IMG/VR virus record: IMGVR_UViG_3300020054_000460
Span: 1 to 34,315 of that record
Reading direction: 5' to 3' (one strand)
Origin: a virus
Length of the DNA: 34,315 nt
The notes beneath the pieces were generated by a model. It ran no database searches and was not told where the DNA came from. It saw only the letters and a program-made list of their open reading frames with translations. The position numbers were made by a program, and so were the translations under genes. This document shows, piece after piece, positions 1 to 34,315 of this stretch. The first letter of the stretch is position 1; each line of letters begins with the position of its first letter.

Positions 1-47
1 GCGGTGCCGATCGTGTTGATGCGGGCGACTGTCGTGCCTACGGCCAT
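1..47 (-). CDS. Tape measure protein, first 15 codons (partial copy across the contig end)
   Basis: The ATG at 47-45 and the codons that follow repeat the start of the tape-measure gene whose full copy begins at 34222. Reading off the left end of the window is an artefact of where the circle was cut. One codon differs between copies: base 7 gives Gly here, the right-hand copy gives Val. The start codon directly abuts the stop of the chaperone frameshift product (TAG at 50-48), and an AGGAAG sequence just upstream can serve as ribosome-binding site. Confidence 0.85.
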   Translation of the reverse strand, partial: MAVGTTVARINTIGT

Positions 48-140
48 CTACTTCCTAGCCTTCGCTCGTTGGGCGGCCTGTTCTCGTTCAGAGTGTTCGA
101 TCCGGTAGAGAGCGATCCACTCGGTCAGTTCTTCGGATGA
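1..140. repeat. Terminal direct repeat, left copy (contig circularity)
   Basis: Bases 1-140 match 34176-34315. The central 124 bases (8-131) are identical; differences fall only at 7 (c versus a), 132 (t versus g) and 138 (t versus c). This is what a circular or terminally redundant genome gives when assembly runs past its own start. A short physical terminal repeat cannot be excluded, but the copy lies inside genes (tape-measure start and chaperone end), so an assembly overlap is more likely. Confidence 0.9.
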
Positions 141-589
141 CATGCGGGCGAGTAGCTCGCCGACAGTCATGCCGAGGTCGCGTGCGAGGCGGAAGTAGAA
201 CCGGCGCTCGGGGTTACCGCCCGAGAAGCCTAGGAGTCTTTTCCCGCCTCGTTGACCTTGTCCTCGGTCATGCCCGATCGCTCGAAGCACATCGTCCACA
301 ACCGCTCGATCACGGTCGCTGACTTGTCCATGAGCGCTTCCATGTCTTCGGTCTCGAAGATCGGGTCGCCAGTCTCGGGGTCGACGATGCAACCCTGAAG
401 CGTGCGAGCCCACATGCCGAGAACCTTGTTGGCGTCGATCCCGTCGCCCTGCTGCGCGAGTTCCATCACAGCGGCGCGGGACTTCGCTGACATCGACTTG
501 ATGCCGACGGTCACGCCCCACTCGGGAACCTCGACCGTGTCGGTCGGGGTGTCTGCTGCGGCGAGGATCGCGGCTCGTAGGTCGGTCAT
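48..589 (-). CDS. Tail assembly chaperone, long form made by programmed -1 frameshift (GT-like)
   Basis: Translation starts at 589, shifts -1 at the slippery site 239-245, and continues in the second frame to TAG at 50-48. This gives about 180 residues (117 before the slip, 63 after). The second frame has no start of its own near the join. Its C-terminal part, after the slip, reads as a compact helical domain ending in a basic KARK tail, directly before the tape-measure ATG. Long siphophages with a tape measure generally make two chaperones this way (lambda G and GT); both bind the tape measure while the tail tube polymerises. Position, order (tail tube, chaperones, tape measure) and slip geometry all fit. 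The shift itself is inferred from sequence, not measured. Confidence 0.85.
230..589 (-). CDS. Tail assembly chaperone, short form (G-like)
   Basis: Unshifted product of 119 residues, beginning MTDLRAAILAAAD and ending at TAG 232-230, four codons after the slippery heptamer. The start at 589 is preferred over the in-frame ATG at 613 because AGGAG at 600-596 sits six bases upstream. The family is recognised by position and the frameshift more than by conserved residues. It should be the abundant chaperone that coats the tape measure during tail assembly and is absent from the finished virion. Confidence 0.82.
   Translation of the reverse strand: MTDLRAAILAAADTPTDTVEVPEWGVTVGIKSMSAKSRAAVMELAQQGDGIDANKVLGMWARTLQGCIVDPETGDPIFETEDMEALMDKSATVIERLWTMCFERSGMTEDKVNEAGKDS
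239..245 (-). promoter_or_regulatory. Programmed -1 ribosomal frameshift slippery site GGGAAAA
   Basis: Read on the minus strand the heptamer is G-GGA-AAA in the zero frame, the canonical X-XXY-YYZ form. The zero frame closes at TAG nine bases later. The -1 frame is open from here to base 48. No strong downstream pseudoknot was found by eye. Confidence 0.88.
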
Positions 590-609
590 GGTGTGCTCCT
601 GTCGTAGTT

Positions 610-649
610 CCACCCGGCACGCTACTGGAGGGGAGAGCGTGCCGGGTGG
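610..649 (-). terminator. 14-bp perfect hairpin after the tail-tube gene
   Basis: The arms at 610-623 and 636-649 are exact reverse complements (CCACCCGGCACGCT), with a 12-base loop. It fills the gap between the tail-tube stop (659) and the chaperone ribosome-binding site. No T-run follows it in the direction of transcription. It may therefore be an attenuator or a 3'-end stabiliser that lets the tube gene be made in excess of the chaperones, rather than a full terminator. Confidence 0.6.
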
Positions 650-658
650 AGGTCACGA

Positions 659-1066
659 CTAGACGGTGCCTCGGGTGACTGCGCCGGTGACCTGGAAGTC
701 AGCGGAGAAGGTCACGACGTCACCGACGGGGGACGACAGCGAGTAGCTCGTAAGGATGCATTCGCCGGTGTACTTCGACTCGCCGGAGGTACCGGTCGGC
801 TGGTACTCGAACGAGCGGCTGGCGGGTTCGGCTCCGCCCTTGAGGTAGCCGTCGACGGTGGCGTCGTACATGCCGGAGATCGAGATGGTGGCGGATTCGA
901 GCGAGACGATGTAGCTGCGGCTCGACGCGCCGAACGCCGTTACCTCTGCGGTGTCGGTTGTCTCGGGGAAGTCGACGCTGTTCAGGACGTCGCTGATGGG
1001 CTGAAGGGTGCCGCCTGTGTCGTCGATCTTGAAGACGGCGGACTTGCCGGTGGTGAATGTGGGCAT
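659..1066 (-). CDS. Major tail tube protein paralogue A (short form)
   Basis: 135 residues beginning MPTFTTGKSAVFKI. The central stretch (TAEVTAFGASSR, then a DATVDG segment) matches the larger neighbour at 1079-1837 (TADVTTYGASSR, DATNTAG), so the two are tandem duplicates of a tail-tube-fold protein. A strong AGGAGG lies about eight bases before the ATG at 1066. Tail tube proteins are the most abundant tail component, forming stacked hexamers whose length is set by the tape measure. This copy has only the tube core. Which paralogue builds the shaft cannot be told from sequence; the hairpin directly after this one suggests high expression. Confidence 0.8.
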   Translation of the reverse strand: MPTFTTGKSAVFKIDDTGGTLQPISDVLNSVDFPETTDTAEVTAFGASSRSYIVSLESATISISGMYDATVDGYLKGGAEPASRSFEYQPTGTSGESKYTGECILTSYSLSSPVGDVVTFSADFQVTGAVTRGTV

Positions 1067-1078
1067 GGTTCGCTCCTC

Positions 1079-1837
1079 CTAGAAGCGTGCGAACGACACC
1101 ATGAAGGTGATCGCTCCGGACGAGCCTGCGGTGCTGGCCGTGACCCGCAGGTACTGGTTGACGGTGCCGGTCACGGCCGACAGTTGAGAAGTGATGGTCG
1201 ACGCACCGACAGCGGTGAACGTCACGAGGTCGGCCCAGACCGCGTCGTCGGCCGAGTGCTGGACCTTGATGGTCGTCGCGCCGTCGACGGTGTTGGTCGG
1301 GACGTGGAGCAGAGCCGCTCCGCCGTTCGTGCTCGACGCGCCGTTGTCGACCGAGGCGAGGTTGCCGAGCGACCCGTGAGCGATCGACGCGCCGGTCGTG
1401 AGCTGCACGGCGGACGCCACACCGAAGTCGACGTTGTTCGCCGGGTCGGCGGAGCATTGGAAGTCGGCGGTCAGCGAGTTCACGTCAGCGACCGGTGTCG
1501 CCATCGTGTAGCTCGTCTCGTTCGCTCGGGCGATGACCGCCCGGTTCCCGATGGTGCCGCCCTCGATCGCGACGGTGAGCACCGGGTGAGTGGCGGACCC
1601 GAGGATCGCTTCGAACTCCTTGTCGGACGTTCCGGCGGTGTTGGTGGCGTCGATGAGTCCGTTGAACGAGAGCGTGCCGGATGCCTGCGACGCGATGAAC
1701 GCCCGGCTGCTGGCCCCGTAGGTGGTGACGTCAGCGGTGTCCTGATCGAACCCGACGTCGGATGCCTGGAGGTAGGCGCTCATGTCGAACTCGTCCAGAT
1801 AGACGGACGTCGACTTGCCGTGCTGGAACGTGGGCAT
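1079..1837 (-). CDS. Major tail tube protein paralogue B with C-terminal beta-sandwich domain
   Basis: 252 residues. Residues 1 to about 135 are homologous to the 135-residue product just downstream (same MPTF..GKS start and GASSR motif). Residues from about 180 to 252 form an added module containing NTVDGATTIKV and, at the end, SSGAITFMVSF. Nearly the same module (NTVDAAVKIFV ... SSGAITFQVTAY) sits inside the distal tail protein at 29837-31507. Surface Ig-like or carbohydrate-binding-like sandwiches are commonly appended to tail tubes and may touch the host surface. The start at 1837 follows the previous stop by only a few bases. Confidence 0.8.
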   Translation of the reverse strand: MPTFQHGKSTSVYLDEFDMSAYLQASDVGFDQDTADVTTYGASSRAFIASQASGTLSFNGLIDATNTAGTSDKEFEAILGSATHPVLTVAIEGGTIGNRAVIARANETSYTMATPVADVNSLTADFQCSADPANNVDFGVASAVQLTTGASIAHGSLGNLASVDNGASSTNGGAALLHVPTNTVDGATTIKVQHSADDAVWADLVTFTAVGASTITSQLSAVTGTVNQYLRVTASTAGSSGAITFMVSFARF

Positions 1838-1840
1838 CTG

Positions 1841-2023
1841 CTACTCCTCCTCGTCAGCCGGAGCGGCTGCGGTCTTGCCCGCCGGGGTCAGGTAGCCGTC
1901 GTCGACCAGCCACTTCACGGTCTTCGCTGCGGCGTCGAGGGTGTCGCCGGGTTCGTAGCGCTTGTCGCCGATGTCGATCCCGGCGTCGCCGCTCGGACCG
2001 CCGGTGACTGTGTAGCGTGGCAT
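1841..2023 (-). CDS. Small conserved-type structural-region protein
   Basis: 60 residues beginning MPRYTVTGGPSG, with the phrase KRYEPGDTLD and an acidic DEEE end. Short proteins of this style (a glycine-rich start, then YEPGD) are seen beside head-tail joining genes in other phages, but I know no function. The start at 2023 has GAGAGAGG five bases upstream; a longer start at 2065 lacks such a site. It is the first gene behind the internal promoter at 2098-2126. Confidence 0.6.
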   Translation of the reverse strand: MPRYTVTGGPSGDAGIDIGDKRYEPGDTLDAAAKTVKWLVDDGYLTPAGKTAAAPADEEE

Positions 2024-2083
2024 GAGACCTCTCTCGGAGCATGGAGCGACCTCCGGAGAGGACACTCGGTCACGAGGCGACTC

Positions 2084-2126
2084 AGCGCACTAGGGCGAGT
2101 GTAGGTGCGCTGCGGCGTTCTCGCCA
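2084..2126 (-). promoter_or_regulatory. Internal late promoter (TACACT -10) framed by an inverted repeat
   Basis: On the minus strand TACACT occupies 2103-2098 in the only real gap between head-tail and tail genes. A weak -35 (TGGCGA, 2126-2121) lies 17 bases upstream. The arms AGCGCAC (2111-2105) and GTGCGCT (2090-2084) flank the -10 box, a possible operator. The expected transcript start at about 2090 falls on a GTG whose frame stops after two codons, so the first gene served is the one starting at 2023. Confidence 0.5.
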
Positions 2127-2133
2127 TAGAGAC

Positions 2134-2286
2134 CTAGTCGGGCCGGTTCACCTTCCGGCATCGCGGGCACATGATCCGGAAGGGTGCGTTGACCTGCTCG
2201 GCGAGGAGCTTGCCGCACTCCGAGCATCGCAACTCGGCAGGCCATCTCGACTCGACGTCGTCGCCGTACGGGTCAGGTGACCTCAC
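2134..2286 (-). CDS. Com-like zinc ribbon protein
   Basis: 50 residues. From residue 18 it reads ELRCSECGKLLAEQ and then IMCPRCRKVNRPD, two CxxC knuckles (C21, C24, C40, C43) in the pattern of the Mu Com family (RC..C.KLLA ... IKCPRC...N). Mu Com is a small zinc protein that binds mom mRNA and activates its translation; phage homologues are usually of unknown target. The GTG start at 2286 overlaps the preceding gene's end by 14 bases. A TTG at residue 19 is a possible shorter start. It lies between the tail terminator and the tail genes, so an RNA-binding role in structural gene expression is conceivable but unproven. Confidence 0.72.
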   Translation of the reverse strand: MRSPDPYGDDVESRWPAELRCSECGKLLAEQVNAPFRIMCPRCRKVNRPD

Positions 2287-2683
2287 GAGTCACGAGGAAG
2301 TTCACGACGTGCAGCATCCGGTCCTGGTCGTCTCGGTTGAGAGCGAACGGCGACTGCACCGGGTCGGCCAACAGGTAGCGGGTCGAGTTGATCGTCTCGT
2401 TGTCGATCAGGCACAGCGCCACCCAGACGTCGGTGCAGAGAGCCTCCGACGTCGAGTAGGCGGCAGCGCGTGCGACGACCTGAAGGCCACGAGTCTCGAC
2501 GGGCGGGGCCGAGTTCGTTCCGAAGACCAGCTCGGGTGCGGTGCCGCCAGTCTCGTACAACGCGACGAGCGTATCCGGCGTATCGGGGCGGCGACCGAGG
2601 AACAGGTTCGTGCCGAGCGTGAGCGACTCAGCCGGGATGGTCGCACCGGCGAGGTGGGTGCCGATGTCGTCGAGGAAAGCCAT
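2273..2683 (-). CDS. Tail terminator / minor capsid-type joining protein
   Basis: 136 residues starting MAFLDDIGTHLAGATIP. Small mixed alpha-beta proteins of this length sit between the HK97 gp10-like protein and the tail tube in siphophages, where they cap the tail tube and dock it to the head. The start ATG (2683) overlaps the previous stop as TGATG, so it is translationally coupled. The assignment rests on length, position and general resemblance to phage minor capsid proteins of this slot; no catalytic residues are expected. Confidence 0.6.
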   Translation of the reverse strand: MAFLDDIGTHLAGATIPAESLTLGTNLFLGRRPDTPDTLVALYETGGTAPELVFGTNSAPPVETRGLQVVARAAAYSTSEALCTDVWVALCLIDNETINSTRYLLADPVQSPFALNRDDQDRMLHVVNFLVTREVT

Positions 2684-3096
2684 CAGAGGATGCCCTTCGA
2701 CGCGGCGACCGACTTCGCGATAATCGCCTCCGCCTTCTTCGCGATCTGGTTCGACGGATATTCGAGATACTTCGGACCGCGACCTTGGCCCTCGGCGACC
2801 GGGCTGCCGCCCTTCGACTTCGGCGGGTGCGACAGGTTCAGGTTCTCGTGCTGGACGAGAGCGTACGGGGCAGCGGGTCCGCCGTAGCTGATCCTGCCTT
2901 CGATGTTTCCGTCGCCTGTGCCCTTGACTGACGTCGTCTGCGACCGGGACAGCGCGCCGGTGTCGAACGGGACGAGTTCGTCGGCGCGTGCGCCGATCTC
3001 CAGAAGGATCTGGCCGACGCCGAGCCGAACACCAGCAGCGATCGCCCGTTGCTGTGCTGCCGCAACTTTGTTGAACGTGGAAGTCACCCGGCTCAT
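2683..3096 (-). CDS. HK97 gp10-like neck/tail-completion protein
   Basis: 137 residues beginning MSRVTSTFNKVAAAQQ. A helical N-terminus is followed by the phrase ELVPFDTGALSRS, the hallmark of the gp10 family (P.DTG.L..S), and by YGGPAAPYALVQHE, also typical (Y...VE.G). Proteins of this family complete the neck or tail end of long-tailed phages. ATG at 3096 overlaps the upstream stop as ATGA. The basic C-terminus (about residues 115-137) may be helical. Confidence 0.75.
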   Translation of the reverse strand: MSRVTSTFNKVAAAQQRAIAAGVRLGVGQILLEIGARADELVPFDTGALSRSQTTSVKGTGDGNIEGRISYGGPAAPYALVQHENLNLSHPPKSKGGSPVAEGQGRGPKYLEYPSNQIAKKAEAIIAKSVAASKGIL

Positions 3097-3458
3097 CGGC
3101 TGACTCTCCCGACGTACACGACCTGGCCGACCTGGCCGAGCGGGTCGGCGAGTGTCTCGACCGCGACGATCGGGCGGGTGCCGGACACCGGAGCGGGGAG
3201 GGTGATCTCGTCGCCGGTGTCGATCGACAGCGTCCGGTCCGGGATGAAGACCTTGTACTCGACCGTCACGTCGGCGTTCACACCGGGCGGCTGGTCGAGG
3301 GTCCGTTCGATGTAGCAGTCGTAGGTGGTGGCGTCGCCGGTGAACGTCGCCTCGCCGTAGTTGTTCAGCGTCGAGGTCGTGCGCGTGCTGACCTGCTGCG
3401 GCGTCATGTTGACCCGGAGCGCCGTGGCGAACACGTCGGACGAAGCTGCGCCGGTCAT
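3093..3458 (-). CDS. Head-tail joining (head closure / stopper) protein
   Basis: 121 residues, beta-rich (VTVEYKVFIPDRTLSIDTGDEITL), lying between the connector-like protein and the gp10-like protein. In the usual siphophage order this slot holds the head-closure or stopper protein. The TGDEI.LPAP..GTRPIV.VE segment near the end is the sort of beta-barrel seen in such proteins. Overlaps its neighbours by ATGA at both ends. The family was assigned mainly from context. Confidence 0.5.
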   Translation of the reverse strand: MTGAASSDVFATALRVNMTPQQVSTRTTSTLNNYGEATFTGDATTYDCYIERTLDQPPGVNADVTVEYKVFIPDRTLSIDTGDEITLPAPVSGTRPIVAVETLADPLGQVGQVVYVGRVSR

Positions 3459-3943
3459 GACAGGGTGTCGTCGTCGATCCCGGCGTCGGCTCGGGCTGGG
3501 CCTGCGCCATAGTCGGACGTGTTGGCGAACTGGCCCGAGGTGAAGAACGGGTCGACCCGGTCGGCGTTGTCGCGGTCGATCCGCTTGTCCGAGACCGAGA
3601 TGCCTCCGGCATACGGGACCGGCACCAGGTTCTCACGTCCGGCGAGGACCCGAAGCTGCTCGGCCTGGGTGCGGGCGTTGTCGGCCTTCTGCGACAGGTC
3701 GACGCGCATATCGCCGATGGCCTGGTTGGCGAGGCGGCTGAACTTCGAGGCGATCGCCAACATGACCCGGTAGGCGACGGTGTAGAGGTCCGTCGTCGCC
3801 GTGTCGGAGCCGGTGACCTGCGAGTTGGTCCAGGCGATCTCCTCGTCGGAGACGAGCTGGTCGTTCGTGTCGGTGTCGCCGACCAGGAACCGGATCGAGT
3901 CGCGTGCGTTCGTTGCCGGGTCTCCGGAGTAGGTCCACGTCAT
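3455..3943 (-). CDS. Head-tail connector (adaptor) protein
   Basis: 162 residues. The N-terminal phrase MTWTYSGDPATNARDSIRF and following LVGDTDTNDQLVSDEEI are typical of small adaptor proteins that bind below the portal (gp6-like: short D..R..IGD.......L.D..I). A helical middle (residues about 55-100) is followed by a flexible acidic end. First gene after the capsid and its hairpins. The start at 3943 has AGGA seven bases upstream. The neighbourhood makes a head-tail role likely. Confidence 0.65.
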   Translation of the reverse strand: MTWTYSGDPATNARDSIRFLVGDTDTNDQLVSDEEIAWTNSQVTGSDTATTDLYTVAYRVMLAIASKFSRLANQAIGDMRVDLSQKADNARTQAEQLRVLAGRENLVPVPYAGGISVSDKRIDRDNADRVDPFFTSGQFANTSDYGAGPARADAGIDDDTLS

Positions 3944-3970
3944 GCGGTCATCCTATGCCACGAGGTCGGG

Positions 3971-4033
3971 CGCGTCTGCGGAGACGCGCAACAGCCCGCC
4001 CGGAAAGGAGAACGAAAACCGGGCGGGCTGTTG
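3971..4033 (-). terminator. Tandem hairpins after the major capsid gene
   Basis: Reading on the minus strand away from the capsid stop (4064), the first hairpin has a perfect 15-bp stem (4033-4019 with 4003-3989, arms CAACAGCCCGCCCGG) and a 15-base loop. The second has a 7-bp stem CGCGTCT (71-77 with 82-88 of 3971-3988) and a four-base loop. No T-run follows. These are the strongest structures in the window and sit after its most highly expressed gene, so partial termination or mRNA 3'-end protection is likely. Confidence 0.7.
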
Positions 4034-4063
4034 GGGTGTTGGGTGTGGGATCTACCCGAGGCG

Positions 4064-5017
4064 TCAGGCGACGCAGTTCGAGAAGAAGTACCCGAGGGCG
4101 CTGGAGACGACCTTGAAGTCCCAGGCGCTCTGGATCTCCAGGCGGTCGGCGCGGAGGTGGTCCATGCGGAACCGGCTGACGCTCGTCGAGGTGCCGATGC
4201 CGCCGCTGTTGGCGAGACCGGTCCAGGTGAAGTTGTAGCCAGCCGAGGGCTGCATGAGACCCGCGGACGCCGGGACGTAGGCGAGGAGCATGTCCTTGTC
4301 GCCGATCTGGGCGTAGGACGCCGTGGCACCCTCGTCCGCCGAGTTGACGATGCTGCCCATGACGTGCAGCTCGTCGAGACCGAGGACCCGAGCGATCAGG
4401 TCGGTGGTCATGGACTCGCTGGTCGTGTACTTGTAGCGCTCGACGATGTCGGTGTGGTTCTTCAGGATCGAGAAGACCGCATAGCTGCACACGCCGACGT
4501 TCGGGCGGTAGCCTGTGTTGGTGAGCATCGTGTTGATGCCCGCCTGGACGTCGCCGATCGGGTCCGAACCCGAGGCCGACCAGAGGGTCGACGGGGTGGT
4601 GTCGGTGTCCCAGATGCCGGTGCCGAAGTAGTTGGTCGCCCAGTCGCGCTCCTGACGGATCAGCATCTGCTGGGCGAGGAAGCGGGTGGCGTCCTGATCC
4701 ATGTTGAGCGGCGCGTCAGCGTTCGCTCGGGTCTGGTCGCCGATGTCCTTGTGGAGCGCCCACACGTTCGCCGAGTAGCTGTCGGTCGAGAGGCCGTAGC
4801 CCGAACCGGCGGACTCGGTGCCGTCGGCGCGGTACTGGACCTCGTCGCGGAAGAAGTCGGCCTGCGTGTAGGTGAAGAACTTGTCGGACTGCTTCGTCAC
4901 CGGAACGCTCGGGAACACCTTGCCAGCGACGAAGTGATCCGCCTCCTGCATGTAGGCGACCGAGATGCCGGTGAGGATCGCGTCGACATGGACGTCGGAT
5001 TGAGTTGGCTGAGGCAT
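4064..5017 (-). CDS. Major capsid protein
   Basis: 317 residues beginning MPQPTQSDVHVDAIL. The early text (ISVAYMQEADHFVAGKVFPSVPV) and the SDKFFTYTQADFFRDE stretch match a family of HK97-fold capsid proteins in which the N-arm is followed by a conserved FP.VPV. phrase. Size, position after scaffold and cement genes, and the strong hairpins behind it agree. ATG at 5017 overlaps the cement protein stop as TGATG. It should form the icosahedral shell around the scaffold and be stabilised by the 128-residue cement protein. Confidence 0.85.
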   Translation of the reverse strand: MPQPTQSDVHVDAILTGISVAYMQEADHFVAGKVFPSVPVTKQSDKFFTYTQADFFRDEVQYRADGTESAGSGYGLSTDSYSANVWALHKDIGDQTRANADAPLNMDQDATRFLAQQMLIRQERDWATNYFGTGIWDTDTTPSTLWSASGSDPIGDVQAGINTMLTNTGYRPNVGVCSYAVFSILKNHTDIVERYKYTTSESMTTDLIARVLGLDELHVMGSIVNSADEGATASYAQIGDKDMLLAYVPASAGLMQPSAGYNFTWTGLANSGGIGTSTSVSRFRMDHLRADRLEIQSAWDFKVVSSALGYFFSNCVA

Positions 5018-5403
5018 CAGCTAGCCCTCCCGTTCGAGATGTTGATGAAGGCGGTCTGGAGCGTGTTGGCGGCTCCGGCCGTGATGGCCTGGCCGCAGGT
5101 GTAGACGGTGGTCTCGGTGCCGACGGTGAGCGGCTGTGCCTGCCCGTCCGCCGAGGTGCCGATGACGTCGCCCGCGGCGAGCGTGGCGTCGGCGGACACC
5201 TTCGAGAGACCGAAGATGGTGACCTCGGCGCTCTCGCCTGCGGCCGGGGTGTTCTGGAGGACGCCGATCGGGACGTCGGTGACGGCGGAGCAGACGTTGA
5301 CGGTCGACTCGCTGGCGAGCTTCACGAAGTAGTACTGCTTGCCGGACAGGTCAGCGGCCGCGGTGAGCGTGCCGATGTTGATCTGCGGGGACTCGTATGC
5401 CAT
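5017..5403 (-). CDS. Capsid decoration (cement) protein
   Basis: 128 residues starting MAYESPQINIGTLTAA. Small beta-rich protein with phrases such as KLASESTVNVCSAVTDVPIGVLQN, typical of the DUF2190-type capsid cement family (a G.A.......IGVLQN core, then a valine-rich sandwich). It lies between scaffold and capsid genes, the standard place for this protein. Coupled to the capsid by TGATG. It probably binds the outside of the expanded shell at or near the capsomer junctions. Confidence 0.75.
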   Translation of the reverse strand: MAYESPQINIGTLTAAADLSGKQYYFVKLASESTVNVCSAVTDVPIGVLQNTPAAGESAEVTIFGLSKVSADATLAAGDVIGTSADGQAQPLTVGTETTVYTCGQAITAGAANTLQTAFINISNGRAS

Positions 5404-5408
5404 GAGTC

Positions 5409-6047
5409 TCAGCCCTTCCCGCCGACGTAGTCAGCGTAGAGGTCGGGACGATCAGCTGCAACGAGCGCGATCGCCTGGTGGAAGTTGGAAGCCTTGCCGT
5501 CGGCCACGAGGCCCTTGGCGAGGTTCTGGATGGTGGACAGGGCATCGCTGTCGCCAGCGGCGTCGGTGCCGAGTTCCTTGGTGACGTCCGCCTCGGCGAA
5601 CGCGATCTGGCAGGCGTCGAAGACCGCGGCCACAGCGTCACGCTGCTCGTCGTCGAGCGAGCGCAGCACCGGGACGAAGTCGTCGGTCATGCCGGGGACC
5701 TGATCCCATTCGGCAACCTTGGCGGCGGCCTTCTCGATGTCGGCGGTCTCGGCGAGCGCGTCACGCTCGGCGGCAGCCTTCTCGAAGTGGGCGGTCATGT
5801 CGGTGAGGGCCTTCCGCAGATCGCCGAGTTCCTTCGCCAACGCTTCGTCAGCGACCGGGGTGTCGACGACCGGGTCAGCCTCGTGGATGTCTTCCACGGG
5901 TTCCTCCTGGTCGGTGATTAGGTCGGCGAACGCGTCGGAGATCGGGTCGTCGGCTTTCATGACGAGCCAGCCTTCAACGAGGGACGCAGGGTGGTCGACC
6001 CCGGACACCTCGTCGAGTTCGAGATCTACGAGTTGATGCGCTTGCAC
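5409..6047 (-). CDS. Scaffolding / capsid assembly protein, leaderless GTG start
   Basis: 212 residues. It opens VQAHQLVDLELDEVSGVDHP and then WLVMKADDPISD, the LELDEVS.VD.PA...G..V.MKA phrase found at the start of phage head maturation and scaffold proteins. A long charged, Ala- and Glu-rich helical region follows (residues about 70-120), suggesting a coiled coil, with an acidic end. The GTG at 6047 is chosen because the phrase begins there and because a -10 box (TACACT, 6060-6055) is seven bases upstream, giving a leaderless mRNA. The order scaffold, cement, capsid is standard. Confidence 0.7.
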   Translation of the reverse strand: MQAHQLVDLELDEVSGVDHPASLVEGWLVMKADDPISDAFADLITDQEEPVEDIHEADPVVDTPVADEALAKELGDLRKALTDMTAHFEKAAAERDALAETADIEKAAAKVAEWDQVPGMTDDFVPVLRSLDDEQRDAVAAVFDACQIAFAEADVTKELGTDAAGDSDALSTIQNLAKGLVADGKASNFHQAIALVAADRPDLYADYVGGKG

Positions 6048-6054
6048 GAGTCGA

Positions 6055-6083
6055 AGTGTAGGTGGCGAGTTTCGACGTGTCAG
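6055..6083 (-). promoter_or_regulatory. Late promoter for the capsid gene group
   Basis: On the minus strand CTGACA (6083-6078, five of six to TTGACA), a 17-base spacer, and TACACT (6060-6055). The GTG start of the scaffold gene begins eight bases after the -10, so transcript and reading frame probably start together. It is the best formed of the three TACACT promoters and lies in a 43-base gap between the gpF-like and scaffold genes. Confidence 0.7.
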
Positions 6084-6090
6084 TAGAGGG

Positions 6091-7293
6091 CTACGAGACG
6101 GGGTTGATCGGCGCAATCCAGCCGTCGGCGAACTGGTAGCGGAACGGGTCGGTGATGGTGCCAGCACCGACCCGCACAGGTGGCTCGCCGATCGTCGGCA
6201 CGACGCGGGTCTTGCATCGGCAGTTCGGATGGGCGGGCGGGTTGCCTGATCCGCTCGGCCAGAAGAAGTCACCAGCGAGCGGGACCCGCGTGCCGCCGAG
6301 GGGGACGCAGATGTTGCAGACGTCGAACGGGCCAGTGATCCATTCTTTCTGCGACTCGGGTGCGACGACGCCCGAATCCATCAGCAGCTGGTTCTGGTAC
6401 TGGATGCCCGCGTTCTGGGCGTAGGCGATCTCGGTGCGAGCGATCGCTCGGGCGCGTGACCGACGCAGTCGATCCCCGTAGCGCTGCATCGCTCGCTCGG
6501 CGACTCGAAGCGCGACGCTCGGTCGTTGACCTGCGGCGATCTGCTCGAACGCGATCGCGTTGCCGTGCTTGATGACCGCGGCGGTGTAGCGGTCGGTGAG
6601 TCCTCGAGTGTGGCCGACGTAGCGGGCGGCGAGGTCGGCACCGGTCGGGCGGGTCGGGGAGATGTCGTCGAGGATGGCGTAGATGGTCTGGGCGGTCTGT
6701 TGCGGGGTCAGGCCGGTGACGGTGCGGCCGGTCGTGAACGACTGCGACACGGTGAACGAGTCGGTGATGGCGGTCTCGATCGAGGTGCGGACGGTGGTGG
6801 TCAGGTCGTCGAGGATCGACTCGGAACGGAACCGGGCGTAGATGCGGCCGGGCGCGTTCGGGTCGGTGCGGTCGAAGGTTCGGAGGTCGGCGTCCCAGAT
6901 GACCTCGCGTTTCGCCTTGCGGAGTTCCGCGGTCGAGCGCAGCATGACTGGCGACCCCAGGTCGTAGAGGACCCGGTTGACGTCGCGGCGTTGCTGCTCG
7001 GCGGCGTCCTGTGCGCCTGACTGGAACGCTGCGAAGATCGGGCGCTGGAGGATGTCGGGGTCGTCGGTGATGAGTTCTGCGATGCGAGCGGTGAGCGTGG
7101 CGATCGTGACTCGGTCGTAGATGTAGTCGACGAGCAGGTCGGTCTGGATGGCATCCGCGATCTTCCCGACGGCCGTGGCGACGGTGCGTTCGGACCCGTA
7201 GAGCTTGTCGGAGTCGACCGGTCGAAACTCAGGGCGGTGGTTCTTGTAGACCTCGCCGGGATCACGGTCGCCCATGTCGACCCGTACCGTCAT
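6091..7293 (-). CDS. Mu gpF-like / SPP1 gp7-like head morphogenesis protein
   Basis: 400 residues. The C-terminal half has the family signature: ARAIARTEIAYAQNAG, then DVCNICVPLGG (Cys 326, 329) and HPNCRCKTRVVP (Cys 358, 360), the Cys-His cluster typical of the minor head protein F domain. The N-terminal half is helical and may contact the portal. Such proteins are found in a few copies inside the head and are thought to help genome ejection or portal assembly. ATG at 7293 overlaps the preceding stop as ATGA. Confidence 0.82.
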   Translation of the reverse strand: MTVRVDMGDRDPGEVYKNHRPEFRPVDSDKLYGSERTVATAVGKIADAIQTDLLVDYIYDRVTIATLTARIAELITDDPDILQRPIFAAFQSGAQDAAEQQRRDVNRVLYDLGSPVMLRSTAELRKAKREVIWDADLRTFDRTDPNAPGRIYARFRSESILDDLTTTVRTSIETAITDSFTVSQSFTTGRTVTGLTPQQTAQTIYAILDDISPTRPTGADLAARYVGHTRGLTDRYTAAVIKHGNAIAFEQIAAGQRPSVALRVAERAMQRYGDRLRRSRARAIARTEIAYAQNAGIQYQNQLLMDSGVVAPESQKEWITGPFDVCNICVPLGGTRVPLAGDFFWPSGSGNPPAHPNCRCKTRVVPTIGEPPVRVGAGTITDPFRYQFADGWIAPINPVS

Positions 7294-7592
7294 GGCGAAT
7301 AGAACACCGAACCGACAGCGGTGCCGGTGATGACCTCGCAGTAGATCCCGTCGGGACAGTGGACGCCGTTCGGCCCGTACCAGATCGTCCCGGCACCGTT
7401 CGAGGAGATGTCCAGCGCGGCGACGTGTTCGCCCGACGTCGACGTGCCGTTGTGCAGGTGGACCTTCACGTTCGCTGCGCCCTCGTCGCACAGCACGATC
7501 CCGTAGAGGACCGAGCTGCCGGTGACGATCTGCTGGTTGCCGCCGGTGAACTCGGCGATCGAGGCGGGCGGGTCGATGTACGAGTTGGTCAT
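7290..7592 (-). CDS. Small beta-rich virion-region protein
   Basis: 100 residues beginning MTNSYIDPPASIAEFTGG. The sequence is a series of short beta strands with glycine turns (VTGSSVLYGIVLCDEG, VKVHLHNGTS, GTIWYGPNGV) and no charged helices, the look of a small jelly-roll or decoration-type protein. I do not recognise a family. Its place between portal and gpF-like genes, coupled on both sides (TGATG and ATGA), makes a structural role likely. Confidence 0.55.
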   Translation of the reverse strand: MTNSYIDPPASIAEFTGGNQQIVTGSSVLYGIVLCDEGAANVKVHLHNGTSTSGEHVAALDISSNGAGTIWYGPNGVHCPDGIYCEVITGTAVGSVFYSP

Positions 7593-8920
7593 CAGTCGAC
7601 CTGCGCTTCCTCGTCGGTCGGGAGTCCGCCGATCTCTCGCAGGTAGTCGTCGAGATTGTCGTCTGGGATGAGCGCGCCCGCGGTGGCGAGGCGGGAGACG
7701 TAGTTGGAGATCGTGTCGAGGTCGGGTGCGCGTGGTGCGGTGTAGGCGATCGTCGGAGCGAGGCGCGGGTCGATCCCGTTGATCCGCATCAGGCGAGGCA
7801 CCGCGTAGCTGTTGAGGACGTCAGCGATCGAGGCGAGGTAGGCGGCGATCGAGTCCTGGAACAGTTCGATCTTCGACACCGAGAGCGCCTGCGCGCCTAT
7901 GCGGTCGTGACCGACCAGTAGGAAGTCGGCGAGCATCGTCATCGCGATCCGGGTGTCGTAGCGGCTGATGATGACGTTCGTGTCGAACTGGCGGCGACCA
8001 CCAGTGCTCATGAGCTTGATGTCGTAGGCGAGGTTGCCGGTCTCGTGGTCGTAGGCCAGGGGGAATACGAGACCCTCTTGCTCGTCGCGTCTGATGTTGC
8101 GGACGATCTCTTTGATCGCGGTGAGGGCCTGGGTCTCGGCCGATGTGGCGGAGTCGGAGAGGAGCTGGGGTGGCACGAACGCCACAGGCATCCCGGCGAG
8201 ATCGCGTTCGATGCCGATCGCTTCGATCTCGGCGATGCGCTTCTGGTAGTACCACGAGACGTAGGCCGATCGCAGGATCGAGCGGCCTTGCGGGTTGTTC
8301 ATGCGGGTCGTGGTGCGGAACAGCAGCGACTTCTCGATCGGGAGGAACACGTTCGTCCCCGCCGAGGGGTCCTGCTGGATCGCGCCCTCGATCCCGCCGT
8401 GCGAGTCGAGCTGCCATTCGGTGATGGTGTCCTGTGCCCGGACGGGGAGCTTGCGCCACCCGATCCGGCCGTCGTCGAACTTCGAGGAGGTGCCGTCGTC
8501 GGCGAGGCCGTTGCGGCGCTTGTAGACGATCTCGTGGAGCGAGTAGCCGTACACGAGGAACCCGAGGACGGACGAGATGAAGTCCTCCCACGAGGTGCTC
8601 ATGTCGGACATGCACGACGCGACGAACTCGGCCTCGTCGATGGCGGCCTGGTCGTCGGGGTCCGCGGGCTGCACGGTCCAATCGACCGAGCGGAACAACA
8701 TCTCGATCGAAGCGAGCGTCGCGCCGATGACGGGATGGTTCTCGGCCATCTCGCGGAAGATCGCCATCCCGCCTCGACCTTGAAGCTGTCGTAGGAAGTC
8801 CTCGGTGATCTGTCCCGCGTTCACCGACAGGCCAGCCGAGCCAACCTCAGCGAAGTCGGTCGACGTGACCTTCTGCTTCTTGACCGGCGTGGTCCGGCCG
8901 CCCGTCTTGTTCTGCGCCAC
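7592..8920 (-). CDS. Portal protein (Mu gp29-like, DUF935 type)
   Basis: 442 residues. Typical portal features are present: MAIFREMAENHPVIGATLASIE near residue 50, a helical crown and stem with WEDFISSVLGFLVYGYSLHEIV, the RRNGL loop, and a late FLLVGHDRIGAQALS segment followed by a C-terminal helical bundle. This matches the Mu gp29 branch of portals. The ring of twelve copies forms the DNA entry vertex and binds terminase. GTG at 8920 is the likely start, since the reading frame opens there ten bases after the protease stop, although the ribosome-binding site is weak. Confidence 0.85.
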   Translation of the reverse strand: MAQNKTGGRTTPVKKQKVTSTDFAEVGSAGLSVNAGQITEDFLRQLQGRGGMAIFREMAENHPVIGATLASIEMLFRSVDWTVQPADPDDQAAIDEAEFVASCMSDMSTSWEDFISSVLGFLVYGYSLHEIVYKRRNGLADDGTSSKFDDGRIGWRKLPVRAQDTITEWQLDSHGGIEGAIQQDPSAGTNVFLPIEKSLLFRTTTRMNNPQGRSILRSAYVSWYYQKRIAEIEAIGIERDLAGMPVAFVPPQLLSDSATSAETQALTAIKEIVRNIRRDEQEGLVFPLAYDHETGNLAYDIKLMSTGGRRQFDTNVIISRYDTRIAMTMLADFLLVGHDRIGAQALSVSKIELFQDSIAAYLASIADVLNSYAVPRLMRINGIDPRLAPTIAYTAPRAPDLDTISNYVSRLATAGALIPDDNLDDYLREIGGLPTDEEAQVD

Positions 8921-8930
8921 GATCGGCAGC

Positions 8931-10868
8931 CTACTCGCTGGTCGGGGTCAGGGATAGATCTGCCTCGACGCGGCGGGCCTTGCCGCCGATCGAGTAGCCG
9001 CGGAGCTGGCCCGCTTTGACGAGATCCCAGGCCCATGACTCCCACACGACGCCCATGAACGGGGTCTCGGCTGGGAACTCGACCTTGCGGATGTCTTCGC
9101 CTGGGAGCGAGAGCGATGTCTGGATCGGCATCGGCCAGGTCAGGATCTCGACCATCTCGCCCGCGGCTTTGTCGGAGTGCTGGAGGAAGATGGTGCGGTC
9201 GCCGGAGCGGACCCAGTCCCAGATCGCCTTCTGGAGTGTGGCGGCGTCGATGAACTCGCCGTGGCCGTCGAGGCGGCCGGGGACGTACACCGGGCCGAGG
9301 GTGTAGCGCTCCTCGGCTTTGGCGAACGGGACGACGGCGTGGAGCGCTGCGAGCTTCTCGGTGGTGTCGCCGGTCGTGTACGGCGGAGCGAACCCGAGCG
9401 CTTCGAGGCGGTCCTCGATGACGCTGCGAGCGAGGTCGAGCATCATGTCGCCGCTCGACTTGTGAGTGAGTTGGTGGGCGGCGATGAGCTGCTCAGGTGT
9501 GAGACCATCGAGCGATCGAGAGAACGACTCGATCTGGGCGAGGCGTTCCTCGGCGTCGGCCATCGTGTCGTAGCAGCCGAAGCGTCGACCACGACCCTCG
9601 GAGTAGACACAGAAGCGACCATCCTCCTCGACGATCTCCTTGCGGAACTCGTGACCGTATCCCTTCGTCTCGTCGTCGTAGCCGTAGCCCGACTCGATCT
9701 CGACGTCGACCTCGGCGAGGATCGGCTTCCACGCAGCGCAGACATACCCGGCGCGGACCGCCGCGCCGAACTTCAGGCACGCGCCGATCTTGTAATAGGC
9801 GCAGTTGTCGCAGCGACGCTGACCGTCGGCGGGTGCGTAGGCGTCGGGGAGGGCGTGCGGGATCGGTTCGCCGTCGGGGTAGCGGATGTGGGCTTTGTCG
9901 GTGTCCATGCTTTTCCTGGTCGACAGCGGGTGCCCCTCGGGCAGTAGGTCGGTGTCGAAAGCTGATCGAGGGAATCGTCCCGTGCGTACCGCGGTGAGGA
10001 ACGCGTTCACCCTGGCGTATGCCCACTGGTCCGCTGATCCGACGTTCGGTCGAACCGATGCTGGGTTGGTTCGGTAAGCGCCGACACCACGCTCGAACAC
10101 GGCGCTCAGCATTCGCAGGGTGACTCGCTTCGAGGCGGTGCTGCCGTGCTTCTCGTTGTGGTCCTCGACCTTGCGTTCGAGCGCATCTCGGACTCGGGCC
10201 GAGACTTCTTTCTTGATTCGGTCGCTGATGTCGCCAGCTGGTCGAAGTTCCGAGGCTGATCGAAGCGCCTGTCGATCGGTCGGGGTCAGGCGTCGATCTT
10301 CGTCGATGGCGTACACCTGCATCAGGACGGCGGGGTCGTCGCTCGATGCTTCTCTCGTGTCGCCTGCGCGTTCGATCGTGCCAGTGCGGAACACTTCGAC
10401 CGCGACGCCTGTGGCGTACTCGGTCGGTCCTGGCGGCTTCGGGATGGCGTAGAGGTACGCACGCCCGACACGAGCATCAGATCCCGCGACCTTCTCCAGT
10501 CGGTCTCGTGTGCGTTCAGCCCACTCCATCGCTGCCATCCTGTCCTGCCCGAGGGAACCGCCCCACAGCAACCACGCCACGATCCCTGGCGTGGGTCGAT
10601 CGGTCTCCCCATTGATGAACGCTCGACTGTCGTCTGTCTCGATGTCGCCTCGATGTCGAGCGAACCACGCGGCCATCCGGGTCACCTTGTCCTCGGACAC
10701 GTTGCCGCCTGCCATCGCCCGAGCTTCGCGGATCGTGGCAGGGCGCAGACCATCACCAGCGAACTCCAGCAGGTCCAAGCCGCGGGACGCGTTGGCGGAG
10801 ATGTACGAGGGGACTGCGACCATGCGTCGATCGTAGTCGACGAAAACGACCGCCGCCGCGGCCGTCAC
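8931..10868 (-). CDS. Head maturation protease fused to an N-terminal phage domain and a Cys cluster
   Basis: 645 residues from GTG 10868, chosen because it overlaps the TerL stop as GTGA, like many junctions here; ATG 10823 is the alternative. Residues about 17-140 carry the PSYI..NA.RGLDLLEF...G...ATI.EAR.MA..N.SED...RMAAWFARH motif block ending in GIVAWLLWGG, seen in several phage head proteins. About residue 400 is a CX2CX7CX12C cluster (RRCDNCAYY ... GACLKF ... VCAAWKP). The C-terminal 200 residues resemble the XkdF-like serine protease family (peptidase S78-type): H564 in LQHSD and S626 in GYSIGG are candidate catalytic residues. The protease should cleave scaffold and head proteins. 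The fusion is larger than usual. Confidence 0.75.
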   Translation of the reverse strand: MTAAAAVVFVDYDRRMVAVPSYISANASRGLDLLEFAGDGLRPATIREARAMAGGNVSEDKVTRMAAWFARHRGDIETDDSRAFINGETDRPTPGIVAWLLWGGSLGQDRMAAMEWAERTRDRLEKVAGSDARVGRAYLYAIPKPPGPTEYATGVAVEVFRTGTIERAGDTREASSDDPAVLMQVYAIDEDRRLTPTDRQALRSASELRPAGDISDRIKKEVSARVRDALERKVEDHNEKHGSTASKRVTLRMLSAVFERGVGAYRTNPASVRPNVGSADQWAYARVNAFLTAVRTGRFPRSAFDTDLLPEGHPLSTRKSMDTDKAHIRYPDGEPIPHALPDAYAPADGQRRCDNCAYYKIGACLKFGAAVRAGYVCAAWKPILAEVDVEIESGYGYDDETKGYGHEFRKEIVEEDGRFCVYSEGRGRRFGCYDTMADAEERLAQIESFSRSLDGLTPEQLIAAHQLTHKSSGDMMLDLARSVIEDRLEALGFAPPYTTGDTTEKLAALHAVVPFAKAEERYTLGPVYVPGRLDGHGEFIDAATLQKAIWDWVRSGDRTIFLQHSDKAAGEMVEILTWPMPIQTSLSLPGEDIRKVEFPAETPFMGVVWESWAWDLVKAGQLRGYSIGGKARRVEADLSLTPTSE

Positions 10869-12187
10869 ACTGTCCAGGGCGACTTTCGGGTCGACTGGAA
10901 AGGGACCACCGCCTGCGGCTCTCGACCGCCGACCATCAACTCCGACAGCGCCCACACGAGAGCGTCGAGCCTGTCGGGTGATGGTCCGTCTGGTGTCCAG
11001 GTGCACAGCTGATCTTCGAGTTCAGGGAACGCTCCCGCGTGGTGGACCCGGCCCTGCTCGTACAGGGCAGCGACGGGTTCGGCTCGGGTGCGCTTGCCGC
11101 GGGACGCGTGGACGAGCTTGACGGGGACCGAGGCGTCGATGGTGCGAAGGGTGTGGGAGATCATGTCGCCGCCCTGGTTCGCCTCTGCGACGATCCGGTC
11201 GGCCTTGTGGACGTGGTGCGCGGTGACCGCAGCGGACGCCCACTCGGCGGGGCTGCCCTTCATCGAGCGGTCCTCCAGGACGTAGCCGTGGCCGTGGTCG
11301 TCGACGCCTGCGACGATGATGCCGGTCTCGTCCGAGTCGACGTTGGCCGAAGCGGCTGGGTCGATCGCGACGACGACCCGGCGGAGGTTCGGGACGGTGG
11401 TGGTGCGGGCATCGTCGAGCATGTCGCGATTCCACAGCGCGCCGTCGGCGTCGAGGAGCAGTTCGGCTTCGAGTTCCTGACGACCCAGGCGGGTGCCCTC
11501 GTAGCGGTGTCGCATCTCGTCGAGGAACGTCGCGGACAGGTTGGCGGCGTTCTCGTAGGTCGAGCCTCTGGTCACGACGCAGTCGGGCCGGTCGGCGAGG
11601 TTGCGGATCAGGCGAGTCGGTCGAGGGGTGGTGGTGGCGACCGCCCGCGGTCGATCGCCGATCCGGAGGCCGAACATCAGCTGGTCCCATGCGTCGGGGT
11701 AGCGCCAGGCGGCGACCTCGTCGGCCCAGGCGAGATCGTGGTTCGGTCCGCGGAGTCGGTCGGGTTCGTCTGCTGAGTAGGTCGTGGCGATCGCTCCGTT
11801 CGGGAACGTGACCCGCCGCTTCGATGGTTCGTATCGCGGGCGGGTCTCGTCAGGGAAGATGCGAAGCAGGCCGGACTCGCCCTCGATCATCGTGTCGCGG
11901 ACGTCCGCGGCGGTCGCTCCGACGAGTGCGATGCGTCCAGCGTGACCAGACTCGACCTGTCGTCGCACCCACTCAGCACCTGACCTGGTCTTGCCGAACC
12001 CGCGGCCAGCGAGGATCAGCCAGATGCGCCAGTCGCCGTCGGGAGCGAGCTGCGCTGGGCGTGCCCACACCGACCAGTCGTAGAGGATCGACCGGATCAT
12101 GTGCGGGTCGTAGTCCTCGACCCAGTCGATGCCTTCGGCTTCCGCGGCGGCGATGAGCCGCTGCACCACCGATCGCTCGTCGGTCAC
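10865..12187 (-). CDS. terL: Terminase large subunit
   Basis: 440 residues. Walker A LAGRGFGKT (Gly61-Thr67), Walker B LAWADE (residues 152-157) and a motif-III-like TTTPRP segment (186-190) give the packaging ATPase. From residue about 272 the RNase H-like nuclease begins with VVVAIDPAAS (Asp276), and the late DRLDALVWAL carries the last acidic residue. The GTG at 12187 overlaps the TerS stop (GTGA). It cuts concatemers and pumps DNA into the head through the portal. The length is at the short end for the family, and all motor motifs are intact. Confidence 0.93.
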   Translation of the reverse strand: MTDERSVVQRLIAAAEAEGIDWVEDYDPHMIRSILYDWSVWARPAQLAPDGDWRIWLILAGRGFGKTRSGAEWVRRQVESGHAGRIALVGATAADVRDTMIEGESGLLRIFPDETRPRYEPSKRRVTFPNGAIATTYSADEPDRLRGPNHDLAWADEVAAWRYPDAWDQLMFGLRIGDRPRAVATTTPRPTRLIRNLADRPDCVVTRGSTYENAANLSATFLDEMRHRYEGTRLGRQELEAELLLDADGALWNRDMLDDARTTTVPNLRRVVVAIDPAASANVDSDETGIIVAGVDDHGHGYVLEDRSMKGSPAEWASAAVTAHHVHKADRIVAEANQGGDMISHTLRTIDASVPVKLVHASRGKRTRAEPVAALYEQGRVHHAGAFPELEDQLCTWTPDGPSPDRLDALVWALSELMVGGREPQAVVPFQSTRKSPWTV

Positions 12188-12657
12188 GCTTCGAGCTTGC
12201 GAAGACGTTCTCGGAGGATCTCGCCGACGTCGGTGCGGAGTGGTCCGCCTTCTGGGCCGGTGACCTCGAGCTGGCGCGGTGCGTCCATCCCGAACAGTTG
12301 ACGACGTGCGCTCGAGATTCTGATCGCTGAGTTCGTGAGGGTGGCGAGCTGGTTCGGATCGGCGTCGGCTCCGAGCTGGGCGATCGCGGTCGACACTCGT
12401 CGCCATAGCTGGTCGATGCGTTCACCCTCGGACGCTCGAACCTCTTCGACTGCCGCGGTTCCCCATCGCTTCAGGGCGGCGTCGTAGGCGCGTTTGGCGG
12501 AGGACCGATCGGCGTAGCCGACGTGGTCGGCGATCTCGTCGAACGTCCAGCCGACTCGGCGCAGTTCGACGACTTTGCGGTAGCGGTCGGCTTCGTCGGG
12601 TGTGAGCGCGGCGGTGGCGTTCTTCTGTGGTGCGGGGTGTCCGGGCTTGCGGGCCAT
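12184..12657 (-). CDS. terS: Terminase small subunit
   Basis: 157 residues beginning MARKPGHPAPQ. A helix-turn-helix (about residues 35-60, GWTFDEIADHVGY ... AKRAYDAALKRW) precedes a helical oligomerisation region and a charged C-terminus (LRERLRKLEA). This is the DNA recognition subunit that marks the packaging site and feeds TerL. No ribosome-binding site precedes the ATG; instead TACACT lies six bases upstream, so the message is probably leaderless. It overlaps TerL by GTGA. Confidence 0.82.
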   Translation of the reverse strand: MARKPGHPAPQKNATAALTPDEADRYRKVVELRRVGWTFDEIADHVGYADRSSAKRAYDAALKRWGTAAVEEVRASEGERIDQLWRRVSTAIAQLGADADPNQLATLTNSAIRISSARRQLFGMDAPRQLEVTGPEGGPLRTDVGEILRERLRKLEA

Positions 12658-12663
12658 GTTGCG

Positions 12664-12691
12664 AGTGTAGCGTTGTCGGGCGGGTGGTCTA
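12664..12691 (-). promoter_or_regulatory. Leaderless late promoter at terminase
   Basis: TACACT at 12669-12664 on the minus strand is followed by six bases and the TerS ATG (12657). TAGACC at 12691-12686 (four of six to TTGACA), 16 bases upstream, is a possible -35 and overlaps the stop of the methyltransferase gene. The context resembles the promoter at 6055 (TACACT followed by YCG). Confidence 0.6.
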
Positions 12692-14077
12692 GTCGACGAA
12701 GTTTCGGGCCTTGCCAGTTCGTTCGAGGATGGGCTTCGTGTCGGTGTGTCGCTGGTATCGGTTGCAGATGATGTCGACGTAGATCGGGGAGATCTCGATG
12801 CCGTGGCCGCGTCGGTTGTTGGCGTCTGCGGCGAGGATGGTCGAGCCTGATCCGCAGAAGGGGTCGTAGACGATGTCGTTGTCGTCGGTGTAGGCCTTGA
12901 TGAAGAACTCGGGGAGGCCGACTGGGAATGCTGCGCCGTGGCCGGTCGCTTCGTGAGATGAGGCGAAGGTTGGGAGTCTGTTGGATGGGTAGGCGAGTCC
13001 TGGTTCGCTTCTGATCTTGAAGTCGAACCCTGGCTGGCCTTGTCGTTCGGCGTTGCTGCTCCCTTGGAGCTTCGCCCAGTTGGTGTCGCCCGCGCCTGGT
13101 CCTAGTGCCTGTGGGACTCGTTCCGATTCGTAGGTGACTGCGTCAGGGTTGAATCGCCACTCCTCGCCTGGGCGGGTGAACTGGTAGACAGGCTCGAACG
13201 CGTTCTTGAATCGACGGGCGGGTCTCATCGGGACGCCGTTGCGTTCCCAGCAGTACTCGGTCGCGATGTTCCATCCCCATCGTGTGTAGTGGGCGTTGAC
13301 GAGATCCATGACGTAGGTCTCCATCGAGAGGCCGTTCGATCCTGCCTTGATGTTCATGAAGTACGAACCGTCGTCGGTCAGGTGGTGGAGGATGTTGTCC
13401 GCGATTGGTTGATACCAGTCGACGTACTGGTCGGGTGGGATCGGTTGGAAGGGGGAGTCCTCGTCGTACTTCCTGCGGTCGGCGTATGGCGGGGATGTGA
13501 CGGCGAGGTTGATCTGTTGGCCGTTGAGGAGGCGGGCGACGTCGTCGGGGTTGCGGGAGTCGCCGCACATCACTCGATGGTTGCCGAGTAGCCAGATGTC
13601 GCCAGGCTTCGCGATGCGAGGCACTTCTGCGAGCGGTTCGGGTAGGTCGGTGTCGTCGGGCTGTTGGAACGACTGGTCGAGTTCTGCGAGGAGGTCGTCG
13701 AGGTCGTCGCCGTCGTAGCCTGTGCCTTCGAGGTTGCCGTTCTTGCCCATCTCGGCGAGGAGGTCTGCGAGGGCGTGGTCGTCGTAGGTGGCGAGGTCGG
13801 TGGTGCGGTTGTCGGCGAGGAGGATGCGGTGGGCGGTGTCGTCGTCGACGTCGACCCAGTGGACGGGGACGCGGTCGATGCCGCAGTGGATCGCAGCCTG
13901 GAGACGATGGTTCCCGACGAGGACGTGCCCAGTGGAGATCTGAGCGACGAGCGTGCCGTACCAGCCGTTCGATTCGATCGACTGGATGATCGCGCCGACG
14001 TCGCCTTGTCTCGGGTTGGATGGGTGGGAGACGAGTTCGGTGAGTGCTGTTTTGCGGATGCCTGGCTTCGGGGTCAT
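12689..14077 (-). CDS. ParB-domain/DNA methyltransferase fusion, SPPY type
   Basis: 462 residues. Residues 1-134 are a ParB/Srx-like domain (IRKTALTELVSHPSNPRQGDVG, then GHVLVGNHRLQAAI). The methylase has TSPPY at 194-198 (motif IV) before DPFCGSGST near residue 405 (motif I), the beta-class order. SPPY is usual for N4-cytosine methylases and some N6-adenine ones. No matching restriction enzyme is seen. It presumably modifies phage DNA to evade host restriction. The start at 14077 aligns with the twin gene; ATG 14098 is also in frame. The N-terminus is 92% identical to that of the gene at 14109-15608. Confidence 0.85.
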   Translation of the reverse strand: MTPKPGIRKTALTELVSHPSNPRQGDVGAIIQSIESNGWYGTLVAQISTGHVLVGNHRLQAAIHCGIDRVPVHWVDVDDDTAHRILLADNRTTDLATYDDHALADLLAEMGKNGNLEGTGYDGDDLDDLLAELDQSFQQPDDTDLPEPLAEVPRIAKPGDIWLLGNHRVMCGDSRNPDDVARLLNGQQINLAVTSPPYADRRKYDEDSPFQPIPPDQYVDWYQPIADNILHHLTDDGSYFMNIKAGSNGLSMETYVMDLVNAHYTRWGWNIATEYCWERNGVPMRPARRFKNAFEPVYQFTRPGEEWRFNPDAVTYESERVPQALGPGAGDTNWAKLQGSSNAERQGQPGFDFKIRSEPGLAYPSNRLPTFASSHEATGHGAAFPVGLPEFFIKAYTDDNDIVYDPFCGSGSTILAADANNRRGHGIEISPIYVDIICNRYQRHTDTKPILERTGKARNFVD

Positions 14078-14108
14078 GTTTCGAGGATCGTCTTTCATGT
14101 CGGGTTGG

Positions 14109-15608
14109 TCAGGGTCGGGTTGCGGTCTGGCCGGTGTGGTCTTCCCAGCGTTGGACGATGACGTCGCAGTAGCCGGGGTCGAGTTCGGCGGCGTAGACAG
14201 TGCGATCGTTGTTCTCGGCAGCGATGATCTCGGGGCAGGTTCCGGCGAACGGGACGGCGATGACGTCGCCTCGGTTGGAGCTGGTGCGGATGGCTCGTTC
14301 GGTGAGTGCGACCGGCTTCGGTGTGTCGTGCCCGTGCCGGTCATCGCCTCGTGGACTGTCGAAGGTCCAGACGTCGGTCATGTTGTCGTGGGTGTTGTTA
14401 AACGGTGCACGCGTGGCATACCAGGCATCTTTGAGATCTTGATACGACGTCCGATCGATTCCTTTGTAGTTCGTGGAAAGCGTGTCGAAGCCTTCCACGA
14501 ACGCTTGCCCGTCTGCGGCGTCTCGGAGCGCGTTGTAGTGCTTCTCGGGGATCATGACCCACTGCGACTTCGTGAACCAGTGGGAATACATGCCGACGCC
14601 GGTGATGCGCTTGATGTCCTTCGCTGTCCATCCCATCTTGTCGACTTCGGCGGCGAGGTGGCTGCGGATCGGTTCCCAGCCTTCCCAGTACTCGTCGGCG
14701 TTCGTGCTCATCGTCTGGCGTCCGAGCATGATGAGGAGGCAGCGTTCGGTCTCAGTCGAGTACATCCGACGTTCGTCTTGGTTCTGGCCTTGGGCGTTCC
14801 CTTTCGCCCACACGATCTCGTTCCGCATCTCGATCACTTCGGAGTCTCGAAGTCCGCCGAGATACCAGAGCCGCCACAGGTCATCGGCGATTCCCCAGAT
14901 GTACGCGGAGGCGTTGTCGAGGATGTGGGCGCGCCAGGTGGTCCACCATCGCATCTGGAACGCGTCGAGCTTCGGGCCGTGCTGGTTGTCGCCTGCGATG
15001 GTCTCCTTGTTCATGCCGTATGGCGGGTCGGCGTGGATCATCTGGGCGGGTTGCCCGTCGGCGAATAGGCGGGCGATGACTTGCGGGTCGGTCGTGTCGC
15101 CGCAGATGAGTCGGTGGTTCCCGAGGAGGATCAGGTCGCCGGGTTGCGTGATCGGGTCGTCGGGTGGTGCCGGTGTCGGTGGTTCGTCGGCGTCGGGACC
15201 GTGGCGTTCGAGGTCGGCGAGGAGATCGTCGAGGTCGTCGCCGTCGTAGCCTGTGCCGTCCAGGTTGCCCGTCTTGCCCATCTCGACCAGCAGTTCGGCG
15301 AGGGCGTGTTCGTCATATGTGGCGAGATCGGTGGTGCGGTTGTCTGCCAGGAGGATGCGATGCGCCGTGTCGTCATCGACATCGACCCAGTGCACCGGGA
15401 CACGATCGAGACCGCAGTGGATCGCGGCTTGGAGGCGGTGGTTGCCTGCGAGGACGTGGCCGGTGGAGATCTGTGCGACGAGGGTGCCGTACCAGCCGTT
15501 CGATTCGATCGACTGGATGATCGCGCCGACGTCGCCCTGCCGCGGGTTCGATGGATGCGGGACGAGTTCGGTGATGGCGGTCTTGCGGATGCCTGGCTTC
15601 GGGGTCAT
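14109..15608 (-). CDS. ParB-domain/DNA methyltransferase fusion, DPPY type
   Basis: 499 residues. The ParB-like domain (1-134) is almost the same as in the following gene (123 of 134 residues), but the methylase is different: DPPYGM at 194-199 (motif IV) and VPFAGTCPE around residue 455 (motif I), again beta-class. DPPY is typical of N6-adenine methylases. A long insert (about 240-430) may be the target recognition region. Part of this insert (about 14390-14600) is visibly less GC-rich than the neighbours, hinting at separate origin. ATG 15608 is eight bases from a TACCGT -10 box, so it is likely leaderless. Confidence 0.85.
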   Translation of the reverse strand: MTPKPGIRKTAITELVPHPSNPRQGDVGAIIQSIESNGWYGTLVAQISTGHVLAGNHRLQAAIHCGLDRVPVHWVDVDDDTAHRILLADNRTTDLATYDEHALAELLVEMGKTGNLDGTGYDGDDLDDLLADLERHGPDADEPPTPAPPDDPITQPGDLILLGNHRLICGDTTDPQVIARLFADGQPAQMIHADPPYGMNKETIAGDNQHGPKLDAFQMRWWTTWRAHILDNASAYIWGIADDLWRLWYLGGLRDSEVIEMRNEIVWAKGNAQGQNQDERRMYSTETERCLLIMLGRQTMSTNADEYWEGWEPIRSHLAAEVDKMGWTAKDIKRITGVGMYSHWFTKSQWVMIPEKHYNALRDAADGQAFVEGFDTLSTNYKGIDRTSYQDLKDAWYATRAPFNNTHDNMTDVWTFDSPRGDDRHGHDTPKPVALTERAIRTSSNRGDVIAVPFAGTCPEIIAAENNDRTVYAAELDPGYCDVIVQRWEDHTGQTATRP

Positions 15609-15647
15609 GCCCGTCGACGGTAGCGCCCTCGGTTACCGTTGATGGTG
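15609..15647. promoter_or_regulatory. Symmetrical divergent promoter of whiB-like and methyltransferase genes
   Basis: The 39 bases between the two start codons contain ACGGTA (15617-15622) and TACCGT (15634-15639), an inverted repeat with an 11-base spacer. Each arm reads as a TANNNT -10 box towards its own gene, and in both directions exactly eight bases separate it from the ATG (15608 and 15648). No ribosome-binding site is present on either side. One protein binding the repeat could control both genes. Confidence 0.55.
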
Positions 15648-15878
15648 ATGGAGAGCGTCGAGTGGATGCGAGACGGGGCGTGCCGTGGCGGGTCGGTCGA
15701 CGTGTGGTTCCCTGAGCAGCCTGACTTCCGAGAGGCTCGGGAGGTGTGCCGTCGGTGTCGAGTCCAGGTGGAGTGCCTCGACTATGCGGTGCGGCGTCCG
15801 GAGGTGTTCGGAGTGTGGGGCGGGACGTCCCCGGCGGAACGCGTCGAGATCAGACGACGCAGGATCGCTGGGTCGTAG
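15648..15878 (+). CDS. WhiB-family iron-sulfur transcription regulator
   Basis: 76 residues. Cys12, Cys34, Cys37 and Cys43 (CX21CX2CX5C) are the four ligands of the WhiB 4Fe-4S cluster, and GVWGGTSPAER (55-65) is the WhiB turn motif; the basic end (EIRRRRIAG) is the DNA- or sigma-contact tail. WhiB proteins act on promoters through the primary sigma factor and exist only in Actinobacteria and their phages. A phage homologue in mycobacteriophage TM4 (gp49) is known to interfere with host WhiB2. The start at 15648 is chosen for symmetry with the divergent gene; ATG 15642 and TTG 15639 are possible. The last 97 bases overlap the convergent gene at 15782-15955. Confidence 0.9.
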   Translation: MESVEWMRDGACRGGSVDVWFPEQPDFREAREVCRRCRVQVECLDYAVRRPEVFGVWGGTSPAERVEIRRRRIAGS

Positions 15879-15955
15879 TGCTCGCCGGTTCCGCCGAGGG
15901 TCCGGTAGAGGGCTCGGAGTTCGGCGACGTTCAGATCGTCGAGCGTCACCCTCAC
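15782..15955 (-). CDS. Small protein, last gene of the leftward accessory cassette
   Basis: 57 residues from GTG 15955 (GTGA overlap with the preceding stop): VRVTLDDLNVAELRALYRTL, then GEHYDPAILRRLI and a Pro/Thr-rich tail. The first half looks like a short helical pair (LN..EL..LYR). I recognise no family. Its last 97 bases lie antisense to the WhiB-like gene, so the C-terminal tail may simply be readthrough of non-conserved sequence. Coupling to the preceding gene is the main evidence that it is translated. Confidence 0.5.
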   Translation of the reverse strand: MRVTLDDLNVAELRALYRTLGGTGEHYDPAILRRLISTRSAGDVPPHTPNTSGRRTA

Positions 15956-16254
15956 TCCTGATGACCTCGTCGTTCTAGCTCTTGTTCCACCAGCTTCAGC
16001 TTCCTGCGCGCCAACCGGGACTCCACGCTGTCTCGCTCGTCGATGAACGTGCGGCGATACTTGTCGTTCTCGATCTCGGCTCGGAACGTGTCGCGGCACT
16101 CGATGAGCACTTCCACGTCCCACCATTGGAGCAGCCGCATCATGTGTCGATCGAGCGACGCGAGGTCGTTCGTTCTAGACGGTAGCTGCCGTCGAAGTTT
16201 GCCTGCCTCGGTTCGTTTACGTCTGCGCGTGTCGGTCTTCCGCTTACGACCCAT
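15952..16254 (-). CDS. Basic coiled-coil protein of unknown function
   Basis: 100 residues. The N-terminus is strongly basic (GRKRKTDTRRRKRTEAGKLR), a likely nucleic acid contact; the rest is helical with heptad-like spacing (DSVESRLARRKLKLVEQELERR). ATG 16254 overlaps the upstream stop as TGATG. Part of a run of small coupled genes. No known family could be named; an RNA- or DNA-binding accessory factor is only a guess. Confidence 0.55.
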   Translation of the reverse strand: MGRKRKTDTRRRKRTEAGKLRRQLPSRTNDLASLDRHMMRLLQWWDVEVLIECRDTFRAEIENDKYRRTFIDERDSVESRLARRKLKLVEQELERRGHQE

Positions 16255-16370
16255 CAGCACGTTCCCCAACAGGAGTCGGGTCCGATGATGAATCCGAGCC
16301 GGATGATCGCGAGCCATGCCAGCCCGAGGATGGCGGCGGTGGCGGTGAGGTCGATGAGCCGGTTCGTCAT
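16254..16370 (-). CDS. Small single-pass membrane protein
   Basis: 38 residues: MTNRLIDLTATAAILGLAWLAI, a clear transmembrane helix of about 20 residues (9-31), then a short tail with two Cys (DSCWGTC). ATG 16370 overlaps the preceding stop as ATGA, so it is made by coupling. Tiny early membrane proteins in phages often act in superinfection exclusion or membrane takeover, but nothing here identifies the role. Confidence 0.5.
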   Translation of the reverse strand: MTNRLIDLTATAAILGLAWLAIIRLGFIIGPDSCWGTC

Positions 16371-16639
16371 GATGACTCTCCGAGGACGGTGCTCTTCTTG
16401 GACCGGCCGGTGCGGAGTCGCCACGCTGCCCGGTACTCGGACTCGCGGCGTGAGCACTCGTCGCAGCGGCAGCCCTTGGCGTAGCGGCGGCGGGTGCCGT
16501 GGACGGCAGGCTGGACTGGGCGCGCCTTGCGGACCGGTGTGGGTTGCGATGCTGGTGGTGGTAGCTCCACCGGTTCTGGCTTGTTGAGTGGTTCTATCGT
16601 CCAGCCGTACCAGTTCTTGACTCGTCGTAGTTCGGTCAC
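16367..16639 (-). CDS. Small protein with HGTRRRYAKGCRCDEC motif
   Basis: 90 residues from GTG 16639 (GTGA overlap). The front is Pro-rich (PEPVELPPPASQPTP), followed by VHGTRRRYAKGCRCDECSRRE. The HGT..YA.GCRC..C...ESEYRA block (about residues 50-75) recurs in small proteins of actinobacteria and actinophages and probably binds zinc. The function of the family is unknown; a nucleic-acid-binding role is reasonable given the basic residues. Confidence 0.6.
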   Translation of the reverse strand: MTELRRVKNWYGWTIEPLNKPEPVELPPPASQPTPVRKARPVQPAVHGTRRRYAKGCRCDECSRRESEYRAAWRLRTGRSKKSTVLGESS

Positions 16640-16860
16640 GCGATCGGCTCCCACTCGGCGAAGTCCCGCTCGAACTCGTCGACGGTGAGGCTCATCTCGT
16701 CGGCGGCGGTGACGAGGTCGCTGTTGACGAGGCTGATGCGGACGTTCGCAGCGAGGTCGGACAGGTCGCAGAGCTGCTCGATGACGGACTCGTCGTCGTG
16801 GCACCCGAACAGGTTCGCCATCGTCGAGACGATGTTGATGGTGCGGCGCGGGTCCTTCAC
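16636..16860 (-). CDS. Small acidic helical protein of unknown function
   Basis: 74 residues from GTG 16860, overlapping the upstream TGA as GTGA. The protein is acidic and likely helical (ESVIEQLCDLSDLAANVRIS ... VDEFERDFAEWEPI). No motif is recognised. Lies in the coupled accessory cassette; an acidic DNA-mimic or partner-binding role cannot be judged from sequence. Confidence 0.5.
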   Translation of the reverse strand: MKDPRRTINIVSTMANLFGCHDDESVIEQLCDLSDLAANVRISLVNSDLVTAADEMSLTVDEFERDFAEWEPIA

Positions 16861-16994
16861 GACTCCTCGCATTCGTGGCCGTAGTACCACTCGCTCGCGT
16901 CGTCTTCGTCGAGCAAGTCGAACGCTCGGTCGCATTCCTTGCATACCGCAAAGCCCCACTCTTCCGCGGCGGGTGTGGTGGTCGGGTTCTTCAT
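16857..16994 (-). CDS. Small zinc-finger-like protein
   Basis: 45 residues: after an unstructured start, VCKECDRAFDLL and then YYGHECEES provide Cys18, Cys21, His40 and Cys42, a plausible CX2C..HXC zinc site. The ATG has AGGAGG six bases upstream, preceded by the CCACC/CCAACC leader found at several genes in this region. Acidic overall, so protein contact is as likely as DNA contact. No named family. Confidence 0.55.
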   Translation of the reverse strand: MKNPTTTPAAEEWGFAVCKECDRAFDLLDEDDASEWYYGHECEES

Positions 16995-17026
16995 GATGAT
17001 CCTCCTTGGATCTGGTTGGTGGTTGA

Positions 17027-17404
17027 TTAGTTGATGGTGAACAAGGCGCGGACGGTCGCCTTGCTGTCGTCGTCGGTGGTCAGGCTGAACAGCAGCGCCC
17101 GCAGGGTCTGCAGGTTCGAGTCGAACGCGGTCTGCGCGTCGGCCAGTTCCCGGCCGGTCTGCGCGATTCGATCGACCTCGAAGGAAGTACCGTGACCGGC
17201 GGCGATCTTGTCGTTGAGCTGCGCGCCCAGATCGGCGAGCCTGCGAGCGTTCGAGTTGAGATCGCGGAAGGCCGAGTTGATGTCGGCCATCAGGTTCCGA
17301 GCGAAGGTCACGAGACTGTCCTGCTCGAAGTTGCCGGAGTCCCAGACGAAGGCGTCGAGGTTTTCGACGAGGTCGGCGGTCTTGTTGATGGTTGCGGTGG
17401 TCAT
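17027..17404 (-). CDS. Helical protein of unknown function
   Basis: 125 residues: MTTATINKTADLVENLDAF and further long helices (FARNLMADINSAFRDLNSNA, RRLADLGAQLNDKI), suggesting a coiled-coil or helical bundle. No Cys and no membrane segment. Good AGGAG six bases before ATG 17404, preceded by a CCACCCACCACC leader. No family recognised; the second gene of the leftward cassette behind the promoter at 17722-17751. Confidence 0.6.
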   Translation of the reverse strand: MTTATINKTADLVENLDAFVWDSGNFEQDSLVTFARNLMADINSAFRDLNSNARRLADLGAQLNDKIAAGHGTSFEVDRIAQTGRELADAQTAFDSNLQTLRALLFSLTTDDDSKATVRALFTIN

Positions 17405-17434
17405 GGCTGTCTCCTTGGTGGTGGGTGGTTGGAA

Positions 17435-17683
17435 TCAGTAGGCGACGAGACCGCTGAGGTCGTTCGTGGCGATGGCTGGCTGGATGTTGGCACGCTCGGC
17501 GAACTCGGTCGCTTCGATAAGCGTGTCGCACAGCGCGACCTCCATGCCGTAGCCGTCGTCGGCTTCGTTATCGACGACCCAGAACTCGATGTTGTTGTGG
17601 TTGCCGTAGAACACTTCGGCGGTGAACCGAGCGTCTCGGTCAGTGTGGAGGTGGAGGTGGTGGAGGGCTTCGCTGTAGGTCAT
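17435..17683 (-). CDS. Small acidic protein, first gene of the distal leftward operon
   Basis: 82 residues beginning MTYSEALHHLHLHTDRD. Short alpha-beta appearance (ARFTAEVFYGNHNNIEFWVV followed by ADDGYGMEVALCDT and a helix LIEATEFAERAN). GAGGAG precedes ATG 17683 with the CCAACCACCACC leader just upstream. It lies directly behind a well-formed promoter. I do not recognise it. Confidence 0.6.
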   Translation of the reverse strand: MTYSEALHHLHLHTDRDARFTAEVFYGNHNNIEFWVVDNEADDGYGMEVALCDTLIEATEFAERANIQPAIATNDLSGLVAY

Positions 17684-17721
17684 GTCGGTGTCTCCTCGGT
17701 GGTGGTTGGTTCGACAAGTGA

Positions 17722-17777
17722 TAGTTAACACCATCCCGCAACAGTTGTCAACACCAGCGGGGCACATTCTTCGAGAA
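17722..17777 (-). promoter_or_regulatory. Early promoter with upstream palindrome
   Basis: Minus-strand TTGACA (17751-17746), 18-base spacer, TAACTA (17727-17722). The expected start lies about 32 bases before the ATG at 17683, leaving room for the CCAACC leader and ribosome-binding site. Fifteen bases upstream of the -35 is the palindrome TTCTCGAAGAA (17777-17767), matching a site at the same distance from the promoter at 23990. Confidence 0.7.
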
Positions 17778-17779
17778 GT

Positions 17780-17865
17780 TGGGCCGGGGTGTTTCATGCG
17801 GCAACCGCGCCACCACAGCGCACAACCGGTCACTCGGCTCTCCCGAGGCACCATGCCCCGGCCCA
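17780..17865 (-). terminator. Branched hairpin region at the end of the antirestriction operon
   Basis: Outer arms 17780-17789 and 17856-17865 (TGGGCCGGGG/CCCCGGCCCA) form a perfect 10-bp stem enclosing three small hairpins: CTCGG/CCGAG (17833-17847), GCGC/GCGC (17807-17821, 7-base loop) and GCGG/CCGC (17798-17808), the last two mutually exclusive. This resembles a small branched RNA. It fills the gap between the stop at 17887 and the next promoter. It may be a terminator without a T-run or a short non-coding RNA. Bases 17752-17886 hold no gene. Confidence 0.45.
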
Positions 17866-17886
17866 GATCTCTATGTCGGCCGCAGC

Positions 17887-18327
17887 CTACAGGATGCGGA
17901 CCGACCTCGCCTCGCTGGTCGTCTCGGCGAACTCGTCCGGGTCGAGGCCCCGGTCGCGGAGCGCACCGATGCGCCAGTACGAGATCCCGGCACACTCCCG
18001 GAGGGCACGAGTGACGACGACCCACGACGGCTCCACCTCGCCCGTGTCCGGGTCGATGTGGCGTTCGTCGAGGGCACGGGACACGACATGCTTCGTCAGC
18101 TCGTCGTGATCCCACCGGCGGTTGCGTCGCTTCGACACTTCGACGAGGCCGAACGCGGTCTCGGTCTTGCGGCCGGGTGCGGCGTCGTGGATCTCGCTGA
18201 TGAGGAACTGTTCGTGCTCCCGGAGTTGGGTGATGCGCTCACGGGTGTCGAGTAGCGCCTCGACGAGTTCGTCGAGGGTCAGGCCGTGGCCGATCTCCTC
18301 GTGAGGCAAGCATTCATCGGGTGTCAT
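17887..18327 (-). CDS. Actinophage conserved hypothetical protein
   Basis: 146 residues. A helical first third (ELVEALLDTRERITQLREHEQF) leads into APGRKTETAFGLVEVSKRRNR and RWDHDELTKHVVSRAL, and the end has GLDPDEF. This layout (helices, GRKT..... VE....R..WDHD, then GLDPDEF) recurs in small early proteins of many actinobacterial phages, with no known function. ATG 18327 overlaps the preceding stop as ATGA. The last gene before the hairpin region. Confidence 0.6.
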   Translation of the reverse strand: MTPDECLPHEEIGHGLTLDELVEALLDTRERITQLREHEQFLISEIHDAAPGRKTETAFGLVEVSKRRNRRWDHDELTKHVVSRALDERHIDPDTGEVEPSWVVVTRALRECAGISYWRIGALRDRGLDPDEFAETTSEARSVRIL

Positions 18328-18734
18328 GCCGCGCCCCTTGGTCCGAAGCGGAGTTGCCACATCGTCGGGTCCCAGGCTTCGCCCTCGCCGATCGCGAGGT
18401 GGACGCCGCCCTCGGAGTGGCCGACGATCACGACGGTCTCGTCCTCGATGTTCGGGCGCGGAGTGAAGTGAACGCCGCACTCGTCGCCGACGGCGAGCGC
18501 GATGATCGACGACACGAACACGGTGCCGTGCAGCTCCTCGAACGGGACGCCGATGATCGAGCAGTCCTCGATGACGGTGGCGATCCATTCGCGAAGGGTG
18601 ACGGGTTCGCACCAGGTGAACAAGACGCCGTACTGGAAGACGTCGACCTCGCCGATGTGGTTCAGGTAGAACTCGTCGACGGCGATGTGCGCGGTCGGCA
18701 CGTCGTCGCCGGTGAGTCGAGCGTCGCGGGTCAT
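18324..18734 (-). CDS. Protein of unknown function beside the ArdA-like gene
   Basis: 136 residues beginning MTRDARLTGDDVPTAHIAVD. Mixed alpha-beta, with hydrophobic strands (TVFVSSIIALAVGDECGVHF) and two late glycine-rich turns (VIVGHSEGGVHLAIGEGEAW). Coupled both sides by four-base overlaps. Acidic, like its neighbour; a second antirestriction or defence-evasion protein is possible from context alone. No family recognised. Confidence 0.55.
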   Translation of the reverse strand: MTRDARLTGDDVPTAHIAVDEFYLNHIGEVDVFQYGVLFTWCEPVTLREWIATVIEDCSIIGVPFEELHGTVFVSSIIALAVGDECGVHFTPRPNIEDETVVIVGHSEGGVHLAIGEGEAWDPTMWQLRFGPRGAA

Positions 18735-19081
18735 TCGGGATCGGCTTCGGTTCGGGTCACGATGACCGGGCCGACCATCTTCGGCTCCTCGCTGATCTGG
18801 AAGATCCAGACGCCGGTCGGGTGACCGATCGACACGAAGCAGCCGTCGACGCCGAACACCCAGTCGATGTAGGCGTCGGCGTCGAAGAACGGGACGAGCA
18901 TGTCGGTCAGGCCGTGCTCCCAGGCTGCCCGGTCGTAGGCGAAGCGTTGGAGGCTCGGCCACTCGCCGAGGTACTCGTTCTCGAACGTCTCGGCGGTGAC
19001 CTCGATGGGTTCGTCCTGGAGGCGTGCCCACGCTTCGAGCGCGGGCCAGTCGGCTGAGGGGATGCGGTCGATCGCTTCCAT
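18731..19081 (-). CDS. ArdA-like antirestriction protein
   Basis: 116 residues, strongly acidic. Residues about 30-100 fit the C-terminal part of ArdA: TFENEYLGEWPSLQRFAYD (compare E.Y.G.W.S...FA), then LTDMLVPFFDADAYIDWVF and CFVSIGHPTGVWIF, like the ArdA phrase ending in FYIDWEA and VF. ArdA mimics bent B-form DNA and blocks type I restriction-modification enzymes. Full ArdA is about 165 residues, so this lacks an N-terminal domain; known short forms are still active in some systems. ATG 19081 overlaps the upstream stop as TGATG. With two methyltransferases on the same genome, evading restriction looks important to this phage. Confidence 0.55.
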   Translation of the reverse strand: MEAIDRIPSADWPALEAWARLQDEPIEVTAETFENEYLGEWPSLQRFAYDRAAWEHGLTDMLVPFFDADAYIDWVFGVDGCFVSIGHPTGVWIFQISEEPKMVGPVIVTRTEADPE

Positions 19082-19332
19082 CAGAACGCACCGCCCTCGA
19101 CGACCGGCTCGTCGCCCTCGACGGTCAACCCGCGGGCGCGTGCGTCTTGCTTCCAGCACTCGTCCTGGATGCGGCGAGCGTCTCGGGCGGTGTCCTGGAT
19201 GCGGATGCCGAACGGCGTCTGGGCGTTCTGCTGGTCTCGGTGGAACCCGAGGAGCGCCGCCTCGATGGTCATCAGCTCCTGGACGCTGACGTCGATGATG
19301 GCCCGGTCGGGGTAGGCGATAATGACGTTCAC
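19081..19332 (-). CDS. Small protein of unknown function
   Basis: 83 residues from GTG 19332, overlapping the preceding stop as GTGA: MNVIIAYPDRAIIDVSVQEL, then a helical, Arg- and Gln-rich stretch (RIQDTARDARRIQDECWKQD). The first part reads as a beta hairpin and helix. No recognised family; operon context is the antirestriction cassette. Confidence 0.55.
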   Translation of the reverse strand: MNVIIAYPDRAIIDVSVQELMTIEAALLGFHRDQQNAQTPFGIRIQDTARDARRIQDECWKQDARARGLTVEGDEPVVEGGAF

Positions 19333-19679
19333 GATGCCACCGCCTCGGTGTCGCTCTTCATCGAGTCGACGGCGAGCGCTCCAGCGATGGCGTCAGCGAT
19401 CTCCATCGGGACGAAGATCGTGTCGTGCTGGTCGAGCTTGACGACCAGGTAGCGGCTGCCGTCGTCACGCGTCTGGACGTAGGCGTAGACGTCGTCGGTG
19501 GTCGACAGGTGGATCGACTGCGATGTCCAGACGCCGACGAGGGCGTTGTCGTAGCTGGTGGTCGACGTGGTGACGTACTGCGTGATGATCCTCGTCTGGA
19601 CCCACGGCGTGTCGTTGTGGACGTTGCCGGTCATGGTCTCGACGCTGGTGTTGGTTGGTTCGTGGTGGTAGTTGAGCAT
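19329..19679 (-). CDS. Small protein downstream of the tetranucleotide repeat
   Basis: 116 residues beginning MLNYHHEPTNTSVETMTG. Beta-rich and Thr-rich (VQTRIITQYVTTSTTSYDN, DDVYAYVQTRDDGSRYLVV), with a helical end (ADAIAGALAVDSM). The start at 19679 is set by GGAGG five bases upstream. The leader between this gene and the previous stop is a pure repeat. No family recognised. Confidence 0.6.
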   Translation of the reverse strand: MLNYHHEPTNTSVETMTGNVHNDTPWVQTRIITQYVTTSTTSYDNALVGVWTSQSIHLSTTDDVYAYVQTRDDGSRYLVVKLDQHDTIFVPMEIADAIAGALAVDSMKSDTEAVAS

Positions 19680-19694
19680 GATGCCCTCCGTGGT

Positions 19695-19752
19695 GGTTGG
19701 TTGGTTGGTTGGTTGGTTGATTGGTTGGTTGGTTGGTTGGTTGGTTGGTTGG
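19695..19752. repeat. GGTT tetranucleotide tandem array (14 units)
   Basis: Thirteen GGTT units and one GATT (7th unit), then GG, end where the upstream gene stops (19754). On the mRNA (minus) strand this is a CCAA repeat that fills the leader between two genes and stops about ten bases before the ribosome-binding site at 19679. Such arrays are prone to slippage, so unit number may vary between phage particles. Confidence 0.95.
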
Positions 19753-19753
19753 A

Positions 19754-19969
19754 TCAAGCCGCGGTGACGGAGCGAACGAAGCGCCCGAAGAACCCGGCGT
19801 TTTCTCGAACGACTTCGACGAGGTCGTCGTCGTTGAGACCATCGAGTGCGTCTTCCATCCAGGCGACGACGAGGCCGACGGAGCGTCGGAACTCGGCGAC
19901 TGTTTGGACGCTGGTCTCGAGGGTGGTGCCCTGGGTGGTGGTGGTGGTGGTGGGGTTGGTGTTCTGCAT
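19754..19969 (-). CDS. Small protein with poly-Thr start, first gene of the antirestriction operon
   Basis: 71 residues: MQNTNPTTTTTTQGTTLE, then a helix pair (AEFRRSVGLVVAWMEDALDG and DDDLVEVVRENAGFFGRFVR). No ribosome-binding site; the ATG at 19969 is six bases after a possible -10, so it may be translated from a leaderless message. No family recognised. Confidence 0.55.
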   Translation of the reverse strand: MQNTNPTTTTTTQGTTLETSVQTVAEFRRSVGLVVAWMEDALDGLNDDDLVEVVRENAGFFGRFVRSVTAA

Positions 19970-19975
19970 GTAGGT

Positions 19976-20004
19976 ATCTAACCACACCCGCGACTGTTTG
20001 ACAA
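19976..20004 (-). promoter_or_regulatory. Promoter of the antirestriction operon
   Basis: Minus-strand TTGTCA (20004-19999), 17-base spacer and TTAGAT (19981-19976), then six bases to the ATG at 19969. TAGATA one base on is an alternative -10. A short inverted repeat (TCATCT/AGATGA, 20014-20030) lies just upstream over the end of the RusA gene. The 45 bases 19970-20014 hold no gene. Confidence 0.6.
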
Positions 20005-20014
20005 CCACCCCAGG

Positions 20015-20455
20015 TCATCTTTCCGAGATGACGATCCGAACGCCTTGGTCGCTCGCTTTCTGTTGCGGCCAGAATCGAATCGACAGGACATAGTCCGGGG
20101 TGTCGTCGGGCCACACGCCAGCGTCGACGAGTCCGTCGATCGCTGCCTTCACGACGGGCAGGCACGCGCCGACATCTTGCCGTCCAGAGCGTCGAGCGGT
20201 GAGCGGCACCGCGTCGATGTGGCATGGACCGACCGACCCGTTCGTCGGGAGTTTCGACGTGAGTGCCAGCCAGGCGAACGCCTCGCGCCATGCCTTCACC
20301 ACCGACGAGCGGGTCGACCAGTGCGTCGATCGTTCTTTGTTGACGGTCAGGATGTCGTCGTAGTGGGTCAGGGTCCAGCGTCTGCCGTTCGCAGCAGTCC
20401 AGTCTCCGTCGCTTGGGTCGGGTATCGGTGAATCCAGTCGTGGCACGCTCGGCAT
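20015..20455 (-). CDS. RusA-like Holliday junction resolvase
   Basis: 146 residues beginning MPSVPRLDSPIPD. The active-site region reads HIDAVPLTARRSGRQDVGAC, with Asp81 and Asp94, then VVKAAIDGLVDAGVWPDD (Lys103, Asp107, Asp117-118), the RusA order of paired acidic residues around K...DGL...GVW.DD. RusA enzymes resolve branched DNA during recombination and before packaging. It overlaps the HNH gene by 88 bases in another frame. It fits with the annealing protein and HNH nuclease in the same operon. Confidence 0.75.
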   Translation of the reverse strand: MPSVPRLDSPIPDPSDGDWTAANGRRWTLTHYDDILTVNKERSTHWSTRSSVVKAWREAFAWLALTSKLPTNGSVGPCHIDAVPLTARRSGRQDVGACLPVVKAAIDGLVDAGVWPDDTPDYVLSIRFWPQQKASDQGVRIVISER

Positions 20456-20709
20456 GTCGCGATCGTATTCGATGCGTCGAGGATGTCGCCGCCACGCGCT
20501 CGGGTGAGTGGTTCGTGGAGGTCGGTCGCCCATCTCGTGCAGCCGTCCCAGGTTGGGTCGACCGTCCAGATCGTGTCGCGTGCTTCGCAGCCTGGTCGGG
20601 CAGCGAGTTGTTCGAGTCGGAACTTCGAGCGGGCGCGGTTGCGCTTCGCTGTCTTCGGTGACACGCGTCGGAGTGGGGTCTTGCGTTGGATCTGTCCCGA
20701 GCGCTTCAT
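20368..20709 (-). CDS. HNH endonuclease
   Basis: 113 residues. A basic start (MKRSGQIQRKTPLRR ... KTAKRNRARSKFR) precedes the HNH site: CEARD, DGCTRWATDLHEPLTRARGG, then NTIATCRACHDWIH, giving the His-Asn-His set with flanking Cys. This form is common in phage recombination or packaging clusters. ATG 20709 overlaps the previous stop as ATGA, and the C-terminal 88 bases overlap RusA. It could nick phage DNA or host DNA; the target is unknown. Confidence 0.75.
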   Translation of the reverse strand: MKRSGQIQRKTPLRRVSPKTAKRNRARSKFRLEQLAARPGCEARDTIWTVDPTWDGCTRWATDLHEPLTRARGGDILDASNTIATCRACHDWIHRYPTQATETGLLRTADAGP

Positions 20710-21284
20710 GATCCCGCCCAGCAGTGTCGGGACGCGTTCCACGGCGACCATCCCTCGCGGGACCAGATGCGATGGGCGACGGTGATGTTGCCGTAGCCGT
20801 AGCGGGCGTCGTTCTCCGAGATCCCGAGTCCCGCGGCGGCTGACAGTTTCTCGCCGTCGTCGGTGTAGTCCCATCCCCACACCGTGCGACTCGAGCCGGG
20901 GTCGCGGGTCCAGGGTGCGAGGAGTTGGAACACGCCACGCGCCGACGACGTCGGGTTCGCTGCGTCGAGTCGATAGTTGGACTCGCATCGAGCGACAGTG
21001 ATCGCTCGGTTCCACTCGGCCTCGGGCCACAGGCTCTGGATCGATTCCAGGATCTGAGTCGGTACGCCATCGATCGATGGCGGTGCCGCGGTGGTGGTCG
21101 TCGAGGTCGATGTGGTGGTCGACGTGGTCGTCGTCGAAGTGGTGGTCGAGGTGGTCGTGGTGGTTGGTGCTTCCGTCGTGGTCGAGGTTGGTGCGACGAG
21201 CGGATCGTCAGCGGCGCAGCTCGTCGCGCACGCTGCGAACACGATCGCCAAGATCGTCGACCGGGTTGTCGGTCTGGTTGTCAT
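20706..21284 (-). CDS. Lipoprotein with Thr/Ser linker and lysozyme-like (transglycosylase) domain
   Basis: 192 residues. The signal peptide (1-23, MTTRPTTRSTILAIVFAACA) offers lipobox cysteines at 19 and 23. A Thr/Ser-rich linker follows (about 33-68). The C-terminal domain has ITVARCESNYRLDAANPTSS with Glu101 as candidate catalytic residue, plus GVFQLLAPW, the pattern of lytic transglycosylase or Rpf-like lysozyme folds. It would be exported and anchored, reaching into peptidoglycan. Its place among recombination genes, away from the lysis cassette, is odd. The ATG lies 77 bases inside the preceding gene, with GGGAG upstream. Confidence 0.75.
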   Translation of the reverse strand: MTTRPTTRSTILAIVFAACATSCAADDPLVAPTSTTTEAPTTTTTSTTTSTTTTSTTTSTSTTTTAAPPSIDGVPTQILESIQSLWPEAEWNRAITVARCESNYRLDAANPTSSARGVFQLLAPWTRDPGSSRTVWGWDYTDDGEKLSAAAGLGISENDARYGYGNITVAHRIWSREGWSPWNASRHCWAGS

Positions 21285-21726
21285 CGAGCATCTCCCTAGT
21301 TTCGGCGGCCGTCGAATATCGAGGTCTCGCCTGATTCTTTGGATCGAGTTCAGTGGGTCTAGTTCCCCTTCCGCTTTTTGGAGGGGGACCGTTCTGGTTT
21401 TTGGAGGGGGACCCTTCCAAAACTTGAGGGGTCACGTCCGAGTTGCGGATGCGTCTGATCTTGAACAGGTTCGAGGTCTGTCGCCCTTCCTCGGTGACTC
21501 GTCCTCGAACTGTCAGCCAGCCCTTCTCCTCCAGTTCTCTCACCGCCGACCGGACCGTGGTGGGCGTGACGTTCGCACGTTCGGCGATCCTCCTGATCGA
21601 GGGCCAGCACTCCTGGTCGGCGTTCGCGTGCTCAGCGAGCACCGCGTACACCACGACGCTAGTCGCTCGGACCTCGGCGAGCATCAGGCACGGAACGATC
21701 GCGAACGGATGGTCGACGCCTGCCAT
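21208..21726 (-). CDS. Winged-helix DNA-binding protein, replication-initiator-like
   Basis: 172 residues. The wHTH lies at about 20-95 (ATSVVVYAVLAEHANADQEC, PSIRRIAERANVTPTTVRSA, VRELEEKGWLTVRG). The tail is Pro/Lys-rich and disordered. Proteins of this type next to annealing and nuclease genes often start replication, as lambda O does. Two 16-base repeats inside the gene (21375-21413) may be the origin. ATG 21726 overlaps the preceding stop as TGATG. Confidence 0.65.
   Translation of the reverse strand: MAGVDHPFAIVPCLMLAEVRATSVVVYAVLAEHANADQECWPSIRRIAERANVTPTTVRSAVRELEEKGWLTVRGRVTEEGRQTSNLFKIRRIRNSDVTPQVLEGSPSKNQNGPPPKSGRGTRPTELDPKNQARPRYSTAAETREMLDDNQTDNPVDDLGDRVRSVRDELRR
21375..21435. 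repeat. Iteron-like direct repeats inside the winged-helix gene
   Basis: TTTTTGGAGGGGGACC occurs exactly at 21375-21390 and 21398-21413, 23 bases apart; a degenerate third copy (TTGAGGGGTC, from 21424) keeps the 23-base period. Because 23 is not a multiple of three, the copies fall in different reading frames, so they are not a protein repeat. They may be binding sites for the encoded protein and mark the replication origin, as iterons in lambda O do. Confidence 0.55.
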
Positions 21727-22139
21727 CACTCGTCGACGTTCCGAGCGAGCGCACGGTCGAGGACGTAGTGGTCGTCGCCACTCCACAGATGGAGTCCCAA
21801 CCCGACACGCATGCAGCAGCGAGCGATCGCCGACGAGATCGCCATCTGCGTATTCAGCGCGTCGTTCGGGCCAGGTCGTTCGCAGTCGCCCGCCTCCTGG
21901 ATGACGACTTCCTTCGAGTCGATGGTGAACGTCATCTCGAGGATGACGCCGTGGGTCTGCCCGTCGGCGTTGCGGATGATCTCGACAACCCGCTGCGGGG
22001 TCGGGCCGAGGTGGTAGAGCAGTCGCTGCTGGACCTCGCTATGCGACACATATCGAGCGCCGAAGCCGCCAGGCTTGACCTTCACTTGGTGGTCCTTGAA
22101 TGGAGCCGCAAGCGCGGCGAGGTCTGGTCGTTCGGTCAT
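21726..22139 (-). CDS. Rad52/Erf-like single-strand annealing protein
   Basis: 137 residues from ATG 22139, chosen for AGGAGG five bases upstream (ATG 22160 lacks it). The pattern ARYVSHSEVQQRLLYHLG, EMTFTIDSKEVV, DALNTQMAISSAIARCCMRVGLGLHLW matches Rad52-motif proteins (.. RYV...V..RLN, V...TI, DA...A.S.ALKRA....G.G.HLW). Such proteins pair single strands for recombination-dependent replication. First gene of the leftward early operon; with HNH and RusA it makes a recombination set. The identity is moderately sure. Confidence 0.65.
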   Translation of the reverse strand: MTERPDLAALAAPFKDHQVKVKPGGFGARYVSHSEVQQRLLYHLGPTPQRVVEIIRNADGQTHGVILEMTFTIDSKEVVIQEAGDCERPGPNDALNTQMAISSAIARCCMRVGLGLHLWSGDDHYVLDRALARNVDE

Positions 22140-22210
22140 GGTGTCCTCCTGGTTGGTCATGGGAAAGCGACGAGGGTATCTCGTCGATGGACCGGTCGGT
22201 CCGAGATCGT

Positions 22211-22239
22211 CTTCTACTAGGCCTCGACCATCTTGTCAA
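22211..22239 (-). promoter_or_regulatory. Leftward early promoter
   Basis: Minus-strand TTGACA (22239-22234), 17-base spacer, TAGAAG (22216-22211). Transcription should begin near 22204, giving a leader of about 65 bases before ATG 22139 containing CCAACC and AGGAGG. It drives the annealing protein, winged-helix, transglycosylase, HNH and RusA genes. Confidence 0.75.
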
Positions 22240-22273
22240 TCGCGCTCGATCGAACGACTCGACGAGCATCGAC

Positions 22274-22303
22274 TTGACAGATGCTGACAACATCGAGTAG
22301 AAA
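22274..22303 (+). promoter_or_regulatory. Rightward early promoter with operator-like palindrome
   Basis: TTGACA (22274-22279), 18-base spacer, TAGAAA (22298-22303). The spacer holds GATGCTGACAACATC (22280-22294), a palindrome with one mismatch per half around a central base, placed to block RNA polymerase if bound. It is divergent from the leftward early promoter; the -35 boxes lie about 34 bases apart, so one region could control both. An ATG six bases after the -10 (22310) allows a leaderless start. Confidence 0.75.
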
Positions 22304-22348
22304 ACCGTCATGGCAACCCAGCCACCACGACCCGAGGAGGTCCCGCCC

Positions 22349-22558
22349 ATGTCCACCACCGATCAGTTCCTCGCCGATCGAGCCGCATGGATCGCAGCCG
22401 GTCGCCCGGCCGACCATCCCTACCTGAACGCTCCGGCTCAGCCGCAGCGTCCGGCTCGACCCTTGACCGGTCTCGTGCCGGACTGGACGGTCGACGCCGT
22501 CCAGACTCCGCAGATCCGAGCGATGCTCGACGCTGCTCGGGACCGGCGCTTCGGCTGA
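22349..22558 (+). CDS. Small protein, first rightward early gene
   Basis: 69 residues: MSTTDQFLADRAAWIAAGRP, then a Pro-rich middle and LTGLVPDWTVDAVQTPQIRA. GAGGAGG lies eight bases before ATG 22349, and the preceding bases show the CAACC/CCACC leader. An in-frame ATG at 22310, six bases after the -10, could add 13 residues from a leaderless start. No family recognised. As the first immediate-early gene it may act on the host or the genetic switch. Confidence 0.55.
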   Translation: MSTTDQFLADRAAWIAAGRPADHPYLNAPAQPQRPARPLTGLVPDWTVDAVQTPQIRAMLDAARDRRFG

Positions 22559-22570
22559 TCGGTGCGGGTT

Positions 22571-22618
22571 CCCGACCGGCTTCCCCCTCGCCGGTCGGGT
22601 TCCCGGACCGCTCGGTCC
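22571..22618 (+). terminator. Tandem hairpins after the first rightward gene
   Basis: CCCGACCGGC (22571-22580) pairs perfectly with GCCGGTCGGG (22590-22599) around a nine-base loop; GGACC/GGTCC (22605-22618) makes a second, short stem. No T-run follows. It probably attenuates transcription into the next gene, whose ribosome-binding site comes 17 bases later. Confidence 0.5.
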
Positions 22619-22645
22619 GCCAACCCGATCCCGAAGGAGATCACC

Positions 22646-23125
22646 ATGACCAACGTCCGCCACGACCAGCAGGCACTCGACACGATGACGTCGACCGACG
22701 CCGTCGCCGTGTTCCTGATGAGCCGCCCCGGTGAACGCTTCACCGGCAAGCAGCTCGCCGCCGAACTCGATCGACCAGTCGGCACCGTCCAATCCGCGGC
22801 AGGGAAGCTCCACGCCGCCCGGATGCGATCGACCGAACCCAACCCGACCGGCGTCTACGCGTTCCGCCCGACCGACGATTGCCGATACATCACCTACGCC
22901 TACCGGACCGACCGGCCGTTCGACTCGGACCTCCACCCAGTCCACGACCACCAGTTCCAGTCCGACGCCGCACGCAACGCGAAGTCGAAGCAGCGACGCG
23001 AGACGAAGGCGAAGGCCGAGGCGAAGGCAGCCTGCACGCTCACCCCGACGTCGATCGACGGGATCTACCTCACCGGCAACGGTGACCTGGTCCGCCTCGT
23101 CCCGGTCGAGATCGTCGACGCATGA
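22646..23125 (+). CDS. Winged-helix DNA-binding protein
   Basis: 159 residues. MTSTDAVAVFLMSRPGERFT followed by GKQLAAELDRPVGTVQSAAG is a winged-helix with recognition helix around residues 45-60; residues about 95-130 form a Lys/Ala-rich basic helix (KSKQRRETKAKAEAKA). Start 22646 has AAGGAG six bases upstream. Probably a regulator of early genes. The downstream gene overlaps by ATGA. Confidence 0.65.
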   Translation: MTNVRHDQQALDTMTSTDAVAVFLMSRPGERFTGKQLAAELDRPVGTVQSAAGKLHAARMRSTEPNPTGVYAFRPTDDCRYITYAYRTDRPFDSDLHPVHDHQFQSDAARNAKSKQRRETKAKAEAKAACTLTPTSIDGIYLTGNGDLVRLVPVEIVDA

Positions 23126-23547
23126 CCAGCGGCTTCTGCTTCGAGTGTGGCCGGGACCAACCCGGCGACCACCTGGGCTGGTGCTCGTCGAACGTCCCGA
23201 CCCCGGTCGACTTCACCGAGTCGACCCGGCACGCTCGCACCACCGACCCGGCCACCTCGAAGCTCGCCGCCGCTACACTCACCCACGACCTAACCGACCA
23301 CCACCGAGCCGTCCTCGACTGGCTCACCGAACACGGACCCGCGACCGACGACCAGATCGCCCAAGCGATGGTCGACCTCGACCTCACCACCCGGACCGAG
23401 ACTGCTCGCCGCTGGGTCCGCACCCTCCGAGAAGAACACCATCGGATCGTCCCGGCCGTCCGGCACGGCGACCAGATCCAACTCCCCAACCCATCCGGCC
23501 GTCTCGCTCTCGCATGGACGACCACCGAACGAAAGACCAACCCATGA
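23122..23547 (+). CDS. Zinc-ribbon plus winged-helix protein
   Basis: 141 residues. The N-terminal CFECGRDQPGDHLGWC supplies two Cys pairs (Cys6, Cys9, Cys21). A winged-helix follows (about 50-120: RAVLDWLTEHGPATDDQIAQ, TRTETARRWVRTLREEH), with the typical phage TTDPATSKLAAAT approach. Likely a DNA-binding regulator. Coupled by ATGA on both sides, so made together with the winged-helix and RHH proteins. Confidence 0.65.
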   Translation: MTSGFCFECGRDQPGDHLGWCSSNVPTPVDFTESTRHARTTDPATSKLAAATLTHDLTDHHRAVLDWLTEHGPATDDQIAQAMVDLDLTTRTETARRWVRTLREEHHRIVPAVRHGDQIQLPNPSGRLALAWTTTERKTNP

Positions 23548-23690
23548 CCACCGACAAGAGTTTCGTCTCCGCCCAGATGGACACCGACCTCATCAAGGCG
23601 CTCGGCAAGTACGCCGAGACCGAAGGCATCACCCGCTCGGCCGCCGTCCGTCGAGCGATCGAACAGCTCCTCGACACGAAGGCGGCGTGA
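23544..23690 (+). CDS. Ribbon-helix-helix (CopG-like) DNA-binding protein
   Basis: 48 residues: MTTDKSFVSAQMDTDLIKAL (strand and helix 1), GKYAETEGITRSAAVRRAIE (turn and helix 2), then QLLDTKAA. The layout SFVSAQMDTDLIKAL..YAETEGITRSAAVRRAI is the RHH fold seen in CopG, Arc and antitoxin heads. No toxin gene follows, so it is more likely a phage repressor than an antitoxin. ATGA start overlap. Confidence 0.72.
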   Translation: MTTDKSFVSAQMDTDLIKALGKYAETEGITRSAAVRRAIEQLLDTKAA

Positions 23691-23785
23691 CGTACTGGCA
23701 CGCGCTCGCCGCCCTCGGCGGGCTGGTCGTGTACCTCGCCGCTCTCGTGGCGTGGGCGCATCACCAGGACCGCCGGGGGCAGTAG
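23687..23785 (+). CDS. Tiny single-pass membrane protein
   Basis: 32 residues from GTG 23687 (GTGA overlap): MTYWHALAALGGLVVYLAAL, then VAWAHHQDRRGQ. One transmembrane helix of about 20 residues (7-24) with a positive C-terminal tail. Coupled to the RHH gene. Possibly an exclusion or host-membrane factor; nothing more can be read from sequence. Confidence 0.5.
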   Translation: MTYWHALAALGGLVVYLAALVAWAHHQDRRGQ

Positions 23786-23794
23786 TGTCGGAGC

Positions 23795-23950
23795 GTGGCC
23801 GACGACGTCGAAGGGTACGAGTGCAAGTGGTGCGGCGACCTCGCGGTCGGCTGGTACTTCTGCTCGCAGTCGTGTCGGCTGGCGTGGCGTGACTCGGCGA
23901 ACCGGCCCGAGCGACTCGGGGAACCGAAGCCGCTCCGACGCCACGCCTGA
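23795..23950 (+). CDS. Small zinc-finger protein
   Basis: 51 residues from GTG 23795. The motif YECKWCGDLAVGWYFCSQSC (Cys10, 13, 23, 27) followed by RLAWRD is a treble-clef-like knuckle, common in small actinobacterial and phage proteins. TAGTGT (23783-23788) lies six bases before the GTG, a possible leaderless -10, but no -35 is seen. The tail is basic (PLRRHA). Confidence 0.55.
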   Translation: MADDVEGYECKWCGDLAVGWYFCSQSCRLAWRDSANRPERLGEPKPLRRHA

Positions 23951-23964
23951 CCCGTCAAAAATAT

Positions 23965-24018
23965 TTCTCGAGAATCTTGCCCGAAAGGCTTGCGCTAGTT
24001 GTCAACCCACGGCATAAT
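23965..24018 (+). promoter_or_regulatory. Early promoter with upstream palindrome, leaderless start
   Basis: TTGCGC (23990-23995), 17-base spacer and CATAAT (24013-24018, five of six), then six bases to ATG 24025. The palindrome TTCTCGAGAA (23965-23974) sits 15 bases upstream of the -35, the same distance as the related site at the 17746 promoter. The area (23951-24024) is unusually AT-rich and holds no gene. Confidence 0.65.
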
Positions 24019-24024
24019 GAACAC

Positions 24025-24267
24025 ATGCACAGCAACGAAGTCACCACCGCAACCGAAACCGCCGAGGATGGATTCATGTTCATCCGGACCCTCTCAACCG
24101 GCAAGATCCACGGCTCATACGATCACCCAGACCTCGCTAACTGCGGCTCAACCCGTCGGGCGGTGCAGGTCAGCATTGACGAAGCGCTCGCCGGTGAGCA
24201 GTGCACCAAGTGCTTCGGCAATGACGGCGAAGGCGTCGAGCGGTCGATTGAGATCCACTTCGGATAA
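24025..24267 (+). CDS. Protein of unknown function, last rightward gene
   Basis: 80 residues beginning MHSNEVTTATETAEDGFMFI. Contains ANCGSTRRAVQVSIDEALAG and then EQCTKCFGNDG, a possible CX2C knuckle with another Cys upstream. Codon use is less GC-rich than the rest of the genome, suggesting recent arrival. It has its own promoter and terminator, a moron-like arrangement. No family recognised. It is one of the better candidates for a host-interaction or defence gene. Confidence 0.55.
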   Translation: MHSNEVTTATETAEDGFMFIRTLSTGKIHGSYDHPDLANCGSTRRAVQVSIDEALAGEQCTKCFGNDGEGVERSIEIHFG

Positions 24268-24316
24268 AAAGACGACCGACGGCATCGAACTCCCCCGCCT
24301 GATCGACCCACACCGA

Positions 24317-24357
24317 CGACACCGCCCCGGCCACCTGGTCGGGGCGGTTGTCGTTTT
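24317..24357 (+). terminator. Intrinsic terminator closing the rightward transcripts
   Basis: ACCGCCCCG (24321-24329) pairs with CGGGGCGGT (24340-24348), extended by CGAC/GTCG arms with a one-base bulge; TTTT follows at 24354-24357. On the other strand the same hairpin precedes no T-run but stands at the end of the leftward phosphoesterase gene (24357), so it may separate the convergent transcripts. Bases 24268-24356 hold no gene. Confidence 0.85.
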
Positions 24358-25505
24358 CACACGATGCGAATGTCGCCGACCTTCCCATCGTCGACGTCGA
24401 TCGTGACCGACCCCGAACGACGCGCACCCGCCCCGGCCGTCTCGGCGTACTGCGGCGACCCGGCATCCTCGCTCGGGCACTGGACCCAGGTGCGAGGCCC
24501 GAGCCACTCGTGACGGAACGAGTGGTAGTGGCCGGAGATGAGCAGGTCGGCCGCACCGATCGGGCGATGGTTCCCGGCCTGCTTGTCGTGCCACGCTTGC
24601 GCCTTGCCCTGGCCGCCGACCTGGTGGCCGTGGAACAACCCGACCCGGACGTCGGCGATCTCGACGCACACCGTCAGGTCGTCGCCAGGCACCGCCCAGG
24701 AGACGTGGCCGTACGCGTCGATATCCATGCACGCCCAGCGGCAGTCGTCGATCGCGGCGATGTCGACGTTGTCGCCCACGAGGGCGTCGCGCTTCCCGAG
24801 GCGATGCTCGCCGTGGTTCCCTGGCACCGCCGCGACCGTGACGATCTCGGCGAGGGTGGACGCCTTGTCGATGATCGCCATCGCCGCCTCGCGCACGATC
24901 GCTCGCTGGTCGCGGTCATGCATCTCGACCGAGTAGGTCTGCTGGCTGCCGTAGAAGTGGGCGCACGCCTCGACGAGGTCACCGCCGAACGCCACGAGGA
25001 TCTCGCCTGGCTTCCCAGCCCGACGCCATGACTCCTCGAATCGGTTCGGCAACTCGCCGAGCGTCTCGAGGACATGGTCGATCGTCCCCGCCTTTCCGAC
25101 CTGCCAGTCCGACGTCGCCCATATCTGCCCGCCTGGGGACGCTGAGAGCCTCGTGGAGCGCTTCCGGCGTCGTAGCGTGGCGATGAGGTCGTCGAGATCA
25201 GCGAACGCCTTAGAACGGCGCACAGCGGTGATGCGGTAATACCAGCACCATCCGCCGTCGGCCTTCTGCTGCCACTTGCGGACCTGGAGGCTGCCAGGCT
25301 TGATCGCCCACTCGTCGGGGTCCAGCCGCATCTCGGCGAGGATGGTCGCCTCGTCGGGATCGATCGCTTCAGTCGTGGCGAGGCCAGTAAACTCCGCGAC
25401 GCCTGTGGCGTGATTGACGAGATGGCCTGGCTCCCATCCTGGAGGGGGACGGTCTGGTCCATTGTGATGGGCGACGAGACCAGTGAAGTCCTCAGCCGCG
25501 GACAT
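24357..25505 (-). CDS. Calcineurin-like metallophosphoesterase
   Basis: 382 residues. A C-terminal metallophosphoesterase has TSDWQVGK (Asp133), AFGGDLVE (Asp176), VPGNHGEHR (Asn230, His231), LFHGHQVGG (His292) and LISGHYHSF (His326, His328), the metal-binding sets of the family. An N-terminal part (1-115) of unknown type precedes it. In actinophages this gene often follows a small HTH protein, as here; substrates are unknown. Start 25505 overlaps the upstream gene by 14 bases. Confidence 0.85.
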   Translation of the reverse strand: MSAAEDFTGLVAHHNGPDRPPPGWEPGHLVNHATGVAEFTGLATTEAIDPDEATILAEMRLDPDEWAIKPGSLQVRKWQQKADGGWCWYYRITAVRRSKAFADLDDLIATLRRRKRSTRLSASPGGQIWATSDWQVGKAGTIDHVLETLGELPNRFEESWRRAGKPGEILVAFGGDLVEACAHFYGSQQTYSVEMHDRDQRAIVREAAMAIIDKASTLAEIVTVAAVPGNHGEHRLGKRDALVGDNVDIAAIDDCRWACMDIDAYGHVSWAVPGDDLTVCVEIADVRVGLFHGHQVGGQGKAQAWHDKQAGNHRPIGAADLLISGHYHSFRHEWLGPRTWVQCPSEDAGSPQYAETAGAGARRSGSVTIDVDDGKVGDIRIV

Positions 25506-25722
25506 GGTCTCGCCATCGGATGAGGGACGAGTAGCCGATGTCGATCCCGACCTCTCGAAGACTGCGATGGATCGCCGCGAGCGATGCTGACTCGTCGACG
25601 AGCGCTTCGTTCACTGCGTCGAGCAGATCTGGATCCTCGACCTCGAGTTGCGTCATGATCTGGGTGTAGCTAGGTCGTCTCGTCGGCGATATGCCCGTCG
25701 TGAACTTTTCGGCCTTCGACAC
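25492..25722 (-). CDS. Small helix-turn-helix-like protein before the phosphoesterase
   Basis: 76 residues from GTG 25722, with GGAGG six bases upstream. The end reads AAIHRSLREVGIDIGYSSLI then RWRDHVRG, like the recognition helix of small phage HTH proteins (..L...G..I...S..RW). An acidic helical middle (EVEDPDLLDAVNEALVDESA). Its first 53 bases overlap the preceding gene. A gene of this kind commonly accompanies the phosphoesterase in actinophages. Confidence 0.6.
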   Translation of the reverse strand: MSKAEKFTTGISPTRRPSYTQIMTQLEVEDPDLLDAVNEALVDESASLAAIHRSLREVGIDIGYSSLIRWRDHVRG

Positions 25723-25936
25723 GATGCGCCTCCAGATGATCGTCGAGCCGTTCGGATACTTGCTCGACGCGGTCCAGCGTAATCGCCGAGCGTTCGTCGA
25801 CGCGGGATAGCAGCGCGAGCGACCGCCCGTGCTGCTCTTCGTTCTCGTGTCGTAGCTGCCGAAACTGGAACGCCGCGGTCAGGCTGATGCCTGCCAGCAT
25901 GAAAACGCCCGAGACGATCGCGACCCAGATCTCCAT
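25670..25936 (-). CDS. Membrane-anchored coiled-coil protein (DUF2746-like)
   Basis: 88 residues. MEIWVAIVSGVFMLAGISLT is an N-terminal membrane anchor; the rest (FQFRQLRHENEEQHGR, ... DRVEQVSERLDDHLEA) is a coiled coil with an Arg- and Asp-rich tail. This layout is found in actinophage lysis cassettes downstream of the endolysin and may act as a spanin-like or holin-helping protein; no lipoprotein partner is seen. Start 25936 is three bases after the endolysin stop. Confidence 0.6.
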   Translation of the reverse strand: MEIWVAIVSGVFMLAGISLTAAFQFRQLRHENEEQHGRSLALLSRVDERSAITLDRVEQVSERLDDHLEAHRVEGRKVHDGHIADETT

Positions 25937-25939
25937 CGG

Positions 25940-26647
25940 TCAGCCGAGCAGCGCCGCCCACGTCGCTGGGCCGACGATCCCGTCGGCGGTGAGACCGTTC
26001 GCCGACTGGAACATTCGGACAGCCTTGAGGGTGGCGGGTCCGAACGCGCCGTCGTTCGTGAGCGTGTAGCCCTTGTTGGTTAGCTGCGTCTGCATGAACT
26101 CGACGACCGCTCCACGCTGCCCACGCTTCACGATCGTCTTGCGGCACGCCTCGACGAACTTCGCCACCTCGGCGAGGACGTTCTCGGGTTCGGGCTTCGG
26201 GAGGTCACCGGTGCCGTCGGGCATCGGACCATCGACCCAGCCCTGCGACGTCAACGCCTGAACGTGCCACCACTCTGTACGCACCGTGGCCGCGAGGCCA
26301 TATCGTTCGAGGAACGGGTGGACCTCGGCTCGGGCCTGCGCTCGGGTCCGATTCCACGGACGCTTCAGATCGACGGCGTGGCCGTACCCGTCGCCCTGGA
26401 CCATGTGCCACGAACCCTTCGGGGTCCAGTCGTACGGGAACCCAGCACCAGTTCGCAGGGTGCGGTTCGGGTTGGCTGCCAGGTTGCCGCGGCCTGCCTT
26501 GTAGGCGGCATAGAGCCGTTCCTGCTTCGCACGATCTCGGACGGCGGGATAGGTGCCGTACTTGCTGAGCTTCGGCTCGGCCAGCAGCAGCCGAACTCGA
26601 TGCGCGAGGACGGGATGGACCCCTCGAAGGTTCGAGTCGAGCGACAT
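25940..26647 (-). CDS. Endolysin: M15 peptidase with peptidoglycan-binding domain
   Basis: 235 residues. Residues about 60-135 form a VanY-like zinc peptidase: GSWHMVQGDGYGHAVDL (His81, His90, Asp93) and RTEWWHVQ (Glu125, His128). Residues 175-235 are a peptidoglycan-binding fold (GAVVEFMQTQLTNKGYTL, DGAFGPATLKAVRMFQ, TADGIVGPATW). It should cut the peptide cross-bridge or stem. No signal peptide, so export depends on the holin at 26647-26910, to which it is coupled by TGATG. It is distinct from the transglycosylase at 20706. Confidence 0.85.
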   Translation of the reverse strand: MSLDSNLRGVHPVLAHRVRLLLAEPKLSKYGTYPAVRDRAKQERLYAAYKAGRGNLAANPNRTLRTGAGFPYDWTPKGSWHMVQGDGYGHAVDLKRPWNRTRAQARAEVHPFLERYGLAATVRTEWWHVQALTSQGWVDGPMPDGTGDLPKPEPENVLAEVAKFVEACRKTIVKRGQRGAVVEFMQTQLTNKGYTLTNDGAFGPATLKAVRMFQSANGLTADGIVGPATWAALLG

Positions 26648-26910
26648 CAGTCGAGCAGGTCGTCGTCGGTGCCGACCTTCGGCACCCGCACAAGTGCGCC
26701 GTCGGCGTTGCCGATCGGTCCGGCGGTAGCCGCGACCACCTTCAGGAAGCTCACGACAGCGGCCATGCCACCCGCAGCGAGCATCTCGACGAAGTTGGCG
26801 GAGGGTCCGACGTCGACGCCGTTCGCCGACACGAGTGCGACGATGGTCGCCGCGCCGGTCGACAGGCTGCGTTCGAGGGCGTCGATCCAGAAGGTCGATG
26901 ATCTCAACAT
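26647..26910 (-). CDS. r1t-type holin
   Basis: 87 residues from ATG 26910 (GTG 26931 in frame, overlapping the previous stop). FWIDALERSLSTGAATIVAL and AGGMAAVVSFLKVVAATAGP are two membrane segments; the layout FW.DALER...T...... then GPSANFVEMLAAGG ... K follows the r1t holin family. It forms holes that release the endolysin. Confidence 0.75.
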   Translation of the reverse strand: MLRSSTFWIDALERSLSTGAATIVALVSANGVDVGPSANFVEMLAAGGMAAVVSFLKVVAATAGPIGNADGALVRVPKVGTDDDLLD

Positions 26911-26920
26911 GGTCGACAGG

Positions 26921-27097
26921 CTACTCGCCACCGTCGTCTCGATCTAGGGCGACCGAGATCATGTGCATCACGAACGCGACGCAGGTGATGATCGCGGCGT
27001 AGCGGAACGTGTCGCTGCCGGGTGGCAGCGTGGCGAGGATGTACGCGGACCCGGCAAGGGTCCAGGACAGGATGAAGATCTCCCGGATGTATCTCAT
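26921..27097 (-). CDS. Small two-pass membrane protein in the lysis cassette
   Basis: 58 residues: MRYIREIFILSWTLAGSAYI, LATLPPGSDTF, then RYAAIITCVAFVMHMISVAL and an acidic end. Two helices (about 7-24 and 34-50) with a short loop. ATG 27097 overlaps the preceding stop as ATGA. It may be a second holin or an antiholin for the r1t-type protein that follows. Confidence 0.65.
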   Translation of the reverse strand: MRYIREIFILSWTLAGSAYILATLPPGSDTFRYAAIITCVAFVMHMISVALDRDDGGE

Positions 27098-28563
27098 CGG
27101 CGGTTCTTTCGAGTCGGGCCGGACGGTCCCGAGGAGGCGGATGGTCCAGCGGTCGGTGCGGATGGCGGTGTTGGTCGTGGCATGGCGAGCGCTGCGGTCG
27201 ACGCTGCGGTGACGGCGATGACGGTGCGCCGGTCGCCGTTGTCGATCGTCGAGTTCGTGGCGACGTAGTCGTCGAGGGTGCCGTCGAACATCTCGTCCGC
27301 GACGGCTTCCTCGAATACGGCCTTGACCTCGTTGGGTGCCGAGTTGATCTGGTCGCCGAGCGCACCGATCTGATCGAGGTCGAGCTGCTCGAACGCTTCG
27401 GCCTGGACCACTTCCTCGAACGTGTCCACGACCGCCTCGATCTCGTCAGCGTCGAGGTCGTCGTCGGTGATCGCCTCCAGGACGGTGGTGACGTCCTCGA
27501 CGAAGTCGATGTCAGCGTCGGCGACGATCACGGCGAGAGCGTCGACGGTCGCCGGTTCCAACTCGATCTCGTTAGGTTCCGGCTCGAGCGGTTCTGGGTC
27601 GGGTTCCACCACAGGCGCTGGGAGCGTCGTAGACGTCGTCGTGGGCGCGACGGTCGTGCTGGTCGTTGTCGTCGACGTCGTGGCCGTTGGCGGGCTTGTA
27701 GTGGGCGTTGAGGGCAGCGTGGTGACCGGTGGCGGGATGGTCGTGACTGGCGGGAGCGTGGTGGTGCTAGTCGTCGGCGCGACTGTCGTCGTGGTGGTCG
27801 AGGTAGTCGTCGAGGTCGAGGTCGTCGTGGGTGGCAGGGTCGTCGTCGAGGTCGTCGTCGTCGAGGTGGTCGACGATGTGGACGTGGACGTAGTAGGTGG
27901 CGTCGTCGTGGTCGTCGGAGCCTGGGTCGTCGTGGTCGTAGTGGTAGATGGTGGTGCCTCGCTGGTCGTGGTCGTCGTAGCGACGGTGGTCGTGGTCGAG
28001 GTGGTGGTTGGAGCGGCGGTCGTGGTGGTAGTCGTCGGTGCGGCCGTGGTGGTCGTCGTGGTCGTGGTCGGAGCCAGCGTTGTCGTCGAGGTCGTGGTGG
28101 TGGTGGTCGTGGGCGGCGACCAGCCCTCGGTTGAGAACGACACCGCCATCGACCCGGTCGGCACCTCCATCCCAGCAGACTCGCGCTGGAACGTCGTGAA
28201 CCGCAGGACGTAGTCGCCCGCCTCGGGTGTCAGGTGCAGCTTCGCCGAATAGCAGTCGCCGGTCTCGGTGTGGTTCCCGTCGTCGTCTGCCGCATACGTC
28301 GCGCCGGTCGAGTCGATCAGCAGCAGGTACGGGTCGGGTGTCGTGGTGTGATCGAGCGGGCAGTCCACGCCGGACGACGCGATGACGTGCAGCAGCGTCT
28401 CACCGTCGAGCGTCAGGCTCCAGTCGACGAACGGGTCGTCGGCCGACACCGACACCGTCCAGCCATCGGCCGCTGCCGGGTGGACCGGCCCGACCAGGGC
28501 GATCAGATACGACGCCGCGAGCGCGGCTCTACTCGTCCGGCGGGTCCAGGTCGACAGTCGCAT
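27094..28563 (-). CDS. Secreted mucin-like surface protein
   Basis: 489 residues. Signal peptide (1-33). A beta-sandwich-like domain (about 34-145) has two Cys (68, 104) and phrases WTVSVSADDPFVDWSLTLDG. Residues about 152-313 are an almost pure Thr/Ser/Pro linker. Then an acidic helical domain (330-445) and a C-terminal hydrophobic stretch (447-461) with a basic tail (RKNRR), a possible membrane anchor without LPXTG. The style is that of surface proteins of actinobacteria of the Acidimicrobiia type, suggesting host origin. It lies between fibre and lysis genes. Confidence 0.7.
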   Translation of the reverse strand: MRLSTWTRRTSRAALAASYLIALVGPVHPAAADGWTVSVSADDPFVDWSLTLDGETLLHVIASSGVDCPLDHTTTPDPYLLLIDSTGATYAADDDGNHTETGDCYSAKLHLTPEAGDYVLRFTTFQRESAGMEVPTGSMAVSFSTEGWSPPTTTTTTTSTTTLAPTTTTTTTTAAPTTTTTTAAPTTTSTTTTVATTTTTSEAPPSTTTTTTTQAPTTTTTPPTTSTSTSSTTSTTTTSTTTLPPTTTSTSTTTSTTTTTVAPTTSTTTLPPVTTIPPPVTTLPSTPTTSPPTATTSTTTTSTTVAPTTTSTTLPAPVVEPDPEPLEPEPNEIELEPATVDALAVIVADADIDFVEDVTTVLEAITDDDLDADEIEAVVDTFEEVVQAEAFEQLDLDQIGALGDQINSAPNEVKAVFEEAVADEMFDGTLDDYVATNSTIDNGDRRTVIAVTAASTAALAMPRPTPPSAPTAGPSASSGPSGPTRKNRR

Positions 28564-28699
28564 CGTCGCCAGCCTCGGCTTCGGCGACGCGCGCACTCAG
28601 GACTTCGTTCTGCGCCGTGAGCACGGCGATCTCGAACTCGTTCGGGAATCGGGTCTGGAGGATTGCCAGGACCCGGTCGGTCAGGTTGATCTCGGTCAT
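28529..28699 (-). CDS. Small coiled-coil protein after the tail fibre
   Basis: 56 residues: MTEINLTDRVLAILQTRFPN, then EFEIAVLTAQNEVLSARVAE and an acidic tail. One amphipathic helix with heptad leucines, so probably a small coiled-coil or chaperone for the fibre; no family known. The ATG at 28699 overlaps the fibre stop as ATGA, and the tail overlaps the start of the mucin-like gene by 35 bases. Confidence 0.6.
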   Translation of the reverse strand: MTEINLTDRVLAILQTRFPNEFEIAVLTAQNEVLSARVAEAEAGDDATVDLDPPDE

Positions 28700-29829
28700 G
28701 CTTCGAGCGTAGCGACCCGAGCGCGTAGGTCTTTCACGGCGAGGACGAGGAGCGACAGGTAGGCGGTCTTGTTGATGCCGGTCAGGAACGGGACGTCCTC
28801 GGCGTCCGTTCCACGAGAGGCGAGGAACGGTGAGATCGCGTCCATGTCCTCAGCGATCGGGCCGATCTCGGGGTAGCCCGGTGCGTTGATGCGGTTCCAC
28901 ATCTTGGGCACGACCGAGTCGATCATGTCGGCGGTCAGGTGCTCACCGAGGTCGTCGGTGATGTTCTCCTTCTCGGCAGCGGTCGACGAGTTCCGGCGCA
29001 GGTAGTAATACCCGAAGGTCAATGCCCACTCGGCGTCGTTGCCAGTACCGGTGGTCGGGCTGAGTGCGTAGACCGACTTGCCGCTCGTGTTGATCCGGAG
29101 GTTGCCATCGCTGAGAACTGCGACATGGTTCGAGTTGCCTGCCCGCAGGCTTAGCTGGTCGCCGTCGGCACGGATGCCGACGTAGGAACTGCCCGTCGTT
29201 GAGTTGTCCACCAGGCTGAGGATCGCACCGGCATCGGTCGACTCGAACGTCGCCACGTTGTTCACGGTGCCTGCGTTCACATGCAGCTTGGCGCTCGGGG
29301 TAGAGGTGCCGATGCCGACCTCACCGCCAGCTTCGATCGCCATCCGGGTGAGGTTGTTCGTGGCGAAGTAGATGAGGCCAGACGACGTTTCGTTCTTGAC
29401 ATACAAGTCGTCGTTATCTGGGAACCCAAGAAACCCGAGCCGACTGTTGAGGTCGAACAGGCCGATGTACGGCCCCTCGTTCTCGCCTGCATTGTTCTCC
29501 AGTCGGAGAAGCTCGGATGAGCCATCATCTCGGCGGACGTGAAGCGGCGCTTGCGGTCCGGTCGTGCCGATGCCCATCCTGCCAGAGTCCGACATGATCG
29601 TATGGTCGCTGCCTGCAACCTCGAACCGGATGTCGTTGCCGCCGCCGCCGTAGATGCGGGCGAGGTCGGTGTCCGCCGAGTCGGTGAACTTGATCGCGAA
29701 GTTGCTCGTGCCGGTCGAGTTCGTGTCCTTGAGAGTCAGGACCGGCGTCGCATCCGTCAGCGTCAGCGAGTCGATGTCGAGGTCGTTCAGTTGGGCGGCG
29801 GTCAGCACCTGACCGGATGTGAAGCTCAT
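28696..29829 (-). CDS. Tail fibre with C-terminal S74-type intramolecular chaperone
   Basis: 377 residues. MSFTSGQVLTAAQLNDLDID is a typical fibre opening. The middle has repeated beta segments ending in VGIG and MGIG (MGIGTTGPQAPLHVRR, VGIGTSTPSAKLHVNAG). The last 100 residues fit the peptidase S74 chaperone: RRNSSTAAEKENITDDL (cleavage region), IGPIAEDMDAISPFL, GINKTAYLSLLVLAVKDLRA. Such domains trimerise the fibre and then cut themselves off. It should carry receptor binding. Confidence 0.82.
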   Translation of the reverse strand: MSFTSGQVLTAAQLNDLDIDSLTLTDATPVLTLKDTNSTGTSNFAIKFTDSADTDLARIYGGGGNDIRFEVAGSDHTIMSDSGRMGIGTTGPQAPLHVRRDDGSSELLRLENNAGENEGPYIGLFDLNSRLGFLGFPDNDDLYVKNETSSGLIYFATNNLTRMAIEAGGEVGIGTSTPSAKLHVNAGTVNNVATFESTDAGAILSLVDNSTTGSSYVGIRADGDQLSLRAGNSNHVAVLSDGNLRINTSGKSVYALSPTTGTGNDAEWALTFGYYYLRRNSSTAAEKENITDDLGEHLTADMIDSVVPKMWNRINAPGYPEIGPIAEDMDAISPFLASRGTDAEDVPFLTGINKTAYLSLLVLAVKDLRARVATLEA

Positions 29830-29836
29830 GGCGGTC

Positions 29837-31507
29837 CTATCCTAGGAGGTTCTCGTCGAGCACGCCGAACAGGTCGTCGTCGAGAATGAACGGCGAGAAC
29901 AGGTCGGCGTTCTCGGAGAAGGTCGTGAGGGTCGCGCCGCCCCTCGGGGTGATGTCCCAACGCACACCGACGATCATGCCGTCGAAGCTCATCGTGGACC
30001 CGGCTGCGTCGATCGCGACCGAGGTCGCGTCGCCGGTCGAGAACTTGACCATCTCCCAGCCGTCGTTGTCGCCAGGGAACACGGGCGGGAACCGCAGCGA
30101 CCGCAGCACCATCGGGTCGCCGTCCTCCGGGCCGTAGCGTTGGAGGAACGACTCGGCGCACGCGAGCGTCGCCGCGTCGGAGACGGTGTGCATGTCGGTC
30201 CGGTGCTGGTCCTGCACGCCGTAGGTGTTCTGGGTCGAGGTCTGGCCTGCGGTCTGCTCGGCACCGACGTCGCCCTCGTACGCGGTGACCTGGAACGTGA
30301 TCGCACCCGACGAGGCGGCGGAGTCGGCGGTGGCGTTCACGGCGAGCAGCGACTGGCTCGGCACGTCGACCGTGATCGTCTGCGTGCCGGTGTCCCCGGC
30401 GGAGAGTTTGACGAACGTCCCGAACGTGTCCCAGTCGCCGAACACGTCGGCGGTCTCGACGAAGATCTTCACGGCAGCGTCGACCGTGTTGGCGGTGACG
30501 TTTAGGTACAGCTTCGTCGAGTCCGGTGCGGGCCATGCGACGGCGGACTGCCGCCCGAGGGACGCGTACCCGATCGAGGTGCCCGAGGCGAGGTCGGTGC
30601 CGCTGATGTAGTCGTAGTGGGTCCGCATCGTGAACGACGCAGCGGTGAACCCGTACGAGGTGCCGACCTCGAACTCAGCGTTGGCGAAGTCACGCGCCCC
30701 GGCTGGTGGCGACGACACGCTCGTGTCGTAGGCGATCAAGGGCTCCAGGTGCGACACCGACAGGGTCGGGTCGTCGGTGACGGTCGGCCCGGACCGTGCC
30801 CGGTAGGTCAGGAGGTTCCGCTTGCCGGTCGAGGTGCGGACGATCGGCAGCCCGTGCCGGACGAAGAAGTCGCCGTTCTCCGCCTCGATCGCTTTCCGCA
30901 GGTAGTCGCCGATGTTGGCGAACTCGGGGAACGCCCACACGTTCTGATCGGACGACCCGCCGTTGATGAGGTAGTGGTCGGAGGTGAACTGGGTCGAGGT
31001 CGCCAGCGACAGCACGAACGGCATTAGCCCGTCGGATGGCAGGGCGTCGTCACCGAACGCGACCTCGCCGCCTTCGGTGTTGGCCGGGTCGTAGAACCGG
31101 CAGAACGCGAAGTAGGTGCCGAGCTGCCCGAGCGCGTCGGTGCAGGTCAGGATGACCCGGCTGTCGAACTTGTTCGCGAGCTTCAGGTCGACGTCGGTGA
31201 CGTTCCCGGAGAAGAACCGCGGCGTGTAGTCGCCGAGGTCGGGCGACTCGCCGGTGACGGTCGTGTAGAAGTCGCACTCGACCCCGACGAAGCGAGCGTT
31301 GGCCCAGGTGCCTCCGCCGCCCGGTGTGAGCGCCCCGTCCGAGTTGTCCAGCTCGACCAGCATCCGACCGGCTGAGTACGAGGTGGCGATGGCGGTCTTG
31401 CCGTACTGGATCGACACGCCGAGCACACGGTCGATCGGGATGGCGTCCGGGTCGGCCCCGCCGTCCTTGTCTTTCGGTTGGAGTGCGATGGCGTAGTCCC
31501 AGGCCAT
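29837..31507 (-). CDS. Distal tail / minor tail protein with carbohydrate-binding-like insert
   Basis: 556 residues, next after the tape measure. A beta-rich N-terminal part with IDRVLGVSIQYGKTAIATSY and AGRMLVELDNSDGALTP resembles distal-tail or baseplate hub proteins that bind the tape-measure end. Residues about 340-420 are a sandwich module homologous to the C-terminus of tail tube B (NTVDAAVKIFVETADV; SSGAITFQVTAY). The end (FSPFILDDDLFGVLDENLLG) is acidic. It probably forms the adsorption apparatus with the fibre. Confidence 0.7.
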   Translation of the reverse strand: MAWDYAIALQPKDKDGGADPDAIPIDRVLGVSIQYGKTAIATSYSAGRMLVELDNSDGALTPGGGGTWANARFVGVECDFYTTVTGESPDLGDYTPRFFSGNVTDVDLKLANKFDSRVILTCTDALGQLGTYFAFCRFYDPANTEGGEVAFGDDALPSDGLMPFVLSLATSTQFTSDHYLINGGSSDQNVWAFPEFANIGDYLRKAIEAENGDFFVRHGLPIVRTSTGKRNLLTYRARSGPTVTDDPTLSVSHLEPLIAYDTSVSSPPAGARDFANAEFEVGTSYGFTAASFTMRTHYDYISGTDLASGTSIGYASLGRQSAVAWPAPDSTKLYLNVTANTVDAAVKIFVETADVFGDWDTFGTFVKLSAGDTGTQTITVDVPSQSLLAVNATADSAASSGAITFQVTAYEGDVGAEQTAGQTSTQNTYGVQDQHRTDMHTVSDAATLACAESFLQRYGPEDGDPMVLRSLRFPPVFPGDNDGWEMVKFSTGDATSVAIDAAGSTMSFDGMIVGVRWDITPRGGATLTTFSENADLFSPFILDDDLFGVLDENLLG

Positions 31508-31510
31508 CGG

Positions 31511-34222
31511 TTAGCTGCCCGTCGTGATCGGGACGTTGCCATTGCGTCGTGAGTACGAGTCGAGGGTCCGAATGATGTCCGAGGCGTCCGAGCCGACCGG
31601 CATCTGGATCGTGACGTTCATGGTGCCACCGCCACCGAACCCGGCCGGAAGCGGCGACGCACCCGGCGCAGTCGACAGCGGCACGACCGCTTCCGGACCG
31701 GCCTCCCCGATGAGCGCGGTGGTCGGGCGGCGGACGATCGCACCGGTCGCACCTGCGAACCCGCGCAGCTCACGCCCGATGCCGAAGTCGTCGACACCGA
31801 ACACCTCGCTCAGTACTCGCACGTTGAACTCGATGTCCGCGCCTTCGAGCGCAGCCAGGATCAGTTGCAGCTCGGCGATCTCGTCGATGCCTCGACCAGC
31901 CGCCTCGCCGATAGCAGAGAGCGACGTCACCATCGTCTGCACCGAGACGAGCGCAGCGGGATCGTCGAACACATCGATCTTCGCCAGCATCTCGTCGAGG
32001 ACTCCGGCGACGTCATCGCCGCCTCGGACGAACGCCTCCGCCATGTCCGGCGCGTTCTTCTTGCCGATCTGCGCGGCGGTCTCCGCAAGCTCCGAAGCGA
32101 CCCGCTCCGCCTCGTAGAGCGCGTTGCCTTCGCCGAGGATCGCCTCCATGAGCTTCGAGAACTCGTCACGCATCCGGAACGTCTCGTCGGCGCTCAGCCC
32201 CATCGCACGCGCCATCTCATCCGCCCCAGAGATCACCTCGTCGATCGGTCCGCCGGTCTCGGCGAGTTCACCGCCGAGCGTGTCAACCTCGATACCGGCA
32301 CGGTGCGCTTCGATCGACATGCCGTTCAGCGACTCGGCGTGGTTCTGGACGAGCGTGTCGACCCGGCCCATGATCTCCAGGTTCGACAGGTTCTGCCGCT
32401 GGTATCCGGCGATGATGCCCTCGCCATCGAGGTAGATGTCGTTCAGTAGCCGGACAGCGTCGCCGCTATCGACCAACGCCTCTGCCTGAGCTTCGAGTTT
32501 CTTGCGATTGTCGTCGAACGCATCAGCGGTCTCATCGACGACGTCGAGCATGTCGTCGAGTTGCTTGATCTCCAGGTCGCCTGCGTCGAAGGCGTCGATC
32601 AGCGCTTCCGCCAGCAGACGCTCCTCTCCGGTCAGGTCCCGTATCGCCGTTCGCATCGCGTCAGCCGACTTGGTGTTTTCCAGTACGTCCTGCAACTCCT
32701 GGAACGCGTCGGTGCCGCTCTCAGCGACGACGGCCACGTCGTTCATCGAGATCCCGAGTTCGTCGAACAGCGGCAGCGTGTCGTTCCCCAACGCCAACCC
32801 GAGCGCCGTGGACGAACCGACGATCGTGTCGACATCGTCGGTCGTGTCGTCCGCTGCGTCGCCGACGTCCCGGATCGCGGCGGCGAGTTCTTCCATCCGG
32901 CCGATCATGATGTGCGTCGGACTGTCGGCGTCGATGAACTCCTGGGTGAGTTCTTCCTGCCGGTCCTTCGCCTCGCGAGCGTTCCCGGCCATCTCGCCGA
33001 AGACGTAGAACAGACCGCCGAGAGCGATAGCGATCTGACCGATCGGGCCGGACGCCACCACGATCGCCGTGATCCCGGCTGCGGCTGCCAACGCTGCCGG
33101 GTGCATATCCTGGAACCCTTCGATCAGGAACTGCACACCTTCGAGCATCTGCAACACGATCGGGATGATCGTCTGCCCGATCCCGATCAGCGTCTCCTGA
33201 AGGTCGGCCATCGCCTGCTGAAACTTGAACCCGGCCGTGTCCGACACGACAGCGAACGCGTCGTCGAGCGTGCCGGTCGTGTCGCGCATGTTGGCGAAGA
33301 TCTGCTCGGTCGTCGCGACGTTCGCGCCCATGAGGTCCATGACGCCGGACAGCGCTCGGACGTTGCCGAATACCGAGGCGGATGCGGCGGCGTTCCCGTC
33401 GAACTCCTCGGCGAGCGTCTGGAGCGTCGCCAGGAGGCCTTCGTCCTTGATCTGTTGACGTAGTCCTTCGGACGAGAGGCCCATGCCTTCGAGCGCTTCC
33501 TCGGCCTGCTTGGTGGGTCGCAGCAGCGAGGACAGGATGCCGCGCACCTGGGTCGCTGCCTCGGCGGCGTTCGTGCCGGTACGAGACAGAGCGGCGAACG
33601 CTGCGCCGACCTCGTCGAACCGGACACCCATCGCAGAAGCGATCGGGAGGACTCGACCCATCGACCCGGCCAGCTCGGATGCTTCGAGCTTGCCTTCTCG
33701 GACGGCGGCGGTGAGGACGTCGGTTGCTTGGACTGCCGACAGGTTCTCGGCTCCGTATGCGTTGAGCGCCGAGGTGGCGAGGTCGGCGATCTCGGTGACT
33801 TCGCCGAGACCGACCGCTGCGGCTTGCGCTGATGCTTCGAGGGTCTCCATCGCCACCGCTCCTCGGAGACCGGCAGACTGGATGAAGAACATGGCGTCGG
33901 CGAGAGCACCGGGTGCCTGGGCGGTCTCGCCCGATAGCGCCCGCACCGACTCAGCCATCGCGTCGACTTCGGACCCGGCGATACCGACCAACGATTCGAT
34001 CTTCGTCATCGAGTCGTCGAAGTCGACAGCAGCCTTCACGGCGGCCGCACCGACACCGATAAGACCGAGGGTAAGCGGACCCGACGCCGCACGTGCGGCG
34101 GTCGTCGCCGCCTTCTGAAACTCGCCCGCCTGAAGCTGCGCCTTCGCCATTCCGAGCGTGTACTGCTTCGTGTTGGCGGTGACGATCGTGTTGATGCGGG
34201 CGACTGTCGTGCCTACGGCCAT
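31511..34222 (-). CDS. Tape measure protein
   Basis: 903 residues. N-terminal helices precede the TP901-type domain (about 70-340: DDSMTKIESLVGIAGSEVDA, FFIQSAGLRGAVAMETLEAS, FAALSRTGTNAAEAATQVRG). A hydrophobic double segment (375-408) could insert into the host membrane. Long helical spacer and C-terminal TALIGEAGPEAVVPLS follow. It sets tail length: 903 residues correspond to about 135 nm if the usual 1.5 angstrom per residue holds. It starts next to the chaperone stop. Its first 47 bases recur at the left end of the window. Confidence 0.9.
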   Translation of the reverse strand: MAVGTTVARINTIVTANTKQYTLGMAKAQLQAGEFQKAATTAARAASGPLTLGLIGVGAAAVKAAVDFDDSMTKIESLVGIAGSEVDAMAESVRALSGETAQAPGALADAMFFIQSAGLRGAVAMETLEASAQAAAVGLGEVTEIADLATSALNAYGAENLSAVQATDVLTAAVREGKLEASELAGSMGRVLPIASAMGVRFDEVGAAFAALSRTGTNAAEAATQVRGILSSLLRPTKQAEEALEGMGLSSEGLRQQIKDEGLLATLQTLAEEFDGNAAASASVFGNVRALSGVMDLMGANVATTEQIFANMRDTTGTLDDAFAVVSDTAGFKFQQAMADLQETLIGIGQTIIPIVLQMLEGVQFLIEGFQDMHPAALAAAAGITAIVVASGPIGQIAIALGGLFYVFGEMAGNAREAKDRQEELTQEFIDADSPTHIMIGRMEELAAAIRDVGDAADDTTDDVDTIVGSSTALGLALGNDTLPLFDELGISMNDVAVVAESGTDAFQELQDVLENTKSADAMRTAIRDLTGEERLLAEALIDAFDAGDLEIKQLDDMLDVVDETADAFDDNRKKLEAQAEALVDSGDAVRLLNDIYLDGEGIIAGYQRQNLSNLEIMGRVDTLVQNHAESLNGMSIEAHRAGIEVDTLGGELAETGGPIDEVISGADEMARAMGLSADETFRMRDEFSKLMEAILGEGNALYEAERVASELAETAAQIGKKNAPDMAEAFVRGGDDVAGVLDEMLAKIDVFDDPAALVSVQTMVTSLSAIGEAAGRGIDEIAELQLILAALEGADIEFNVRVLSEVFGVDDFGIGRELRGFAGATGAIVRRPTTALIGEAGPEAVVPLSTAPGASPLPAGFGGGGTMNVTIQMPVGSDASDIIRTLDSYSRRNGNVPITTGS

Positions 34223-34315
34223 CTACTTCCTAGCCTTCGCTCGTTGGGCGGCCTGTTCTCGTTCAGAGTGTTCGATCCGGTAGAGAGCGATCCACTCGGT
34301 CAGTTCGTCGGACGA
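34176..34315. repeat. Terminal direct repeat, right copy
   Basis: Same sequence as 1-140 with three differences at the very edges. It carries the tape-measure start and the end of the chaperone -1 frame. At base 34307 the chaperone codon changes Glu to Asp; at 34313 the change is silent. Confidence 0.9.

Follow-up and report, generated by a model that had tools for sequence, protein, structure and literature searches.

Two predicted leaderless promoters arranged back to back between a WhiB-like gene and the packaging operon of uncultured actinophages

The sequence analysed here, referred to as the window, comprises positions 1 to 34,315 of the IMG/VR virus record IMGVR_UViG_3300020054_000460. 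A single gene was identified on the plus strand of this stretch, and it encodes a WhiB-like (Wbl) protein of 76 aa (15648..15878). The protein matches the Pfam WhiB family (PF02467, E 9e-19) and PDB chains named WhiB, WhiB1, WhiB3, WhiB4 and WhiB7, and its sequence presents the defining Wbl features, with four conserved Cys and a GVWGG turn conforming to the G[VI]WGG pattern. An in-frame ATG at 15642 was considered as the WhiB start and dropped, as it is absent from relatives, in which the conserved start is that at 15648. A small minus-strand open frame (15782-15955, VRVTLDDLNVAELRALYRTLGG...) overlaps the 3' end of whiB, and a similar frame is present in two related loci (L119 and L121).

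Diverging from whiB on the minus strand is a gene of 499 aa (14109..15608) that combines a ParB-like N-terminus with an N6/N4 DNA methyltransferase. The methyltransferase part is identified by the N6_N4_Mtase domain (E 6e-20) and the N-terminal part by a strong match to ParB-like PHROGs, with Pfam ParB_N falling below its cut-off. This gene is followed, on the same strand, by a second ParB-methyltransferase (12689..14077), a small-terminase-like gene (12184..12657) and the large terminase (10865..12187). The tandem ParB-methyltransferases (12689-15608) are near-duplicates in their ParB parts (88% DNA identity) and differ in their methylase parts. The similarity between the copies ends at the start codon, and the second copy hence lacks the promoter box, with no TAnnnT at its start. 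The small-terminase-like gene owes its assignment to its location ahead of the large terminase and to a weak HTH match, its PHROG match carrying the name 'RNase E'; a separate TACACT box (12664-12669) precedes the ATG of this gene by 6 bases. To the right of whiB lie replication-side genes (RusA-like and replication initiation-like), also on the minus strand. The two ends of the window (1-140 and 34176-34315) share 140 bases with 3 mismatches, which suggests that the genome, at about 34.2 kb, is circularly permuted and nearly complete, though the record is linear in IMG/VR; ParB-methyltransferase pieces likewise lie at both ends of a related contig (L003, 34588 bases). Among cellular sequences, the large terminase has its closest relative (70%) in L279, a 5.3-kb contig binned as Acidimicrobiaceae, a weak hint as to the host.

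The 39 bases between the two start codons contain ACGGTA (15617-15622), followed by 11 bases (15623..15633) and TACCGT (15634-15639). Each box lies exactly 8 bases from an ATG, at 15608 on the minus strand for the ParB-methyltransferase and at 15648 on the plus strand for WhiB, and the inverted repeat and spacing described in an earlier note on this DNA are hence present. Read on its own strand, each box is a -10-like TACCGT of the form TAnnnT, the left one (minus strand) facing the ParB-methyltransferase and packaging operon and the right one (plus strand) facing whiB. If the genes are leaderless, the 8 bases separating each box from its ATG (15609..15616 on the minus strand and 15640..15647 on the plus strand) would fall outside the mRNA. 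A search for sigma-70 -35/-10 matches returned none, and little conservation was observed upstream of the whiB box among 16 whiB loci picked for a box at 8 bases. The complete layout, CAT-8-AnnnTA-11-TAnnnT-8-ATG, occurs once in the window and in none of 100 dinucleotide shuffles, indicating that the promoter-like layout, and not the repeat, is the non-random part of this region. Although ACGGTA-N11-TACCGT has no other copy in the window, a 6-bp inverted repeat arises by chance in 11% of shuffled 39-mers and in 15% of window 39-mers, and the window contains 19 repeats with 6-base arms separated by 11 bases. Taken alone, the 6-bp repeat is a weak and unremarkable signal.

Comparison with related loci separated the boxes from their symmetry. 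The 8-6-11-6-8 geometry is exact in five relatives (L003, L004/L094, L005, L016 and L271), all of which present both TAnnnT boxes 8 bases from an ATG, with varying inner letters and an 11-base gap conserved in length and not in sequence; in L271 a GTG also lies three bases closer to the box than the ATG at 8 bases. Across the window and these five relatives, the left box reads TACCGT in three cases, TATCAT in L005, TACTGT in L016 and TAGCTT in L271, and the right box of L003 reads TAGCGT with no matching change on the left. The most informative relative is L016, the methyltransferase of which is 90% identical to that of the window and the WhiB only 45%. L119 and L121 lack the ParB-methyltransferases, and the direct divergent neighbour of whiB is the small-terminase gene, with a TACACT box of its own 6 bases before the ATG; in both loci the whiB box is unchanged and the mirror arm is missing. 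As read from these sequences, the relatives conserve two TAnnnT boxes at a fixed distance from the start codons, and not the mirror symmetry. The proposal that the arms are -10 elements is borne out by this pattern, in which TAnnnT is kept at 8 bases from the start while adjoining bases vary. The proposal that the mirror symmetry is itself a functional element is not, since the symmetry is broken in L003, L005, L016 and L271, and in L119 and L121 the left arm is absent and the right box persists. That the two boxes have near-identical letters would mostly follow from each having the TAnnnT form in a G+C-rich genome.

The repeat can also be extended into an imperfect dyad (15611..15645), with arms at 15611-15622 and 15634-15645 (CCGTCGACGGTA / TACCGTTGATGG) that match at 10/12 positions in the window. 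This extended dyad, CCrTCrACGGTA-N11-TACCGTyGAyGG, might constitute an operator, specific to the closest relatives of the window, for a dimeric repressor other than WhiB that would shut both promoters, adding to them and not replacing them. The dyad scores 11/12 in L004 and 9/12 in L003, values of at least 10 and at least 11 being equalled by only 2.3% and 0.3% of random 45-mers from the window, and the region shows a hairpin-like fold (z -2.6). Against an operator, the score falls to 5-7/12 in L005, L016 and L271, and no compensating left-arm changes were found for the right-arm substitutions in L003 and L004, so that the conserved dyad with compensating changes typical of dimeric-repressor operators is not observed here. 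Moreover, arms from one locus match each other no better than arms from different loci, and the two boxes, compared across lineages, do not clearly share more inner bases than randomly paired boxes (p about 0.1) among the 16 loci picked for a whiB box at 8 bases. We hence regard the operator as unlikely; it retains some probability as a feature of the clade formed by the window, L003 and L004, because close relatives are few. An RNA hairpin function for the repeat was also considered and dropped, because the repeat sits upstream of the predicted transcription starts.

The identification of the boxes as promoter elements draws additional support from their genome-wide distribution. In actinobacteria, a TAnnnT located about 12 bases before the start codon is a signature of leaderless transcripts (PMC3160421), and TAnnnT is the preferred SigA -10 element in Mycobacterium smegmatis (PMC6448022). 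For both genes considered here, the first T of the box lies 14 bases upstream of the start codon, close to this position. Only 49 instances of TAnnnT occur on the two strands of the window, versus 148 expected from dinucleotide shuffles, a threefold depletion, as if spurious -10 elements were avoided. An ATG is found 6-9 bases downstream of TAnnnT in 9 cases, versus 2.2 expected, including those of the small-terminase gene and a gene at 28696-29829, and a GTG 7 bases past TAnnnT marks a gene (7592-8920) at, and named from, the portal-gene position. In a set of 26 non-redundant terminase relatives of high GC, an ATG follows at 6, 7 and 8 bases in 36, 21 and 16 cases, versus 8.1 expected. A TAnnnT 6-8 bases before ATG is hence a genome-wide signal in the window phage and its high-GC relatives. 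The motif is short, and with 6-bp inverted repeats expected in 11-15% of such stretches, the boxes could be chance matches, with transcription of both genes beginning elsewhere. The absence of the layout from the shuffles, its position-specific conservation in diverged loci and the genome-wide ATG peak make this explanation very improbable.

Analysis of terminase relatives with at least 3 kb of upstream sequence, near-duplicates included, revealed a whiB gene divergent from the packaging operon in 16 of the 18 loci at G+C >=0.60 and in 4 of 23 below that value. Within the 16 loci picked for a whiB box at 8 bases, a choice that precludes their use as an estimate of box frequency, the gene divergent from whiB is ParB-like in 12 (a misframed row, L041, was left out of the ParB profile); other whiB loci have boxes at 6-10 bases, or none. 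Across these 16 loci the boxes are 11 bases apart in the group of the window and mostly 31-59 apart elsewhere, with one locus at 160, and full overlap is therefore not universal. Several lineages repeat the pattern in which WhiB is divergent from a ParB-like gene heading the terminase operon. The methylase had been put forward as the counterpart of WhiB in the switch, and this pairing does not hold across loci, in which whiB faces a ParB-like gene that may or may not include a methylase, or else the small terminase. A scan of viral contigs for the layout returned 19 stretches, four of them known whiB/ParB relatives and 15 without either gene. In the cultured phages Sonali, Edmundo and Kithara, which have similar ParB DNA, no whiB is annotated beside it; searches with the window WhiB against cultured phages returned no match at E 1e-5 and eight weak matches when E values up to 10 were allowed, and no description of the whiB/ParB-methyltransferase pair was found in the open-access literature. 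At the level of sequence comparison, the back-to-back arrangement of the boxes is conserved in many uncultured phages, and the mirror symmetry is not.

Overall, these results make it quite likely that the 39 bases between the start codons contain a back-to-back pair of separate leaderless promoters, both minimal and of sigma-A type, an assessment that covers the two promoters and excludes any step involving WhiB. In each putative promoter, the TAnnnT located 8 bases from the start codon would be the -10 element, with no recognisable -35, so that leaderless mRNAs starting at or adjoining the ATG would be expected for both genes. The left promoter would head the packaging and structural operon, from the ParB-methyltransferases through the terminase and onward, and the right one would drive whiB as a single plus-strand gene, making the region a meeting point of the replication-side genes and the packaging operon. 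With predicted starts about 41 bp apart, the -35 region of each polymerase would overlie the start region of the other, and two polymerases should therefore be excluded from occupying one DNA molecule together. The earlier note had anticipated this overlap, which does follow from the geometry, and had deduced from it that the two genes are mutually exclusive. This strict form is at odds with results on five Escherichia coli bidirectional promoters, where basal competition is negligible and activation of one direction represses the other (Warman et al., PMC12825309); exclusivity should accordingly be conditional. The most likely use of the two promoters would be temporal, with strong activation in one direction occluding the other.

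The agent of such activation could conceivably be WhiB. Wbl proteins act by binding region 4 of sigma-A (PMC10245118), and as a member of this family WhiB might, as a tentative proposal, shift the balance through this contact at its own promoter, at the packaging promoter or at both. More tentative still, and on balance rather doubtful, is the complete scheme, in which a timing switch under WhiB control would be widespread among uncultured actinophages: WhiB on host sigma-A would direct polymerase to one of the two overlapping leaderless promoters and the other would be silenced by occlusion. The form originally envisaged, in which WhiB and a partner sit on the repeat as a dimeric regulator and render whiB and the methylase mutually exclusive, shares with this scheme two promoter-like, overlapping boxes and an adjoining gene that is a genuine whiB. 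It is nonetheless quite improbable, given that the symmetry is not conserved, that the partner gene varies, that bidirectional promoters at basal activity lack measurable competition (PMC12825309) and that Wbl proteins work with sigma-A region 4 (PMC10245118) and are not known as dimeric repeat binders. The two-promoter arrangement nevertheless outlines, for a group of uncultured actinophages, a regulatory hub that is compact and amenable to testing, in which a phage whiB diverges from the head of the packaging operon and both promoters are predicted to be pared down to leaderless -10 boxes. At 39 bp, this DNA can be tested directly, and it bears on what phage WhiB proteins do in lytic timing.

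Several known systems offer points of comparison. Like the bidirectional promoters analysed by Warman et al., the phage locus presents divergent and overlapping polymerase sites in a short segment, where steric competition is possible. Those promoters share one symmetric -10 and have starts mostly 10-23 bp apart (PMC12825309), whereas the phage locus has two separate -10 elements 11 bases apart and predicted starts at a greater distance, and does not belong to that class. The WhiB of phage TM4 and the loci of clusters EK, K and T similarly combine a phage-encoded Wbl with conserved local synteny; the part of that work considered here describes replication and other neighbours and does not mention a terminase or promoter (PMC8612146). 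The autoregulated WhiB7 promoter provides a model for the putative WhiB step, with a Wbl that works on its own promoter by way of sigma-A region 4; the AT-rich upstream tract and AT-hook (RGRP) noted there are not seen at the phage locus or in its WhiB (PMC3905903, PMC10245118). Finally, although they belong to an uncultured phage and lie back to back, the two predicted promoters share with actinobacterial leaderless promoters a TAnnnT 6-8 bases before ATG or GTG, the lack of an obvious -35, uninformative middle three bases and a high G+C context.
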